A stretch of 64,000 nucleotides of DNA from Alphaproteobacteria bacterium (GTDB lineage: Bacteria > Pseudomonadota > Alphaproteobacteria > Caulobacterales > Caulobacteraceae). Positions within the stretch are counted from its first letter, which is position 1, and every line of letters begins with the position of its first letter. Where the stretch lies: NCBI GenBank assembly GCA_018826515.1, contig JAHKAM010000011.1:1-64000 (forward strand). The letters are read 5' to 3'. Below the pieces are notes generated by a model. The model was not told where the DNA came from and did not search any database. It worked only from the letters and a program-made list of their open reading frames with translations. This document shows positions 1-64,000 of the stretch, piece after piece. The position numbers were made by a program, and so were the translations under genes.

Positions 1-1429
<1,429 letters not shown>

Positions 1430-1459
1430 GGAGGACCCTAGGCCGTCAGGCTGCGCGGT

Positions 1460-2071
1460 TCAATCGGGGAAGGCGGCGAGCAGGGCGTCGAGGGCGGCCT
1501 CGATGCGGGCCCAGCCGGCGGCGTCGAGGGCCACGCCGCCGGATCCGGGACGGGCCTCGCCGGTCAGGGCCAGGTGCTGGACCGCGGCCAGCAGGACGGC
1601 GTTGATGGCCACGGCGTCGCCGGACGGCGGCAGGCGCAGGCGGGGGCGGCGCTCGCGCAGCCAGGCCTGGAGCACGGCCGAGCGCTCGGCCTCGATGCGA
1701 TTGAGCAGGGGCGAGGCCTCGACCAGGGCCCAGGCCATGAGGCGCAGGGTCAGCGGACTGGCCCGAAGCGCGCCGAGCCAGGCCGACAGGCTCTCGCGGG
1801 CGAAGGCGCGCAGGCTCTCGGACCCCGCGGGGGGCGTGGCGTCGAGGGTGCGGACCAGCTCGGCATGGGTGCGGGCGGCGATGCGGGCCACCACGCCGTC
1901 GGCGCCGTCGAAATAGCGATAGACCAGCTTGCGGTCGCAGCCGGCCTCGGCGGCCAGGGTCTGGACATTGAGGCCGGGGAAGCCGTCGCGCAGCAGGATG
2001 CGCTCGCCGGCCTCGACGATGAGGGTCTCGGTGGCGGGGCGGCTGCGCAGGCGGATGGGCGAATCGTCCAT
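1460..2071 (-). CDS. TetR/AcrR-family transcriptional regulator
   Basis: A 203-residue protein with the length and layout of TetR repressors. The N-terminal helix-turn-helix spans roughly residues 15-60 and shows the family pattern ILLRDGFPGLNVQTLAAEAG followed by KLVYRYFDGADG. The remainder is an Ala/Leu-rich helical ligand-binding domain with no recognisable specificity. The same frame is open far upstream, but the family N-terminus starts only at MDDSPIRL, so I place the start there. It is divergent from the PLP-dependent lyase gene, with a 246-bp gap holding a CGCCG-AATAAA-CGGCG inverted repeat at 2213-2228. Control of that neighbour is plausible but inferred. Confidence 0.88.
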   Translation of the reverse strand: MDDSPIRLRSRPATETLIVEAGERILLRDGFPGLNVQTLAAEAGCDRKLVYRYFDGADGVVARIAARTHAELVRTLDATPPAGSESLRAFARESLSAWLGALRASPLTLRLMAWALVEASPLLNRIEAERSAVLQAWLRERRPRLRLPPSGDAVAINAVLLAAVQHLALTGEARPGSGGVALDAAGWARIEAALDALLAAFPD

Positions 2072-2317
2072 GGGCGCAGCATCGGGCCGCGCGACCTGAG
2101 TCGGCAAGCGGGGCTGTCGGGGAGAGAGAAGGTGCGGCCCGGCCTGCGTCGGGGGGGCGTGGGCAGGGCCGGGCCGCGGTAGACTCTGTCGAGCGCGCAT
2201 CGCCGCAAGGTCCGCCGAATAAACGGCGATTGGCGAAATCGGTTCCGGGAAATCTTCGTGCGTTCGCCGGATCGGCGAGGGGATGGTAACGGAGGCGATC
2301 CCTCCGGAGTTTCGCCC

Positions 2318-3322
2318 ATGCATCTCGCCCGTTTTCCCCGCATCCGCCTGGCCCATCTGCCGACGCCGCTGGAGCCCCTGCCGCGGCTGAGCGAGGCGCT
2401 GGGCGTCGAGATCTGGATCAAGCGCGACGACTGCACCGGCCTGGCCGGCGGCGGCAACAAGACGCGCAAACTGGAGTTCCTGCTGGGCGACGCCTTCGAG
2501 CAGGGGGCGGACACCCTGGTGACCCAGGGGGCGGTGCAGTCCAACCATGTGCGCCAGACGGCGGCGGCGGCGGCGGCCCACGGCCTGGCCTGCGAGGTCA
2601 TCCTGGAGGAGCGGGCGGGGTCGAAGGCGATCGACTACACCCGCAACGGCAATGTGCTGATGGATCGGCTGTTCGGGGCGGGCATCCGCACCGTGCCGGG
2701 CGGCAGCGACATGCCGGCGGAGCTGGAGAAGACGGCGGCCGAGGTGACGGCGCGGGGCGGCAAGCCCTACATCATCCCCGGCGGCGGCTCGAACCCGGTG
2801 GGGGCCCTGGGCTATGTCGACTGCGCCCGCGAGATCGTGGTCCAGGCCGATGAACTGGACATGCAGGTCGACCGGATCATCACCGCCACGGGCAGCGCCG
2901 GGACCCACGCCGGCCTGGTGGCCGGGCTGGCGGTGATGGGGGCGGACATTCCGGTGCTGGGCATCGGGGTCCGGGCTCCGAAGGCGAAGCAGGAAGAGAA
3001 CGTCCTGAAGCTGGCGCGCGAGACGGCGATCCTGCTGGGGCGGCCCGGGGCGGTGACGGCGGAGATGGTGGTCGCCGACTGCGACTATGTCGGCGAGGGC
3101 TACGGCCTGGTCGACCAGGCGGTGATCGACGCCCTTGTGCTGGCGGCGCGCACCGACGCCATCGTGCTGGACCCGGTCTACACCGGCAAGGCCATGAAGG
3201 GGCTGATCGCCCTGGCGAAGGCCGGGCGGTTCGAGAACGAGACCGTCGTCTTCCTGCATACCGGCGGGGCGCAGGGGCTGTTCGGCTACCAGGGCGAGAT
3301 CGAGGGCGCGCTGCGGGCCTAG
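2318..3322 (+). CDS. D-cysteine desulfhydrase / L-cysteate sulfo-lyase family PLP enzyme
   Basis: A 334-residue fold-type II PLP enzyme of the ACC deaminase/D-cysteine desulfhydrase family. The Schiff-base lysine lies in the motif [12 protein letters not shown] (about residue 45), followed by [14 protein letters not shown], the phosphate-binding TGSAGTHAG and the C-terminal [11 protein letters not shown]. Family members release sulfide from D-cysteine or sulfite from (R)-cysteate, giving pyruvate and ammonia. The two activities cannot be told apart from sequence by eye. The ATG at 2318 begins the conserved MHLARFPR; an upstream in-frame start would add residues the family lacks. Its TAG stop shares a CTAG tetramer with the convergent flavoprotein gene. 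Confidence 0.88.
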
Positions 3323-4731
3323 GCCAGGGCGGCCAACCGCTCGAGATTGGCCATGGCGGGTCGCAGCGCGGCCCGCAGGCGGCCGAGCACGGTCATCTTG
3401 TCGGTCTCGTCCGGCGTCACCGCCTCGACGACCTTGCCGAAGCCGTCGAGGCGGCTGTCGCGGATCCAGCGGCGCAGGGCCGGGTCGGTCGCCCAGGCCG
3501 CCTGGATGCGCAGATTGGCCAGTTCGGCCTGCGGATAGTCGCGGGCGTCGTTGGGCAAGACGAGCGGCGTGCACAGGGCGTTCTGGCGCGCCTCGTCGTC
3601 GATATGGGCCTCGACCCAGGCCGTGAGGGCGGCGCTGAAGGTGGGGGCCGGCGCTCGCACCACCTGCAGGGTGATGCGGTCCGGCTCGAAGACCGGGACC
3701 GACGGACGCCGGGTGATCCCCGAGGCGGTGCAGTCGACATACAGGGCGCCCGCCTCGACCGGAACGAAGGCGTCGTCGAAGCGAAGTCCGCCGGCCTCGA
3801 CGGCGCGCACCCGGCCATGCCGGACCACGTCGGTGATGGTGCGCAGGGCTTCGACCTCGCCGGTCGAGACGGTGGCGTAGTGGAACATCCGCGGACGGAC
3901 CGAGCGGTCGATCCGCAGCATATTGCCGGCGGCTTCCAGCTGGTCGAACAGGGCCTCGACGTCCGGCGCCGTGGCGAAGGCCTCGAGTCCGCGGGCATAG
4001 GCGCCGATGGAGTCGTGGAAGAATTCGGCGCCGGGCTGGGTGGTCTGGCGATTGATCAGCCAGGAGTCGCGCGGCATGACCCAGCGGATGCGCCCGGGCG
4101 GGACGCCGGCTCCCAGCAGCCAGAGGGCGGCGTCCATGGCCGTCTTGCCGGCGCCGAGAATGACATAGCCGGTCGGAACCGGGCCGCCGTCCCGCGCCAG
4201 ATGCGGCAGGGCGTTGGGCGTGACCAGACGCACGTCGTCCGCGACCGCATAGGCCGGGGCCGTCGTGGAGGGGACCGAGGTGGCGCTGTACGTCGCGTCG
4301 ACCGTCTTGCGCCGGACCGTCACCCGCGTCTCGTCGCCGGTCAGCAGCGAGACCAGCCGTCCGTCGCCGCGATAGTCCGTCATCGGACGATAGTCGACAC
4401 GGTCGCTGGCGAGCAGCTTCTGACGCATCACGGCGCTGAAATAGCCGCAGACTTCGGGGCCCGTCGCCAGTTCGTACAGGCCGGCGTTGACGCCGTGGGT
4501 ATCCTTGATCCCGGACCCGAGGGGCGTGGAGTTGACGCCGTAGTAGGCGGACGGCTGGTGCAGGGCGACGAAGCCGTAGGCGTCGTTCCAGTGCCCGCCC
4601 GGCTGTCCGTGGCGGTCGACAATGGTGATCCGGGCGTCGCTTTCGGCCACGAGGGTATCGGCGAAGGCCAGGCCCATCGCGCCGGCGCCCACCACCAGAT
4701 AGTCGGTCTCAAAGCCGGTCGATCGTGTCAT
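3319..4731 (-). CDS. FAD/NAD(P)-dependent oxidoreductase, monooxygenase-like
   Basis: A 470-residue flavoprotein. The N-terminal dinucleotide fold is [15 protein letters not shown], followed by [25 protein letters not shown], a pattern found in flavin monooxygenases. A second Rossmann motif, [18 protein letters not shown], lies near residue 180. The substrate is not evident. ATG 4731 has a GGGGGGA ribosome site about 12 nt upstream; an ATG at 4752 would add MRGEQDP and would swallow that site. It is divergent from the DUF2855 gene over a 96-bp promoter region with a palindrome, so the two may be co-regulated and work on the same substrate. Confidence 0.8.
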
Positions 4732-4781
4732 CGGGTCTTGTTCCCCCCGCATGAGCGGCGCATCACACCTTGAAGACCGTC

Positions 4782-4796
4782 GTTGTTTTAGACAAC
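4782..4796. promoter_or_regulatory. Inverted repeat in divergent promoter (candidate operator)
   Basis: GTTGT-TTTAG-ACAAC is a perfect 5-bp inverted repeat with a 5-bp spacer, sitting between the divergent flavoprotein and DUF2855 genes. Its AT-rich centre stands out in the surrounding GC-rich DNA. A TTGAAG hexamer at 4780 or just before could serve as a -35 for the plus strand. Operator function is inferred from position only. Confidence 0.4.
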
Positions 4797-4827
4797 CCGG
4801 CCCTGCCGGACGCGAACGGAGGCTCCG

Positions 4828-5895
4828 ATGACGCACCACGCTGATTTTCTGATCGACCGGACGGACCTGTCCCGCACGGAGGTGCGCGCCCTGGCCGCGC
4901 CGGATTCGGTGGTCCTGGAGGACGGCGAGGTCCTGCTGGACATCGAACGCTTCGCCCTGACGGCCAACAACATCACCTATGGCGTGTATGGCGACCGGCT
5001 CGGCTACTGGCGGTTCTTCCCGGCGGAGGACAACTGGGGCCGGATCCCGGTCTGGGGGTTCGCCACGGTCCGGCGCTCGACGGTGGAGACGATCCCGGCC
5101 GGCACGCGGCTGTTCGGCTACCTCCCGATGGCGACCCATCTCGTGACCCGGCTGGAGCGGCGGCCCTGGGGCGTGGTCGACGTCTCGCCGCATCGCGCCG
5201 AACTGCCGACGGCCTACCACAGTCTGGTCGAGGCGGCGCCCGGCCCGCTGGACGACCAGATCGCCCTGTTGCGGCCGCTGTTCCTGACCGCCTTCCTGCT
5301 GGACGACTATTTCGCCGAGAATGCGGACTTCGGCGCCACGAGCTTCATCCTGTCCAGCGCCTCAAGCAAGACCGCCCTGGGGCTGGCCTGGCTGCTGGCC
5401 CGGCGCGGGGTGCGGGTGATCGGCCTGACCTCGGCGCGGAACACCGGCTTTGTCGAAGACGTCGGCTATTATGCCGAGACCCGGACCTATGACGCCTTCG
5501 CCGATACGCCCGTAGAGGGGCAAGCGGTCTTCGTCGACTTCGCCGGCGACCCCGGTGTCGTGGCCGCGGTCCACAACAGCCTGGGCGACCGGTTGGTGCA
5601 CAGCGCCGTGGTCGGCAGCACCCACCAGACCGACGGCCCGGTCGGGCCGGGCCGCCTGCCGGGACCGCGCCCGACCTTCTTTTTCGCGCCCGAACGGTTG
5701 CGCCAGCGGTCGAAGGACTGGGGCGGCGAGGCGCTGAACAGCCGCATCCAGACCGCGCTGGAGGCCTTCATCGCCGACAACGACTGGCTGGAAGTGACGA
5801 CCCACAAGGGCCCCGAGGCGCTCGCCGCGATCTATCAGACGGTGCTCGCCGGCACGGCGCGCCCCGAGGAAGGCCATATGGTCAGACCGGGCTGA
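4828..5895 (+). CDS. DUF2855 family protein
   Basis: A 355-residue protein matching the DUF2855 family, which resembles medium-chain dehydrogenase/reductase folds. Typical blocks are DIERFALTANNITYGVYGD, an early YWRFFPA with WGRIPVWGFATV, the central SSASSKTALGLAWLLARRG (nucleotide-fold-like), and late FFFAPERLRQRSKDWG. The family has no established reaction that I know of. The start ATG at 4828 is preceded by GGAGG. It is divergent from a flavoprotein gene, suggesting a two-enzyme catabolic step. No signal peptide, so cytoplasmic. Confidence 0.85.
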   Translation: MTHHADFLIDRTDLSRTEVRALAAPDSVVLEDGEVLLDIERFALTANNITYGVYGDRLGYWRFFPAEDNWGRIPVWGFATVRRSTVETIPAGTRLFGYLPMATHLVTRLERRPWGVVDVSPHRAELPTAYHSLVEAAPGPLDDQIALLRPLFLTAFLLDDYFAENADFGATSFILSSASSKTALGLAWLLARRGVRVIGLTSARNTGFVEDVGYYAETRTYDAFADTPVEGQAVFVDFAGDPGVVAAVHNSLGDRLVHSAVVGSTHQTDGPVGPGRLPGPRPTFFFAPERLRQRSKDWGGEALNSRIQTALEAFIADNDWLEVTTHKGPEALAAIYQTVLAGTARPEEGHMVRPG

Positions 5896-6025
5896 CGGGC
5901 AGGTCGGGCCGCTCGCGCCCCTTGCCTCTGCCGCCCCTTCCGGGCAAGAGGCTCGCCTCACCTCGGACCCGGCCCTGATCGCAGGCGGCGGGTGGCTATC
6001 CTGACCGCCGATCCGTCGGGAAATC

Positions 6026-6044
6026 GAGCCGCAGCCTGCGGCTC
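6026..6044. promoter_or_regulatory. Perfect palindrome just upstream of the SulP gene
   Basis: GAGCCGCAG-C-CTGCGGCTC is a perfect 9-bp inverted repeat ending about 20 nt before the SulP start codon. It lacks a following T-run, so it is not a convincing terminator. As RNA it would form a stable hairpin close to the ribosome site; it could equally be an operator. The function is unknown. Confidence 0.35.
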
Positions 6045-6063
6045 ACCCAGTTGAAACAACCGA

Positions 6064-7545
6064 ATGTCCGTCATCGCTTCCGCGCGCCAGCAGTGGCTCG
6101 CCAACCCTCGCCGCGACCTGCTGGCGGGGACCGTCGTGGCCCTGGCCCTGATCCCCGAGGCTATCGCCTTCTCCATCATCGCCGGGGTCGATCCGTCGGT
6201 GGGGCTTTACGCCAGCTTCGTCATCGCCGTGACGATCGCCTTCGTCGGCGGCCGGCCGGCGATGATCTCGGCGGCGACCGGGGCCATGGCCCTGCTGATG
6301 GTCACCTTGGTGCGCGATCACGGCATCGAATATCTGTTCGCGGCCTCGCTGCTGACCGGGGTGTTCCAGATCCTGGTCGGGGTCGCGAAGCTGGGCCGCT
6401 ACATCAAATTCGTCAGCCGAAGCGTCATGACCGGCTTCGTCAACTCGCTGGCGATCCTGATCTTCCTGGCCCAGATGCCCGAGCTGATCGGGGCCAATTG
6501 GCAGACCTTCGCCCTGGTCGGGGCCGCGCTGGCCATCATCTACGGCCTGCCGAGACTGACGAAGGCGGTGCCGTCGCCGCTGGTCGCCATCGTGCTGCTG
6601 AGCGGCTTCGTGATCGGGAGCGGGCTGGATGTGCGCACCGTCGGCGACATGGGCCAGATGCCCTCGACCCTGCCGATGTTCCACATCCCGGCCGTGCCGC
6701 TGACCTGGGAGACGCTGGTCATCATCGGGCCGATAGCGGCGACCCTGGCCTTCGTCGGCCTGCTGGAAAGCCTGCTGACCGCCAATCTGCTGGACGACAT
6801 CACCGACACCCCGTCGGACAAGGATCGCGAGACGCGCGGTCAGGGCATCGCCAACATCGCCTCGTCCCTGTTCGGCGGCATGGCCGGCTGCGCCATGATC
6901 GGCCAGTCGATCATCAATGTGACCAGTGGCGCGCGCGGGCGGTTGTCGACCCTGTGGGCCGGGCTGTGCCTGCTGTTCCTGATCCTGGTGCTGCAGGACT
7001 GGGTGTCACAGATCCCGATGGCGGCGCTGGTGGCGGTGATGATCATGGTCTCGGTCGGGACCTTCGACTGGAAGTCGGTCGTCAAGCTGCGCTCGACGCC
7101 GGTCCAGTCGTCGATCGTCATGGTCGCGACGACGGCGACGGTGGTGATCACCCACGACCTGTCCAAGGGGGTGGTGCTGGGGGTGATCCTGTCGGCGGTC
7201 TTCTTCATGCGGAAGGTCGGCAAGACGGTGGTGGTGGAGGAGATTCCGACCCCGGAAGAGGGCGTGCTGCGCTATCGGGTGACGGGCCAGCTGTTCTTCG
7301 CCTCGGCCGATGTCTTCGCCGCCGCCTTCGAGCACCACGGGCATCCGGCGCGGGTCGAGATCGACATGACCGGGGCGCATCTGTGGGACCTGACCGGGGT
7401 GGCGGCCGTCGACAAGGTGGTGTTCCGCTATCGCCGTCAGGGGGCGGCGGTCGAGGTCATCGGCATGAACGAGGCCGGGCGGACGCTGATCGACCGGGTG
7501 GGCAAGCACGACAAGGACCATCTGCCGGCGGTGGCGGGGCATTGA
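6064..7545 (+). CDS. SulP-family inorganic anion transporter with STAS domain
   Basis: A 493-residue membrane protein of the SulP (SLC26) family. Hydrophobic segments run from about residue 20 to 385, including the early [24 protein letters not shown] motif. The C-terminal cytoplasmic STAS domain (about residues 395-490) contains [23 protein letters not shown]. Bacterial members import sulfate, bicarbonate or dicarboxylates; the substrate cannot be deduced here, and no carbonic anhydrase or cys gene is adjacent. [11 protein letters not shown] is the only sensible start; no strong Shine-Dalgarno is visible and a hairpin sits just upstream. Confidence 0.92.
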
Positions 7546-7581
7546 GGGGGCGATGGCCGCATTTGATCCGATGGCAAGGAC

Positions 7582-7998
7582 TCAGCTGGATGTGAGCCCA
7601 GACTCGTCTCTCTGCTTGGCTGCCCAGCTTTCCTCGAATTTTCGGATACGCTCCCGCTGATCGTGCGTGCGGATTTCTGTCCGTTCGAAGAAATGTCCTT
7701 CTCGCCAAATGAGACCAACAGTGACCGCGTGCATCTTGAGCTCATCAAGTTTTTCAACGCGTTCGTAGGCCCACACCCTCCAACGAGGCACAAGGAGCGA
7801 CCAGGTGAGCCAAGCCAGCGGCCAACTAACCAAGAAAGCCGAGGCCGCGGCTGCAAGCGCCGAGCTCGGGCCGAATCCAAGCAATAGGACCGCACCATAG
7901 GTTAGCCCAGGAATGCCGAGCATCGTCAGTCCGACGCAGCCGTTCACCGCAAGATGGCCACGAGTCGCTGCTTGGGCAGGCGTCATCCTGCCAGACAT
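7582..7998 (-). CDS. Hypothetical two-helix membrane protein
   Basis: A 138-residue protein I do not recognise. Two hydrophobic stretches (about residues 17-38 and 45-68) are followed by a charged cytoplasmic tail with KLDELKMHAVTVGLIWREGHFFERTEIR. ATG 7998 has GGAG about 8 nt upstream and lies 12 bp downstream of the DUF819 stop, so the two are probably cotranscribed. The base composition is visibly less GC-rich than neighbouring genes, which suggests either weak codon selection or later acquisition. Real-gene status rests on the ribosome site, hydrophobic pattern and lack of a competing frame. Confidence 0.65.
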   Translation of the reverse strand: MSGRMTPAQAATRGHLAVNGCVGLTMLGIPGLTYGAVLLLGFGPSSALAAAASAFLVSWPLAWLTWSLLVPRWRVWAYERVEKLDELKMHAVTVGLIWREGHFFERTEIRTHDQRERIRKFEESWAAKQRDESGLTSS

Positions 7999-8010
7999 TC
8001 GACGCGCTCC

Positions 8011-9279
8011 TTACCCCGCTCCCGCCGCAATCTGCATCATCACCAGGCCGGTGAACCAGGCCGCCGCCGTGCCGATGATGTAGCCGACCACGGCCAGCAG
8101 GACGCCGACCGGCGCCAGCGACGGGTGGAAGGCGGCCGCCGCGACCGGGGCTGACGCCGCGCCGCCGATATTGGCCATGGAGCCGACGCCGAGGAAGAAG
8201 CTGGGCGAGCGGATCAGGAAGGCCATGCCGAACATCAGGATGACGTGGATCAGCATCCAGACGCCGCCGATCACGAAATAGACGGGGCTCTCGAGGACGG
8301 CGGCGATGTTCATGTTCAGGCCGACGGTGGCGACCAGCACATAGACGAAGACCGAGCCAACCTTGGACGCGCCGGGCCCCTGCAGCTTGCGCGCCGGGGT
8401 GAAGGACAGGACCACGCCGATGACGGTGGCGACCAGCACCAGCCAGAAGAAGCTGGAGTCGAACGACAGCCGCTGGGCCCAGGGATAGGTCTCGCCGAAC
8501 CAGGCGGACAGGGGATCGGCGATGGCGTGGGACAGGCCGACGGCGCCGAAGCCGACGGCGAGGATGAGCATCAGATCCTTGAGGCTGGGGATGCGGGCGT
8601 GTTCCAGCTCATAGGCCTCGGCCTTGTCGCGGACGCGATCAACGGCGGAGGCGTCGGCGCGGAACAGTTTGTCGAAGCCGCGCTGGTTGGCGGCGATGAA
8701 CAGGACGACGGCCATCCAGATATTGGCCACGACCACATCGACGGCGATCCAGATGGAGAAGGTGTCGGCGGAGGGGGCGTTGATCTCGTACAGCGCCGCC
8801 TGGTTGGCCGAGCCGCCGATCCAGCTGCCGGCGACGGTGGACATGCCGCGCCAGATGGCCTCGGGGCCCGCGCCCATCAGCTCGGGCGCCACCCAGCTGG
8901 TCAGCAGCAGGGCGACCGGACCGCCGATCATCACCCCGACCGTGCCGGTCAGGAACATGATCAGCGCCTTGGGGCCGAGGCCGAACACCGCCGGCAGGTC
9001 GGCCGAGACGGTGAGCAGCACGAGGGCGGCGGGCAGCAGGAAGCGCGAGGCGATGAAATAGAGGCGCGACTCCTCGGGATCGACGACGCCGAAGGTGGTC
9101 AGCAGCGAGGGCAGGAAATAGCAGAGCAGCAGGGCCGGTATGACGGTGAAGAACCGCTTCACCCAGGGGTGTGACAGGTTCGAGGCCCAGAAGACGGCGC
9201 CGAGGATGGCGGCCAGTATGCCGAGGACCACGGCGTCATTGGTGATGAGGGCCGTTGCGGCCCCGGCTTCGGTCGGCAT
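8011..9279 (-). CDS. DUF819 family integral membrane protein
   Basis: A 422-residue polytopic membrane protein of the DUF819 (YjcL-like) family, with about ten or more transmembrane segments. Characteristic blocks include STVAGSWIGGSANQAALYE near residue 150 and SMANIGGAASAPVAAAAFHPSLAPVGVLLAVVG in part near the C-terminus, a symmetrical pair typical of two-fold repeat transporters. The transported substrate is unknown for the family as far as I know. The start MPTEAGAATAL at 9279 removes a non-homologous upstream extension. A racemase gene is divergent, 78 bp away. Confidence 0.88.
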   Translation of the reverse strand: MPTEAGAATALITNDAVVLGILAAILGAVFWASNLSHPWVKRFFTVIPALLLCYFLPSLLTTFGVVDPEESRLYFIASRFLLPAALVLLTVSADLPAVFGLGPKALIMFLTGTVGVMIGGPVALLLTSWVAPELMGAGPEAIWRGMSTVAGSWIGGSANQAALYEINAPSADTFSIWIAVDVVVANIWMAVVLFIAANQRGFDKLFRADASAVDRVRDKAEAYELEHARIPSLKDLMLILAVGFGAVGLSHAIADPLSAWFGETYPWAQRLSFDSSFFWLVLVATVIGVVLSFTPARKLQGPGASKVGSVFVYVLVATVGLNMNIAAVLESPVYFVIGGVWMLIHVILMFGMAFLIRSPSFFLGVGSMANIGGAASAPVAAAAFHPSLAPVGVLLAVVGYIIGTAAAWFTGLVMMQIAAGAG

Positions 9280-9357
9280 GGCGTTTCCCCCTCGTTTCCG
9301 CGCATAAGGGCGGCAGACCGTCCGCCTGGCAAGGGCGGCGAGGATTTGAGGCGTACA

Positions 9358-10029
9358 ATGAGCAAGATACTGGGGGTTCTGGGCGGCATGGGGCCGGCGG
9401 CGACGGTGGCCTTTCTGGCGCGGGTGCAGGCGCTGACCCCTGCCGAGGGCGACGCGGACCACATCCGCATCATCGCCGACATCAACCCGCAGGTGCCGGA
9501 TCGCAACCGCGCGCCGGACGCGGCCGAGACGACCCTGGGACAGATGGCGATGCGGTTGCGCGACGCCGGGGCCCAGGTGCTGGCCATGCCGTGCAACACC
9601 GCCCACGCCCAGGCGGCGGGCATCCGCAAGGTCGGACTGCCCTTCATCGACATGATCGCCGAAACCACCGAGGTCGCCACGGCGGACGGGGCGAAGAAGA
9701 TCGGCGTCCTGGCCACGCCGGGCGGGGAGGCCCTCTATACCAAGGCGCTGCAGGGCAAGGGCGCCAAGATCGTGCGCCTGAGCGGCGCGGCGCGCGAGGG
9801 CTTCATGGCCTGCGTTTACGCGGTGAAGCGCGGCGACGTCGGCGAGGCGCCGCGCGCGGAGATGCGTCGTCTGGCCGCCCTGCTGGTCGCCGGCGGGGCC
9901 GAGGCGGTGATCGCCGGCTGCACCGAGGTGCCCCTCCTGCTGGGGGCGGAGGATGTGTCCGTGCCGCTGATCGATTCGGCCGAGGTGCTGGCGCAGGCGT
10001 GTGTGGACCGGTGCAAACAGGCGAAGTGA
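9358..10029 (+). CDS. Aspartate/glutamate racemase family protein
   Basis: A 223-residue cofactor-independent racemase. Both catalytic cysteines are visible: AMPCNTAHAQ (first half) and VIAGCTEVPLLLG (second half), with the N-terminal LGVLGGMGPAATVAF signature. Substrates in the family include aspartate, glutamate and hydantoins. I start at ATG 9358, which has GAGG 6 nt upstream; a TTG at 9346 would add only MRRT. Its stop overlaps the GTG start of the nucleoside hydrolase gene (GTGA), indicating translational coupling. The metabolic connection to nucleosides is unclear. Confidence 0.88.
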   Translation: MSKILGVLGGMGPAATVAFLARVQALTPAEGDADHIRIIADINPQVPDRNRAPDAAETTLGQMAMRLRDAGAQVLAMPCNTAHAQAAGIRKVGLPFIDMIAETTEVATADGAKKIGVLATPGGEALYTKALQGKGAKIVRLSGAAREGFMACVYAVKRGDVGEAPRAEMRRLAALLVAGGAEAVIAGCTEVPLLLGAEDVSVPLIDSAEVLAQACVDRCKQAK

Positions 10030-10973
10030 CCCGGCAAGCCCTCATCGTCGACTGCGACCCCGGCGTGGACGACGCCGTGGCGCTGATGCTGGCCTTCGGG
10101 TCGGACGCGGTCGACCTGCTGGCGATCACTGCCGTGGGCGGGAATGTGCCAGTCGTGAAGACGGCGCGGAATGCGCGGATCCTGCGCCAGATCGCCGGGC
10201 GCGAGGATGTGCCGGTGTTCATGGGAGCTGACCGGCCGCTGCGGCGTGAGCCGGCGGGGGCGGGGGCGTTCCACGGCCCCGAGGGGCTGGGCGACCTGGC
10301 GCCGTTCGAGCCGGACGCGCCGTGCGCGGACGGGCATGCGGCCGACGCCATCCTCGATCTGGTCATGGGCCGACCGGCGAAGTCGGTGGCGGTGGCGGTG
10401 CTGGGGCCATTGACCAATCTGGCGCTGGCGCTGCGCAAGCAACCGGCTCTGGCGGCGCGGCTGGGACCGGTTGCGGTCATGGGCGGGGCGCGGGCGGAGG
10501 GCGGCAATATCACCGCCTCGGCCGAGTTCAACATCTGGGCCGATCCCGAGGCGGCGGCCGAGGTGCTGGCGACGGATTGCGACGTGGTGATGTTCGGGCT
10601 GGACGCGACCCATCAGGTGCGGGCGACGACGGCGCGGATCGAGGCGCTGGAGGCCGTCGCCACGCCGATGGCGCAGGCGGCGGCGTCGATGATGCGGTTC
10701 TCGCAGCGCGTCGAGCGCAACATCGTCGGCGGGGACGCGCCGCCGGTGCACGATCCCTGCCCGATCGCCTGGCTGTTGCGGCCCGACCTGTTCGAACTGC
10801 GGTCCTGCCGCATCCGGGTCGAGACCGGCAGCGAGCTGACCCGCGGCCATACGGCGGTGGAGTTCCGCGAGGCTGTGGCGGCGGGTCGGCCGCATCGCTG
10901 GGCGGTCTCGGCTGACGCGGCCGGAGTGTTCGCCCTGATCTCCGGGGCTGTCCAGCCGCCCGGGACGGTCTGA
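10026..10973 (+). CDS. Inosine/uridine-preferring nucleoside hydrolase
   Basis: A 315-residue enzyme that cleaves ribonucleosides to base and ribose. The calcium-binding N-terminal signature DCDPGVDDAVALMLAF is intact, followed by GADRPL, the LGPLTNLALAL block, EFNIWADPEAAAEVL and a late HDPCPIAWLL. The start is the GTG at 10026, overlapping the racemase stop by 4 nt; no ATG occurs before the signature motif. A ribokinase lies two genes downstream, so ribose released here could be phosphorylated and fed to the pentose phosphate pool. Base specificity is not determinable by eye. Confidence 0.92.
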   Translation: MTRQALIVDCDPGVDDAVALMLAFGSDAVDLLAITAVGGNVPVVKTARNARILRQIAGREDVPVFMGADRPLRREPAGAGAFHGPEGLGDLAPFEPDAPCADGHAADAILDLVMGRPAKSVAVAVLGPLTNLALALRKQPALAARLGPVAVMGGARAEGGNITASAEFNIWADPEAAAEVLATDCDVVMFGLDATHQVRATTARIEALEAVATPMAQAAASMMRFSQRVERNIVGGDAPPVHDPCPIAWLLRPDLFELRSCRIRVETGSELTRGHTAVEFREAVAAGRPHRWAVSADAAGVFALISGAVQPPGTV

Positions 10974-11134
10974 CGCGGGTTTCGACGGCCGGCTTGATCT
11001 GACGCAAGGCCGCGGCCGCTACGATCGTCGAACCTGCCGGACCCGCTGGCGGGGCAAGCGCGACGGCGGCTATACAACCCCGGTCCGGTCGCGCGGCTCG
11101 CCGTCCGCGGTGCCCGAACAGGAGGAGTCCGGCC

Positions 11135-11662
11135 ATGACGGCGACAGGTGAGATCACCCCTATCCACAGCGGCGCGGTCGCGGCCGTGGCCGAGCTTCTG
11201 GGATCGGCGCGGCTGATGGCCCTTGGGGTCAACCGGCCCGACGGCTGGCCGCAGGTGACGACCCTCGGCTATGTCAATGACGGGCTGAAACTGTATTTCG
11301 TGATCGCCCGCGACAGCCAGAAATTCCGCAACATCCAGACCGACCCGCGGGTTTCGGTCGCGATCCGGCCCGAGGGCGCGGACGCCGATACGGTGGGGGT
11401 GTCGCTGGCCGGTCGGGTCGTCGAGGTCACCGATCCGACCGAGGTCGAGCGGCTGAACCGGATGGTGTTCGACCGCTATCCCGAAGGCCGCGCCTTCTGT
11501 CCGAGTGGGTCGTCGGTGGCGGTGATGCGGCTGTCGCCCGAGATCGTGGCCCCGGTAGCGGTGATCGGAGGGCGCAGCCGGGCCCAGACCTACGCCATCG
11601 GGGCGAGCGGGGCGCCGCCCGCCGATCCCGGCGCCGGCGTCGGCGTCTCGCGCCTGTTTTGA
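11135..11662 (+). CDS. Pyridoxamine 5'-phosphate oxidase-fold family protein
   Basis: A 175-residue split-barrel flavin-binding protein. The fold is indicated by LMALGVNRPDGWPQVTTLGYV, then LYFVIARDSQKFRNIQTDPRVSVAI and VSLAGRVVEVTD, typical of general-stress or F420/FMN-binding PPOX proteins, not of true PdxH. The start ATG has AGGAGGAG close upstream, one of the best ribosome sites in the window. It lies between nucleoside hydrolase and ribokinase, but no shared function is evident. Confidence 0.83.
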   Translation: MTATGEITPIHSGAVAAVAELLGSARLMALGVNRPDGWPQVTTLGYVNDGLKLYFVIARDSQKFRNIQTDPRVSVAIRPEGADADTVGVSLAGRVVEVTDPTEVERLNRMVFDRYPEGRAFCPSGSSVAVMRLSPEIVAPVAVIGGRSRAQTYAIGASGAPPADPGAGVGVSRLF

Positions 11663-11678
11663 CCGGGGAAAGACTGTC

Positions 11679-12527
11679 TTGAGGCTCACTGTCGTCGGTT
11701 CGATCAATCTGGATTTCGTCGCCACGGCGCCGCGCCTGCCGCGCGCGGGCGAGACGGTGACCGGGGCGACCCTGGCGCGCCATCCGGGCGGCAAGGGCGC
11801 CAACCAGGCGCTGGCGGCGCAGCGTCTCGGGGCCGAAGTCTGCATGATCGGCCGGGTCGGGCGCGACGGCATGGCCGAGGAGGCGATGGCCCTGCTGCTG
11901 GCCGATGACGTCGATGTGGCCGGCGTCGTGACGGACGCAGCCGCGCCGACCGGCGTGGCCCTGATCGCGGTCGATCCCGAAGGCGAGAACCAGATCGTGG
12001 TGGCGGCCGGGGCCAACCACAGCGCCATGCCCGAACAGCTGCCGGCGCGGATCGAGACGCCGTTGATCCTGCAGCTGGAACTGCCGATCGAGACGGTCGA
12101 GGCGGCGGTGGGGCGGGCGACCGGGTTCGTCTGCGTCAACCTGGCCCCCGCCGCGCCCGTTTCGGACCAGTTGCTGCGCCGGGCGGACCTGCTGGTGGTC
12201 AATGAGACCGAAGCCGAATTCTACGGCGGTCTGCTGCATCAGGGGGGCGGTCGGGTGGTGGTGACCCTGGGCGCGCGGGGGGCGGTCATGTTCCAGAACG
12301 GGGCCGAGATCGCCCGCGCCGCGCCGCCGAAGGTGCGGGCCGTGGACGCCACCGGCGCCGGGGACGGTTTCGTCGGGGCGATCTGCGTCGCCCTGCTGGA
12401 GGGGATGGATCCCGGGACGGCCCTGACCTTTGCCTGCGCGGCGGGGGCGATCGCGGCCACCCGCCCCGGGGCCCAGCCGTCGTTGCCGGGGCGCGACGAG
12501 GTCGAGTCGATCATTACAGGGTCGTAA
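11679..12527 (+). CDS. rbsK: Ribokinase (PfkB family)
   Basis: A 282-residue PfkB sugar kinase, slightly shorter than the usual 300-310. It has the N-terminal GSINLDFVATAPRLPRAGET, the substrate motif HPGGKGANQALAAQRLGA and the C-terminal catalytic DATGAGDGFVGAI with the catalytic Asp. It phosphorylates ribose to ribose 5-phosphate. The start appears to be TTG 11679, as there is no ATG or GTG before the conserved beta strand and GGGGAAAG precedes it. The gene is 16 bp downstream of the PPOX gene and shares the strand with nucleoside hydrolase, consistent with nucleoside-ribose salvage. A related kinase such as adenosine kinase is less likely. Confidence 0.87.
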   Translation: MRLTVVGSINLDFVATAPRLPRAGETVTGATLARHPGGKGANQALAAQRLGAEVCMIGRVGRDGMAEEAMALLLADDVDVAGVVTDAAAPTGVALIAVDPEGENQIVVAAGANHSAMPEQLPARIETPLILQLELPIETVEAAVGRATGFVCVNLAPAAPVSDQLLRRADLLVVNETEAEFYGGLLHQGGGRVVVTLGARGAVMFQNGAEIARAAPPKVRAVDATGAGDGFVGAICVALLEGMDPGTALTFACAAGAIAATRPGAQPSLPGRDEVESIITGS

Positions 12528-12596
12528 CTAGGGGCGCGGCGGGTCGCTGATAGGGTCGGGTCCTGTTCAGACCTTGATTGACTGGGGACCGCCGAC

Positions 12597-15440
12597 ATGA
12601 CCCGCACCGCCGCGCTTCTGGGGGCCTCTCTGCTGGCCCTCGCCCCGATGACCTTCGGGCCCGCCGTCGCCCAGACGCCCGCGCCGATCTCCGTGCCGCC
12701 GCTGCAGTTCACCCATCGCGAGCTGGCCAACGGCCTGGACGTCTACGCCATGCCGGACGCGACGGCGGGCACGGTGACGGTGACCCTGTGGTACGACGTC
12801 GGCGGCAAGGACGATCCGCAGGGCCGCAGCGGCTTCGCCCACCTGTTCGAACACATCCTCAGCCGCAAGACCGTCAACATCCCCTACGGCGGCATCTCGA
12901 CGATGGTCGAGAACGCGGGCGGATCGCGCAACGCCTCCACCGGCCAGGACTTCACCAACTACTATGAGACGGTGCCGCCGCAGTACCTTGAGACCATGCT
13001 GTGGACCCACGCCGAGCGGATGGCGCGGCCGGTGGTCGACCAGGCGGTGTTCGACGCCGAACGGTCGATCGTGCAGGAGGAGCTGCGCCAGCGGGTCTAT
13101 GCGCCGCCCTACGGCCGCTTCCAGCGCTTTGTGCTCGGCGACAACAGCTTCGACGAGAGCATCTATCGCCGCAGCGTGATCGGCTCGATCGAGGAGCTGA
13201 ACTCGGCCCGGATCGAGGACGCCCGCGCCTTCCACGAAGCCTATTACCGCCCGGCCACGGCGACGATGATCGTCTCGGGCAATTTCGACCCGGCCCAGCT
13301 GGACCGCTGGGTGGACCAGTATTTCGCCGACATTCCGAATCCGGATCGTCCCGTGCCGGTGCTCGAGCGTCCGGTCGAGACGCCGCGCACCGCGCCCCGG
13401 CGCGTGGAGGCCTATGCGCCGAACGTGCCGCTGCCGGCTGTGGGCGTCATCTATCCGGGCATGGCGGCCGACCATCCGGACAATGCCGCGCTGGACGTGC
13501 TGCAGGCCATCATGTCGCGCGGCGAGAGCTCGCGGCTCTACCAGGCCCTGGTCTATCGCTCGCAGCTGGCGTCCAACGCCGGCTTCGGCGCCAACGCCAT
13601 GGAAGAGGACGGCGTCATCTCGGTCACCGCCGTCGTGGCCCAGGGCAAGGCGATTCCGGACGTCGAGGCGGCGCTGGACGCCGAGCTTGACCGGGTGCGC
13701 AACGAGCCTGTGACGGCCGCGGAGCTGGCCGAGGCCAAGACAGAGATCGTGGCCAGCGAACTGCGCCAGCGCGAGACCGCGTCGGGCCGGGCCTTCATCC
13801 TCGGCCAGTCGATCGTCTCCGAGAACAATCCTCGCGCGGCGGACGAGCGTCTGGCCGCGATCCAGGCGGTGACGGCGGCAGATGTGCAGCGGGTGGCGCG
13901 GACCTGGCTGAATGATCAGGCGCGGGTCTCGGTTCGCTACCAGGACGAGAGCGCGCGGCCCGAGGGCGTGCCCGAGGACAGCTGGCGCAATCCGGCCCCG
14001 GTTCCGACCTTCCTGACCGTCCCGCCGGCGGTGCTGGCGGCCAACGAACTGCTGCCCGAGGACCAGCGCATGGCCCCCCCGCCGCTGGGCGAAGTTCGGG
14101 CCATGGCCACGCCGCAAATCGTCGAACGGACCCTGTCGAACGGGCTGCGGGTCATCGTGGCGAAATCAACCGGGTTGCCGATCCTCAACGCCCAGCTGGT
14201 GATCGCCGGCGGGGCGGCGGCCGATCCCGCCGATCGGCCCGGCCTGGCCTCGATGACGGCCGGTCTGGCGACCCAGGGCGCGGGCGCGCGTTCGGCCCCG
14301 GAGATCGCCCGGACGCTGGAGGCGCTGGGGGCCAATATCGGCGGCGGCGCCGGCGTGGACGCCACCCAGCTGTTCGTCTCCGCCCCGTCGGCCTCGGCCG
14401 CCGAGGTCGGCGCCGTGCTGGCCGATGTGGTGCGGCGTCCGACCTTCGCCGAGGCGGAGGTGGCGCGCAGCCGCACCCAGGCGGTCAACGCCCTGCGGGT
14501 CAATCTGCGCCAGCCCGGGCCGCTGGCTTCGCTGGTGTTGAACCGGCTGGTCTATGGCGCCGCGCCCTACGGGGCGCCCAGCGCCGGCACGCCGGATTCG
14601 ATCGCCGCCCTGACCCGCGACGAGGTCGTCGCCTTCCATCAACGCTGGTGGCGGCCGGATAACGCCGCCCTGATCATCACCGGCGGCATGGAGCCGGAGG
14701 CCGCCTTCGCCTTCGCCGAAGCGACCCTGGGCGGCTGGGAGCGGCCGACCGGCGCCGCGCCGACGGTGACCGGACGGGCCGGCGAGCGGCAGGCGCCGCG
14801 CATCGTGGTGGTCGATCTGCCTGGCGCGGGCCAGGCGGCGGTCACGGCGGCGGTGCGGGGACCCCGTCGCGCGGACGACGCCTACTATCCGCTGGCCGTG
14901 GCCAACGCCGTTATGGGATCGGGTCAAAACGGACGGCTGTTCCAGGAGATCCGGGCCAAGCGCGGCCTGAGCTACGGCGCCTATTCGTCGCTGGGGGCGC
15001 GGACCGAGGGCGGGGCGCTGGTCGCCTCGACCCAGACCAAGAACGAGAGCGCGGCCGAGGTGGTCGGCCTGATGCTGGCCGAATTCGACCGGCTGGGGCG
15101 TGAGCCGGTCGGCGACCAGGAGGTGACCGACCGCGAGACCTTCATCACCGGCGGCTTCTCGCGCTCGCTGGAGACCACCGGCGGGCTCGGCGGGGTGCTG
15201 GCCGGGGCGGTCGTCGACGGCCTGCCGCTCAGCGAGATCGAGGCCTTCCCGGCCCGGATCGCCGCGACCACGCCGGACAGCCTGAGGGCGGCGGCCCAGG
15301 TGGTGAATTCCGAAGACGCCTATGTCGTGGTGGTCGGCGAGGCGGCGCTGTTCATCGACGCCCTGCGGGCCGCACATCCCGATCTGGTGGTGATTCCGGC
15401 GAGCGAGCTGGACCTGAACAGTCCGACGCTGGGGCTCTAG
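12597..15440 (+). CDS. M16-family zinc metallopeptidase, secreted, two-module
   Basis: A 947-residue pitrilysin/insulinase-type peptidase with an N-terminal signal peptide (cleavage near AVAQ, residue 25). The first module has the inverted zinc motif in GFAHLFEHILSRK and the distal glutamate in ERSIVQEELRQR. The second module (from about residue 510, starting TLSNGLRVIVAKS) lacks HxxEH and is the usual inactive partner; the YGAYSSLGAR substrate-clamp motif is present. It probably degrades peptides in the periplasm. Its TAG stop shares the CTAG tetramer with the convergent aldolase gene. Confidence 0.93.
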   Translation: MTRTAALLGASLLALAPMTFGPAVAQTPAPISVPPLQFTHRELANGLDVYAMPDATAGTVTVTLWYDVGGKDDPQGRSGFAHLFEHILSRKTVNIPYGGISTMVENAGGSRNASTGQDFTNYYETVPPQYLETMLWTHAERMARPVVDQAVFDAERSIVQEELRQRVYAPPYGRFQRFVLGDNSFDESIYRRSVIGSIEELNSARIEDARAFHEAYYRPATATMIVSGNFDPAQLDRWVDQYFADIPNPDRPVPVLERPVETPRTAPRRVEAYAPNVPLPAVGVIYPGMAADHPDNAALDVLQAIMSRGESSRLYQALVYRSQLASNAGFGANAMEEDGVISVTAVVAQGKAIPDVEAALDAELDRVRNEPVTAAELAEAKTEIVASELRQRETASGRAFILGQSIVSENNPRAADERLAAIQAVTAADVQRVARTWLNDQARVSVRYQDESARPEGVPEDSWRNPAPVPTFLTVPPAVLAANELLPEDQRMAPPPLGEVRAMATPQIVERTLSNGLRVIVAKSTGLPILNAQLVIAGGAAADPADRPGLASMTAGLATQGAGARSAPEIARTLEALGANIGGGAGVDATQLFVSAPSASAAEVGAVLADVVRRPTFAEAEVARSRTQAVNALRVNLRQPGPLASLVLNRLVYGAAPYGAPSAGTPDSIAALTRDEVVAFHQRWWRPDNAALIITGGMEPEAAFAFAEATLGGWERPTGAAPTVTGRAGERQAPRIVVVDLPGAGQAAVTAAVRGPRRADDAYYPLAVANAVMGSGQNGRLFQEIRAKRGLSYGAYSSLGARTEGGALVASTQTKNESAAEVVGLMLAEFDRLGREPVGDQEVTDRETFITGGFSRSLETTGGLGGVLAGAVVDGLPLSEIEAFPARIAATTPDSLRAAAQVVNSEDAYVVVVGEAALFIDALRAAHPDLVVIPASELDLNSPTLGL

Positions 15441-16111
15441 CGGGAGGCGCGGAAGGCGGCGACCGCTTCGACCGTCTTCCGCACACCGGCCTCGACGCCG
15501 GCCCAATCGCCGGCCTGAACGGCCGCGTCGGTGACCAGTTTCGAGCCCATGCCGGCGGCGACGATGCCGGCGCCGAACCATCGGGCGATGCTGGCTTCAT
15601 CAGGGTCGACGCCGCCGGTGGGCATGATCTTGGTCCAGGGCATCGGGCCCAGGACCGCCTTGACGAAGTCGGGGCCGCCGACGCTGGCGCCGGGGAAGAG
15701 TTTGACGATGTCGCAGCCCAGCTCATGGGCCTGGCCGATTTCGGTGACCGAGCCGCAGCCGGGGAACCAGGCCGCCATGCGCCGGTTGCAGACGCGGGCG
15801 ACCTCAGGGACCAGGCAGGGGCTGACCACGAAGCGGGCGCCGCGGTTCAGGTAGAGGCTGGCCGTGCCCGCGTCGACCACCGAGCCGATGCCGAGGATGA
15901 TCTGCGGATCGGTCCGCTGCAGCTCGCGGGCGATGTCGCCGAACAGATCGCAGGCGAAGTCGCCGCGGTTGGTGAACTCGACCACCGGCGCTCCGCCGCG
16001 GGCGCAGGCGCGGATGACGTTGAGGCAGACGTCCGCGTCGGGGTGGTAGAAGACCGGGGCCACACCCTGGGACTCAAGGGCGGTGAGGACGGCGAGGCGG
16101 TCGTGGCGCAT
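15437..16111 (-). CDS. eda: KDPG/KHG aldolase family (2-keto-3-deoxy-6-phosphogluconate aldolase)
   Basis: A 224-residue class I aldolase. The Schiff-base lysine is in CDIVKLFPGASVGGPDF, preceded by GIGSVVDAG and followed by IMPTGGVDPDEASIARWFGAG. A catalytic glutamate is expected in VVEFTNRG. If it acts on KDPG, it completes the Entner-Doudoroff route whose first four genes lie 8 kb away, although eda is usually beside edd. 4-Hydroxy-2-oxoglutarate or phosphogalactonate aldolase activity is also possible. GGAGGG precedes the ATG by about 8 nt. The stop overlaps the M16 stop tail to tail. Confidence 0.82.
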   Translation of the reverse strand: MRHDRLAVLTALESQGVAPVFYHPDADVCLNVIRACARGGAPVVEFTNRGDFACDLFGDIARELQRTDPQIILGIGSVVDAGTASLYLNRGARFVVSPCLVPEVARVCNRRMAAWFPGCGSVTEIGQAHELGCDIVKLFPGASVGGPDFVKAVLGPMPWTKIMPTGGVDPDEASIARWFGAGIVAAGMGSKLVTDAAVQAGDWAGVEAGVRKTVEAVAAFRASR

Positions 16112-16482
16112 GGTCTGAATCCCTCCGCCGGTCGCTCCGGCAGCCCGCCATGCTTATCGCACCCGCCGGGTTCCGGGAAAGCGTCGGCGCGGGACGGCGC
16201 GGAACTTTGTGTTTCGACCGCAGGGCCCGATCAGTTCGTCTGGCGTCGGGCGCCGCAAAGATCGCAGAATTCGCGACCCGAAACGCGACGGTCCGGCCGC
16301 CAGCGATGACGGCGGCAGCGAAGCCGGCGGAAAAAGCGTGAGATGGCGCGGAACATCGAACTCTACAGGACGCGACCGGCCGCAGGACGTCTGACCGGAC
16401 GTCCGCAAACACAACCATTCGGCGTTCTGGTCAAGCTTTGAATTACGGGCGTCTCGGGCCCCGCTGTCGCAGCCGGGGTTCC
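16112..16482. other. Intergenic region, 371 bp, no supported gene
   Basis: This gap lies between the aldolase gene and the next minus-strand hydrolase. It must hold the aldolase promoter, and GGAGGG is close to that start. Short open frames in it have no ribosome site, no hydrophobic or domain pattern and overlap on several frames, so I call none. A GGACGTCC palindrome occurs around 16393-16400. Nothing else is recognisable. Confidence 0.5.
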
Positions 16483-17307
16483 CTACCCGGATGACGTGAA
16501 CGACCGGCGTTCGCCTACCGTTCTCGCCAGGTCAGTGATCCGTGTCACCAGCCGGCTTGCGGGATCGTACAGCGGGTCCAGGACGGTGAAGTGATTCAGC
16601 CCGGGAAGGGCCTCGTAACGGGTTTCGACGCCGTTGGCGGCCCAGTGGTCGGCCATCATTTTCGATTGCCGCAGGAACTCCGGGCTCTCGTCGGCGCCGA
16701 CGATGCAGTCCAGCACCGTGCCCCCCGGGGTCGAGCCGTTGGGGACAGGCCAGTGGATCGGCGAGAGGGCGGCGGCCTCGCGTTCGTCGAGGTCGAGGGC
16801 GGCATTGAGCGACGTGGGGATCAGGGGGCGCAGATCGAAGACGCCGCTGATGGCGATGGCGGCGGAGGCGCGGCCTTCGGACAGCATGCAGGCGGACATA
16901 TGCCCGCCGGCGGAGTGGCCGAAAACGACCGGGCGGGCGCCGGTCCGGGCGCGCACCGCTTCGACGGCCGCGCCGACCTGCCGCAGGATGACGCCGAGGC
17001 GGACATTGGGACAGAGATCGTAGGAGGGAATGGCGAGGCTGACGCCGCCGGCGAGGAAGGCGGGGGCGATCCCGCTGAACCAGTCCTTGTCCAGCGCCTG
17101 CCAGTAGCCGCCGTGCAGGAAGACGGCGACGGGTGCGTCGGGGCCAGCGAAGAACAGGTCCATCACCTCGCGCGGCCCCGGACCATAGGCGATCTCGACC
17201 GGCGGCCGGGCGGCGCGGGCGGCCTCGGCGGTCTCGCGCCAACGCTGCATGACCGCGGGGTGGTCGGGCACGCGGGCGCGGTTGTTGTATTCGGCTTCGA
17301 GGTCCAA
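16483..17307 (-). CDS. Alpha/beta hydrolase, kynurenine formamidase-like
   Basis: A 274-residue alpha/beta hydrolase. The oxyanion-hole motif FLHGGYWQALDK and nucleophile motif VFGHSAGGHMSACML are intact; the late LPGLNHFTVLDPL carries the catalytic His and the Asp is likely in GADESPEF. The YNNRARVPDHP N-terminus matches bacterial arylformamidase-like hydrolases of tryptophan catabolism. The start is forced: an in-frame TGA lies four codons before TTG 17307 and no ATG precedes YNNRA. No kynureninase gene is adjacent, so the substrate is uncertain. The start abuts a repeat-rich gap. Confidence 0.78.
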   Translation of the reverse strand: MDLEAEYNNRARVPDHPAVMQRWRETAEAARAARPPVEIAYGPGPREVMDLFFAGPDAPVAVFLHGGYWQALDKDWFSGIAPAFLAGGVSLAIPSYDLCPNVRLGVILRQVGAAVEAVRARTGARPVVFGHSAGGHMSACMLSEGRASAAIAISGVFDLRPLIPTSLNAALDLDEREAAALSPIHWPVPNGSTPGGTVLDCIVGADESPEFLRQSKMMADHWAANGVETRYEALPGLNHFTVLDPLYDPASRLVTRITDLARTVGERRSFTSSG

Positions 17308-17371
17308 GGGCTTCGCTCAGGGCTTGGGGCTTGGGCAGGGATGGGTCGGTGGTGGCTGGTTCGCCGTCGAA

Positions 17372-17427
17372 CTAAGCCCTAAGACCTAAGCCCTAAGACC
17401 TAAGCCCTAAGACCTAAGCCCTACGAA
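17372..17427. repeat. Heptanucleotide tandem repeat (CTAAGCC/CTAAGAC, about 8 units)
   Basis: Seven near-perfect 7-bp units alternate CTAAGCC and CTAAGAC, ending in a degenerate CTACGAA. The higher-order unit is therefore 14 bp. A shorter inverted copy, AGGGCTTGGGGCTTGGG, lies about 45 bp to the left (around 17319), matching the complement of the array at 14 of 17 positions, so a hairpin could form. It occupies the divergent promoter gap between the hydrolase and the Lrp-domain gene. Function is unknown; slippage or protein binding are possibilities. Confidence 0.85.
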
Positions 17428-17452
17428 CTCGAGCCTTCCGGGAGCCGCCGCC

Positions 17453-17710
17453 ATGATGACCGCCATCTTCGTCTTCATCAAATGCGAGCTGGGCCACGCC
17501 AACGACGTGGCGGCCGATGTGGTGGACAATGTCGAATATGTCTCGGAGGTCTATTCGACCTCCGGCCAGTACGACCTGCTGGCCAAATTCCAGCTGCCGA
17601 AGGAGATGGACATCGGGACGTTCGTCACGCGGTCGGTCCAGACCCGGGCCAATATCCGCGACACCTTCACGGTCATCACCTTTTCGCCGTTCCTGCCGGG
17701 CGGGGGCTGA
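17453..17710 (+). CDS. Stand-alone Lrp/AsnC ligand-binding (RAM) domain protein
   Basis: An 85-residue protein consisting only of the effector-binding domain of Lrp/AsnC regulators: AIFVFIKCELGHANDVAADVV, then VYSTSGQYDLLAKFQLP and RDTFTVITFSPFLPG. The N-terminal helix-turn-helix of full-length regulators is absent and the ATG is well placed after GGGAG, so this is not a truncation by start choice. Such small proteins oligomerise and bind amino acids; some modulate partner regulators. It precedes an acyl-CoA dehydrogenase gene by 49 bp and may share its transcript. Confidence 0.85.
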   Translation: MMTAIFVFIKCELGHANDVAADVVDNVEYVSEVYSTSGQYDLLAKFQLPKEMDIGTFVTRSVQTRANIRDTFTVITFSPFLPGGG

Positions 17711-17759
17711 CGCAGCGTCACCTGTGAATCGCTGCTAAACCTCCCCGAAGGAGGCCGAC

Positions 17760-18944
17760 ATGACCGATCTCGATACATTCCGCGCGGAGACCCGCGCCTG
17801 GCTTGAAGCCAACTGTCCCGCCGAATGCCGCGGGCCGGTGGAGAGCGATGAGGACCGGGTCTGGGGCGGGCGCAACGCCGTCTTCCCGACCCCCGCGCAC
17901 AAGACCTGGCTGGACCGGATGGGGGCGAAGGGATGGACCGCGCCGGAGTGGCCGACGGTGTACGGCGGCGGCGGGCTGAGCCGGGAACAGGCCAAGGTGC
18001 TGCATTCGGAAATGCGGCGCATCGACGCCCAGGCGCCGCTGGCCAGTTTCGGCGTGTGGATGCTGGGGCCCGCCCTGCTGGCGTTCGGGACCGAGGAACA
18101 GAAGCAGCGCTTCCTGCCCGAGATCGTGCGCGGTGAGATCCGCTGGTGTCAGGGCTATTCCGAGCCGGGGGCCGGGTCCGATCTGGCGGCGATCCAGACG
18201 CGGGCCGAGGACAAGGGCGACCACTGGATCGTCAACGGCCAGAAGGTCTGGACGTCCTATGCCGACAAGGCCGACTGGATCTTCTGTCTGGTGCGGACCG
18301 ATCCGGAGGCTTCCAAACATCTGGGCATATCCTTCGTCCTGATCGACATGGCGACGATGGGGGTCTCGACCCGGCCGATCACGCTGATCTCGGGCAAGAG
18401 CCCGTTCTGCGAGACCTTCTTCGACGACGTTCGGGTCGAGAAGGAGAACCTCGTCGGCACGCTCAACCGCGGCTGGGACGTGGCCAAATATCTGCTGGCG
18501 CATGAGCGGACCATGATCGGGGCCATGGGCGAGCTCGGCGGCGGTCGGCCTATCGGTCAGGTGGCGACCGGATCGATCGGCATGGACGACGACGGCCGGC
18601 TGGACGAGCCGATGCTGCGGGCGCGGATCGCCGAGATGGAGATCGACGCCGCCGCCTTCCGCCTGGCCATGGAGCGGGCCGGGGATCAGGTGAAGGCGGG
18701 ACAGGCCCATCCGGCCATCGCCTCGATGCTGAAATACTATGGCTCGGAGCTGAACAAGCGGCGGCACGAGCTGCTGATGGCGGCGGGCGGGTCGGACGCG
18801 CTGGAGTGGGAGAGCGACCGCTCGCGCCACGGCTCGGCGGCGCGCGACTGGCTGCGGACCAAGGCCAATTCGATCGAGGGCGGGACCAGCGAGGTGCAGC
18901 TGAATATCATCGCCAAACACCTGCTGCAGCTGCCGGGGGCGTGA
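17760..18944 (+). CDS. Acyl-CoA dehydrogenase family protein (first of pair)
   Basis: A 394-residue FAD-dependent acyl-CoA dehydrogenase. Recognisable blocks are GWTAPEWPTVYGGGGLSREQ, WCQGYSEPGAGSDLAAIQTRA (FAD-binding), KVWTSYADKADWIFCLVRTD and the C-terminal NSIEGGTSEVQLNIIAKHLL. It oxidises an acyl-CoA to the enoyl-CoA and passes electrons to ETF. GGAGG precedes the ATG. A second, divergent dehydrogenase follows after one small gene, which suggests a heteromeric enzyme like those acting on branched or steroid side chains; this is inference from arrangement. Confidence 0.92.
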   Translation: MTDLDTFRAETRAWLEANCPAECRGPVESDEDRVWGGRNAVFPTPAHKTWLDRMGAKGWTAPEWPTVYGGGGLSREQAKVLHSEMRRIDAQAPLASFGVWMLGPALLAFGTEEQKQRFLPEIVRGEIRWCQGYSEPGAGSDLAAIQTRAEDKGDHWIVNGQKVWTSYADKADWIFCLVRTDPEASKHLGISFVLIDMATMGVSTRPITLISGKSPFCETFFDDVRVEKENLVGTLNRGWDVAKYLLAHERTMIGAMGELGGGRPIGQVATGSIGMDDDGRLDEPMLRARIAEMEIDAAAFRLAMERAGDQVKAGQAHPAIASMLKYYGSELNKRRHELLMAAGGSDALEWESDRSRHGSAARDWLRTKANSIEGGTSEVQLNIIAKHLLQLPGA

Positions 18945-18947
18945 CGG

Positions 18948-19262
18948 GTGCCCCGCCCGCGCTCAGACGCCCTGCTCGGAATGCGCCTGATCGCGGCGCT
19001 CTCGATCGTGATGGGACTCTGCGTCTCCATCTTCTTTTTCGAGATGGCTGACTGGTCTTTCGGTTTCTTCCTCGCGACTCCACCCGAGAGGGCCATACCG
19101 GCCGCAGCATTGGTTGTTCTTCCGATTGCAACGGGTCTCGCTGCGATCGCGCTATCTCTGACTGGCAAGAAGTCGCCTTGGCCAGAGCTGGTGCTGATCC
19201 TCACGATCCCCCTCCAAGTGCTGGCGAACGCCGGGTACGCATCCACCTTGGTACTGAGATGA
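18948..19262 (+). CDS. Small hypothetical membrane protein between the two dehydrogenases
   Basis: A 104-residue protein I do not recognise, with three hydrophobic segments (about residues 12-31, 37-60 and 80-100). The start may be GTG 18948, just after the upstream stop, or ATG 18981 (MRLIAALSIVM). Its TGA overlaps the next gene's ATG (ATGA), arguing that it is translated and coupled. The base composition is clearly less GC-rich than the flanking dehydrogenase genes, suggesting a later insertion into the pair. Confidence 0.6.
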   Translation: MPRPRSDALLGMRLIAALSIVMGLCVSIFFFEMADWSFGFFLATPPERAIPAAALVVLPIATGLAAIALSLTGKKSPWPELVLILTIPLQVLANAGYASTLVLR

Positions 19263-20377
19263 CCCTGATCCTGACCGAAGAGCAGACCATGCTGAAGGAG
19301 GCCGCCGACGGCTTCCTCAACGAGCACGCGCCGATCGCGCACCTGCGCAAACTGCGCGACAGCAAGGACGCTGACGGGGTGTCGCGCGAGCTGTGGCGGG
19401 CGTTCGGGGAGATGGGGTTCGCGGGCGTCCTCATCCCCGAGGAACACGGCGGCTCGGGTCTTGGCGCGGTCGAGGCCGGAGTGATGGCCGAGGCCCTGGG
19501 CCGGACGCTGACGCCGTCGCCCTTCCTCGGTTCGGGCGTGCTGTCGGCGACGGTGCTGAAGGGGGGCTCGGCCGAGCAGCAGGCGGCCTGGCTGCCGCGG
19601 ATCGCGGCGGGCGAGGCGATCGTCTCGCTGGCGGTGGACGAGGGCGCCAAACATGCGCCGGCGCGGATCGCGACCGTGGCGGAGCGGTCGGGCAACGGCT
19701 TCCGGCTGAACGGCGCCAAGGGCTTCGTGCTGGACGGCCATGTCGCCGACGCCCTGATCGTGGCGGCCCTGACCGGAGACGGCCTGACCCTGTTCCTGGT
19801 CGATCCGAAGACGGCGGGGGTCGGGATCGAGCGCACGGTCATGGTCGATGCGCACAATGCGGCGCGGGTGACGCTGACGGATGTCGAGGTCGATGCGGAT
19901 GCGGTGATCGGCTCGGTCGACGGCGGCGAGGGCCTGCTGGAGGGCGCGCTCAACCTGGGCCGGGCCTGCGCTGCGGCGTCGCTGAACGGGGCGGGGGACC
20001 AGGCCTTCCAGACGACCATGGCCTACCTGCGCACCCGCAAACAGTTCGGGAAGCTGATCGGCGAGTTCCAGGCGCTGCAGCATCGCTCGGCGCATCTGTT
20101 CAGCGAGATCGAGATCGCGCGGGCGGCGGTGATGGGGGCGCTGACGGCGCTGGACGCCGGGCGCGACAATGCGGGGCTGATCGTCTCGGTGGCCAAGGCC
20201 AAGGCCGGGCGGGTGGCCGAGCTGGCGGTGCAGGAGGCGGTGCAGATGCACGGCGGCGTCGGCATGACGGATGAGTACGACGTCGGCCTGTTCATGAAGC
20301 GGGTGCGGGTGTTGAACGAACTGCTCGGCGACGCCGGATTCCATCAAGAGCGGATGGCGAGGGCGCAGGGGTTCTGA
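19259..20377 (+). CDS. Acyl-CoA dehydrogenase family protein (second of pair)
   Basis: A 372-residue acyl-CoA dehydrogenase of a different subfamily from the first. It has [24 protein letters not shown], an adjusted FAD region with [57 protein letters not shown] and the C-terminal [19 protein letters not shown]. The start ATG overlaps the upstream small gene by 4 nt; in-frame codons farther up would add non-homologous residues. It probably forms a complex with the first dehydrogenase. Confidence 0.9.
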
Positions 20378-20456
20378 GCCCGTCCGCCTCCGGTTCACGC
20401 CGGAGTGGCAAACCGGCCCGCCCTGTCCTAGATCGAAGGGCAGGGAGACACGCACC

Positions 20457-21755
20457 ATGACGACGCGAACCAACGCGCCCCGGTATCTGTCCGGTTTCGG
20501 CAACCATTTCGCCACCGAGGCTGTGCCCGGGGCCCTGCCCGAGGGCCGCAACTCGCCGCAGCGGGCGCCGATGGGACTGTATGCGGAGCAGCTGTCGGGG
20601 ACGGCCTTCACGGCGCCTCGAAGCGAGAACCGGCGGTCCTGGCTGTACCGGTTGCGGCCCAGCGCCCAGCATCCCGCCTACAAGCCCTTCGCCCAGGCGC
20701 TGGTGCGGTCGGGGCCGTTCCATGAGGCGCCGCCGTCGCCGAACCGGATGCGCTGGGATCCCCTGCCGCTGCCGACCGCCCCGACCGACTGGGTCGAGGG
20801 GCTGGTCACCTATGGCGGCACGGGGGACGCGGAGGCGCTGTCGGGCGTCGGCATCCACCTGTACGCGGCCAACCGGTCGATGACGGACCGGGTCTTCTAT
20901 TGCGCCGACGGCGAGCTGCTGATCGTGCCGCAGGAAGGCGACCAGACCTTCGTCACCGAGATGGGGCGGATCGACGCCCGGCCCGGCGAGATCGTGGTCA
21001 TTCCGCGCGGGGTGCGGTTCCGGGTCGAGTGTTCCGGGTCTATCCGCGGCTATGTCTGCGAGAACTACGGCGCGCTGTTCCGCCTGCCGGACCTGGGGCC
21101 GATCGGCTCGAACGGCCTGGCCAATCATCGCGATTTCCAGACGCCCGTGGCGGCGTTCGAGGATGTCGACCGGCCGACCGAGTGCGTGCAGAAATACGGC
21201 GGGCGGCTGTGGTCGACGACCTTCCCGCACTCGCCGCTGGACGTGGTCGGCTGGCACGGCAACTACGCGCCGTACAAATACGACACCGCCCGGTTCAACA
21301 CGATCGGCACCGTCAGTTTCGACCATCCGGACCCGTCGATCTTCACCGTCCTGACCTCGCCCAGCGATACGGCGGGGACGGCCAACTGCGACTTCGTGAT
21401 CTTCCCGCCGCGCTGGATGGTGGGCGAGGACACCTTCCGGCCGCCGTGGTTCCACCGGAATGTCATGAGCGAATTCATGGGGCTGGTGATCGGCGAGTAC
21501 GACGCGAAGGAGGGCGGGTTCGCGCCCGGCGGCGCTTCGCTGCACAACTGCATGAGCGGACACGGGCCGGACCAGGCCAGCTATGACAAGGCGGTGGCCG
21601 CCGATCTCAAGCCAGTGAAGATCGAGAACACCCTGGCCTTCATGTTCGAGACGCGCGCCCCGATCCGGACCACGGAATGGGCGCAAACCTCGCCCACCAT
21701 GCAACTCGACTACGACGACGTATGGACCGGATTTGAAAAGGGCCAGGTGACATGA
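20457..21755 (+). CDS. hmgA: Homogentisate 1,2-dioxygenase
   Basis: A 432-residue enzyme of the usual family length that opens the ring of homogentisate to maleylacetoacetate, the key step of tyrosine and phenylalanine catabolism. Diagnostic sequence includes [21 protein letters not shown] at the start in part, [24 protein letters not shown], and the iron-binding region [27 protein letters not shown] in part, followed by [20 protein letters not shown] hairpin (CTCCGG-TTCACG-CCGGAG, 20388-20405) lies upstream, so it may have its own promoter. fahA and maiA are not adjacent. The stop overlaps the next ATG. Confidence 0.97.
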
Positions 21756-22144
21756 AGCGCATTCTGATCGCGGTTGCGGCGACGGTGATGGCGGCCTGTC
21801 AGCCGATGCCGGCGGACGAGGGCCGGACGGACCTCGCCCAGGTCAGCCCCGCCGCGCCATCGGCCGCAGGCAGCGAGGATGCGGCGGCCTGCGCGGCGCA
21901 GGGCGGCAAGATGTTGCCGCAAGGGCGGATGCAGACCGTGCGCTGCGTGATCACCTATGCCGACGCCGGACGCCGCTGCTCGGACGGCGACGACTGCGCA
22001 GGCGACTGCCGCATCGAGGATGTGGCTGAGGCCCCGGCCGCGGGAGCCAATGCCGTGGGTCAGTGCCAGGCCAACAGCAGCCGCTTCGGCTGCTACACCA
22101 CGATCGAGGACGGCAAGGCGCAGCCCACCCTCTGCGTCGACTGA
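21752..22144 (+). CDS. Cysteine-rich putative lipoprotein
   Basis: A 130-residue protein with a lipoprotein signal: [16 protein letters not shown], the lipid-modified cysteine being residue 16. The mature part holds about eight more cysteines, including [16 protein letters not shown] and a final TLCVD, suggesting a disulfide-bonded periplasmic domain. I do not recognise the family. It starts within the hmgA stop (ATGA), so it is translationally coupled, yet a link to homogentisate is not obvious. Confidence 0.75.
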
Positions 22145-22186
22145 CCGCCCTGCATCCGCCCCCTCGCAACGGACGTTTCTGATCCC

Positions 22187-22990
22187 ATGAGCCTGACCGA
22201 GATCGCCGTCCTGCTGGGTCTGAACCTGGCGCTTATCGTCATCGTGATGACGGGGTTGTGGGCCCTGTCCCTGAAGCTGAGGGACGTCAGCTTCATCGAC
22301 GCCGTCTGGCCGATGGGGATGCTGCTGCTGGCGGTGGCGACCTTCCCCCGCACGGACGGCGACCCGACACGGAAATGGCTGCTAATTTGGCTGGTCGGGG
22401 TGTGGGCCCTGCGGCTGGGCTGGCACCTCTATCGTCGCTGGCGGATGCAGGGGGCGGACGGCCGCTATCTTGATCTGCTGGGGCGGATGGAGACGAAGCG
22501 GGGTTGGGGTTTCGGCAAGACGGCGCTGCTGGTGGTTTTCCTGCCGCAGGCGTTTCTCGCCTGGCTGACCTCCCTGCCCGTGCAACTGGGCCAGGTCGCC
22601 TTTGAGCCCGCGGTCGGCTGGATCGGCTGGACCGGGGCCGTGCTGGCGGTGATCGGCATCGGCTTCGAGAGCATAGGCGACGCCCAGCTGGCGGCGTTCA
22701 AGAAGGATCCGGCCAACAAGGGCAAGGTCATGGACCGGGGCCTGTGGAAATACACCCGCCACCCCAACTATTTCGGCGACGCCTGCGTCTGGTGGGGCCT
22801 GTATCTCATCGCCGCCGAGACCGGTCCGGGCGTTTGGGCCATCGCGGGACCGCTGTTCCTGACCTTCACCCTGACGAAATGGTCCGGCATCGGCATCACC
22901 GAAAAGGCGATTCACACAAGCCGGCCCGGCTATGGCGACTATGTACGCCGGACCAGCGCCTTCATCCCCTGGCCGCCCAAGAAGAGCTGA
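22187..22990 (+). CDS. DUF1295 family membrane protein (steroid 5-alpha-reductase-like fold)
   Basis: A 267-residue polytopic membrane protein with about six or seven hydrophobic segments. The C-terminal motif WKYTRHPNYFGDACVWWGLYL and the late SRPGYGDYVRRTSAFIPWPPK are typical of DUF1295 and of isoprenylcysteine methyltransferase/5-alpha-reductase relatives, where they bind the cofactor. N-terminal DVSFIDAVWPMG is also family-like. The substrate is unknown. It follows the lipoprotein gene by 42 bp on the same strand and ends before a hairpin terminator. Confidence 0.87.
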   Translation: MSLTEIAVLLGLNLALIVIVMTGLWALSLKLRDVSFIDAVWPMGMLLLAVATFPRTDGDPTRKWLLIWLVGVWALRLGWHLYRRWRMQGADGRYLDLLGRMETKRGWGFGKTALLVVFLPQAFLAWLTSLPVQLGQVAFEPAVGWIGWTGAVLAVIGIGFESIGDAQLAAFKKDPANKGKVMDRGLWKYTRHPNYFGDACVWWGLYLIAAETGPGVWAIAGPLFLTFTLTKWSGIGITEKAIHTSRPGYGDYVRRTSAFIPWPPKKS

Positions 22991-23009
22991 GAACAGCGCA
23001 CAGGGAAAA

Positions 23010-23033
23010 CCCCCGCCGCGAGCGCGACGGGGG
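23010..23033. terminator. Bidirectional intrinsic terminator
   Basis: A 24-nt hairpin with outer arms CCCCCG/CGGGGG and inner GCG/CGC lies between the converging DUF1295 and small lipoprotein genes. On the minus strand it is followed by TTTTCCC, so it is the better terminator for the minus-strand gene. On the plus strand only a weak TTTCT follows some bases later. Confidence 0.75.
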
Positions 23034-23083
23034 CTGACCGTTTCTGATTGAACCGGGGATCATGAGGCCCCGGAAGAACCGTC

Positions 23084-23341
23084 TTACTGGGCGGGAGTCG
23101 ACGGCGAGGTGTTCGGCGTGTTCTCGGTGGTCATGCCGCCGTCAGCGTTGCCGGCCTGCTGTTCGATGCGGTCGGCTTCGGCGTTGAGGGCCGTTTCCTG
23201 GGCTTCGGTCGGGGCGGCGGCGGCCTGTTCTTCCAGGGCGTCGGCCTGCACTTCGGCTTGTTTGTCGGCGGCGCTTTCACCGCAGGCAGCGAGGCCGGCG
23301 AGGGAGAAGGTGGCGGCGGCGGCGATGATCAGTTTACGCAT
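23084..23341 (-). CDS. Small Ala/Glu-rich lipoprotein
   Basis: An 85-residue lipoprotein: MRKLIIAAAATFSLAGLAAC, with the lipid cysteine at residue 20. The mature part is Ala, Glu and Gln rich with no aromatic residues, probably helical or disordered, and ends in a Thr/Pro tail. No function can be assigned. ATG 23341 has GAGGAAG about 7 nt upstream; the longer frame to 23371 lacks that support. A terminator follows it. Confidence 0.8.
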   Translation of the reverse strand: MRKLIIAAAATFSLAGLAACGESAADKQAEVQADALEEQAAAAPTEAQETALNAEADRIEQQAGNADGGMTTENTPNTSPSTPAQ

Positions 23342-23425
23342 GGTTGCTTCCTCAAACAGTGGAAACACCATAACTCCGCCGCTCCAATCGGGTTCACGGC
23401 CGCGTGAGAAAAACGTGTTGGAACG

Positions 23426-24406
23426 TCAGCGCTCCGCTCCGAAGGCGACCCGGGCGGCCCCCAGCAGGGCGGCGTGCTTGTGCAGGATCACCCGCGTCGG
23501 GATCGCCGCCATATAGTCCTGGTAACGGCCCTTGCGCTCGAAGCGCTCGCGGAACGGGCTGGCCTTGAGGAAGGACAGGATTCGCGGAGCGATGCCGCCG
23601 GCGACATAGACGCCGCCGCGGGCGCCGGTGGTCAGGGCGATGTCGCCTGCCACAGCGCCGAGAATGGCGCAGAACCGCGCCAGGGTGGCCCCGCAATGGC
23701 TGCCGGGATTCTCCAGCGCCTCGGTGGTGATCTGGGCCGGATCGTCGATATGGCTCTCGCGCCCGTCGATCTCGGCCAGGGCGCGGTGCATGTTCAGCAG
23801 GCCGGGGCCGCAGATCAGCCGCTCGATCGAAACCCGGCCGTAGCGGCGGCGGAGAATGCGCAGGATCTCGTCCTCGACGGCGTCTCCGGGTGCGAAACAG
23901 GCGTGGCCGCCTTCCGAGGGCATGGCCATCTCGTGGCCGTGAACGTCGCGGACCAGGGCGGAGACCCCGAAGCCGGTGCCCGGGCCGAGCACGGCGATGG
24001 CGGCGTGTGGATCGCCCTCGTCCGGACCGCCGAGCGAGGCCAGTTGATCCGGCGGCACAATGGGCGCGCCCCAGGCCTGGGCCTCGAAATCGTTGATCAG
24101 GCGGATGGGATCGAGGCCAAGGGTCTGGAGCTGGGCCTCGGACACGCGCCAGGGGGAGTTGGTCAGGTCGATCTCGCCGTCGGTGACCGGACCGGCCACG
24201 GCGATGACGCCGCCCGTCGGCTTGGTCGCGCAGCCCTCAAGGAAGGCGGCGACCCCCTTGAGGAAGGTGGGGTGGCGTTCGGCCGGAAAGCTCTCGTGAT
24301 GCTCGAGCACCGGCCGGCCGTCGACCAGACGGGCAAGGGCGAAGCGGGCGTTGGTCCCGCCGACGTCGCCGACCAGAAGCGTTGCGGAGGCGGGATCGGT
24401 CATCAT
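23426..24406 (-). CDS. glk: Glucokinase
   Basis: A 326-residue bacterial glucokinase (glk family, about 320 residues). The phosphate-binding start LVGDVGGTNARFALARL, the acidic sugar site in PIRLINDFEAQAWGAP, the GPGTGFGVSAL motif and EGGHACFAP are all present. It makes glucose 6-phosphate for zwf, which is the first gene of the same cluster. Its ATG at 24406 overlaps the edd stop (ATGA); a second ATG follows immediately. It is the last gene of the long minus-strand run. Confidence 0.95.
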   Translation of the reverse strand: MMTDPASATLLVGDVGGTNARFALARLVDGRPVLEHHESFPAERHPTFLKGVAAFLEGCATKPTGGVIAVAGPVTDGEIDLTNSPWRVSEAQLQTLGLDPIRLINDFEAQAWGAPIVPPDQLASLGGPDEGDPHAAIAVLGPGTGFGVSALVRDVHGHEMAMPSEGGHACFAPGDAVEDEILRILRRRYGRVSIERLICGPGLLNMHRALAEIDGRESHIDDPAQITTEALENPGSHCGATLARFCAILGAVAGDIALTTGARGGVYVAGGIAPRILSFLKASPFRERFERKGRYQDYMAAIPTRVILHKHAALLGAARVAFGAER

Positions 24407-26295
24407 GCGTCCACCGTGCGATCGACAAGGTTGGGGTCCGGCGGCGTGTCAGCCTGGCTCGGTTCTCCGGTCGGCGACGCGAAACAGATCGAGGCGCCGA
24501 ACTCGGCCGTGCCGACCATCTGGCGGAAGGCGCCGAACAGTTCGCGGCCGTAGCCCGAGGCGGCGCCGGTCGCATGGGCCGCGCTTCGGAGGGCGGCGGG
24601 ACGGGCGAGGAGGTCGGAGACTCCGACCGTACCCAGCGTCCCGGCTTCGGGATCCAGCCGGATGATATCCCCGTCACGAACATGGGCCAGCGGCCCGCCG
24701 GCGAGCGCCTCGGGCGACACATGGATGGCCGCCGGGGTCTTGCCCGAGGCGCCCGACATGCGGCCGTCGGTGACGAAGGCGACCTTGAAGCCCTTGTCCT
24801 GCAGCACCGACAGGGCCGGCGACAGGCTGTGCAACTCGGGCATGCCGTTGGCGCGCGGCCCCTGGAAGCGCAGGACGACGACCACGTCGCGGTCGAGCTT
24901 GCCGTCCTTGAAGGCCTGGAGTGCGTCCTCCTGGGTTTCGAACACGGCGGCGGGGGCCTCGATGATCCGGTTCTCCGGCTTGACCGCGGAAATCTTGATC
25001 ACGCCGCGGCCGAGGTCGCCCTGGACGAGACGCAGACCGCCTTCGCGATCGAAGGGATCAGAGGCGGGGCGCAGAATGTCCGTGTCCAGACTTTCGGTAA
25101 CCCCGTCCTTCCAGACCAGGTCGCCGTCGATCAGCATGGGCTCCCGGAAATAATGGTGGATGCCATCGCCCATGACGGTCACGACATCGGAATGGATATG
25201 GCCGGCGCCCGCCAGTTCACGGGCCACGAAGGCGACGCCGCCGGCGGCCTGGAAGGCGTTCACATCCGCCGAGCCGTTGGGATAGACCCGGGCCAGCAGC
25301 GGCGTGACCGAGGACAGCTGGTCCATGTCGGTCCAGTCGACCAGCACGCCGGCCGACCGGGCCATGGCCACCAGATGAATGGCGTGGTTGGTCGATCCGC
25401 CGGTGGCCAGAAGGGCGACGATCATATTGACGACCGACTTCTCGGAAATGACGTCCGCCATGCGGCCCTGGCCCGTCCGGGCCAGCTCGACCGCGCGTTT
25501 GGCAGCCGCCGCCGTGAGGGCGTCGCGCAGGCCGGTCTCGGGGTGGACGAAGGCGGTCGAAGGCAGGTGCAGGCCGCCGAGCTCCATCATCATCTGGTTG
25601 GAGTTGGCGGTGCCGTAGAAGGTGCAGGTGCCCGGCGAATGGTAGGAGCCGACCTCGCTCTCCAGCAGGGTCGCGCGGTCGACCTTGCCCTGGGCGTATT
25701 CGGCGCGCACCCGGGCCTTTTCGAAATTGGGGATGCCCGAAGGCATGGGGCCGGCGGGCGCGAAGACCACGGGCAGATGGCCGAAGGCCAGCGAGCCCAT
25801 GAACAGGCCGGGGACGATCTTGTCGCAGACGCCGAGGCAGACCACGGCGTCAAAGGCGTCGTGGGTCAGGGCCACGGCGGTGGACATGGCGATGAGGTCG
25901 CGGCTGAACAGCGACAGGTCCATGCCCGGGCGCCCCTGGGTGACGCCGTCGCACATGGCGGGCGTGCCGCCGGCGACCTGGGCCGTGGCGTTCACCTCGC
26001 GCACGGCGTCGCGGATGATCTGCGGGAAGCGTTCGAACGGCTGGTGAGCCGACAGCATGTCATTGTAGGCGGTGACGACGCCGACGTTCGGCTGCGTCCC
26101 CGACATGGCGTTGAGCTTGTCCTTGACCGGCGCTCCGGCGAAGGCGTGGGCCCAGTTGGCGCAGCTGAGCTTTGCCCGCCCGACGCCGGATGAACCGGCG
26201 GCGTCCATGCGGCGCAGGTAGTCGGTGCGGGTCTCCCTCGAGCGCGCGATGATGCGGGCGGTGACCTCGGCCACGACGGGATGGAGTTCAGGCAT
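24403..26295 (-). CDS. edd: Phosphogluconate dehydratase
   Basis: A 630-residue dehydratase of the IlvD/Edd family that turns 6-phosphogluconate into KDPG. Iron-sulfur ligands are expected in [29 protein letters not shown] and [14 protein letters not shown]; the family signature with [23 protein letters not shown] in part is near the C-terminus. I use ATG 26295, which overlaps the pgl stop (TGATG) and has GGAG about 10 nt upstream; a GTG at 26313 would add six residues. Part of zwf-pgl-edd-glk. Confidence 0.95.
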
Positions 26296-27014
26296 CAAGC
26301 ATTCTCCGTCCACAGAACATCAAGCGGGACGTCAGCCGCAATGAGGGCCGCGATGGGCTGGGTCGCGGGATCACCCGTGGCTTCGCGCTCGAACACCGCG
26401 CGTTTGGCGGCGCCGGTGATGGCGAGGACGACGCGGTTGGCGGTCATCAGATACGGCAGGTTGATGGTCAGCCGCTCCAGGCTGGGCGCGGCGCCGTCGC
26501 GCCCGTGCGGCACGCCGAGCACCGTCGGCGGAAGCGCGGGCGAGAGCAGGGTCTTCAGGGTCGGACTGTCGGGGAACATGGAACAGATATGGCCATCCTC
26601 CCCCATGCCGAGAAGGACGGCGTCCAGTTTTCCGCCCTCAGCCGCCAGCGCATGGGCGGCCAGGGCGGCGGCGCGGTCGACGGTGACGGCGGGATGGAAG
26701 AGTGGGACGAAGCGGGCAGCGGCGGCCCGGTCGGTCAACAGCGTCTGCTTCAGCAGGGCCGCGTTTGACTCGGGCGAGGTCTCGGCAACGTAACGCTCGT
26801 CGATCAGGGTGACGGTGATCCTGGACCAGTCGAGGCCTGTGCCGGCCATGCGACGATAGATGGGCGCGGGCGTCGACCCGCCAGAGCCCGCGAAGATCGC
26901 CTTGCCGCTCTCAGCGAGGGCGTCATCCAGGGCATCGGTCAGGCGGATGGCGCAGGCGTCAGCCCAGGCGGCGCCGTCGCTGAAGGTCTCGATGGCGGGC
27001 AGGGTCTCACCCAT
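26295..27014 (-). CDS. pgl: 6-phosphogluconolactonase
   Basis: A 239-residue Pgl (DevB-type) that hydrolyses 6-phosphogluconolactone. Motifs seen: AIFAGSGGSTPAPIYRRMA, TLIDERYVAETSPESNAALL and LDAVLLGMGEDGHICSMFPDSP. ATG 27014 lies inside the zwf 3' end, an 8-nt overlap, and excludes a long non-homologous upstream extension. The stop overlaps the edd start. Cytoplasmic; second step of the Entner-Doudoroff and oxidative pentose phosphate routes. Confidence 0.95.
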   Translation of the reverse strand: MGETLPAIETFSDGAAWADACAIRLTDALDDALAESGKAIFAGSGGSTPAPIYRRMAGTGLDWSRITVTLIDERYVAETSPESNAALLKQTLLTDRAAAARFVPLFHPAVTVDRAAALAAHALAAEGGKLDAVLLGMGEDGHICSMFPDSPTLKTLLSPALPPTVLGVPHGRDGAAPSLERLTINLPYLMTANRVVLAITGAAKRAVFEREATGDPATQPIAALIAADVPLDVLWTENA

Positions 27015-28467
27015 GACCCGTGTTCCACTCCCGCCCGGTCCGTGACAGCAGCAGATCGGCCTCGGGCGGGCCCCAGGTTCCGGCGGCGTATGGCTTCGGT
27101 TTGAAGTCGGCGTCGCGCCAGGCGTCCGAAACCTCGTCGACCCATTTCCACGCCTGTTCCGCCTCATCGCGGCGCACAAAGAGGGTGGAGTCCCCGGCCA
27201 GGGCGTCGAGCAGCAGGCGCTCATAGGCGATCCGGCGGCGGGGCGGCCTGGCGTCCTTGTCGTCCTGACCCCAGGACAGGGACATCTGGATGGGTTGGAG
27301 CTTCATGCGCTGGTCCAGCCCCGGCCTCTTGTTCATCACGGACAGGGCGATGTCTTCCTCGGGCTGGAGTTCGATCACCAGACGGTTGGCGGCGATGACG
27401 CCGCGCGCGCCATGGTCGAAGATCGAGTGGGGCACGGGCTTGAACTGGATGACGATCTCGGTCCGCTTCTCGGCCAGCCGCTTGCCGGTGCGAAGGAAGA
27501 AGGGGGTCCCGGCCCAGCGCCAGTTGTCGATGTCGACGCGGAGGGCGACGAAGGTCTCGGTGTCGGACGCCTGGCCTCGCTCCTCGTCATACGAGGTCAC
27601 CGGCCGGCCCTCGCTGGTCCCGGCGACGTACTGGCCCCGCACGGTGACGCGCTCGACGTCGGCGCGGGTGACAGGCCGGAGTGAGCGAATGACCTTGACC
27701 TTCTCGTTTCGGACCGAGTCCGGATCGAGGTCGGAGGGCGGCTCCATGGCGACCAGACAGAGCAGCTGGAGCATGTGATTCTGGAGCATGTCGCGTAATG
27801 CTCCGTACTCGTCGTAATAGGGCCAGCGATCGCCGACGCCGACGGTTTCCCCGACCGTGATCTGGACGTGGTCGATCGACAGGCTGTTCCACAGCGGCTC
27901 GAAGATGGTGTTGCCGAAGCGCAGGGCGATCAGGTTCTGGACCGTCTCCTTGCCGAGGTAGTGGTCGATGCGGAAGACCTGCTGTTCCGAGAAGGCGTCC
28001 GCCACCGCGTCGTCGATCTCGCGGAAGCTCTCGAGGTCGCGACCGACCGGCTTCTCCAGAACCACGCGGTCGTCCGCCTCGGCCAGGCCGGCGGCGCGCA
28101 TGGCGGTGACGATGCGGGCGTACAGCGAGGGCGATACGGCCAGGAAGGAGGTGCAGGCGCCGTCGCCGACCTTGTCCTTGAGCGGCTTGAGGCTTTCGGC
28201 GCTGGTGGCGTCGACGGCCAGATAGTCGAGTCGGGCTTCCATCCGGCCCCAGGCCTGGTCGGACCAGGCGTCATCCGCCCGGGCCTTGCCTTCGACCGCG
28301 AGGCGAACCCTGGCGACATATTCATCGCGGCTCTCGTCCGACCGGGCGGCGCCGATGATCTTCAGGCCATCGGGCAGCAGGCCGTCGTGCTCAAGGAAGT
28401 AGAGCGATGGCAGCAGCATCCGCATGGCGAGGTCGCCGCCGCCGCCGAACAGCACCAGGGCCGCCAT
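27007..28467 (-). CDS. zwf: Glucose-6-phosphate 1-dehydrogenase
   Basis: A 486-residue enzyme of standard length. The nucleotide motif LFGGGGDLAMRMLLPSLY, the active-site block FRIDHYLGKETVQNLIALRFGN and the later WAGTPFFLRTGKRLAEK are intact. It oxidises glucose 6-phosphate and supplies NADPH. GGAGAG sits 5-6 nt before the ATG. Only 14 bp separate it from the hisIE stop with no terminator, so any dedicated promoter would have to lie within hisIE; otherwise it is read from the his operon. Confidence 0.97.
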   Translation of the reverse strand: MAALVLFGGGGDLAMRMLLPSLYFLEHDGLLPDGLKIIGAARSDESRDEYVARVRLAVEGKARADDAWSDQAWGRMEARLDYLAVDATSAESLKPLKDKVGDGACTSFLAVSPSLYARIVTAMRAAGLAEADDRVVLEKPVGRDLESFREIDDAVADAFSEQQVFRIDHYLGKETVQNLIALRFGNTIFEPLWNSLSIDHVQITVGETVGVGDRWPYYDEYGALRDMLQNHMLQLLCLVAMEPPSDLDPDSVRNEKVKVIRSLRPVTRADVERVTVRGQYVAGTSEGRPVTSYDEERGQASDTETFVALRVDIDNWRWAGTPFFLRTGKRLAEKRTEIVIQFKPVPHSIFDHGARGVIAANRLVIELQPEEDIALSVMNKRPGLDQRMKLQPIQMSLSWGQDDKDARPPRRRIAYERLLLDALAGDSTLFVRRDEAEQAWKWVDEVSDAWRDADFKPKPYAAGTWGPPEADLLLSRTGREWNTGHG

Positions 28468-28481
28468 GGGCTCTCCTTCGT

Positions 28482-29123
28482 TCAGGTCCCGGCTGGACCG
28501 GAGTTGTGTCTGGCTGCTTTCGCGCGCTGCGCCAAGACGTCGAGGACGTCCTGAAACACCATGTGACGCGCCCGGAGCAGCACCATCAGGTGATAGACCA
28601 AATCCGCAGCCTCGGCCGCCAGTTCCGAATCCGGCCCCGCGACGCCCGCCAAAGCGGTCTCGACGCCTTCCTCCCCCACCTTCTGGGCCACGCGTTTGAC
28701 GCCCTCGTCGAGGAGGCGGGCGGTCCAGCTTTCCGACGGATCGGCGGCGGCGCGGGCGGCGATGGTCGCCTCCAGCCGGGCGAGGCGGCCCAGGCCGGGG
28801 GCGTCCTCGTCGCCGAAACAGCTGATGCGGCCCAGATGACAGGCGTTGCCGACCGGCCGGACCTTGAGGACGAGGGCGTCGGCGTCGCAGTCGGGGGTGA
28901 TTGAGACGACATGCAGCCGGTCGCCCGAGGTCTCGCCCTTGCGCCAGCGCCCGCCGCGCGAGCGGGAGAAAAAGGTGGCCTCGCCGCTGGCGAGGGTCTC
29001 GTCGAGGGCGGCGCGGTCCATATAGGCCAGGGTCAGCACCTGCAGGGTGGCGGCGTCCTGGACGACGACCGGGATCAGGCCGCCGGACTTGTCGAAATCG
29101 AGGGTGGAGGGATCGAGCGTCAT
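28482..29123 (-). CDS. hisIE: Bifunctional phosphoribosyl-AMP cyclohydrolase/phosphoribosyl-ATP pyrophosphatase
   Basis: A 213-residue fusion for steps two and three of histidine synthesis. The HisI part (about residues 10-115) shows SRGGRWRKGETSGDRLHVV, then DCDADALVLKVRPVGNACHLG with the zinc Cys/His. The HisE part (about 115-200) shows KVGEEGVETALAG and ELAAEAADLVYHLMVLL, the MazG-like helices binding magnesium. Alphaproteobacteria more often keep hisI and hisE separate, so the fusion is a small point of note. The start overlaps the hisF stop by 4 nt. Confidence 0.95.
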   Translation of the reverse strand: MTLDPSTLDFDKSGGLIPVVVQDAATLQVLTLAYMDRAALDETLASGEATFFSRSRGGRWRKGETSGDRLHVVSITPDCDADALVLKVRPVGNACHLGRISCFGDEDAPGLGRLARLEATIAARAAADPSESWTARLLDEGVKRVAQKVGEEGVETALAGVAGPDSELAAEAADLVYHLMVLLRARHMVFQDVLDVLAQRAKAARHNSGPAGT

Positions 29124-29887
29124 ATCCGCATCTCCTGTCCGGCGTCCGAGAGGAACGCCTTCAGATCGGGAATCGCCAGGGCGCCCGTGTGGAAGACGCT
29201 GGCGGCGAGGGCGCCGGAGACGTCGGCCTGTTCGAATACGTCGAGAAAGTGCGAAGCCGCGCCGGCGCCCCCCGAGGCGACCAGCGGGATGGTCAGACGG
29301 GCGCGGGCGGCGGCGAGCTGGGCGATGTCATAGCCGCGGCGGACGCCGTCCTCGTCCATGCAGTTGAGAACGATCTCGCCGGCGCCGAGGGATTGCGCCT
29401 CGACGATCCAGTCGAGGGTGCGCCGGCCCGCGCCACGGCTGGCGGTCGGGTCGCCGGTGTACTGGTGGACGACCCAGTCGTCGCCAGACCTTTTGGAATC
29501 GACGCCGACGACGACGCACTGGCTGCCGAGACGCGCCGCCATCTCGCCGATCAGCCCGGGACGTTCGAGCGCGGGGGAATTGATCGAAACCTTGTCCGCG
29601 CCGTGGTCGAGGCAGCGGGCGGCCTGATCGACGGAGCGGATGCCGCCAGCGACGCTGAAGGGGATGTCGAGCAGACGCGCGATGTCCCGGACCCAGCCGT
29701 AGTCGAGGGTGCGTCCCTCGGGGCTGGCGGTGATGTCATAGAAGACCAGTTCGTCCGCGCCCTGATCGCGGTAGCGCGCGGCGAGGTCGGCCGCGTCGCC
29801 CATGTCGGTGTGGCCCTGGAAGCGGACGCCCTTGACCACCCGGCCGTCCCGGACATCGAGGCAGGGGATGATGCGCCGGGCGGTCAT
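29120..29887 (-). CDS. hisF: Imidazole glycerol phosphate synthase cyclase subunit
   Basis: A 255-residue TIM barrel that, with HisH, makes imidazole glycerol phosphate and AICAR. The catalytic aspartates are in PCLDVRDGRVVKGVRF (Asp11) and VVVGVDSKRSGDDW (about Asp130). VGGGIRS is here VAGGIRSVDQAARCLDHGADKV in part, followed by NSPALE. Start and stop overlap hisA and hisIE respectively by 4 nt. Confidence 0.97.
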   Translation of the reverse strand: MTARRIIPCLDVRDGRVVKGVRFQGHTDMGDAADLAARYRDQGADELVFYDITASPEGRTLDYGWVRDIARLLDIPFSVAGGIRSVDQAARCLDHGADKVSINSPALERPGLIGEMAARLGSQCVVVGVDSKRSGDDWVVHQYTGDPTASRGAGRRTLDWIVEAQSLGAGEIVLNCMDEDGVRRGYDIAQLAAARARLTIPLVASGGAGAASHFLDVFEQADVSGALAASVFHTGALAIPDLKAFLSDAGQEMRI

Positions 29888-30609
29888 GCCGCGAGCGCCT
29901 CTTCGAGGGTGAAACGGTTCTCGTAGAGGGCGCGGCCGACGATGGCGCCGTCGCAGCCGAGGGCGGCGGCGGCGGTCAGGTCGGCGACCGAGGCGACGCC
30001 GCCCGAAGCCTGGACCTTGAGGTCGGGCCGGCGCCGGATGATCTCGGCCAGCAGGTCGAGATTGGGTCCGGTCAGGGCGCCGTCGCGGCCGACATCGGTG
30101 ACCAGCAGATGCCGGGCCAGGGCGGGCGGATAGCGGTCCAGCGCGGTCCAGAGATCGACCCCGGCAGCCTCGGTCCAGCCTTTCAGGGCCGGGACCCAGC
30201 GGTCGCCGTCCGCCTTGACGTCGATGGCCAGGGTGATGCGGTCCGGGCCGAAGCGGCGCAGCCAGTCGGCCACGGTCTCGGGCTGGGACACGGCGAGAGA
30301 GCCGACCACGACCCGCGCCACGCCCGCGTCGATGAGGGCGGCGACGTCGGCGGCGGAGCGGACGCCGCCGCCGGACTGGATGCGGATGTCGATGGCGCGG
30401 GCGAGGTCGCCGATGAGGGCGTGCTGGACCGCGCGGCCGGCCTCGGCGCCGTCGAGATCGACGATATGGGCCCAGGTCGCCCCGGCCGCGGCGAAGGCGG
30501 CGAGGCGGGACGCGGGGTGGTCGTCGTAGCGCGTGACCTGATCGAACCGGCCGTGCATGAGCCGCACGCAGGCGCCGGCTCTCAGATCAATGGCGGGGTA
30601 GACGATCAC
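29884..30609 (-). CDS. hisA: ProFAR isomerase
   Basis: A 241-residue TIM barrel isomerase for step four of histidine synthesis. The catalytic aspartates fall in IVYPAIDLRAGACVRL (near residue 8) and LLVTDVGRDGALTGPN (about 130), with the phosphate motif QSGGGVRS and QASGGVAS. The start is GTG 30609, overlapping the hisH stop as GTGA; the ATG in the longer frame at 30687 lies deep inside hisH and would add non-homologous residues. Confidence 0.95.
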   Translation of the reverse strand: MIVYPAIDLRAGACVRLMHGRFDQVTRYDDHPASRLAAFAAAGATWAHIVDLDGAEAGRAVQHALIGDLARAIDIRIQSGGGVRSAADVAALIDAGVARVVVGSLAVSQPETVADWLRRFGPDRITLAIDVKADGDRWVPALKGWTEAAGVDLWTALDRYPPALARHLLVTDVGRDGALTGPNLDLLAEIIRRRPDLKVQASGGVASVADLTAAAALGCDGAIVGRALYENRFTLEEALAA

Positions 30610-31208
30610 GCGGGGAGCTCCAGAAAATTGCGCAGGATGCGGGCGCCGGCGGCGGCGGAACGCTCGGGGTGAAACTGGCAGCCCCACCGGTTGCCGGTGC
30701 GGACCACGGCCGGCACGGGGCCGCCGTAGTCGGCGCGGGCGAGGGTGGCGGGACCGTCGGGGCAGACGAAGCCGTGGACGAAATAGGCGTAGGCTCCATT
30801 CGCGACGCCCTCGAGCAGGGGGTCCGAGCGGACGGCGGTCAGGCGCGACCAGCCCATATGCGGCACGGTCAGGCCGGGACCGGGCTCAAGCCGGCGGACG
30901 GCGCCAGGGATCAGGCCGAGCAGGGGAACCGGCTCACCCTCCTCGCTGGTCTCGAACAGCAACTGCTGACCGAGGCAGACGCCCAGGAGCGGTCGCGTGA
31001 AGGCGCGGATCGGCTCCACGAGGCCCAGCGCTGACAGGCGGGCCATGGTGTAGCCGGCGGCGCCGACCCCGGGAAGGATCAGCCGCTCCGCCTCAACGAC
31101 CGCGACCGGATCGTCGGTCAGGCGCACCGTAGCGCCCAGCCGCTCCAGCGCGAACTGGACCGAGGCGGTGTTGCCGGCGCCGTAGGCGAGGACCGTGACT
31201 TCGGTCAC
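30606..31208 (-). CDS. hisH: Imidazole glycerol phosphate synthase glutaminase subunit
   Basis: A 200-residue class I glutamine amidotransferase. The nucleophilic cysteine is in PLLGVCLGQQLLFETSEEGE and the His-Glu pair in GCQFHPERSAAAGARILRNF. LILPGVGAAGYTM provides the oxyanion strand; the expected PGVGAFG is replaced by PGVGAAG, a mild variation. It supplies ammonia to HisF. Start and stop overlap neighbours by 4 nt. Confidence 0.96.
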   Translation of the reverse strand: MTEVTVLAYGAGNTASVQFALERLGATVRLTDDPVAVVEAERLILPGVGAAGYTMARLSALGLVEPIRAFTRPLLGVCLGQQLLFETSEEGEPVPLLGLIPGAVRRLEPGPGLTVPHMGWSRLTAVRSDPLLEGVANGAYAYFVHGFVCPDGPATLARADYGGPVPAVVRTGNRWGCQFHPERSAAAGARILRNFLELPA

Positions 31209-32641
31209 AGGACGCCCTTGGTGCTGGGCACGACGTCGCCCTCGATCCGGATGGCCTGACGCAGGGCGCGGCCGAACGCCTTGTAGACGGCCTCCGTCTT
31301 GTGGTGGTCGTCCTCGCCGGTGACCGAGATATGGATAGCGGCGCCGAGGTGCTCCGCCAGCGAGCGAAAGACGTGGGCCGTCAGGTCGGTGCGGTAGTCG
31401 CCGATGAAGGGCGTCTCGAAGGTTCCCTCAAAGACGGGGAACGGACGGCCGGAAAGGTCGATCGAGACGCTGGCGTTGGCCTCGTCCATCGGCAGGACAA
31501 AACCGTAGCGGGCGATGCCGCGGCGTTCGCCCAGCGCCTGCTTCAGGGCCTGGCCGAGGGCGATGGCCGAGTCCTCGATGGTGTGGTGCGGATCGGTGTG
31601 CAGGTCCCCCTCGCACGACAGGCGCAGGGAGAAGCCGCCGTGGGCGGCGACCTGTTCCAGCATGTGGTCGAAGAAGCCGACGCCGGTGGCGATGGCTACC
31701 GGGCCAGTTGCGTCCAGATCGACGGCGCAGACGATGCGGGTCTCCTTCGTATCGCGGACGGCCTCGCCGGTGCGGTGGGCGCGGGTGGTCGCCGGCGCGA
31801 GGCCAAGCGCGGTCAGCAGGCGGTCGTTGACCTCGGCGCGCGCGGACACCGGCAGACGGAGCCGGTCCCCGTCGCGTTCGCCGACCAGACCGAAGCGGTC
31901 GAGGGCGGTGATGATCGCGTCCGGGTCTGCGGGACGCGTCAGGATCACGGGACCGAAGCCGGGCTCGACCGCCATCTCGCGCGACAGGGCCCTGGCCAGC
32001 CGGTCGCGCTCCGCACGGACCAGGGCGATGCGGGCGGTGGTCTCCATCATGCGCGAGGGATCCAGCGCCTGCAGCGCCAGCCGGACCGAGATCTCGGGCA
32101 CGGCGAAGGGTTCGAGCACAGCGGAGAGGCGCGCGAGGGTCTCGGGCCAGGCGAGCGCCGCGCCGACCCGGGCGCCGGCCAGTCCGTACGCGAGCGACAG
32201 GCTGCGCAGCACGACCAGATTGGCGCAGTCATCGATCACGGTCGCGGCGGAGGCGGCATCCGCGAACTCGACCATGCCTTCATCGACAACCAGCAGGGCG
32301 GGGGCCACGCGCGCGGCCATTTCGGCAACCGCCTCGGGCGCGCCGGCGGCCCGGACGATCACCACGCCGGTCCCGGCATTGGCGGCCGGAGCGGCGTAGA
32401 GGCCGGCGAGGGTCCGGTAGGGCTCGGCGTCGGGGGCCTCGACACGCAGACCATTGCGGGCGGCCAGGCGGTAGACCAGCTCCAGCCCGTGAGTCAGGCC
32501 GCGCACCGGCAGGACGCTGTCCGCCGGGACGCTGTAGACCCGGGCCATGCGGGCGGCGAGGGCGCGAGGTTCAACTGGATAGGCGTCGAGGCCTTCGCCG
32601 CCGGAGACCAGCGGGGGGAAGGGGGCGGGCAGGTTGTTCAT
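31205..32641 (-). CDS. hisB: Fusion of degenerate HisC-like domain with imidazoleglycerol-phosphate dehydratase
   Basis: A 478-residue protein. Residues about 292-478 are a complete HisB: GVGFFDHMLEQ, and both metal motifs HHTIEDSA (352-357) and HHKTEAVYKAFGRAL (from 446). Residues 1-285 resemble histidinol-phosphate aminotransferase: LLVVDEGMVEFAD (from 117) and NLVVLRSLSLAYGLAGARVG (141-160). In active HisC the second block reads LSKA(F/Y)GLAG with the PLP lysine; here position 150 is leucine, encoded CTC. The usual NPNNPTG motif is missing, the VDEAY tyrosine is methionine, and the domain is about 70 residues short. So the N-terminal part cannot bind PLP normally and is probably structural or regulatory. 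An active hisC must lie elsewhere. The frame is intact, and both ends overlap neighbours by 4 nt. Confidence 0.9.
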   Translation of the reverse strand: MNNLPAPFPPLVSGGEGLDAYPVEPRALAARMARVYSVPADSVLPVRGLTHGLELVYRLAARNGLRVEAPDAEPYRTLAGLYAAPAANAGTGVVIVRAAGAPEAVAEMAARVAPALLVVDEGMVEFADAASAATVIDDCANLVVLRSLSLAYGLAGARVGAALAWPETLARLSAVLEPFAVPEISVRLALQALDPSRMMETTARIALVRAERDRLARALSREMAVEPGFGPVILTRPADPDAIITALDRFGLVGERDGDRLRLPVSARAEVNDRLLTALGLAPATTRAHRTGEAVRDTKETRIVCAVDLDATGPVAIATGVGFFDHMLEQVAAHGGFSLRLSCEGDLHTDPHHTIEDSAIALGQALKQALGERRGIARYGFVLPMDEANASVSIDLSGRPFPVFEGTFETPFIGDYRTDLTAHVFRSLAEHLGAAIHISVTGEDDHHKTEAVYKAFGRALRQAIRIEGDVVPSTKGVL

Positions 32642-33945
32642 GCGCCGGTCCTCAGGTCAGCCGCGCGGGCGTGGGCCTCGAGGCCTTCCAGCCGGGCGAG
32701 CCGGGCGGCGACGGGGGCGAGCTGGCGGGCCCCGTCGGCGCTGACCTGCTGGACCGACATGGAGGTCATGAAGCTGGCCGTGGTGACGCCGCCCATCGTG
32801 CGGGCGGCGCCGTCGGTGGGCAGGACGTGGCTGGGACCGGCGGCGTAATCGCCCAGGGTCTCGGCGGCGAAGGCGCCGACGAAGACGGCGCCGGCGGCGG
32901 AGATGCGATCGACCAGTTTGTCGGCCTCCACGGTCTGCAGGGCGAGGTGTTCGGGGGCGTAGAGATTGGCGACCTCGCAGGCCTCGGCCACGTCGCGGAC
33001 ACGGATGGCGCGGCCTTCGGCGAGCGAGGCGCGGGCGATGTCCGCGCGGGGCAGGGTCTCAAGCTGGCGATCCACCTCGGCGAGGATGGCGTCGATGTTG
33101 GCGCGGCTCTCGGAGACGAGGATGACCTGGGCGTCGGCGTCGTGCTCGGCCTGGCTGAGGAGGTCGGCGGCGGCGATCTCCGGGTCGGCGTCGCGGTCGG
33201 CGATGACCAGCAGTTCCGACGGGCCGGCGGGCATGTCGACGGAAGGCCCGCCCGGCAGGGACGAGGCCTGTTTCTTGGCCTCGGCGACCCAGGCGTTGCC
33301 GGGGCCGAAGAGCTTGTCGCAGGGTTCGATGACGCCGTCCTCAAGCTCCGCCCCGAAGGTCAGGGCGGCGATCGCCTGGGCCCCGCCGACCAGCCACAAG
33401 AAGTCCAGCCCGGCCTCGGCGGCGGCGAAGATCATGGCGGGGTGCGGCTCGCCGGATGCGGACGGCGGGGTGACGGCGACGCGGCGGCCGACCCCGGCGA
33501 CGGCGGCCGGAATGGCCAGCATCAGCAGGGAAGAGAACAGGGGGGCCGATCCGCCGGGGACATAGAGGCCGGCCGAGCGAAGGGGCCTCCAGACGAGGCG
33601 CGAGCGGACGCCGGGGATGATCTCGACGTCCGGAGTGTCCTCGGGGCGGGTCGCCTCGTGGAAGATGCGGATGTTCTCGGCGGCCATGCGGATGGACCGG
33701 GTGTCGGCGGGTCGAAGGGTGTCCCGGGCGGCGGCGACGCGGTCCGGCGTCAGCTCCAGACGACGCGGCGCGGCGCCGTCGAGCTTCAGGCTCCAGTCAG
33801 TCACAGCCGCACCGCCGCGCGCGCGGACGTCCTCCATGATCTCGCGCACCGTATCGGTGACGCGGGTCTCGGTGCGGCGACGCGGGCGGGCGAGGGCCTC
33901 GAGACGGGCGTCTGCGTCGAGGGCATTCCAGTCGATGCGTTTCAT
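32638..33945 (-). CDS. hisD: Histidinol dehydrogenase
   Basis: A 435-residue zinc enzyme oxidising histidinol to histidine in two steps. Seen: GLYVPGGSAPLFSSLLMLAIPA in part, LFGPGNAWVAEAKKQAS, DMPAGPSELLVIADRDADPE, LLSQAEHDADAQVILV (zinc ligand region) and the C-terminal PSHVLPTDGAARTMGGVTTASFM in part. ATG 33945 overlaps the hisG stop (TGATG); a GTG one codon earlier is an alternative. Confidence 0.97.
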   Translation of the reverse strand: MKRIDWNALDADARLEALARPRRRTETRVTDTVREIMEDVRARGGAAVTDWSLKLDGAAPRRLELTPDRVAAARDTLRPADTRSIRMAAENIRIFHEATRPEDTPDVEIIPGVRSRLVWRPLRSAGLYVPGGSAPLFSSLLMLAIPAAVAGVGRRVAVTPPSASGEPHPAMIFAAAEAGLDFLWLVGGAQAIAALTFGAELEDGVIEPCDKLFGPGNAWVAEAKKQASSLPGGPSVDMPAGPSELLVIADRDADPEIAAADLLSQAEHDADAQVILVSESRANIDAILAEVDRQLETLPRADIARASLAEGRAIRVRDVAEACEVANLYAPEHLALQTVEADKLVDRISAAGAVFVGAFAAETLGDYAAGPSHVLPTDGAARTMGGVTTASFMTSMSVQQVSADGARQLAPVAARLARLEGLEAHARAADLRTGA

Positions 33946-34826
33946 CACATCATCTTCTCAATGGGGAGGACCAGGATCGCCGAGGCGCCGGCGGCCTTGA
34001 GCCGTTCGAGGGTTTCCCAGAAGACGGCCTCCTGACAGACGGCATGGACGGCGACGGCGTCGTCCCGCCCCGACAGGGGCATGACGGTCGGCGAACCCGC
34101 GCCCGGGAGGATGGCGGTGATTTCGGCCAGGGCGGAGCGCGGGGCGTTGAGCATGACGTATTTCGCCCCTTGCGAGGACACCACGCCGGCCATCCGTTCA
34201 ACGATACTGTCCAGCAGGTGCTGCAGGTCCGGCTCGGGCGCGACCGGGGACTTGATCAGCACCGCCTGGCTTTCCAGCACAGTCTCCCGGGCGGCGAGGC
34301 CGTTGGCCTCAAGCGTCGCCCCGGTCGAGACCAGGTCGCAGATGGCCGAAGCCAGCTTGAGCCTGGGCGCGACCTCGACCGCGCCGCGCATGGTGACGAT
34401 GTCGGCGGCGACGCCACGTTCATCCAGGAACCGGCGCAGGATCTTCGGATAGGAGGTGGCGATGCGCAGTCCGTCCAGCGAGGCCGGGCCGGCATAGTCG
34501 AGCGTCGGAGGAATGGCGATCTTCAGGGTGCAACGACCGAAGCCGAGCGGCATCAGCACCTCGGCGGTCGGTCCGCCGTTGCGGGCCTCTTCCAGCACAT
34601 TCTCACCGACGATGCCGAGGTCGCAGACGCCGTCGGCGACGAAGGTGGGGATGTCGTCGTCGCGGACGCGCAGCAGGTCGATAGGGTAGTTCTCGACCCG
34701 GTAGAGCAGGTCGTTGTTTCCCTTGATCACGCGCAGGCCCGCATCGCGGACGAGGTCGAGGCTGCGGTCGGCCAGACGGCCGGATTTCTGGACGGCGATG
34801 CGGAGCCGGCCCTGGACGGTGCTCAT
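33945..34826 (-). CDS. hisG: ATP phosphoribosyltransferase, long form
   Basis: A 293-residue HisG, the committed and feedback-inhibited step of histidine synthesis. The catalytic domain has QKSGRLADRSLDLVRDAGL, VRDDDIPTFVADGVCDLGIVGE in part and the PRPP motif in DLVSTGATLEANGL. The C-terminal residues (about 215-293) form the ACT-like HisG_C domain of the long form, ending LVLPIEKMM, which binds histidine; hisZ is not needed. It is the first his enzyme gene, 24 bp downstream of the yerC-like regulator. Confidence 0.96.
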   Translation of the reverse strand: MSTVQGRLRIAVQKSGRLADRSLDLVRDAGLRVIKGNNDLLYRVENYPIDLLRVRDDDIPTFVADGVCDLGIVGENVLEEARNGGPTAEVLMPLGFGRCTLKIAIPPTLDYAGPASLDGLRIATSYPKILRRFLDERGVAADIVTMRGAVEVAPRLKLASAICDLVSTGATLEANGLAARETVLESQAVLIKSPVAPEPDLQHLLDSIVERMAGVVSSQGAKYVMLNAPRSALAEITAILPGAGSPTVMPLSGRDDAVAVHAVCQEAVFWETLERLKAAGASAILVLPIEKMM

Positions 34827-34850
34827 GACGGGGTACTCAGACTTTCTGTT

Positions 34851-35168
34851 TCAGGCTTTGGTCTTCAGGCGGTCCAGCACCAGGCGGTAGCCCTGGTGCG
34901 GCATCTCCTTGAGGAAGCGGGCGACGCGGACGACGGTGGTCGGGCTGGCCTGGGCCTCGGCGGCGATTTCTCGATACGACCTGCCGCCGGCGTCGAGCAG
35001 ACGGGCGACCTCCCAGCGCTCGGCGAAGGCCCGCACCTCCGAGGGGGTGCACAGGTCGGCCAGGAAGGCGTCGACCTCGTCGCGCGACTTCAGCGACAGC
35101 AGGGCGTCATAGAGGGCGACCCGACTGTTGGCCGTGGCGGCGGCGTTGCGGGGCAGGGCATCGGTCAT
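34851..35168 (-). CDS. TrpR/YerC-YecD family regulator, probable regulator of the his operon
   Basis: A 105-residue TrpR-superfamily protein. The helix-turn-helix region is LCTPSEVRAFAERWEVARLL, then GRSYREIAAEAQASPTTVVRVARFLKE, the YerC/YecD pattern. Start MTDALPRN at 35168; the longer frame lacks homology. It directly precedes hisG in the same direction. Comparative genomics in Gram-positive bacteria has proposed members of this family as histidine-responsive repressors (HisR); I recall this from general knowledge. A palindrome overlapping its own promoter supports autoregulation and control of his genes. Binding of tryptophan is less likely given context. Confidence 0.85.
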   Translation of the reverse strand: MTDALPRNAAATANSRVALYDALLSLKSRDEVDAFLADLCTPSEVRAFAERWEVARLLDAGGRSYREIAAEAQASPTTVVRVARFLKEMPHQGYRLVLDRLKTKA

Positions 35169-35172
35169 GCGC

Positions 35173-35204
35173 GTTTCACTATGGTGTAACAGTGGAACGG
35201 TCAA
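35173..35204 (-). promoter_or_regulatory. Promoter with overlapping operator-like palindrome for the yerC-his operon
   Basis: On the minus strand TTGACC (35204-35199) and TAGTGA (35181-35176) are separated by 17 bp, a sigma70-like promoter. The predicted start falls at or one base from the ATG of the regulator gene, so the transcript may be leaderless. A 26-bp imperfect inverted repeat (35173-35198) has arms GTTTCACTAT and ACAGTGGAAC, matching at 8 of 10 positions across a 6-bp spacer. It covers the spacer and -10, an ideal repressor site. The likely ligand is the adjacent TrpR-like protein. Confidence 0.6.
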
Positions 35205-35218
35205 GAGGCGATTGTTCG

Positions 35219-35246
35219 CCCTCGACCCTTGACCCTCGCCCCTCTA
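35219..35246. repeat. Degenerate heptanucleotide tandem repeat (CCCTNNN, 4 units)
   Basis: Four successive 7-bp units, CCCTCGA, CCCTTGA, CCCTCGC and CCCTCTA, lie in the 88-bp gap between the his regulator and the divergent reductase gene. The CCCT core and 7-bp period resemble the better-preserved array at 17.4 kb. GGTCAAG at 35199 and CTTGACC within the array also form an inverted repeat. Function unknown. Confidence 0.55.
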
Positions 35247-35256
35247 TTTCACCTGC

Positions 35257-36471
35257 ATGACCAAGGTTCTGATCATCGGCGCGGGGCATGCGGGCGGGAC
35301 GGCCGCCGCCCTGCTTCGCCAGTACGGGCATGAGGGGCCGATTGTGCTGGCTGGGGAGGAGCCGGCGGCGCCCTATCAGCGGCCGCCCCTGTCCAAGGCC
35401 TGGCTGAAGGGCGAGGCGGATCTGGAAGCGCTGCTGCTCCGGCCCGAGGTCTTCTACGCCGAGCACGATATCGAACTGCGCACCGGCGTGACGGCGACGG
35501 CGATTGATGCGGCCGGGCGAACCGTCACCTTCGCGGACGGGACGGTCGAAACATATGACGCCCTGGTTCTGGCCACGGGATCGACGGCGCGGAAGCTGGC
35601 GATTCCGGGGGCGGACCGGCCGGACCTGCTGGAGCTGCGCACCCTGGCGGACGCGGAACAACTGAAGGCGGCGCTGGGGCCGGGCAAGCGACTGGCGGTG
35701 GTCGGCGGCGGTTACGTGGGGCTGGAGGCGGCGGCCTCGGCGCGGGCGCTGGGCGCGGAGGCGGTGGTCATCGAGCGAATGGACCGGGTGCTGGCACGGG
35801 TGGCGTCGGAGACCCTGTCGGCTTTCTTCGCCGCCCATCATCGCAGCCACGGGGTGGAGGTGCTGACCTCCGCCGAGGTGACGGGGTTCGAGGACGGCGG
35901 CGTGCGGCTGGGCGACGGGCGGCTGATCAAGGCGGACGCCGTGCTGGTCGGGGTCGGGGCGCTGGCCTGTGACGGGCTGGCGCGGACGGCGGGACTGGCA
36001 TGCGAAAACGGGGTGGTGGTCGATGAGACGGCGCGGACCTCGGACCCCGCCATCTGGGCGATCGGCGACATGACCTTCCGTCCGATCCCGGCCCACGGCG
36101 GTCGGCGGCATCGGCTGGAGAGCGTGCCCAATGCGCTGGAACAGGCGAAGCAGGCGGCGGCGGCGATCACCGGCCGGGCTCCGCCCACGCCAGAAGTTCC
36201 GTGGTTCTGGTCCGACCAGTATGAGATCAAGCTGCAGATCGCCGGCCTGCCCGACGGCGCGGATCGTCAGGTGGTGCGCGGCGATGTCGAGGGCGGCGCC
36301 TTCGCGGTCTTCCATCTGGCCGGCGACCGGATCGTCTGCGTCGAGGCGGTCAACGCACCGGCGGAGTTCATGGCGGGGCGGCAGATGATCTTGCGGGCAC
36401 AGGCGGTGGATCCCGAGCGGCTGGCCGACCGGTCCGTCTCGATGAAGGAAGTCGCGGCGGCTCAGGCCTGA
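35257..36471 (+). CDS. Ferredoxin/rhodocoxin-type NAD(P)H reductase
   Basis: A 404-residue FAD-dependent reductase of the putidaredoxin/rhodocoxin reductase type. FAD motif [34 protein letters not shown], the NAD motif [21 protein letters not shown] and the late IWAIGDMTF(R) followed by [14 protein letters not shown] are family signatures. It would pass electrons from NAD(P)H to a ferredoxin serving a P450 or dioxygenase; neither is in the window. It is divergent from the his operon and its 3' end overlaps the EAL gene tail to tail by 10 bp. Confidence 0.92.
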
Positions 36472-37817
36472 CGCGCGAGGGTCAGCTCGGCCGGCGGCGC
36501 CGTCAGCTGTTCGGCCAGGGCGGCCAGCGGCACGGGGCGGCCGATCAGATAGCCCTGGGCCATGTCGCAACCCATGCCACGCAGCAGGGCCAGGGCCGTC
36601 GGGGTCTCGACCCCCTCGGCGGTGACCTTCAGGCCCAGGCTGTGGGCCAGGTCGATGGTCGATTTGACCAGCAGGGCGTCCCGGGAGGACTGGTCGAGGC
36701 CCAGGATGAAGCTCTTGTCGATCTTCAGCTCGTCAGCGCGGATCTGTTTCAGATAGGTCAGCGACGACAGGCCTGAACCATAGTCGTCGAGGGACACCGA
36801 TATGCCCGCGCCGGCGAACCGCTCAATGATGCGCAGCGCCAGATCAGGGTAGTCCACGACGGCGGTTTCGGTGATCTCGAAACACAGGTCGGCGCTGGAA
36901 GCGGCGACCTCCGCGACGGCGAAGTCGGCAAAACTCTCGTCGGACAGCAGCCGGCCCGAGAGGTTGACGGAGACCGTCAGGGCGTGCCCGGCCGCGGCCA
37001 GGACCTTCTGGTCGGCGATGGCTCGGCGGATGGCCCATTCGGTCAGGGGACGGATATGGCCGGTCTCCTCGGCCATGCCGATGAACAGGTCGGGTGAGAC
37101 GCAACCGCGTTGCGGATGGGTCCAGCGCATCAGCGCCTCAATGCCGGTTATCCGCCCGGCGCGAAAATCATATTTGGGCTGGTACGCCAGCGAGAGTTCG
37201 CCGTTGCCCATGGCCGCCATCATCTCGCTGATCAGAGACAGATTGCCGGCCGGGTCTCCGTAGCGTTCAGGATCGAAGGCGGCGGCCCGCCGACGCGTCG
37301 CGCGCGCCTGGTCCAGGGCGATCGAGGCCCGGTCGACCGCGGACGGAACGTTGCGGTTGATCTCTCCCGCGCGGGCGACCCCGGCGGTCAGGGCGATGTC
37401 CACGGGAGCGCCGTTCAGGATCACCGGCGAATGGGCGGCCTCGCAGAGACTGGCGGCCAGGGCGACGGCGGTATCATCGCTATCGGCGCTGAAGACCAGC
37501 CCGAGGGTCCCGCCTCCGACCCGTGCGACCGGCATTCCGCCGGACAGGGAAGACAGTCGCTGGCCGAGGGTGACGAGCAGCCGGGCCATGGAATCGTAGC
37601 CGATGGCGTTCCTGACCACCTCGAAGCGATCGACGCACAGGAGGATGACGTAGATCCGGCCGGCTCCCGACGCCAGCCGCTCCAGCGACAGCCGGTTGCC
37701 GAGACCGGTTTCCTGATCATGCAGCGCCATATGGGTCAGCCGCGCCTCGCGGTCGCGAAGCGTCCGGGCGGAGTCGGCTGAAAACAGCGCCGGCAGGAAA
37801 GCAAACGGGCTGCGCAT
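36462..37817 (-). CDS. Cyclic-di-GMP phosphodiesterase (degenerate GGDEF plus EAL)
   Basis: A 451-residue protein. The N-terminal GGDEF-like domain (about residues 30-180) starts [15 protein letters not shown], but the signature is [11 protein letters not shown], so it cannot be a cyclase. The EAL domain (about 195-440) is intact: [56 protein letters not shown] and TAEGVET, including catalytic Glu, Asp and Lys positions. So it should hydrolyse c-di-GMP and favour motility. There is no clear transmembrane segment. Neighbours do not suggest a particular pathway. Confidence 0.92.
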
Positions 37818-37903
37818 CGAACCATTGTGCGCCGTGGGGATGAAGCCCGCGTAAACCGGCCAGCGAGGCGCCCAGGCCTGAACCCGATGACCCTGCCCGA
37901 CCA

Positions 37904-38135
37904 GAAATTGACCCGCATCGACACCCTGAGCCGACGCGGCTCCCGGTTGTTGGCGTATTCCGAGCCGTAGGCGACCGGGGTCCCGTAGGGGCTCAGGCTG
38001 ACGAAATCCTTGTCCAGAAGGTTGTAGACCCCGGTCGCGGAAGCGCTCCGACCGATGCTCGCCACAGCGACAGCCGGTCCGTGGCCTGCCAGTTCACGCG
38101 GCGTTCAGCCTATGGGCCGGCGTGTCGGTCAGGGG
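37904..38135 (-). pseudogene. TonB-dependent receptor C-terminal remnant
   Basis: On the minus strand the residues [11 protein letters not shown], then (after a frame slip) [15 protein letters not shown] and [19 protein letters not shown] match the last strands of TonB-dependent outer membrane receptors. The plug, most of the barrel, and any start are missing. Between LSLW and GVYNL the typical residues appear in another frame (RSERFR), so there is at least one indel. The terminal VNF is followed by TGG where a stop is expected. It lies directly downstream of the flavoreductase gene of an iron-redox cluster, suggesting the cluster once ended in, or flanked, a receptor gene. The remaining sequence up to 38177 and down to 37818 holds nothing recognisable. 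Confidence 0.75.
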
Positions 38136-38177
38136 CAGGCCCAGGATGGAATGGCAAGAGCTTGCGAGCGAGTCGCG

Positions 38178-39551
38178 TCAGTAAACGTCGCGGCGATACC
38201 GTCCGGTCTCGATGAGGCCGCGCAGCACATCGGGCCCGAGGGCGACTTCCAGCGCCTCATTCACCCCCTTCGACATGCCTTCGAGACTGCCGCAGACCAG
38301 GATGACGGCGCCCCGCTGGACCCAGGCGCGAAGCGCGTCGGCGTGTTCCGTGACCAACGTCTGGACATACCGCCCGTCCCCGACGTCGCGGGAGAAGGTC
38401 CGGTCAAGCCGGGCGAGAAGGCCGTCCTCGAGGGCCGCCCGGAGTTCGGCGTCGAGGAAGGCGTCATGGGCGCGGGTGCGTTCGCCGAACATCAGCCAGG
38501 TCTCGCCCGAAGCCCCGGCGCGGGCCTTCCAGTGGGCGCGGAGGCCCGCCAGGCCGGTGCCGTTGCCGATCAGGATCAGGGGCGTCATCGGGGACGGGCC
38601 ATGAAAGCTGCGGTTGGTGCGGATGCGCATCGCGACCTCGCTTCCGGGAGCGAGGCCGTGCGTCAGCCAGCCGGAGGCCAGTCCGGTCGTCCCGTCCGGG
38701 CGATGCATCAGGCGGACAATGAATTCGGCGCGGCCGTCGCCGGGCAGGGAGGCCACGGAATATTCGCGGCTGCCGGGCTCGGGCTGATCTGCGACCGCGG
38801 GCAGACCGATCTCGGCGATGTCGCCGGCGACCCAGACCGGCGCATGGTCCACGGGTTCGAAAGCCATCAGCCAGGCCTCGCCGCCCGGACTGCCGGGGTT
38901 CAGATGGGTCCGCTCGACCAGCCGCCAGCGGTCGAAGGCCGGGGGCGTCCAGTCAGGCTGAACCGTGGAGCCGGTGAGGGAGGCCAGCTGATGCTGCCAA
39001 TGGCGAACGGCGCCGGCATCGCCGTCATCGACCTCGACCCGGTCGAACAGGGGCTGCGCGCCCGAACGCTGCAGCCAGCCGTCCAGCGCCCGTCCGAAGC
39101 CACAGAAATCGGCATAGGTCCGGTCGCCCAGCGCCAGCAGGCCGTAGGTGAGGCCGCTGAGGTCGGCGGGCGCCGACATCGACTGGCGCACGAACCGCGA
39201 CACGGCGTCCGGCGCATCCCCCTCGCCGGTGGTGGAGGCGACGATCAGCAAGCGTCCGGCGACCCTGAGTTCAGCCAGTTCGAGATCGCCCAGAAGCGCC
39301 ACGCGGGCGGGGACGCCGGCGTCGGACAGGCTGCGGGCCGTCATCCAGGCCAGTTCTTCGGCGAGGCCGGTCTGGCTGGCGAAGGCCACCACTAAGGCGG
39401 GGGCGTCCTGTGCGCCGGGCGCCAGGGCGGCGGCGCGGGCGGCCGCGACGCGCCGGGCGCGGACCTGTGACCACCGCACCAGGACGATGACCAGCAGCCA
39501 CAGGACGACCGCCAGCCCCGCCCAGAACCAGCGCACCGGGTCGTGGGTCAC
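38178..39551 (-). CDS. Membrane-anchored flavodoxin-FAD/NADPH reductase (sulfite reductase flavoprotein-like)
   Basis: A 457-residue protein. One transmembrane helix (about residues 7-27, FWAGLAVVLWLLVIVLV) is followed by a flavodoxin domain (VVAFASQTGLAEELAW, IVASTTGEGDAPDAV, GLLALGDRTYADFCGFG) and a ferredoxin-NADP reductase module (REYSVASLPGD, ILIGNGTGLAGLRAHW, and the C-terminal RYRRDVY). It should move electrons from NADPH via FAD and FMN to a membrane partner, most likely the PepSY protein of this cluster. Start is GTG 39551, overlapping the apbE stop (GTGA). The longer open frame has no homology upstream. Confidence 0.87.
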   Translation of the reverse strand: MTHDPVRWFWAGLAVVLWLLVIVLVRWSQVRARRVAAARAAALAPGAQDAPALVVAFASQTGLAEELAWMTARSLSDAGVPARVALLGDLELAELRVAGRLLIVASTTGEGDAPDAVSRFVRQSMSAPADLSGLTYGLLALGDRTYADFCGFGRALDGWLQRSGAQPLFDRVEVDDGDAGAVRHWQHQLASLTGSTVQPDWTPPAFDRWRLVERTHLNPGSPGGEAWLMAFEPVDHAPVWVAGDIAEIGLPAVADQPEPGSREYSVASLPGDGRAEFIVRLMHRPDGTTGLASGWLTHGLAPGSEVAMRIRTNRSFHGPSPMTPLILIGNGTGLAGLRAHWKARAGASGETWLMFGERTRAHDAFLDAELRAALEDGLLARLDRTFSRDVGDGRYVQTLVTEHADALRAWVQRGAVILVCGSLEGMSKGVNEALEVALGPDVLRGLIETGRYRRDVY

Positions 39552-40597
39552 GCGCCCTCGGACAACATGGCGGTGAAGGCGGGGGTGACGGTCTCGGTCA
39601 GGCCGTTCCCGGATCGGACGACAAAGGCGGCGGCGATGTTCATCGCCCCGGCGAAGGCCGGACCTTCCTCGGGACCCATGACGGTCAGGGCCGTGGCCAT
39701 GGCGTCGGCGTACATCGCCGTCTCGGCCAGGACGGTGACGGAGGCGACGCCGTTCTCGATCGGCCGACCGGTGCGGCCGTCGATCGTGTGGCTGTAGGTC
39801 TGGCCATAGACCTCGAAATTGCGCACCCAGTCGCCCGAGGTGGCGCAGGCCATATCGAACAGGGCGGCCACGGCGCGCGGACCCGGCGCGCCGGGGGCCT
39901 GTCGCAGTTCCGCCCACCAGGGCATGCCGTCCGGCTTGACGCCCGCGCCGCGCAGTTCGCCGCCGATTTCGACCAGATGATGGGTCGCGCCCATGGCGGT
40001 CAGCCGTTCAGAGACCCGATCGACGGCGTGGCCCTTGGCGATGCCTGACAGGTCCAGCTTGACCCCGCCCAGCTGCTGAACGGCACGGGCCTCGCGGTTG
40101 AAGCGGAGCATGCCCCAGCCGGTCACGGCGCGGGCGGCGGCGATCTCGTCCTCGAACGGCACGGTGGGGCCGGTCCCGAAGGCATTGAGCGGACGCGGTC
40201 CGGGCGGGCCGAATCCCCACAGATCGACCAGGGCCCCCAGGGTGGGATCGACCGCGCCATTGGTGTCGTCGGCCAGGTCCATGGCCGCGTTCAGCAGGGT
40301 CCAGAACGGCTCGGACACGGCCCAGAAGCCGGGCGGGGCGGCGTTGAGGCGCGACAGCTCGGATCGTGGGTCCCAGTGGCTGAACAGGGCGATGATGCCC
40401 GCCAATTCGGACTCGATGGCCGACTGGAAGGCGGTGCGGTCGAGCGCCGGCGGCGCGACCAGCCGCACCGCCCAGGTCGTGCCCATGGTCTCGCCGGCGA
40501 AGTCCCAGATGTGAGGCCCCGGCGGCGGGGAGGGTTTGCGTCCGTGGGTGGGGATCAGGACGCGGTTGTCCGGGCGCGGCCTCGCGTCCCCGCCCAC
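39548..40597 (-). CDS. apbE: FAD:protein FMN transferase (ApbE)
   Basis: About 349 residues. ApbE attaches FMN covalently to a Ser/Thr in exported redox proteins. Seen: GETMGTTWAVRL, FSHWDPRSELSRLNAAPPG, NGAVDPTLGALVDLWGFG, the LDLSGIAKGHAVDRV block and the magnesium/FAD site ending TYSHTIDGRTGRPI with AMYADAMATALTVMG. The start is uncertain: GTG 40597 gives the full frame, and no lipoprotein signal is visible in it. The adjacent DUF2271 protein carries a possible acceptor motif. The stop overlaps the reductase start. Confidence 0.9.
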   Translation of the reverse strand: MGGDARPRPDNRVLIPTHGRKPSPPPGPHIWDFAGETMGTTWAVRLVAPPALDRTAFQSAIESELAGIIALFSHWDPRSELSRLNAAPPGFWAVSEPFWTLLNAAMDLADDTNGAVDPTLGALVDLWGFGPPGPRPLNAFGTGPTVPFEDEIAAARAVTGWGMLRFNREARAVQQLGGVKLDLSGIAKGHAVDRVSERLTAMGATHHLVEIGGELRGAGVKPDGMPWWAELRQAPGAPGPRAVAALFDMACATSGDWVRNFEVYGQTYSHTIDGRTGRPIENGVASVTVLAETAMYADAMATALTVMGPEEGPAFAGAMNIAAAFVVRSGNGLTETVTPAFTAMLSEGA

Positions 40598-40644
40598 GAT
40601 CAGCGGGGGAGGGGCCTTGCGGGCCGGTCCGGAGCCGTGGTCGG

Positions 40645-41445
40645 TCAGGGCAGCACTTCCACGACGCCGTTGTACTGGGCGTTGGAGGCCAGCCGGTCGG
40701 CCGAGGCGGGCGTGCGGACCGAGGCGTTCATCCAGTACATGCCGGGCTCCGGCCAGGTGACGGTGAAGGCGCCGTCGGCGCCGGTGGTGACGGTGATCTC
40801 TTCGGGGTTGTCACGGTAGCGCGTGCCGCCGCGGGCGATGGTGACCTCCAGTCCGGCAGCGGGCTGGCCGTCGCGCAACAGTTTGAAGGTCGCGGCCTCG
40901 CCGGCGACCAGGTCGTTCGGATGGCTGACAGGCGCGAGTTCAATGCCTTCGCCGGTCGGCGCGAGGGCGTCGACCGAGGGCGCGCCGAGGGTGACGAAGG
41001 TTTCGATCCGGCTGGCGCTGCGGGTGGCGACCACCTCGGTAGCGTCCGCCGGAATGTTGGCGGCCATGTCCGCCTCGGCGCCGCGCCAGCGCCTGGTCTC
41101 GCTGCCCTGTTTGTAGCTGACGATGACCCCGCCCATGACATTGGCCACGCGATAGGTGCCCGGCTGGGTCAGGCGGAGGTCAAAGGACGACCGGTAGCGG
41201 GCCCGGTGCAGGTTCTCCGGCGCGAGGGTCGAGCCGTCGGGTCCGGTGATGATCAGGCCGGCCAGGTTCATGGCCGCATGGTCGGCGATGAAGACTCCGT
41301 TGGACATCCCGGCGTCAAAGCCGACCCAGGCTTCCGCGCCGGACAGGACGGTGGCGGTCGGGGCCAGCCAGGCGCGGTGGGCCTGCGCCGACATGGGCAG
41401 GGCCAGGGTGGCGAGGGCGGCGAGGATGGCGAGCGACTTCTTCAT
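40645..41445 (-). CDS. DUF4198 domain protein, secreted
   Basis: A 266-residue periplasmic protein with a signal peptide (MKKSLAILAALATLALPMSAQA). Mature start HRAWLAPTATVLSG and the C-terminal GTRYRDNPEEITVTTGADGAFTVTWPEPGMYWMNA in part are typical of DUF4198 (nickel/cobalt-uptake-like beta sandwich). Such proteins commonly sit next to TonB receptors and PepSY/DUF2271 genes and may bind a metal via the N-terminal His. ATG 41445 has AAGGA upstream; the frame's first ATG at 41454 lies too close to that site. Confidence 0.87.
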   Translation of the reverse strand: MKKSLAILAALATLALPMSAQAHRAWLAPTATVLSGAEAWVGFDAGMSNGVFIADHAAMNLAGLIITGPDGSTLAPENLHRARYRSSFDLRLTQPGTYRVANVMGGVIVSYKQGSETRRWRGAEADMAANIPADATEVVATRSASRIETFVTLGAPSVDALAPTGEGIELAPVSHPNDLVAGEAATFKLLRDGQPAAGLEVTIARGGTRYRDNPEEITVTTGADGAFTVTWPEPGMYWMNASVRTPASADRLASNAQYNGVVEVLP

Positions 41446-41457
41446 GGCGATCAATCC

Positions 41458-41964
41458 TTAGCGGGTGACGGTGACGCGCACGGCGCCGAGTTCGGTGGAG
41501 CCGGACGCCGACCCGGCGTTGGCGGCGCCCCAGCGGAAGGGCACGCGCACGGCCTCGCGTCCGCCCAGTTCGCGGGCGGCCTCGACGACCATGACATAGT
41601 CGCCGGCGGGCAGGTTCGACAGTCGGGCGCCGGGCACGGTGACGGCGTGGCGGCCGGGCGCCTTGGTGGCGCTGGAGATACCGTCGGCGGGCATTGTCAT
41701 CGCCCGACCGCCGCGACGCCACCAGGTGCGCATGTCCTTCAGCCAGTCCTTGCCCTCGGCGACGTTGGAAACCTCGTACCAGACGGCCAGGGTCCGCACG
41801 GCGGTCTGGTCCGGGCGCTCGATCCAGACGGCGACATAGGGCCGGTGGTAGGCGGCGACCGACAGGCGCGGGATTTCCACCGAGACGGCCAGATCAGCGG
41901 CGAGCGCAGGCGCGGCGATAGCGCTGAGGGCCGCGGCGGAAAGGGCGAGGGAAGGCGTGCGCAT
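41458..41964 (-). CDS. DUF2271 domain protein, secreted; possible flavinylated redox protein
   Basis: A 168-residue exported protein (signal peptide to about residue 22, APALAAD). The DUF2271 core has VSVEIPRL, RPYVAVWIERPDQTAVRTLAVWYE in part, KWLKD-like KDWLKDMRTWWRR and GDYVMVVEAARELGG. Residues 94-100 read DGISSAT, resembling the D-x-(S/T)-(G/S)-A-T acceptor motif to which ApbE couples FMN in FMN_bind domains; apbE is two genes downstream. The acceptor role is an inference from motif and neighbourhood. Probably carries electrons outside the inner membrane. Confidence 0.85.
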   Translation of the reverse strand: MRTPSLALSAAALSAIAAPALAADLAVSVEIPRLSVAAYHRPYVAVWIERPDQTAVRTLAVWYEVSNVAEGKDWLKDMRTWWRRGGRAMTMPADGISSATKAPGRHAVTVPGARLSNLPAGDYVMVVEAARELGGREAVRVPFRWGAANAGSASGSTELGAVRVTVTR

Positions 41965-41973
41965 GGCGACTCG

Positions 41974-42636
41974 TCAGTGAATGAACAGGATTGCGATGAT
42001 GACCGGGATCAACAGGCCGAGCCCCAGCAGGGGCCAGGTCGACGGCCGCTGGCGGGCGTGCAGCCAGGTCAGGCCGAAGCCGGTGGCGGCGAAGATGATG
42101 CAGGCGACGGCGAAGACGTCGATGAACCAGTACCAGACCGGGCCGGTGTTGCGGCCCTTGTGCAGGTCATTGATGTAGGCGACCCAGCCGCGGGTTGTCC
42201 GTTCCCGCAGGGCGTCCCCGGTGGCGCGGTCGATGGTCAGCCAACCGTCCCCGCCGGGCTCGGCGAGGGCGACATAGATCTCGTCGGGCGTGGTCTCGGT
42301 CGGTCGGCCGGCGATCTGAACCTCGAACGTCTCTGCCGCCCATCGGGCGACGGCGTCAGGAACCGGATCGGTGGTCTCGGCCGGAAAGCCCGACAGCCGC
42401 GCCAGCAAGGGGGCGGGCAGGGCGCCGGTCTGCTCGACCGTGACCGGCTCGGCCGGGATCTGGGCGGCATGGTTCAGGGTGATGCCCGTCACCGCGAACA
42501 ACAGCAATCCGACGAGACTCACGGCCGCGGATATCCAGTGCCACTGGTGCAGTTGCTTGAGCCAGAACGACCGCTTCGCGTTGAGCGCGGTCTTCGGCGC
42601 CTTGAGCGGCTTGGCGGGAGCGGCGGTTTCGGTCAC
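41974..42636 (-). CDS. PepSY-associated transmembrane protein
   Basis: A 220-residue inner membrane protein. An N-terminal helix follows FWLKQLHQWHWISAAVSLVGLLLFAVTGITLNH in part, with the WHW and NH histidines likely to bind haem; an extracytoplasmic PepSY-like region (WLTIDRATGDALRERTTRGWVAYINDLHKG in part) is followed by two C-terminal helices. Family members conduct electrons across the membrane, often for ferric-siderophore reduction. It is the first gene of the cluster, 10 bp from DUF2271, with the histidine kinase gene upstream on the same strand. Confidence 0.9.
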   Translation of the reverse strand: MTETAAPAKPLKAPKTALNAKRSFWLKQLHQWHWISAAVSLVGLLLFAVTGITLNHAAQIPAEPVTVEQTGALPAPLLARLSGFPAETTDPVPDAVARWAAETFEVQIAGRPTETTPDEIYVALAEPGGDGWLTIDRATGDALRERTTRGWVAYINDLHKGRNTGPVWYWFIDVFAVACIIFAATGFGLTWLHARQRPSTWPLLGLGLLIPVIIAILFIH

Positions 42637-42712
42637 GCCCGGCTTGTGCCGAACTTGCGAACGATTTGCAATGGCTGATCTCCGCCCCGGCCGGTTCGCC
42701 GGTTGAGGCGCT

Positions 42713-44329
42713 TCAGGCGGCTTTTGTGACCGGTGCGTGCTCGACTGCGCCGCCGCCCATCACGAGCCGGATGGCGTGGAGCAGAGCGTCGGGCTGGATC
42801 GGCTTCTGGGCGACGCCATTCATTCCGGCCGCCAGATATTCCGACTCGTCACGCGGATCGGCGTTGGCGGTCAGGGCCAGAATCGGGATTTCGGCGACAG
42901 GTCCCCGCAGAGCCCGGATGGCGCGCGTCGCCTGGACTCCGTCCATGACCGGCATCTTGATGTCCATCAGGATCAGATCAAAGGCCCCGGTCTGGACCCG
43001 CTCGACCGCCGCCTGTCCGTCCTCGACGGCTTCGGAGCTGCAGCCGAACAATTCCAGCACCTTGGCGGCGACAAAGCGGTTGGTGGCGTTGTCGTCCACG
43101 ACGAGGACGTGAAGGGTGGCGTGATCGGTCGGCTCGGCCATCTGCATGGCCGCCGCCCTCATCTCGCGGGTAGCGCCGGGCAGGCTCAGGCTGAACCGGA
43201 AGCGGGCGCCGCCCTGCGGCGACCGCTCCACCGCGATCGACCCGCTCATCAGCTCGACGATCTGACGGCAGATGGCGAGCCCAAGGCCGGCGCCCGCGCC
43301 TTCGCGGCCGGCATGACCCGTATTGAACGGGTCAAAGATCGTGCCCGCAGCATCGGTCGGCACGCCGGGGCCGCTGTCGTCGATGGTCGCGGTGATCGCG
43401 ATCGCGCCGTCGATCTCGACGCTCGCGATATGGACCGCCACCTCGCCCGCCTGGGTGAATTTCAGGGCGTTGCCGATCAGATTGTTGAACAGCTGCTTCA
43501 GCCGCATCTCGTCGCCGGCCACCCAGTCGTGGCCGGCGGTGTCGTGGGTGACCGTCAGGGTCAGGTTCTTTTCCTGGGCGCGCGGGCTCCACAGGGCCTT
43601 GAGGTCGGCGGCGACGGCGGCGATTTGGACCGGCGCCGTCTCGAAGGTCATCAGTCCGGCCTCCGCGCGCGACATGTCGAGCGCGTCCGTCAACAGCCGC
43701 AACAGGCTCTGACCGGAGTCGAGAATGGTCCGGGCGTAGGGCCGCATGGCCTCCTGGGTGAGTTCGCGCTCCATCAGGGCGGCGACGCCCAGAACGCCGT
43801 TCAGGGGCGTACGGATCTCGTGGCTCATGACCGCCAGGAATTCCGACTTGGCGCGGCTGGAAGCCCGGGCCTCGGCTTCGGCGCGCGCGAGGTCCCGCGC
43901 CAGGGCGCCCATGGCCTCGGCGCGGCGGCGATGAATGGCGTTCCCGGCCTGCAGCACATGCACCCCGGCCCCGACCCCGAAATACAGACCGGCCGAGGTG
44001 ACCACGAAGCCGTTGAGCAAGCCGCCCAGGTTGGCGTCGTCCATAGACTGGAACAGGGTCTCGGCGTCGGCGTCGGCGTCGAGAATGCGTGGGGCGGCGT
44101 CCATGAAGGTGGCGGCGGGGCGCTTCGCGTACAGGGCGCGCCCGAACTCCGCCGCCATCTTGAGTGTGAAGGCGTTGCGTTCGATCAGACCGACCGGGCG
44201 CTGGTCGGAATCGACCACCGCGATGATCAGGGTGTCCGGCTCGCGCTGAAAGCGGTCGAAGACCTCGGCGCCGGGTGTATCCGGTCCGATCGGCAGCGCC
44301 GCGCTCGCAAAATCACCGATCCTGGCCAT
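42713..44329 (-). CDS. Hybrid sensor histidine kinase/response regulator
   Basis: A 538-residue soluble or weakly membrane-associated hybrid kinase. The N-terminal about 100 residues resemble a sensor with VVDSDQRPVGLIERNAFTLK, reminiscent of CBS-like regions. HisKA has the phospho-acceptor in EFLAVMSHEIRTPLNGVLG (His170). The ATPase domain has NNLIGNALKFTQAGEV, DSGPGVP and GAGLGLAICRQIVELMSG. A C-terminal receiver has VLVVDDNATNRFVAAKVL, ILMDIKMPVMDG (acceptor Asp) and a late KPI lysine. The input signal is unknown. It lies upstream of the iron-redox genes on the same strand, with a 76-bp gap. Confidence 0.92.
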   Translation of the reverse strand: MARIGDFASAALPIGPDTPGAEVFDRFQREPDTLIIAVVDSDQRPVGLIERNAFTLKMAAEFGRALYAKRPAATFMDAAPRILDADADAETLFQSMDDANLGGLLNGFVVTSAGLYFGVGAGVHVLQAGNAIHRRRAEAMGALARDLARAEAEARASSRAKSEFLAVMSHEIRTPLNGVLGVAALMERELTQEAMRPYARTILDSGQSLLRLLTDALDMSRAEAGLMTFETAPVQIAAVAADLKALWSPRAQEKNLTLTVTHDTAGHDWVAGDEMRLKQLFNNLIGNALKFTQAGEVAVHIASVEIDGAIAITATIDDSGPGVPTDAAGTIFDPFNTGHAGREGAGAGLGLAICRQIVELMSGSIAVERSPQGGARFRFSLSLPGATREMRAAAMQMAEPTDHATLHVLVVDDNATNRFVAAKVLELFGCSSEAVEDGQAAVERVQTGAFDLILMDIKMPVMDGVQATRAIRALRGPVAEIPILALTANADPRDESEYLAAGMNGVAQKPIQPDALLHAIRLVMGGGAVEHAPVTKAA

Positions 44330-44401
44330 ACAACACTCCCGCTTGGCCAGGGGGATAGTCGACGTCGCTTAACGCCGGCTTTGCCGCGCGTGAATGTTTT
44401 C

Positions 44402-44421
44402 TGATATTCTCTTGAATATCA
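44402..44421. promoter_or_regulatory. Perfect AT-rich palindrome overlapping the Mur ligase stop
   Basis: TGATATTC and GAATATCA form a perfect 8-bp inverted repeat with a 4-bp spacer, upstream of the histidine kinase gene and covering the Mur ligase stop codon. It is the most AT-rich short stretch nearby. No T-run follows, so a terminator is unlikely; an operator for the kinase gene is a reasonable guess. Confidence 0.45.
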
Positions 44422-45828
44422 ATCTGTAAGCGGACGATGTAGCCGATCCAGAAGCGTTGCTGCGAACACCGAGAGGGTATCGTCGCGCGCGCCCATGATG
44501 ATGATCCGGTCCCCCGGCCGGGCCAGTTCGATCAGCCGCTCTCCGCAGGCTTCGCGCGTGGCCAGGGCCTCGGCGTCGCGGCCGGCGGCGCGGATGCCCG
44601 CGGCGATGTCCTCGCTGCCGATGGAGCGGTCGGTCGTGCCGCCGAAATAGACGGGCTCGGGCATCAGCAGGACGTCGTGCTCGCGCATCAGGCCGGCGAA
44701 GCCGTCGATGAACTCGCGTTGCATCAGCCGAAGGGGTCCGAAGCCGTGCGGCTGGAACAGGATCAGCAGCCGCCCCTCGAAGGCATGCAGGGTCTTCAGT
44801 GTGGCGGCGATCTTGTCCGGGTTGTGGGCGAAGTCGTCGATGACGGTGACGCCGCTCGCGGTCCCGACCACCTCCATGCGACGGCGGATGCCGGAAAAGG
44901 TCTCCAGCGCGGCGACCGCTTCGGCGAGGGGCACGCCGACGGCGCGGACCGCGCCGACGGCCGCGAGCGCATTGGCGACATTATGGGCGCCCGGGACCTT
45001 GAGGATGACGGGACAGGTCGCGCCGTCCCGCTCGGTCAGGGTGAAGCGAACGCCGGTCGGCAGGGGCTCCAGGTCGTGGGCGTTGAGGGTGGCCGCCTCC
45101 TCGCCGAGGGCGAAGGTTGTGACCTTTTCGGCCGGCAGTGACTGGGCGAGCGCCTGGGTCTCGAGATTGTCGAGATTGAGCACGGCCTTCGCCGCCCGGC
45201 CGGTGAAGCCGCCGAACAGATCGCGCAGCTCCTCCATCGACTTGTGGTCCAGCGAGATGTTGGAGACCACGGCGACGGTCGGATCATAGCGGGCGATGGA
45301 GCCGTCGGACTCGTCGACCTCGGAGACGAACAGGTCGGGGCCGCCGATCAGGGCGCTGGCGAATGGATGATCGGCGTCGGCGAAATTCTTCATCACCGCG
45401 CCGTTCATCACGGTCGGCTCGCGGCCCGACTGATGCAGGATCCAGGCGATCATGCCGGTGATTGTCGACTTGCCGCTGGTGCCGGCCACGCCGATCGAGA
45501 CCGGTGCGGCGTTGAACAGCTGGCTGAGGAGTTCGGGTCGGGTGACGATCCGCGCGCCGGCGCGTTTCGCCGCGCCGATGTCGGGCACCGTGTCCTCGAT
45601 GGCGCCGGTGGCCACGACGGTCTGTTCCGCGCGTACGACGCCCGAGCCGTCCTGCGGATGCAGGGTCACGCCATGGGCTTCCAGCCATGCGAATTTCTCG
45701 GGCGTGCGGCCCTGGTCGCGGGAGCGATCAGAGCCCTCGATCCGGCCGCCACGCGCCTGGACGATCATCGCCAGCGGGAGCATTCCCGAGCCGCCGATGC
45801 CGCAGAAGAAATAGTCGTCTTGATTCAT
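44419..45828 (-). CDS. Mur ligase family protein, Mpl/MurC-like
   Basis: A 469-residue Mur ligase. N-terminal FFCGIGGSGMLPLAMI matches the UDP-MurNAc-binding fold of MurC/Mpl; the P-loop is GVAGTSGKSTITGMIAWIL, where MurC and Mpl usually read GTHGKTTT. Later blocks are VSEVDESDGSIARY, SNISLDHKSMEELRDLF, GAHNVANALAAVGAV and VIDDFAHNPDKIAATL. It probably ligates a peptide to UDP-MurNAc. Divergence from an LD-carboxypeptidase gene favours the Mpl recycling role (attaching recovered tripeptide) over the essential MurC, but the substrate is not certain. Confidence 0.85.
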   Translation of the reverse strand: MNQDDYFFCGIGGSGMLPLAMIVQARGGRIEGSDRSRDQGRTPEKFAWLEAHGVTLHPQDGSGVVRAEQTVVATGAIEDTVPDIGAAKRAGARIVTRPELLSQLFNAAPVSIGVAGTSGKSTITGMIAWILHQSGREPTVMNGAVMKNFADADHPFASALIGGPDLFVSEVDESDGSIARYDPTVAVVSNISLDHKSMEELRDLFGGFTGRAAKAVLNLDNLETQALAQSLPAEKVTTFALGEEAATLNAHDLEPLPTGVRFTLTERDGATCPVILKVPGAHNVANALAAVGAVRAVGVPLAEAVAALETFSGIRRRMEVVGTASGVTVIDDFAHNPDKIAATLKTLHAFEGRLLILFQPHGFGPLRLMQREFIDGFAGLMREHDVLLMPEPVYFGGTTDRSIGSEDIAAGIRAAGRDAEALATREACGERLIELARPGDRIIIMGARDDTLSVFAATLLDRLHRPLTD

Positions 45829-45896
45829 GAGGGCGAAACCGGGGAATGTCCGGCGGCCTGACTAGCACGGGCGAGGCGAGAGGCCAGCGGCTCAGC

Positions 45897-46718
45897 ATGA
45901 AGATCGGCATCGTCAACGCCAGTTCGCGCTTCAGCAAGGAGCGGGCCGAGGCCGTTCTGGCCTGGTTCGCGGCCAATTTCCCCGATGGCTCGGTGACGGC
46001 GAGCTTTCACCCGGCCAGTTTCGGCAAACACGGCCATTTCGGCGGCGACGACGCCAGCCGGGCGGCCGCCTTTGTCGAATACGCCAATGATCCGCGGCTG
46101 GACGCCGTCTGGTTCGCGCGCGGCGGCTATGGCTCTTGCCGGATCGCCGAGGCGGTGCTGCCGCGACTGACGGCGACGGCCCGCAAGAAGCGCTACCTCG
46201 GTTATTCCGACGCCGGCAGCATTCTGGCCCTGCTCTACAAGGCCGGCTTTCCGCAGGTCGCCCATGGGCCGATGGCCTCGGACGCCGTGCGCAACGACGC
46301 CACGGCGTGGCGGGCGCTGAACTGGTTGAGGTCGGGCGACCCGGCGTCATGGGAGGCGTCGCTGGCCGACGATCCACGCCCGGCGGTCGCCTTCAACCTC
46401 AGTATTCTGGACGCTCTGGTCGGGACGGCGCTTGAACCCGACCTGACCGGCCATGTGCTGATGCTCGAGGATGTGTCGGAGCCCCTGTACCGGATCGACC
46501 GGATGATGTTCCACCTGACCGGCCAGGCCTCGATCCGCAGGGTGGCGGGCATCCGGATGGGGCGGGTGTCGGCCATCGTCGAGAACGATCCCGACTTCGG
46601 GCTGACGGCGGATGAGATCTGCCGCTACTGGTGCGACCGTTCGGGTATTCCCTACCTCGGAACCGCCGACATCGGACACGACCGCCAGAACACGGTGGTT
46701 CCCTTCGGGCCCCGATAG
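45897..46718 (+). CDS. LD-carboxypeptidase (S66 family)
   Basis: A 273-residue serine peptidase of the LdcA/MccF family. The nucleophile elbow is WFARGGYGSCRIAEAVLP, the catalytic Glu is likely in LMLEDVSEPLYRIDRM and the His in ADIGHDRQNTVVPFGPR. It removes the terminal D-alanine from recycled murein tetrapeptides in the cytoplasm; no signal peptide is seen. The start ATG 45897 begins MKIGIVNASSRF; earlier in-frame codons overlap the divergent promoter. It is divergent from the Mur ligase gene by 68 bp, giving a two-step recycling pair. A hairpin follows the stop. Confidence 0.9.
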   Translation: MKIGIVNASSRFSKERAEAVLAWFAANFPDGSVTASFHPASFGKHGHFGGDDASRAAAFVEYANDPRLDAVWFARGGYGSCRIAEAVLPRLTATARKKRYLGYSDAGSILALLYKAGFPQVAHGPMASDAVRNDATAWRALNWLRSGDPASWEASLADDPRPAVAFNLSILDALVGTALEPDLTGHVLMLEDVSEPLYRIDRMMFHLTGQASIRRVAGIRMGRVSAIVENDPDFGLTADEICRYWCDRSGIPYLGTADIGHDRQNTVVPFGPR

Positions 46719-46734
46719 GCGAACGGCGTTCGCC
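46718..46734 (+). terminator. Hairpin after the LD-carboxypeptidase gene
   Basis: GGCGAAC-GGC-GTTCGCC is a perfect 7-bp stem starting at the last base of the stop codon. Only TT follows, so termination strength is doubtful. The next 210 bp before the protease gene hold no recognisable gene. Confidence 0.4.
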
Positions 46735-46946
46735 TTGCCGGGGAAGACGGTCGACGGCGGCGCCGGCCCGTCGTCAGATGAGGTTCTACGGGGCTCCGGC
46801 GTGTCGTGCCGAGCCCGCGACGCCCTTGGGGAGGGGTGTTCGCAGTGGCGGTCTGGCCGGCGGCGGGGGTGCGCCGGCCGGACCGCGACCATCGGTCATG
46901 CGACGACGCTGGCGCCCGCGCCGGCCAAGCGCCATCTTGGACAGGC

Positions 46947-47894
46947 ATGAACCGACGCTCCCTTCTTTTTCGCGCCGCGGGACTGGCCGCCGTCGTCGGC
47001 GGCGCATGGTGGGCCCGCGAAAACCTGCTGTGGCCGAAACCGGACCTGGCGTTCGGCGCGACCGGCGCCACGCCCTGGCTGCCGTTCGCCCGGCCGGCTC
47101 TGGTGCCGACGGTTCGGGTCAGGCTCGGCGACCGCGAGGTCGTCGCCCTGATCGACAGCGGAGCCCAGTATTCGGTGATCGACCGGGCGCTGGTGGCGGC
47201 GCTGCCCTCCGCGGGCCGTTCGGTCTTCGATATGCCGCTGGTCGCCTATGGCGTGGGTGGCGGAGCGCAGGTGGGACGCGGCACGACCCTGTCGGTGGAT
47301 CTTCCGGGCCTCGCCATTCGGGGCCTGCGGGCGGCCATTCTGGATCTGGGGCCGCTGGCGTCGGACCAGGGGCTGAGGACGCCGCTGATCCTCGGGCAGG
47401 ACGTGCTGGGGGAGACGGTGCTGGCGCTGGATCCGGCGCGGCGGCATGCCCGGCTGGTCCGGCGCGAGGCCTTTGTGCGACCGCCCGATATGGCGCCGGC
47501 GACGGTAGGCCGGCAGGGCGGGGCCATGACGGCCGCGGTGACGGTCGAAGGCTCCCTTGTCACCGCCGTGATCGACACCGGCGCCTCGGCCCTGCTGGGT
47601 CTCAGCCGCGAAGCGGCCGCGGGCGCGGGCCTGATGGACGGGCGGCCACAGGGCAGCGGCGTCAGCCTGGTTCTGGGCGGGTCCATCCGCGCGTCCATGG
47701 TCGAGGCGGAGACGGTGACCTTCGCCGATCACCTGTACCGCCGTGTCACCGTGGGCGTGTTCGACCAGCCGCCGCTGCCGAACTTCCCCGGCGGCCTGCT
47801 GGGCATGGAGGCCTTCACGGGCCGGCGGATGGCCATGGATCTTGGCGCCGGCGCCCTGTTCGTGACGCGACCGATGGACCTGACTGTCAGCTGA
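46947..47894 (+). CDS. Retropepsin-like aspartic protease with two D(S/T)G lobes
   Basis: A 315-residue protein with an N-terminal hydrophobic signal or anchor (about residues 6-22). Two retropepsin motifs occur exactly 140 residues apart: VVALIDSGAQYSVI (Asp70) and VTAVIDTGASALLGL (Asp210). Each is followed by the second-half signature, LILGQDVLG and GLLGMEAFTG. So one chain carries both catalytic Asp residues and could form a pepsin-like intramolecular active site. It is probably periplasmic. The start ATG is poorly supported by a ribosome site, but earlier residues in frame are not homologous. It is convergent with the metallopeptidase gene, 3 bp apart. Confidence 0.85.
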   Translation: MNRRSLLFRAAGLAAVVGGAWWARENLLWPKPDLAFGATGATPWLPFARPALVPTVRVRLGDREVVALIDSGAQYSVIDRALVAALPSAGRSVFDMPLVAYGVGGGAQVGRGTTLSVDLPGLAIRGLRAAILDLGPLASDQGLRTPLILGQDVLGETVLALDPARRHARLVRREAFVRPPDMAPATVGRQGGAMTAAVTVEGSLVTAVIDTGASALLGLSREAAAGAGLMDGRPQGSGVSLVLGGSIRASMVEAETVTFADHLYRRVTVGVFDQPPLPNFPGGLLGMEAFTGRRMAMDLGAGALFVTRPMDLTVS

Positions 47895-47897
47895 CCC

Positions 47898-48743
47898 CTA
47901 CAGGGCCTGGAAGGTGTCGCAGGCGGCGGGGTCGCCGGATTCATAGCCGCGCCGCAGCCATTCGACCCGCTGGGCCGAGGAGCCGTGGGTGAAGCCCTCC
48001 GGCTGGACCTGTCCGCCCTGACGACGTTGCAGCGTGTCGTCGCCGATGGCCGAGGCCGTCTGCATGCCGGCCTCGAGATCGCCGGCCTCCAGCGCCACTT
48101 CGCCGTTGGACACCGACGCGGCGTTGCGGGCCCAGACTCCGGCGTAGCAGTCGGCCTGGAGTTCGAGGGCGACGGAATAACGATTGGCTTCCGCCTGGCC
48201 GGAGGCGCGCTGCTGCGCCGCGCGAACCTGGTCCGAGAGGCCCGTCAGGGTCTGGATGTGGTGGCCGTATTCGTGGGCGATGACATAGGCGCGGGCGAAA
48301 TCGGCGCTCGAGGCGCCCAGATCCGTCTCCAGCTGCGACCAGAAGGACAGGTCGAGGTACACGTGCCGGTCGGCCGGGCAGTAGAAGGGTCCCATCGCCG
48401 CCTGCCCGAACCCGCAGCCGGTGTTCGTGCCCTGTTCGTAGAGAGTCACGGTCGGGGGCTGATAGCCCTGGATCCGGCTCGTCCAGACGTCGTCGATATT
48501 GGCGCCGATGACGTCGACGAAGGCGCCGGCCTGGTCGGTCGGGCTGCCCTGACGGCCTTCGGAGACGCCGGCGCCGCCGAACTGGCTGGCCAGCTGGGTC
48601 GTGGTGGCCGGGTCTATGTCGAAAACGAAATAGCCGATCGCAGCCAGAATCATGACGCCGATGCCGCCCCCGGCCATGGCTCCGCCGCCCAGGCCGCGCC
48701 TGTCATCGATGTTGCCGCCGCGCCGTCCGCCCTGCCACCGCAT
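47898..48743 (-). CDS. Neutral zinc metallopeptidase, YpfJ family
   Basis: A 281-residue membrane-anchored peptidase. It begins MRWQGGRRGGNIDDRRG, a family hallmark, followed by one transmembrane helix (about residues 25-42). The zinc motif is YVIAHEYGHHIQTLTG with the third ligand expected in LELQADCYAGVWA. The C-terminal HGSSAQRVEWLRRGYESGDPAACDTF in part is typical. Two ATGs are possible; 48743 matches the family start, while 48749 has the GGGAGA site nearer. The substrate is unknown. Confidence 0.92.
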   Translation of the reverse strand: MRWQGGRRGGNIDDRRGLGGGAMAGGGIGVMILAAIGYFVFDIDPATTTQLASQFGGAGVSEGRQGSPTDQAGAFVDVIGANIDDVWTSRIQGYQPPTVTLYEQGTNTGCGFGQAAMGPFYCPADRHVYLDLSFWSQLETDLGASSADFARAYVIAHEYGHHIQTLTGLSDQVRAAQQRASGQAEANRYSVALELQADCYAGVWARNAASVSNGEVALEAGDLEAGMQTASAIGDDTLQRRQGGQVQPEGFTHGSSAQRVEWLRRGYESGDPAACDTFQAL

Positions 48744-48837
48744 GATCATTCTCCCTCAGCCCTGAAACTCAAGCTAGGCCGGAACGCGGGCCGAGGGGAA
48801 GGGATGCAGCCCGAAAGGCGAAGTCCGTTCGCCCGGT

Positions 48838-49227
48838 TCAGTCGCGGGGTCGGTCCAGCCAGTCGTCGATCTGGCCGACATCGGCGGACACGGCCCGACG
48901 GCGTTCGGTGGCCGACCGACGCAGGGCACGCTCCTCTTCGGGGGTGCGCAGGGCGGGCAGGGGCGGGGGCTGAACCGGCTCCGGCAGGCGGGCGGCCTCG
49001 ATCCGCTGACGGTTGAGACGGGTCTCCAGCTCCAGCTGCTGCGCGAAGGCGGCGCGCTGGTCAGCCTGGGCCCGCAACCGCCCCATCTCCAGCCGGTGCT
49101 GGTCGGCCTGGTAGCGATGCGGATCATAGGCCGGCGCGCCGGGTCGCGGCTGCCAGGTCTGGGTCTGCGCCGCCGCGGGGGCCGCGGTCAGCAGGGTCAG
49201 GGCGATGAGCGCGCGAACGACCGTCAT
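48838..49227 (-). CDS. Secreted hypothetical protein, Arg/Gln-rich helical
   Basis: A 129-residue protein with a signal peptide (MTVVRALIALTLLTAAPAAAQ). The mature part is highly charged with heptad-like ERALRRSATERRR and RAQADQRAAFAQQLELETRLN in part, likely a long helix or coiled coil. I do not recognise a family. The start at 49227 gives the signal peptide directly; the frame upstream to 49263 is not plausible. Coding status is likely but not proven. Confidence 0.65.
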   Translation of the reverse strand: MTVVRALIALTLLTAAPAAAQTQTWQPRPGAPAYDPHRYQADQHRLEMGRLRAQADQRAAFAQQLELETRLNRQRIEAARLPEPVQPPPLPALRTPEEERALRRSATERRRAVSADVGQIDDWLDRPRD

Positions 49228-49272
49228 GGGACAGAAGATGGCGCCTGGGCCGCCGACCTCCAAGCGTGGCCG

Positions 49273-49929
49273 TCAGCCGGTCTCTGCCAGGGTCCAGACC
49301 CGGGTGCGTTTGACGGCGTCGTCCTCGAGCTCGCGCGTGGTGGGAACGACGTATTCGGCGAGGAGGTCGAACCCCGCCTTCGGGAAATAGGTCCGCAACG
49401 GGTCGCCGACGAGCACCCGCGTCCCCTGCGCCGCGGCCTGGGTCAGCCAGGCCAACACCCGGCCGGCCATTGGTTGTTCATAGAAGACGTCGCCCGCGCA
49501 GATAAGCTCCGCGGGCGGCGGCGGACGGTCCAGAAGATCGGCGTCGGTGAAGCCCAGGGCGACATCATTGACGGAAGCGTTGAGCGCCACGGCCGCGCCG
49601 CAGAAGGGATCGATGTCGGCGCACAGGACCGAGGCGGCGCCGGCCCGCATGGCCGCGATCCCCACCAGACCCGAGCCGGCGGCGAGATCGAGCACCTGCT
49701 TTCCGGCGGCCTCGCCGGGATTGTCCAGCAGCCATCGCGCCAGTCCCTGCCCGCCCGCCCAGGCGAAGGCCCAGAACGGCGGCGGCAGACCTATCTCGCC
49801 CAGTTCCTCCTCCGTCAGCCGCCAGATCGGCGTGATCTCGTCCGCCAGCCACAGGGAGATCTCCGGCGCGTGCGGCACAGGCTGGAGCCGGGTGTTGGCG
49901 AGGATGAAGGCCGTGGGATCGGTGATCAC
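49273..49929 (-). CDS. Class I SAM-dependent methyltransferase (ETFB-lysine/PrmA-like)
   Basis: A 218-residue methyltransferase. PPFWAFAWAGGQGLARWLLDNP and the SAM motif VLDLAAGSGLVGIAAMRAGA are followed by CADIDPFCGAAVALNAS and GDVFYEQPMA. This arrangement resembles lysine methyltransferases acting on ETF beta subunit or ribosomal L11. The start is GTG 49929, overlapping the desaturase stop as GTGA. The target protein cannot be identified from context. Confidence 0.8.
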   Translation of the reverse strand: MITDPTAFILANTRLQPVPHAPEISLWLADEITPIWRLTEEELGEIGLPPPFWAFAWAGGQGLARWLLDNPGEAAGKQVLDLAAGSGLVGIAAMRAGAASVLCADIDPFCGAAVALNASVNDVALGFTDADLLDRPPPPAELICAGDVFYEQPMAGRVLAWLTQAAAQGTRVLVGDPLRTYFPKAGFDLLAEYVVPTTRELEDDAVKRTRVWTLAETG

Positions 49930-50861
49930 GCCTTGGCGGACGCCTCACGGAGGACGGCGAGATAGCCCGGGGCCACCTCCATCCGTTCGCCTTGCGGCCG
50001 GCTGCGCACCGCCCGGTGCAGTTGCGGAAGCTGCCAGCAAGGGACGTGCATGAACAGGTGATGCTCGGCGTGGAAATTGACCCAGTAGGGGGCGATGAAG
50101 GCGCGCTCCCACCAGGACGCCCGCGTGGTGCGGGCGGCACGCCAGGGGTCGGAGGCGGAGCCCTCGACGCAGGCGTGTTCGGCGATGTTCCTCAGCCTGG
50201 TGACCATGGGGAACCAGGTCGCCAGAGGCAGCAGCCAAAGGGCGAAGTACGCCCACCAGACGCCGGCGAGCATGGCCATCGCGAGCAGGACGGCGTTGAC
50301 CAGCAGAAAGGAGGCGACCGAACGGCCGGTGACGACGGCGCCCTCGGCGAGATCCTCGTCGCGGCGCGAGGCGAAGGCCTGGAAGGCGAACAGCACCCGC
50401 TGTTTGAAGAAGGTCTGACCGGTCAGGTCGCGCAGGATCTTGCGGCGCAGCGAGGCGCGGGTGACCGGGAAGGGGGCGGACAGGATCAGATCGGGGTCCT
50501 CGGCCTGCTGGGCGTATTTGTGATGGGCCAGATGATAGGGGCGGTAGGCGGTCAGCGACGCCCCGACCGGGACGGCGCACAGCCAATGGCCGAGAAGATC
50601 GTTCAGCCGCCGGTTCGGCGACAGGCCGCCGTGCGCCGCTTCATGCATCAGTATGGCCAGCCCGAGCTGCCGCGTCCCAACCACGGCGACGCTCAGCGGG
50701 ATCAGGACCGGCCAGATCAGGCCCGCCGCGACGGCCAAGGCGATGACGGCCCAGCAGTGCAGCACCAGCAGCGGGCCCATCCAGGGCGACCGCGTCTGGA
50801 AGGGCGCCCAGTCGTCGGGCGTGAACAGATCGGACGGCCGGATGCGGGGCGCGGCGGGCAT
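49926..50861 (-). CDS. Fatty acid desaturase family protein
   Basis: A 311-residue membrane di-iron desaturase or hydroxylase. Three histidine boxes are intact: HEAAHGG, HLAHHKYAQ and NFHAEHHLF (the last with FAPYWVNFHAEHH). Four hydrophobic segments flank them. Related enzymes act on fatty acids, sphingolipids or carotenoids. RBS evidence is weak; ATG 50861 starts MPAAPRIRPSDLFTPDDW. It is coupled to the methyltransferase gene downstream. It is divergent from the membrane protein/XRE operon. Confidence 0.88.
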   Translation of the reverse strand: MPAAPRIRPSDLFTPDDWAPFQTRSPWMGPLLVLHCWAVIALAVAAGLIWPVLIPLSVAVVGTRQLGLAILMHEAAHGGLSPNRRLNDLLGHWLCAVPVGASLTAYRPYHLAHHKYAQQAEDPDLILSAPFPVTRASLRRKILRDLTGQTFFKQRVLFAFQAFASRRDEDLAEGAVVTGRSVASFLLVNAVLLAMAMLAGVWWAYFALWLLPLATWFPMVTRLRNIAEHACVEGSASDPWRAARTTRASWWERAFIAPYWVNFHAEHHLFMHVPCWQLPQLHRAVRSRPQGERMEVAPGYLAVLREASAKA

Positions 50862-50955
50862 GGCTCACGATACGCCTCCAGGGCGCGGACCGGAAGCGCG
50901 GTTCAGCGGCGGCAGCGGAAATGTCGACGCCCGGAATTCAGGCGAACCTAACAAA

Positions 50956-51002
50956 ATGTCAGGTTGACATGACATAATCCGAATGTAAGGTTAGGCTTAC
51001 AT
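50956..51002 (+). promoter_or_regulatory. Promoter with two perfect inverted repeats (XRE operator candidates)
   Basis: ATGTCA-GGT-TGACAT (50956-50970) and ATGTAAG-GTTAGG-CTTACAT (50983-51002) are perfect inverted repeats, both opening with ATGT. The first contains the -35-like TTGACA (50964-50969); the -10 would fall inside the second, near TAAGGT at 50986. A repressor binding either would block the promoter. The region is AT-rich relative to the genome. The XRE protein encoded by the same operon is the obvious candidate. Confidence 0.65.
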
Positions 51003-51021
51003 CAAGTCAGGAATGCCTTCC

Positions 51022-51426
51022 ATGCTCAACCTCGGAAAATCCGCCTCTTCCGCGCACAAACGGTACGTCTTCCGGACCGTGGCCTTCATGACCGGCTATG
51101 TGGCGGTGAATGTCGCCGCCATCTTCGGCGCCTTCGACGACATCGACTCCCCGGTCGCGGCCTGGGCGCTCGCCCTGACGGTATCGGCGCCCGTGATCGG
51201 CCAGATCTGGGCCACTCTGGCGCTGATGAGGGAGTCGGACGAGTTCGTCCGCGCCGTGACGGCGAAACAGTTCATTCTCGCGGCCGGAGCCGCCATGGCC
51301 GTCGCCAGCGTCTGGGGCTTTGGCGAAAGCTATGCCGCGGCGCCGCACATCCCGGCCTGGATCATCTATCCGCTGTTCTGGGCCTGCTTCGGGGTGATCG
51401 CGCCCTTCGTGAGGTCGTCGAACTGA
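51022..51426 (+). CDS. Small four-helix membrane protein, paired with XRE regulator
   Basis: A 134-residue membrane protein with four hydrophobic segments (about residues 17-38, 46-66, 82-102 and 110-127). I do not know its family, but such proteins are regularly found directly upstream of small XRE regulators. I start at ATG 51022, with AGGA about 9 nt before it; ATG 51013 is too close to that site. Its stop overlaps the next ATG (TGATG). Confidence 0.75.
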   Translation: MLNLGKSASSAHKRYVFRTVAFMTGYVAVNVAAIFGAFDDIDSPVAAWALALTVSAPVIGQIWATLALMRESDEFVRAVTAKQFILAAGAAMAVASVWGFGESYAAAPHIPAWIIYPLFWACFGVIAPFVRSSN

Positions 51427-51623
51427 TGAAGAACCGCCTCAAACTTCTGCGCGTCGAGCGCGGCTGGACCCAGGAGCAGCTGGGGCAGGCGCTGGGCGTG
51501 TCGCGACAGGCGGTCAACGCCCTGGAAACCGAGAAGCACGATCCCTCGCTGGATCTGGCCTATCGCATCGCCGTGCTGTTCACGCGGCCGGTGGAAGAGA
51601 TTTTCGACAATCCGCACGCCTGA
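51426..51623 (+). CDS. XRE-family helix-turn-helix regulator
   Basis: A 65-residue single-domain regulator: LKLLRVERGWTQEQLGQALGVSRQAVNALETEKHDPSLDLAYRIA in part shows the full Cro/C1 helix-turn-helix, ending RPVEEIFDN. Proteins of this size (YozG/YgzD-like) usually autoregulate their own operon. It is translationally coupled to the membrane protein gene, and paired inverted repeats cover the operon promoter. Confidence 0.92.
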   Translation: MKNRLKLLRVERGWTQEQLGQALGVSRQAVNALETEKHDPSLDLAYRIAVLFTRPVEEIFDNPHA

Positions 51624-51663
51624 TCAGGTCAGGCGAACCTTACTTCTTCTTCTGGAGATCGAG

Positions 51664-52602
51664 ATGTTCAAAGCCTTCTTCAAGGCGCGGCCCCGGCTGC
51701 GCGCGGCCCTGTTCGGCCTGGCCGTCTGTTCCCCGGCTTTCGTGGTCGGGATCGGTCAGGCGCTGGCGCAGGAAGCGCCGGCCCGGGTCGCCTTCACCTC
51801 GGACCGGCTGTCGGTCGAGGTCGTCGGGGCCGGGCCTGACGTGATCCTGATCCCGGGGTTCGCCTCGTCGCGCGAGGTGTGGCGGGTGGAGGCCGAGCGG
51901 CTGAAGGCGACCCATCGCGTGCATCTGGTGCAGCTGGCGGGGTTCGCGGGCGAGCCCTGGGTCCATGGCGACGGGCCCTTCGTCCAGCCGATGGCCGAAG
52001 AGCTGGCGCGCTATGTCCGCGAGGCGGGGCTGGAGCGGCCGGCGGTGATCGGCCATTCGATGGGCGGGATGACCGGCGTCCTGCTGGCGCAGCAGCACCC
52101 GGACCTGATCGGCCGGGTGATGAGCGTCGACAGCCTGCCGTTCTTCAGCGCCCTGTACGGGCCGCAGGCGACGGTGGAGTCGGCGCGGCCGTTCGCGGCC
52201 CAGGCCGCGGCCGGGATGCTGGCGGCGGACGAGGCGGGCTTCCGCGCCGGCCAGGCCCAGGGCGCGATCGGCCTGGCGCGCGATCCGGCGACGCGGTCGG
52301 CCATGGTTGAGTGGTCGATGGCCTCGGATCGGCGGGCCCTGGCGGCCGCCATCGGGGAGGTGATGACGACCGACCTGCGGCCGGGGCTGGCGGCGATGAC
52401 GACGCCGGTCTGGGCCGTCTACGCCTCGGACGCCGATGGCGGAGCGCCGGCGGCGATGGCCGACGCCCTGTGGGGCCGCGAGTACGCCGCCCTGCGGGGC
52501 GTCCGGCTGGTCCGGGTGGACGGCAGCCGACATTTCATCATGGCCGATCAGCCGGCGCGGTTCGCCGGGCTGGTGGATCAGTTCCTGGCGGGGTCGGACT
52601 GA
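51664..52602 (+). CDS. Secreted alpha/beta hydrolase
   Basis: A 312-residue alpha/beta hydrolase with a signal peptide (cleavage near QALAQ, residue 35). The oxyanion region is ILIPGFASSREVWR, the nucleophile elbow VIGHSMGGMTGVLLAQ and the catalytic His in DGSRHFIMADQP. It lies 40 bp after the XRE gene, so it probably belongs to the same transcription unit. The substrate is unknown. Its 3' end overlaps the next, convergent gene by 25 bp. Confidence 0.88.
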   Translation: MFKAFFKARPRLRAALFGLAVCSPAFVVGIGQALAQEAPARVAFTSDRLSVEVVGAGPDVILIPGFASSREVWRVEAERLKATHRVHLVQLAGFAGEPWVHGDGPFVQPMAEELARYVREAGLERPAVIGHSMGGMTGVLLAQQHPDLIGRVMSVDSLPFFSALYGPQATVESARPFAAQAAAGMLAADEAGFRAGQAQGAIGLARDPATRSAMVEWSMASDRRALAAAIGEVMTTDLRPGLAAMTTPVWAVYASDADGGAPAAMADALWGREYAALRGVRLVRVDGSRHFIMADQPARFAGLVDQFLAGSD

Positions 52603-53132
52603 GCCGGCGTCATCGAGGCGGTGTTGCCCGGAAGCCGGCAGCGGCCGAGCACGTTGTTGTGGCCGATCTCATAGCCTTCCGCGGGGATGTCGAGGCAGTC
52701 GACCCACTGCAGCGGCTCGGTGTCGGAGACGACGATCCCGCCGCCCTCGTCGCAGTAGACCTCGACGAACGGGGCGAAGGCGGTGGAGCGGGTGACCACG
52801 GCCGCATCAACGACGCTGCACGAGAAGCCGCCACGACGGACGACCCGTTCGGCGTATTCGAGGGTTTCGGACGCGTTCATTTCCTCGCGGAAGCCGCGAT
52901 CCCCGCCCCGACGACCGTAGTTCATTTCACGCCGTGAGCTGGCGATGCGCGTCGGGGTGGTGGAGTCCAGGCCGAGGTTGCTGGAGGCGCGGGCCTCGAT
53001 GCCATAGGCCTCGACATGGCCGTTCGGGGTGAAGCTTCCGGGCACCGAATAGCTCTGCGCGAGCACGGGGGTGGCGGCGAAGACCACGGCCGTGGCGGCC
53101 GAGGCGATGAGGATATGGGACAGGCGAGGCAT
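52578..53132 (-). CDS. Secreted Cys protein, paralogue A (unknown family)
   Basis: A 184-residue protein with a signal peptide (MPRLSHILIASAATAVVFAATPVLAQ in part). The mature region contains TPTRIASSRREMNYGR, then FSCSVVDAAVV, YCDEGGGIVVSDTEPLQWVDCLDI and GRCRLPGNTA in part. The four cysteines and the GGGIVVSDTEPLQ block recur in the next gene, so they are paralogues. I recognise no known family. GGAGG lies near the start. It probably has its own promoter in the 274-bp gap upstream. Confidence 0.75.
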   Translation of the reverse strand: MPRLSHILIASAATAVVFAATPVLAQSYSVPGSFTPNGHVEAYGIEARASSNLGLDSTTPTRIASSRREMNYGRRGGDRGFREEMNASETLEYAERVVRRGGFSCSVVDAAVVTRSTAFAPFVEVYCDEGGGIVVSDTEPLQWVDCLDIPAEGYEIGHNNVLGRCRLPGNTASMTPAQSDPARN

Positions 53133-53406
53133 GGGCGGTCTCCTCCGGAGGGTATGATCACTCCGGTCGCGGCGGACTGCCGAAGGTTTCGGCCTGTTGC
53201 GGTCAGCGCGGAGCGGAGAACAGTCGCGGGAAATGTACTGGCGTCTTCACATTAAACTCCAGATTGATGCTGATCAGACGGGAAAGTCAAACCGCTCCGG
53301 AGTACCGGTGCATTCAACCCGAAGTTCAGATCCGCCGGGACCCGGGAGGGAACCGGACAGACAGCCCGGCGGACCGCCGCGCTGCCAACTCGGGCGGCCT
53401 TTGAGG

Positions 53407-53886
53407 TCAGGGTCCGGTCGGGCGGGCGCGGTCGGCCAGACCGGCGTTGCCGGGCAGGGTGCAGGCGGCGACGACGCGCTGACGGCGGCCGGCCTGACCG
53501 GCGTCCGGCGCCAGGTCGAGGCAGTCGGTGACCTGGAGCGGGTCGGCGTCGGCGATGATGACGCCGCCGCCCTCGACGCAATCGATCTCGATCAGGGAGC
53601 CGCCGTTGCGGGTCCGGCCGATGATCGCGGCCTCGGCGACGGCGCAGACCAGACCGGCGCGGGCCACGGCGTCGGCGGCCTGGTTCTCGACCGAAGGCCC
53701 GACCGGGGCGTTGCGGCCCCGGTTCATTTCCTCGCGCGAGCCGGCGATGCGGCTGGGCGTCCCGGCCGTCACGCCGAACTGGCCGGGCGTGTAGATGCGC
53801 AGCCCCTCGGGCTCCCTCGCGCTCTGGGGCAGGGCGAGCGCGGGCCCCGCGAGGCTCGCCAGCAGCAGGACGAGGACCGACCGCAT
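53407..53886 (-). CDS. Secreted Cys protein, paralogue B (unknown family)
   Basis: A 159-residue exported protein (signal peptide MRSVLVLLLASLAGPALA). It shares with paralogue A the blocks TPSRIAGSREEMNRGR, LVCAVAEAAII, DCVEGGGVIIADADPLQVTDCLDL in part and AACTLPGNAG, with all four cysteines conserved. The linker between the EEMN block and the first cysteine differs. Its start overlaps the stop of the DUF3298 lipoprotein gene, so it is cotranscribed with it. Confidence 0.75.
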   Translation of the reverse strand: MRSVLVLLLASLAGPALALPQSAREPEGLRIYTPGQFGVTAGTPSRIAGSREEMNRGRNAPVGPSVENQAADAVARAGLVCAVAEAAIIGRTRNGGSLIEIDCVEGGGVIIADADPLQVTDCLDLAPDAGQAGRRQRVVAACTLPGNAGLADRARPTGP

Positions 53887-54752
53887 CAGTTCGCCGCGGG
53901 CGCGGGGGCGGGGGCCATGGCGGGGGTGACGTCGCCGGTCTTGAGCAGTTGTCCCGCGAAATCGTCGGCATAGGCGACCGCGAGCAGGGAGCGGAAACCG
54001 CTGACCGGCAGGGCGATTTCATAGGCCCCCTCGACCCGCGGGCCGACCTGATAGGGGTTGATCAGGAAGATCAGCCCCGCAACCTTGCCGGGGGTGGAGC
54101 CGGGGGCGAGGACGAAGGCGGTGTCGGCGGCGCGAGGGCAGGATGCGCCCGGCCGTCCGCCAAGCGAGATCGAGGTGCTGTCGGGGACGCGCGCGCGCCG
54201 GGCGGCGTTGATCGCCGAGCACAGGGCTTCATCAAGAATGGTCAGGTCGGCGCCCTTGCGGAACAGGTCGGCGAGGCCGATCCGGCGCTTCAGCGACTTG
54301 TCCCAAAGAATGCCGCTGGTCAGGGTGTTGGGGTTGGCGCCCCCCGAATAGTCGAAATCCACCCGCTTGAGGCTGAGCAGCTTGCCGGTCTCGGCGGCGA
54401 CGGTGACGGTGAGGGTCTTTTCGTATTTGGGTCGTCCGGTGTCGGCCCCGGCCTCGGTCAGCTCACCCTGGGCGCCCTCGGTGAACTGGCGCAGCAGTCG
54501 CACCTCCTCGGCATAGAGGCGGGCGTGAAGATCGGGCTGGGGCCGGATGGCGTCGGGCAGGGTCAGGCGGACGTCGGCCCAGGGGGTCTTCGATTCAAAC
54601 GCCAGCGGCGCGGCGGCGTCGGCCGGGGTCACGGTCGCCGTCTCGCCTGCGGCGGCGGGACGGTCGCCGGGGGCGGGCTCGCGATCGCGGTTGCAGGCGG
54701 ACAGGCCGGCGGCGAGGGCCGCGGTCAGCAGCAGGGCGCGAAAAGCGGACAT
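53886..54752 (-). CDS. DUF3298/DUF4163 lipoprotein
   Basis: A 288-residue lipoprotein: MSAFRALLLTAALAAGLSAC, lipid cysteine at residue 20. The C-terminal half shows the DUF3298 pattern LLSLKRVDFDYSGGANPNTLTSG in part, then RIGLADLFRKGAD and VAGLIFLINPYQVGP. Related proteins (RsiV, PdaC accessory regions) sit outside the membrane; the role is unknown. It starts 12 bp after ubiA ends and overlaps paralogue B, forming an operon with ubiA. Confidence 0.85.
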   Translation of the reverse strand: MSAFRALLLTAALAAGLSACNRDREPAPGDRPAAAGETATVTPADAAAPLAFESKTPWADVRLTLPDAIRPQPDLHARLYAEEVRLLRQFTEGAQGELTEAGADTGRPKYEKTLTVTVAAETGKLLSLKRVDFDYSGGANPNTLTSGILWDKSLKRRIGLADLFRKGADLTILDEALCSAINAARRARVPDSTSISLGGRPGASCPRAADTAFVLAPGSTPGKVAGLIFLINPYQVGPRVEGAYEIALPVSGFRSLLAVAYADDFAGQLLKTGDVTPAMAPAPAPAAN

Positions 54753-54763
54753 GCGGGACTCCT

Positions 54764-55759
54764 TCAGAACGGCCACGATACAGCGCCGAGAATGATGGCG
54801 AAAAGCAGAATGAAGCCCGCGTCGCGGTTGGAGCGGAACAGGCGCAGGGCGAGGGCGGGATCGTCGGAGCGGGTCCGGTTGACCTGCCAGGCGAGATGGG
54901 CGGCGAAGGCCGGGACGGCGACGTAGAACAGGGGCCCGAGGCCGGCGGTCGCCCCGGCGCCCACGGTCAGGATGACCGTCAGGATGTAGAAGAAGGCGAC
55001 CCCGTCGCGGACCTTCGGGCCGAGGCGGCGGGCCGAGGATTTGACCCCGACCATGGCGTCGTCCTCGATGTCCTGGAGCGCGTAGAGGGTGTCGTAGCCG
55101 AGGGTCCAGAAGACGAGGCCGAGGTAGAGGAGGAGGGCAGACGTCGCGAGACCCCCGAGGCGGAGTGGAAAGTCCACGAGGCCGATCACGGGGTAGAATC
55201 CCATCGCCAGATAGACGGCGGTGGCGGCCGCGAACCCCATCAGGACGCCCCAGTTGAAGGTCAGGCCGAGCCAGGCCTGGGGCCACCAGGTGATCCGCTT
55301 CATGAAGGGGTAGGCGGCGACGAGGGCGAGGGAGGCGACGCCGAGGGCGATGGCGGTCAGGCCGAGGGTCAGGAGGATCAGCAGGCTGATCAGACTGCAG
55401 ACGACCACGAAGGCCAGCGCCTGTTTCACCGAGATCTGGCCCGAGGGGATGGGCCGCAGGGCGGTGCGGGCGACCTTCGCGTCGATGTCGCGGTCGACGA
55501 TGTCGTTGAAGGCGCAGCCCGCGGCCCGCATCAGGCCGGCGCCGAGGGCGAAGCCGAGGAACAACCAGGCGTCATAGAGGTCCGGCGCCTTGCGGTGCTG
55601 GGCGAGGGTCAGGGCGATGCCCTGCCAGCCGGGCAGGAGCAGCAGCCAGATGCCGATCGGGCGATCGAACCGGCCCAGCTTCAGCCACGGCTTGAGACCT
55701 TCCGGCGCGTGACGGTCGACCCAGTTCGTCGGGGCGTCGGGAAGCGGGGCGGAGGTCAT
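54764..55759 (-). CDS. ubiA: 4-hydroxybenzoate polyprenyltransferase
   Basis: A 331-residue UbiA prenyltransferase for ubiquinone synthesis. Both aspartate-rich motifs are present: AFNDIVDRDIDAKVARTALRP (NDxxDxxxD) and YALQDIEDDAMVGVKSSARRLG in part. About eight or nine transmembrane helices. The start MTSAPLPDAPTNWVDRH at 55759 excludes a false extension through the repeat element upstream. It joins 4-hydroxybenzoate to the polyprenyl chain at the inner membrane. Confidence 0.95.
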   Translation of the reverse strand: MTSAPLPDAPTNWVDRHAPEGLKPWLKLGRFDRPIGIWLLLLPGWQGIALTLAQHRKAPDLYDAWLFLGFALGAGLMRAAGCAFNDIVDRDIDAKVARTALRPIPSGQISVKQALAFVVVCSLISLLILLTLGLTAIALGVASLALVAAYPFMKRITWWPQAWLGLTFNWGVLMGFAAATAVYLAMGFYPVIGLVDFPLRLGGLATSALLLYLGLVFWTLGYDTLYALQDIEDDAMVGVKSSARRLGPKVRDGVAFFYILTVILTVGAGATAGLGPLFYVAVPAFAAHLAWQVNRTRSDDPALALRLFRSNRDAGFILLFAIILGAVSWPF

Positions 55760-55817
55760 GGGGTGGAGATAGCCTGTCGGAGGGGGAGGGTGAAGGGTGG
55801 CGGTGAGGGGCGCGCGT

Positions 55818-55967
55818 TCTCCCTCCCCCGAAGTGGGGAGGGATGTCGGCGCGAAGCGACGACAGGGTGGGGAAGAGCGAAACCGGGCGTCGGTGGTGCG
55901 GGACTGGCGTTCCCCACCCGGGCTCGGCTGCGCCTCGCCGTCCCTCCCCATAAAGGGGAGGGAGAAA
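55818..55967. repeat. 150-bp nested palindromic intergenic element
   Basis: The ends TTCTCCCTCCCC and GGGGAGGGAGAA are inverted copies. Each side also carries its own small hairpin (CTCCCC...GGGGAG), and inner TCCCCACCC pairs with GGGTGGGGA. Aligning the left 39 nt with the complement of the right 39 nt gives roughly 27 matches. The loop is about 37 bp. It resembles REP/BIME-like repeats scattered in Caulobacterales genomes and is not coding. It lies upstream of ubiA. Confidence 0.75.
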
Positions 55968-56470
55968 CGACGGCGCATGACTCTTCGCCGCCGGTGCAGG
56001 CGGTTGGGGGAGGGCGCGGAGCGGCCGGGCCTCGCCCGGTGCGAATGTGTTTTACCGTTTCGACGAAGCAGACCGCCCCGCGTAGCCGTTTTCCACGCGC
56101 CCTCCGGCTGGCGGCCCTTGCTTCGGGCCTTACCGGATCTCCGCCGCAGCCATTGCTGGCTGCGACGCGCGGCGGACAGGGCTTACGTCAGCGGCCCGCA
56201 CATTCAGCGCGCGGCGAGCAAGCGGAAGGCCATCCATCGACCTCCGCGAGGACCCCCGAGGTATCCGTCCCCCGGGCTTCATCGCTCGACCACAGCCCGC
56301 CGACATCGGGGAGTTGGATCCGACGCCCTCCCCACCGACGGGATGGGGAGGAGTCTGGCACGGGTCCCGGCCATGATGGCTGGTGACGCTGTAATTTTTG
56401 AAAGACGAGCGGAGTCAGAGGGTTGGCGAGGCGGGATATGCTGACAATCGGCGGATAGCAACATCGCGAT
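55968..56470. other. Non-coding block between two repeat elements, no supported gene
   Basis: About 500 bp without a convincing gene. Open frames exist on several strands but lack a ribosome site, and their translations are Arg/Pro/Ser-rich with no domain. A short CCCTCCCC...GGGGAGG hairpin lies near 56330-56358. A TTTTTGAAAGACG stretch at 56394 is unusually AT-rich. The block may be a decayed gene or a repeat-family member. Confidence 0.45.
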
Positions 56471-56630
56471 CCCTTCTCCCATTGGGAGAAGGTGCCCCGT
56501 AGGGGCGGATGTGGGTCGGCTGGTGGAAGCGGCGAAGCCGCCCCCTGGCGGACGACCCACACCCTTTCGCGCAAGAACGACCGCTTCGCGCTCGTGCGCT
56601 CAAGCCCTCTCCCAATGGGAGAGGGAGCGC
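56471..56630. repeat. Compound palindromic element (REP-like)
   Basis: Two small hairpins, CCCTTCTCCC-A-TTGGGAGAAGG (56471-56492) and CCCTCTCCC-AAT-GGGAGAGGG (56605-56625), are in mirror positions. Between them GTGGGTCG (56511-56518) pairs with CGACCCAC (56553-56560). The element ends within a few bases of the amt stop, so it may also serve as a terminator or mRNA stabiliser for amt. Confidence 0.7.
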
Positions 56631-56633
56631 CCC

Positions 56634-57950
56634 CTACGAATGAACCGTCTCGCCATGCTGGGTGTAGTCGAGGCCTTCGATTTCCTCCTCCTTCGGCACG
56701 CGCAGACCGGTGGTGAATTTGCAGATCATGAGGATCAGGAAGGTGCCGATGGCGCTCCAGGCGATGACGGCGACAAGGCCGATGGCCTGGTTGAGCAGGT
56801 TGGCGCCGGCCGCGGCGGGGTTGATGGCGGCGGTGGCCAGCACGCCGGTCAGCAGGGCGCCGACGATGCCGCCGACGCCGTGCACGCCGAAGGCGTCGAG
56901 GCTGTCGTCGTATTTCAGGGCGCGCTTGAGCCAGACGGCGCCGGCATAGCAGGCCGGGCCGCAGACGAGGCCGATGATGAAGGCGCCCTTGGGATCGACC
57001 AGGCCGGCGGCGGGGGTGATGCCCACCAGGCCCGCGACGAGGCCGGAGAGCAGGCCCAGCAGGGTCGGCTTCTTGTGGTCGAACCACTCGACGGCGGTCC
57101 AGGCGAGGGCGGCGGCGGCGGCGGCGAGGAGGGTGTTGAAGGCGGCGACGGCGGCGATGCCGTCGGCGGCCCAGGCCGAGCCGGCGTTGAAGCCCAGCCA
57201 GCCGACCAGCAGCAGGCCGGCGCCGATGGCGGTGTAGGCCAGATTGTGCGGGGCCATATTGTCCCGCCCGTGGCCGTGACGCGGGCCCAGCACGAGGGCG
57301 GCGACGAGGCCGGCGACGCCGGCATTGACGTGGACCACGGCCCCGCCGGCGAAGTCGAGCACGCCCAGCGAACCCATCCAGCCGCCCCCCCAGACCTGAT
57401 GGCAGATCGGCGCATAGACGATCAGGTGCCAGAGGAAGAAGAACAGGATGGAGGCCGAGAATTTGATCCGCTCGGCGAAGGCGCCGGCGATCAGGGCCGG
57501 GGTGATGATGGCGAAGGTCAGCTGATAGGCGATCCAGAGGAACTCCGGCAGGCCGGGGGCCAGGCTGTGGGCGGTGGTCGGCGTGACGCCGTTCAGGAAG
57601 GCGGCCTGCAATCCGCCGATGAAGCCGTTGGTCGCCTCGCCGCTGGAGCCGAAGGACAGGCTGTAGCCGGCGATGAACCAGAGCACGGTGACGATGGCCA
57701 TGGCGGCGGTGGAGTGGGCGATGGTGGCGAGCACGTTCTTGCGCCGCACCATGCCGCCGTAGAACAGGGCCAGACCGGGCAGGGTCATCAGCAGGACCAG
57801 CGCCGTCGAGGTCAGGATCCAGGCCGCCGAGGCCTCATTGAGCTCCAGCGGCGCCTGGTGGGCGAGCAGGGCGGGCGCGGCGGCGAGAGCCGGGCCGGCG
57901 GCCAAGATGGCGGGAAGGCTGAGAAGGGCGGGGAGAAGGCGGGTCTTCAT
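56634..57950 (-). CDS. amt: Ammonium transporter
   Basis: A 438-residue Amt/MEP/Rh channel with a cleavable signal-like N-terminus (to about residue 23) and eleven transmembrane helices. The conserved conducting histidines are in GGAVVHVNAGVAGL and FGVHGVGGIVG, the ligand-site region in APICHQVWGGGWMG and the phenylalanine gate near AFAERIKF. It takes up ammonium under nitrogen limitation. A glnK gene, usually adjacent, is absent: upstream is a 490-bp non-coding gap and downstream a repeat. I start at MKTRLLPALLSL; the longer frame is not supported. Confidence 0.95.
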   Translation of the reverse strand: MKTRLLPALLSLPAILAAGPALAAAPALLAHQAPLELNEASAAWILTSTALVLLMTLPGLALFYGGMVRRKNVLATIAHSTAAMAIVTVLWFIAGYSLSFGSSGEATNGFIGGLQAAFLNGVTPTTAHSLAPGLPEFLWIAYQLTFAIITPALIAGAFAERIKFSASILFFFLWHLIVYAPICHQVWGGGWMGSLGVLDFAGGAVVHVNAGVAGLVAALVLGPRHGHGRDNMAPHNLAYTAIGAGLLLVGWLGFNAGSAWAADGIAAVAAFNTLLAAAAAALAWTAVEWFDHKKPTLLGLLSGLVAGLVGITPAAGLVDPKGAFIIGLVCGPACYAGAVWLKRALKYDDSLDAFGVHGVGGIVGALLTGVLATAAINPAAAGANLLNQAIGLVAVIAWSAIGTFLILMICKFTTGLRVPKEEEIEGLDYTQHGETVHS

Positions 57951-58150
57951 GCGGCGGGGTCCGAGGCTGGAGACAGATGGCTCGGCTCGAACCGCGTTCG
58001 GGGCCGCGGATAGGGATAGGAACCTATTGCAGCGCAGCAGGCAAATCATTTCGTGTGCGGTGCAAAAACTTGCTGTGACGCTGCGTGGTGCGGCACACCA
58101 GGCTGACGTTACGGCACGTCCTGACCGCTGGTGTTCGCGCCTGCGGGGAG
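57951..58150. other. amt upstream region, no gene
   Basis: This holds the amt promoter. A palindrome ATAGG-AA-CCTAT lies at 58015-58026 and a TGGTG/CACCA pair about 58085-58101. I looked for sigma54 (-24/-12) and NtrC sites and found only half-matches. The rest of the gap up to the epimerase gene is filled by the long inverted repeat. Confidence 0.4.
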
Positions 58151-58386
58151 AAGGTTCATCACCAAGGACACGAAGGGATCACGAAGGACACGAAGGGTCC
58201 GGAGAGGATGACTGGGCCGGATTCGCCTTTCGGGCTTTGGAAGACTCTGGATCGAGGCCAAGGCCTCGATCGGACTGAGGCGGCGAAGCCGCGATCGGTT
58301 GGGAGGCCAAAGACGCCACCGGTCCGGGACCGCCGCAGTCCCTTCGTGTCCTTTGTGATCCCTTGGTGTCCTTGGTGACGAACCTT
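58151..58386. repeat. 236-bp element with 47-bp terminal inverted repeats
   Basis: The arms (58151-58197 and 58340-58386) are inverted copies with 44 of 47 matching bases. Each arm contains two tandem copies of a CACGAAGG-type unit (AAGGACACGAAGG). The core has its own perfect palindrome, GATCGAGGCC-AA-GGCCTCGATC (58250-58271), a CGGC-GAA-GCCG hairpin and GGTCC/GGACC. There is no open frame of note, so it is a non-autonomous, MITE-like or REP-like element or a large structured RNA/DNA. No target-site duplication was evident by eye. Confidence 0.85.
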
Positions 58387-58440
58387 CCGTCCTCGCCGGG
58401 CGGGCGCCGGCGACGACGCGCGATCCGTCGGGGGGCTGGG

Positions 58441-59463
58441 TCAGACGCCGTAGAAGTCGCGGTACCAGTCGACGAAGCGTTTGACCCCGACGTCGATCGC
58501 GGTGGAGGGGGCGTAGCCGAAGGCGGCGTTGGTTTCGGTCACATCGGCCTCGGTGCGGGTCATCTCGCCGTCCTGGGTCGGCATGACGTTGAGGATCGCC
58601 TTGCGGCCCAGCACCTGTTCCAGCACCGCGATGTAGCGGGCCAGCGGCTCGCGGCGCCCGGCGCCGAGGTTGAGGATGCGCCAGGGGGCGACGCCGCTCG
58701 TGCCGGGATTGGGGGCCTCGGCCCGCCAGGCGGGGTCCTTGCCGGGGACATCGTCCAGGGCGGCGACGACGCCGTCGACGATGTCGTCGACATAGGTGAA
58801 GTCGCGCTCCATGGCGCCGGCGCCATAGACGTCGATCGGCCGGCCCTCGAGGATGGCGCGGGTGAATTTGAACAGGGCCATGTCCGGCCGGCCCCACGGG
58901 CCATAGACGGTGAAGAAGCGCAGGCCGGTCGAGGGGATGCCGAAGATGTAGGCATAGGCGTGGGCCATGGCCTCATTGGCGATCTTGGTCGCCGAATAGA
59001 CATTGAGCGGGTGGGCCACGCCCTGCTGCACCGAGAAGGGCAGGGCGGCGTTGGCGCCGAACACCGAACTGGTCGAGGCGAACACCAGATGCTCGGCCTT
59101 CACGGCGCGGGCGCCCTCCAGCACGGTCAGGAAGCCGACGACGTTGGAGTCGATATAGGTCTCGGGGTTTTCGACGCTGTAGCGGATGCCGGCCTGGGCC
59201 CCGAGGTGGACGATGCGGCGCGGCGCGTGCTTCGCGAACAGGGCGGCCATGCCGTCGCGGTCGGCGAGATCGAGCGTGTGATGGATGTAGCGGGGCTCGG
59301 TCAGCAGGATGTCGAGCCGGGCCTGTTTCAGGGCGGGGTCGTAGTAGTCGTTGAGGTTGTCGACGCCGATCACCGTCTCGCCGCGCGCCAGCAGCCGCCG
59401 GGCGGTGTGGAAGCCGATGAAGCCGGCCGAGCCGGTGACGAGGACGGGGCCCTGGGTGGTCAT
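58441..59463 (-). CDS. NAD-dependent epimerase, UDP-glucuronate 4-epimerase-like
   Basis: A 340-residue extended SDR. VLVTGSAGFIGFHTARRLL binds NAD; the catalytic Ser/Tyr/Lys lie in FASTSSVFGAN and NVYSATKIANEAMA. TVYGPWGRPDMALFKFTRAIL and GAMERDFTYVDDIVDGVV are typical of UDP-glucuronate 4-epimerases. It provides UDP-galacturonate or a related sugar for surface polysaccharide. The start MTTQGPVLVTG at 59463 directly precedes the first strand. It follows the alpha-glucosidase gene by 37 bp on the same strand. Confidence 0.9.
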   Translation of the reverse strand: MTTQGPVLVTGSAGFIGFHTARRLLARGETVIGVDNLNDYYDPALKQARLDILLTEPRYIHHTLDLADRDGMAALFAKHAPRRIVHLGAQAGIRYSVENPETYIDSNVVGFLTVLEGARAVKAEHLVFASTSSVFGANAALPFSVQQGVAHPLNVYSATKIANEAMAHAYAYIFGIPSTGLRFFTVYGPWGRPDMALFKFTRAILEGRPIDVYGAGAMERDFTYVDDIVDGVVAALDDVPGKDPAWRAEAPNPGTSGVAPWRILNLGAGRREPLARYIAVLEQVLGRKAILNVMPTQDGEMTRTEADVTETNAAFGYAPSTAIDVGVKRFVDWYRDFYGV

Positions 59464-59500
59464 GGGTTTGCGATAGCGCCGGGCGGGCGGGTCCGCCACC

Positions 59501-61123
59501 TCATATCGACGGACTTCGCGTGATCCGGCCGGCCAGCGGCGGCAGCGTGTCCGATGCGGCGGCGTTGACGGAGTCGATGACGACCGGGGCGCCGTCGGGC
59601 GTCCAGGTCACGATCTCATGGCCGAGGTTGAAGACGCAGGTCAGGGTCTGGTCGCCGTGGCGGCGCTCGAAGGCGAGGAGCGGGGCGGGGGCGTCGAGGA
59701 AGCGCAGGGCGCCGAGGCGCAGGGCCGGCTCGCGCTTGCGCAGGGCGATCAGACGGCGGGTCAGGTTGAGGATGGAGGACGGGTCCGGGTCCTGACGATC
59801 GACGGCCATCGCCGGGTGGCGCGGATCGACCGGCAGCCACGGCTCGACGGCGGAGAAGCCGGCATGGGGGGCGTCGGCGCGCCACGGCATGGGCGTGCGG
59901 GCGCCGTCGCGGCCCAGGGTCTCGGGCCAGTTGGCGATGGCCTCGGGGTCGACGAGGCGGTCGAAGGGGACCTCGGCCTGGGGCAGGCCCAGCTCCTCGC
60001 CCTGATAGACGAAGACATTGCCGCGCAGGCTGAGCAGCAGGAGCATGGCCATGCGGGCGAAACGGTCGGGGTCGCGGCCCTCGGCCCAGCGCGAGACGGC
60101 GCGCGGGGCGTCGTGGTTGGAGAAGGCCCAGGCGGGCCAGCCCTGGCCGGGGCGGCCATCCCAGGCGGCGTTGGCCCTGCGCACCAGATCGGGGGTCAGT
60201 TCGCCCGCATACAGATAGGAGAAGCCGTAGGCGCTGTTGAGATGGCGGTCGTCGGCGGTGAAGGCCTGCATCTCGGGCTCGGCGTCGGGGCCGACGACCT
60301 CGGCGACGCTGAAGCGGCCGGGGTATTGATCCATCAGGGCGCGGACGCGGGCGAGGAAGGCGGGGATCCGCGGCCAGGACTGGTTGTGGACATGGGACTG
60401 GAAGTCGAAGGGGCGGGTGCGCTTGCCGGGCGGGGCGGGCGGATTGTCCGTCAGCGCCGGGTCGTGCATGGCGAAATTGATGGCGTCGAAGCGGAAGCCG
60501 TCGACCCCGCGGTCCAGCCAGAAGCGGGCGGCGTCGAGCAGGGCGTCCTGCACCGCGACATTGTGCAGGTTGAGCTGCGGCTGTTCGGGCAGGAAATTGT
60601 GCAGATAGTACTGGCCGCGGCGGGCGTCCCAGGTCCAGGCGGGGCCGACGAAGACGGACTGCCAGTTGCTGGGCGGGGACCCGTCGGGTTTCGCCTCGGC
60701 CCAGACGTACCAGTCGGCCTTCGCCGCGCCGCGCGACTGGCGGCTGTCCTTGAACCAGGCGTGCTGGTCCGAGGTGTGGGCGAGGACGAGGTCGGTGATG
60801 ATCTTCAGGCCGAGGGCATGGGCGCGTTCGATCAGGCGGTCGAAATCGGCCAGGCTCCCGAACACCGGATCGACGTCGCAATAGTCGGCGACGTCATAGC
60901 CGAAATCCTTCATCGGCGAGGTGAAGAAGGGGCTGATCCAGACGGCGTCGACGCCGAGCGAGGCGATGTGGTCGAGGCGGGCGGTGATCCCGGCCAGGTC
61001 GCCGACGCCGTCGCCGTTGCTGTCGGCGAAACTGCGCGGATAGACCTGATAGATGACCGCGCCGCGCCACCAGTCGGCGTCGCCGGGCGAAGAATTCAGC
61101 GGGTCTGGAACCGGATCGGTCAC
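59501..61123 (-). CDS. GH13 alpha-glucosidase (oligo-1,6-glucosidase-like)
   Basis: A 540-residue GH13 enzyme without a signal peptide, so cytoplasmic. Conserved regions: WWRGAVIYQVYPRSFADSNGDGVGDLAGI in part, DLVLAHTSDQHAWF, GVDGFRFDAINF (nucleophile Asp), FSVAEVVGPD (acid/base Glu) and FSNHDAPRAVSRWAEG. The lack of a calcium-site extension and the QPQLNLHN motif fit alpha-glucosidases that hydrolyse maltose or isomaltose oligosaccharides. Start is GTG 61123; the longer frame is not homologous. Divergent from the next gene by 83 bp. Confidence 0.92.
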   Translation of the reverse strand: MTDPVPDPLNSSPGDADWWRGAVIYQVYPRSFADSNGDGVGDLAGITARLDHIASLGVDAVWISPFFTSPMKDFGYDVADYCDVDPVFGSLADFDRLIERAHALGLKIITDLVLAHTSDQHAWFKDSRQSRGAAKADWYVWAEAKPDGSPPSNWQSVFVGPAWTWDARRGQYYLHNFLPEQPQLNLHNVAVQDALLDAARFWLDRGVDGFRFDAINFAMHDPALTDNPPAPPGKRTRPFDFQSHVHNQSWPRIPAFLARVRALMDQYPGRFSVAEVVGPDAEPEMQAFTADDRHLNSAYGFSYLYAGELTPDLVRRANAAWDGRPGQGWPAWAFSNHDAPRAVSRWAEGRDPDRFARMAMLLLLSLRGNVFVYQGEELGLPQAEVPFDRLVDPEAIANWPETLGRDGARTPMPWRADAPHAGFSAVEPWLPVDPRHPAMAVDRQDPDPSSILNLTRRLIALRKREPALRLGALRFLDAPAPLLAFERRHGDQTLTCVFNLGHEIVTWTPDGAPVVIDSVNAAASDTLPPLAGRITRSPSI

Positions 61124-61206
61124 GCGGGGCCTTGTGATGCAATGCGTCCGGACTTTGCAACGCCCGGCCGTCGGGCGATAGGTGGGCGGATGGCGGAGCG
61201 TGAAGG

Positions 61207-61803
61207 ATGATCCAGACGATGCGGCGAGCCGGACTGCTGGGCCTTGTGCTGGCCCTGATCGCGGGATCGGCCTGGGCCGAGGTGACCCTGACCTTCTACG
61301 CCCATCCCGGGGCGCGGGTGCGGGACGGCAATCTGTTGTTTCCACACGCCTTCGTGCAGGCCACCGGCACGCTGGACGAGACCGGCGAGGCCGTGGACTG
61401 GGCGGCCGGCTTCACCGCCCGCAATCCCGGACCGCAGCTGCTGTTCGCGCGCGGGCAGGGCGTGGTCGAGCTGCCGAACCCCCGCTATGTCGGCGAGGGC
61501 AAACCCTATCTGCGGCTGACGGTCAGCGACGCCGACTATCGCGCGGTGCGGACGCGGGCCGACTGGTGGAACAGCCCGGAGGGGTGGGTCTATGACCTGC
61601 GCCGGCGCAATTGCATCACCTTCATCGCCGACCTGGCGCGGGTCGCCGGCCTGCAGACCGCCGAGGAGCCGTCGATGAAACCGGGGAGCTTCCTCGAGGC
61701 GACGGCGGCGCTCAATCCGGCGGCGGCGTGGCGGGAGGAACTGGTCGAGGCCCCGGTCGCGATCATGGCACCAGCGGCTGACCCGACGCCCGGCGGGCGC
61801 TGA
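61207..61803 (+). CDS. Secreted hypothetical protein with NC motif
   Basis: A 198-residue protein with a signal peptide (cleavage near GSAWA, residue 24). DLRRRNCITFIADLARVAGL carries the only mature-part cysteine and resembles the NCxxF/W motif of DUF4105 or NlpC/P60-like papain-fold proteins; an upstream FYAHPGARVRDGNLLFPHAFVQ in part provides a His. I infer a papain-like fold only weakly. ATG 61207 or 61219 could start it. Its end overlaps the convergent M48 gene by 41 bp. Confidence 0.7.
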   Translation: MIQTMRRAGLLGLVLALIAGSAWAEVTLTFYAHPGARVRDGNLLFPHAFVQATGTLDETGEAVDWAAGFTARNPGPQLLFARGQGVVELPNPRYVGEGKPYLRLTVSDADYRAVRTRADWWNSPEGWVYDLRRRNCITFIADLARVAGLQTAEEPSMKPGSFLEATAALNPAAAWREELVEAPVAIMAPAADPTPGGR

Positions 61804-62773
61804 TCTCGGCCTCAACCTCTTCCAGCGCGCGGGCCCGGGCCTCGGCCGACGGGTGGCTCCAGCCGGGATAGCGGACCCGCCAGTTGTAGTCGCCGAAGCG
61901 GCGCCAGAAGGCCGGCGCGATGGCGGTGTCGAACCCGGCGCGGGCGGCGAGATACAGGCCGACGCGATCCGCCTGCCGCTCGGCGCCGCCGGCCGCGCCG
62001 TTGAAGGCCGGAATGGTCTGGGTCTGCCGCCCGCGGGCCTCGGCCTCATGCCAGTCCCGGTGCCCGAGCACGTGGTGGGCCAGCTCGTGGCCGAGCACCA
62101 GGGCCAGTTCGTCGTCGGTCGCCGTGAACCCGGCCATGGCGGTGGTGATGAACAGGCGCTTGCCGTCCGCCCGGGCGTTGAGTTCGTTGGAGGGATCCAG
62201 CTGCACCTCGTAACCGCAGGCGCGTTGCGGGGTCAGGATGGCCGTCCGGTCGTCGCCGTCGCGGCGGAAGACGATCTCGACCGGTCCGCCGGCGAGCGCC
62301 AGGTCGATCCGCTGGATATTGGCCTCGACGCCTGCATAGTCGGCCGCGCGCCGGTCCATGCCGCGCGTCAGGGCCTGGCCGTTGACGCTGAGCAGAAGAT
62401 CGCCCCGGCGCAGGCCGGCAAGGGCGGCGGCCGACCCCTCCGGCACGGCCAGCAGGCCGGGGAGGTCCTGGTCGAGGCCGAACCGGCTCTCGGCGAAAGG
62501 CCGCAGTTCGGGGCTGTACTGGCTGGCGGCGTGCAGGAACCAGCCCGCCGAGTTGCGGACCGCGGGACACAGTTCGGCGTTGGCGGCCGACAGGCGATGG
62601 CCGACGTCGGCGACCCGCTGGTCCAGATCGGTCAGGGCGATCAGTCGCTGTTCCGCCGGCGCCGAGATCTCGAGACCGGCCTCCGGCACAGGAGCGCCGG
62701 AGCCGCAGGCGGACAAGGTCGCGGTCAACAGCAGGAGGACCGCGACGGGAGCGGGGGAACGCCGGTTCAACAT
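61763..62773 (-). CDS. M48-family metallopeptidase lipoprotein with PDZ domain
   Basis: A 336-residue lipoprotein: signal MLNRRSPAPVAVLLLLTATLSAC in part, lipid cysteine near residue 23. A PDZ-like region (LLAVPEGSAAALAGLRRGDLLLSVNGQAL in part) precedes the protease domain with the zinc motif LVLGHELAHHVLGH and the third ligand in GGAERQADRVGLYLA. It probably degrades misfolded periplasmic or outer membrane proteins, like BepA relatives, though without the TPR domain. The start is ATG 62773; the longer frame has no signal peptide. Confidence 0.9.
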   Translation of the reverse strand: MLNRRSPAPVAVLLLLTATLSACGSGAPVPEAGLEISAPAEQRLIALTDLDQRVADVGHRLSAANAELCPAVRNSAGWFLHAASQYSPELRPFAESRFGLDQDLPGLLAVPEGSAAALAGLRRGDLLLSVNGQALTRGMDRRAADYAGVEANIQRIDLALAGGPVEIVFRRDGDDRTAILTPQRACGYEVQLDPSNELNARADGKRLFITTAMAGFTATDDELALVLGHELAHHVLGHRDWHEAEARGRQTQTIPAFNGAAGGAERQADRVGLYLAARAGFDTAIAPAFWRRFGDYNWRVRYPGWSHPSAEARARALEEVEAEISARRASGQPLVP

Positions 62774-63030
62774 GACCGCACCATGCGTCGGGGCCCCGGG
62801 CGTGCCAAGCCTCGATCCGGGACGAACTGCGTCTGTCGGCGGGCCGGGGCCGTATCCTTCCGGGAGAGTGGGTGATCCAGCCCCACGGTCGGGAGCATAG
62901 ACGTGAATCGTCAAACAATCTTGAGGTGTGTCCCGGAGTATTTATTTCACCTTGATTGCATCGCGCTTGTCGTTTCGGCGCGTCGCGTTACGGTGCCTGT
63001 CTCCAACATCTCCTCCACGACGGTGGCCCC

Positions 63031-64000
63031 ATGTCCTACGGCTTGATCAACAACCGCGCAGGCGGCAGCTCCAACAGCTTTCTCGAAGCTTTCGAGGGCT
63101 TTACAGGTTCGAGTCAGCGGTTCACGGGCGTCAGCGAGACGCTTGAGCCGGTCCAGGCCAGCGGCCCCATGTTCCAGGGCCTGCTCCCCGACCGTCCGGG
63201 CGGTTCGGACGCCTTCCTTGAAGTGTTCGGCGGATTTGCAGGGCCGAACCAGCGCTTCATCGGCGTCGGCGAGTCGGTCGAACTCGATGAACCGGCGGAG
63301 TCGTCCTCGTTCGGCGCGATCGCCAGCTATCAGATCTGCGCCTGCTGCGCGCGCTTCCACGGACCGTCGACGGATTCCGATGGCGGTCCGGTTTTCACCC
63401 TGAATGCGGATGACCGGGGCGTCTTTGGCCCCAACGGCAAGCCCTCGCTCAGCTCGACCGACGCCGGCGCCCAGATCACCCGCAACAATCAGAGCTGGGC
63501 CACGGGGCTCGGCACGGCGGCGACGGTGACCTACGCCTTCCGCGATTCAGTCACGACCATGCCGACCGACACGACCGGCTTCTCGCAGTTCAACACCAGC
63601 CAGATCGCCGCCTCCATCCTGGCCTTCTCGGCCTGGTCGGACGTGGCCAACATCACCTTCCAGCGCGTCCAGAACTCGGGCAGCGAATACTCGAACAACG
63701 CCACCATCCTGCTGGGCAACTATGCCGACGGGCAGCAGGGGGCCGCGGCCTTCGCCTATCTGCCCGGCGGCATGCCCGGGGCGAGCGGCTTCAACCAGGT
63801 CCAGGGCGATGTCTGGATCAACAGCACCGTTTCGAACGGCATCAACAACCAGCCGGTCCAGCAGGGCTATGCCCAGCTGACCCTGCTGCACGAGATCGGC
63901 CACGCCATCGGCCTGAGCCACCCGGCCGCCTACAACGCCAGCGCGGACGGCAGGGTCACCTATGAAGCGAGCGCCATCTATTACGAGGACTCGCTTCAAT
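63031..64000 (+). CDS. M10-family (serralysin-like) metallopeptidase, N-terminal part
   Basis: The first 323 residues of a protease that runs off the window. The zinc motif LLHEIGHAIGLSHP (His287) is the serralysin/matrixin HExxHxxGxxH. It lacks a signal peptide, as expected for type I secretion; RTX repeats would follow outside. The N-terminus holds two copies of a 28-residue repeat (residues 11-39 and 57-84, consensus FLE-F-GF-G--QRF-GV-E). A Cys cluster, ICACCARFHG (102-111), follows. The start ATG follows GGTGGCCCC without a strong ribosome site. Promoter elements are uncertain. Confidence 0.9.
   Translation, partial: MSYGLINNRAGGSSNSFLEAFEGFTGSSQRFTGVSETLEPVQASGPMFQGLLPDRPGGSDAFLEVFGGFAGPNQRFIGVGESVELDEPAESSSFGAIASYQICACCARFHGPSTDSDGGPVFTLNADDRGVFGPNGKPSLSSTDAGAQITRNNQSWATGLGTAATVTYAFRDSVTTMPTDTTGFSQFNTSQIAASILAFSAWSDVANITFQRVQNSGSEYSNNATILLGNYADGQQGAAAFAYLPGGMPGASGFNQVQGDVWINSTVSNGINNQPVQQGYAQLTLLHEIGHAIGLSHPAAYNASADGRVTYEASAIYYEDSLQ

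Follow-up and report, generated by a model that had tools for sequence, protein, structure and literature searches.

A HisC-like domain lacking the catalytic lysine is fused to an intact HisB in a histidine operon of the Caulobacteraceae

We analysed a window of 64,000 nucleotides (positions 1 to 64,000 of the forward strand of contig JAHKAM010000011.1, GenBank assembly GCA_018826515.1) from a member of the Caulobacteraceae with the genus code Brevundimonas. The window carries a histidine operon in which one gene encodes an aminotransferase-like domain followed by HisB. The features, in the order of transcription, are as follows.

34851..35204 (-): YerC/YecD TrpR-family gene in the hisR position at the operon head; TIGR02531, 66.4 bits (cut-off 42.2)
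33945..34826 (-): hisG; TIGR00070
32638..33948 (-): hisD; TIGR00069, 445.8 bits; its stop overlaps the start of the fusion gene (ATGA)
31205..32641 (-): pseudo-HisC-HisB fusion gene; 478 amino acids, single ORF, ATG start
31787..32641 (-): N-terminal pseudo-HisC domain, residues 1-285; aminotransferase fold without the catalytic lysine
32282..32284 (-): Asp120, at the position of E. coli HisC Asp184; by alignment
32273..32275 (-): Met123 (ATG), at the position of E. coli Tyr187; by alignment and codon reading
32195..32197 (-): Ser149, at the position of E. coli Ser213; by alignment
32192..32194 (-): Leu150 (CTC), at the position of E. coli HisC Lys214; by alignment and codon reading
32168..32170 (-): Arg158, at the position of E. 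coli Arg222; by alignment
31208..31774 (-): HisB (IGPD) domain, residues 290-478; intact; PF00475 and NF002111
30606..31208 (-): hisH; TIGR01855; its start overlaps the stop of the fusion gene
29884..30687 (-): hisA, ORF as listed (the true start is probably inside it); TIGR00007
29120..29887 (-): hisF; TIGR00735
28482..29123 (-): hisIE fusion; NF002747, 240.8 bits (cut-off 187)

Transcription runs on one strand from the YerC/YecD gene through hisG, hisD, the fusion, hisH, hisA and hisF to hisIE, and an NCBIfam match above cut-off was obtained for all seven neighbours of the fusion. The arrangement is that of the E. coli operon, hisG-D-C-B-H-A-F-I, with one gene replacing hisC and hisB. HisR is described in the excerpted text of PMC9413887.

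No in-frame ATG, GTG or TTG occurs between codons 265 and 327, and HisB begins at about residue 290; production of a separate HisB from an internal start was therefore rejected, and the product is taken to be one polypeptide. The genome gave a single IGPD match, with no second HisB. PF00475 covers the HisB half over its full length (197.5 bits, cut-off 27), NF002111 matches it at 242.2 bits (cut-off 231), and both HHTIE and HHKTE are present, which agrees with the first-pass annotation of an intact HisB. These are the metal-binding HHxxE motifs, and their residues H352, H353, E356, H446, H447 and E450 are invariant in alignment A3, made from the window and 41 of the 80 relative loci described below. 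We looked for the N-terminal HAD-type phosphatase domain of HisNB and found an aminotransferase fold in its place; the match to PRK05446 was restricted to positions 163-355 of that model and reached 269.7 bits against a cut-off of 443.

The HisC model TIGR01141 matched only residues 104-230 of the N-terminal half, at 86 bits, far under its cut-off of 276.55. An AlphaFold model of residues 1-288, computed with 61 relatives, had a pLDDT of 91.4 and a pTM of 0.87, and structure comparison placed enterobacterial HisC nearest among solved structures (Klebsiella 7szp, Z 27.7; E. coli 1gey, Z 27.3, with an rmsd of 2.1 Å over 261 aligned residues). By this model, the fold of the N-terminal domain is that of HisC, or fold-type I. 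The full-length protein was modelled with a pLDDT of 88.2, as a single chain that says nothing on a multimer.

Several features of the HisC active site are missing from this fold. In a phmmer alignment, residue 150 of the query pairs with residue 214 of E. coli HisC (1fg3), LRTLSKAFALAGLR against LRSLSLAYGLAGAR, and the alignment places Leu150 at Lys214, Met123 at Tyr187, Thr50 at Asp85 and Glu255 at Arg322. The PNNPTG loop is absent, and residues 1-33 of E. coli HisC, the N-terminal arm, have no counterpart. The first-pass annotation had read a HisC fold, a leucine codon (CTC, 32194-32192) for the catalytic lysine, the loss of NPNNPTG and a methionine for the tyrosine of VDEAY (codon 123 is ATG), and the model, the codons and the alignments uphold each of these readings; fold and profile searches likewise bear out its picture of a pseudo-aminotransferase joined to HisB in a genome with a separate HisC. 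Judged by its sequence, the HisC half is predicted to be catalytically dead. If so, the channelling that the first-pass annotation found attractive would be excluded between the two halves of the Brevundimonas protein; it is possible in lysine-bearing fusions and in their presumed ancestor.

That annotation had also proposed a search of relatives for the same fusion and for a separate hisC, and both were found. Among 199 genomes of the family Caulobacteraceae, a full-length fusion match was present in 36 of the 40 that share the genus code of the window and in 24 of 25 Asticcacaulis; the remaining four Brevundimonas-code genomes are Peiella sedimenti (G092), whose fusion is lysine-bearing, and three without a HisB match. 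The lysine position holds Leu (35) or Met (1) in the 36 Brevundimonas-type fusions, Tyr (11) or Phe (13) in the 24 from Asticcacaulis, Leu in a shortened fusion from a third genus (G009), and Lys in Peiella. In a named collection, the best 80 of 133 relatives, the fusion is one ORF at all 80 loci and the position is occupied by Leu in 61, Phe in 9, Tyr in 7, Met in 1 and Lys in 2 (Peiella and Sphingomonas parva); the query was an alignment of lysine-less domains, and the 78 lysine-less loci of the 80 thus represent no unbiased share. One of these loci (L187) is an incomplete sequence that lies outside the lysine alignment and was counted by hand as Leu. Some records in the collection bear a class or family label only, and one metagenome-assembled genome is labelled Bordetella.

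Two other explanations were considered and rejected. A frameshift, misassembly or base-call error does not agree with the same single lysine-less ORF in many independent genomes, and recent decay confined to one strain does not agree with a loss of the lysine that is widespread among related loci.

Residues of the active site have fared differently across these loci. Alignment A2 holds the window and 61 of the 80 loci, and the Brevundimonas-type rows are those of the window and 60 loci. All 61 Brevundimonas-type rows lack the PNNPTG loop, which all 16 Asticcacaulis rows keep in altered form, while Tyr187 is lost in nearly all Brevundimonas-type rows. The Asp120 and Ser149 positions are kept in every row of both groups (61/61 and 16/16), and Arg158 in 61/61 and 15/16. 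Their E. coli equivalents Asp184, Ser213 and Arg222 presumably contact the ring nitrogen of PLP, PLP itself and the PLP phosphate, respectively. At a Hyphomonadaceae locus (L139), alanine and proline replace the conserved serine and arginine. Arg335 is kept in 60/61 Brevundimonas-type rows and in L139, and lost in Asticcacaulis. Tyr55, which in E. coli HisC we take to reach the active site of the partner subunit, is kept in 57/61 Brevundimonas-type rows, has no majority in Asticcacaulis and is absent in L139.

Lysine-bearing fusions were sought with the Peiella fusion as query in 190 genomes of the class (E up to 1e-60), and matches were obtained in eight genomes: two Brevundimonas-type fusions, lysine-bearing fusions in G314 and G330, one from each of two families, G283, G285, and two with a HisC match only. 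The family of G314 has the fusion, with the lysine, in three of three genomes. The Peiella fusion scores 286 bits against TIGR01141, above the cut-off of 276.55, and the HisC halves of Peiella and S. parva retain the lysine, PNNPTG and the N-terminal arm; the equivalent of the loop is SPNSPSG in G330 and TPQNPCG in G314. This sample may well underestimate how common lysine-bearing fusions are. Erosion has gone further in G009, where about 60 more residues of the domain are lost and the arginine has become proline; this genome has an intact hisC at the end of its his operon and another hisC elsewhere. The region ahead of HisB in G283 was considered as an eroded HisC and the idea dropped, as IGPD was the only Pfam match above cut-off and a profile comparison gave a probability of 1.7% (E 0.029), over the C-terminal part only. 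The G285 match, a candidate fusion at most, is cut by a contig end.

We then asked how the dead domain evolves. Among ten Brevundimonas genomes (45 pairs, Nei-Gojobori), the dead domain had a median dN/dS of 0.27, against 0.114 in HisB and 0.264 in the separate HisC; these ratios are rough, since the pairs are non-independent and the codons GC-rich. Median identities were 0.685, 0.92 and 0.844, respectively, and median dN was 0.242 for the dead domain versus 0.054 for HisB. Judged by these ratios, which are well below 1, the dead domain is under purifying selection. In the Brevundimonas-type rows, the stretch 142-164 around the lost lysine has a mean consensus of 0.93, versus 0.92 for HisB. 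The Asticcacaulis dead domains are 33-36% identical to that of the window; H51, L78, Y82, S147, E177, P231 and P237 are nonetheless each present in at least 90% of rows in both dead clades and in none of ten intact HisC rows. Five of these seven (H51, L78, S147, E177 and P231) are also carried by L139. Loss of the dead domain was found in none of 60 fusions (36 Brevundimonas-type and 24 Asticcacaulis). This pattern of conservation argues for a retained function beyond slow decay, and common inheritance and folding constraint can account for part of it.

The genome of the window has one HisC above cut-off, on another contig (302 bits), with the lysine and a PSNPTG loop. A separate HisC above cut-off was present in 24 of 24 genomes tested, comprising 19 with a dead fusion, Peiella, G034, whose HisB is solo, and three that gave no HisB match. 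Two genomes (G083 and G174) retain the separate HisC while IGPD and hisD are both absent, so its presence is independent of the fused domain, and it probably does another job beyond histidine synthesis. A further genome without a hisB match (G135) has hisD at a contig end and was treated as an assembly gap. Going by this distribution, the separate HisC probably has a second job, which would render the fused copy redundant. In the excerpted text of PMC9309667, the HisC of Thermotoga maritima and that of Bacillus subtilis are reported to be bifunctional, with aromatic substrates as well. No tyrosine-pathway gene was found beside the separate HisC, PF02153 had no match in the window's genome, and the upstream neighbour of the separate HisC is without a Pfam match. 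In Peiella, a separate HisC of like kind (305.9 bits) accompanies the lysine-bearing fusion (288.4 bits); redundancy therefore allows decay and does not force it.

The ancestry of the two halves was followed in two trees. In the tree of HisC domains (45 rows, careful method, three repeat rows left out), the 13 dead domains taken formed one clade (100/99), the dead clade joined Peiella and S. parva (100/99), and the separate HisCs formed another clade (100/99). Descent of the dead domain as a copy of the resident separate HisC, which was considered, has no support in this tree, as the two fall in different clades. Support was only 62/88 for the group that unites the dead domains with the lysine-bearing fusions and E. 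coli HisC, the tree carries long-branch warnings, and the placements of E. coli, G330 and G314 lack resolution. The HisB tree, built from 76 rows by a quick method with SH-aLRT as its only support measure, splits fused and HisNB-type rows from 45 solo HisBs with a support of 100, and the latter take in all 12 solo Caulobacteraceae sequences entered. The other side holds 21 rows labelled fused, G285 and nine HisNB-type rows, namely E. coli and eight putative ones from genomes outside the class, picked by open-frame length and class. G283 had been entered as 'pseudo' and G285 as 'solo'; the latter fell within the fused group, which includes long branches and has an SH-aLRT support of 90.

With the fused HisBs in one group (90) and the dead HisC halves beside those of Peiella and S. 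parva (100/99), both halves appear to share common descent with the lysine-bearing fusions. Because lysine-bearing fusions occur in relatives, the lineage probably started from a two-enzyme fusion whose HisC half died later, and we infer that this first form was enzymatically bifunctional. The dead domain is thus very probably the retired half of a HisC-HisB fusion. The grouping in the HisB tree, from which alone transfer is inferred, suggests that Brevundimonas and Asticcacaulis acquired the fused operon type, of a gammaproteobacterial kind, by horizontal transfer; gene duplication with later differential loss is a possible alternative. The excerpts of PMC1963479 infer horizontal transfer for hisNB in other groups, and report the hisIE fusion in 1.9% of 52 histidine-making alphaproteobacteria. 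A hisIE fusion and a hisR-like first gene, both present in the window, are consistent with horizontal arrival.

These observations suggest the following course of events. An ancestor would have formed a bifunctional HisC-HisB by fusion of neighbouring hisC and hisB in a his operon of E. coli order. As the HisB tree suggests, this operon type would have arrived horizontally in Brevundimonas and Asticcacaulis, where the transamination could be covered by a separate HisC already present, one with a second and probably aromatic function, while the fused site decayed. The folded domain may then have been kept as a non-catalytic, structural part of the HisB polypeptide, serving folding, solubility, assembly of a HisB multimer or expression; this is the least certain step. 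We favour this explanation as a whole, a retired half of a bifunctional enzyme that now has a structural role in cis for HisB, tentatively, and give it a little short of an even chance. Several observations speak against it. A lysine-bearing fusion and a separate HisC coexist in Peiella, and we therefore weighted this explanation lower, and retention without benefit higher. Further erosion in G009 and a G283 protein without recognisable HisC imply that an intact domain is not always needed, and the HisB domain visibly lacks nothing that would require a partner domain. Passive retention is also possible, since a deletion of the domain that preserves both start and frame is rare.

Retention of this kind, in which the domain brings no benefit of its own and, precise in-frame deletions being rare, selection acts only to let it fold without harm to the attached HisB, is somewhat unlikely in our estimate. 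It would agree with the erosion in G009, with a dN several times that of HisB (0.242 against 0.054), and with the different patterns of loss, a deleted loop with Leu or Met at the lysine site in the Brevundimonas type and an altered yet retained loop with Phe or Tyr in Asticcacaulis. However, 60 fusions in two genera without a deletion, seven derived residues common to two diverged clades, and a core (142-164) conserved like HisB in the Brevundimonas type speak against it. A fairly unlikely proposal is that the dead HisC is a regulatory or docking module that senses a phosphorylated intermediate, or pairs with HisC, and controls HisB; with similarly low confidence, H51, S147, E177 and P231 would in that case have become fixed in an ancestor common to the Brevundimonas and Asticcacaulis fusions. 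Some of the newly fixed residues adjoin old cofactor-pocket positions by sequence. If a module of this kind exists, it would be a case of a pseudoenzyme that arose when one half of a bifunctional enzyme was retired.

The two forms of such a module fare less well when taken singly. Pairing of the dead domain with the separate HisC, which would resemble the dead partner subunits found in other enzymes and would place HisC beside HisB, draws on the intact predicted fold, on the separate HisC in all 24 genomes and on the consecutive steps of the two enzymes, but it appears distinctly unlikely given the missing N-terminal arm, the uneven retention of Tyr55 (57/61 rows, no Asticcacaulis majority, absent in L139), and a separate HisC that comes from another clade and is kept even without HisB. 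That a residual PLP-phosphate cup binds a ligand and tunes HisB activity we consider improbable, and there is only a slim chance that PLP, histidinol phosphate, imidazole acetol phosphate or histidine would be that ligand. In its favour, nearly every row of the Brevundimonas type and of Asticcacaulis conserves the Asp184, Ser213 and Arg222 positions, but alanine and proline replace the serine and arginine in L139, proline replaces the arginine in G009, Arg335 is lost in Asticcacaulis though kept elsewhere, and the retained residues may serve folding. The fold and part of the PLP pocket could even belong to a working aminotransferase with another mechanism or a displaced lysine; this is scarcely credible, as four different residues replace the lysine in 78 of the best 80 loci, and the loop asparagine, Arg322, the arm and, in nearly all Brevundimonas-type rows, Tyr187 are lost. 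A structural role in cis remains the explanation that we tentatively favour.

Gene fusions within the his pathway are a known phenomenon, as are pseudoenzymes; a HisC-HisB fusion with a dead HisC is apparently new. The fused his genes in the excerpts of PMC1963479 and PMC10138114 are hisD, B, N, I, E, F and H, with hisC absent; 'hisC-hisB' in those of PMC6432763 denotes operons of separate genes, and hisIE and hisNB are the only fusions named in those of PMC8305728. Neither a HisC-HisB fusion nor a dead HisC was found in the titles and excerpts of the open-licence literature searched.

His fusions are a textbook case of gene fusion shaping a pathway, and here lysine-bearing and dead forms of one fusion coexist in living bacteria, along with a separate enzyme for the step. 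This makes a question testable: is a redundant half kept through the dependence of the other half on it, or because its removal is difficult? The locus is also a warning for annotation, as the protein may be counted as HisC though, by its sequence, unable to do the work of HisC.

Two known systems resemble this protein in that a catalytically dead homologue of an enzyme is retained in the cell. LCB1 of serine palmitoyltransferase is a dead PLP subunit of fold-type I, and HisZ of the histidine pathway is a dead homologue; each binds an active partner and supports or regulates it, whereas a partner of the dead HisC domain would be hypothetical. Enterobacterial HisC (7szp, 1fg3, 1gew and 1gey) shares the predicted fold, and its 356 residues compare with 285 in the dead domain, which is without the lysine, PNNPTG and the N-terminal arm. 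E. coli HisNB, as described in the excerpted text of PMC1963479, has the same type of IGPD at its C-terminus, an N-terminal partner from the same pathway and the same compact operon order, but that partner is a phosphatase, whereas the Brevundimonas fusion has an aminotransferase fold. The lysine-bearing fusions of Peiella, S. parva, G314 and G330 have the same domain order in one ORF, and their HisB belongs to the same group as that of the dead fusions (support 90); unlike the fusions of Brevundimonas and Asticcacaulis, they keep the lysine and may be active.

Two other genomes with the window's genus code (G083 and G174, each 100% complete) lack both the IGPD domain of HisB and hisD, and a full HisC is present in each despite these absences. 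Both organisms are probably histidine auxotrophs.

A whole-genome profile search for the prephenate dehydrogenase N-domain (PF02153) gave no match in the window's own genome, in G083 or in Peiella sedimenti, which carries a lysine-bearing HisC-HisB fusion, and one match below cut-off in G174; all 14 of the 14 control genomes matched. Tyrosine may be synthesized by another route in the genomes without this domain.

Variant arrangements were seen in two further genomes, at the following loci.
L250:10567-11661, intact hisC of G009 (Caulobacteraceae, third genus), appended at the end of the his operon
L202:736-2412, HisB of G283 (class-wide search), with a long N-terminal extension

The dead HisC domain of G009 is cut down to approximately 222 residues in the same genome as this intact hisC. 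The extension of the G283 HisB showed no above-cut-off Pfam match, and its descent from HisC is at most a possibility. A Brevundimonas-type fusion was also found on L136, a record labelled as a Bordetella MAG, which is probably a mislabelled or contaminated bin.

Directly 3' of the window's his operon, and on the same strand, lie ORFs (24403-28467) that by eye resemble edd, pgl and zwf, genes of the Entner-Doudoroff pathway. The first gene of the operon (34851-35204) encodes a TrpR-family protein (YerC/YecD), and its place is the position reported for hisR in Proteobacteria, according to PMC9413887.
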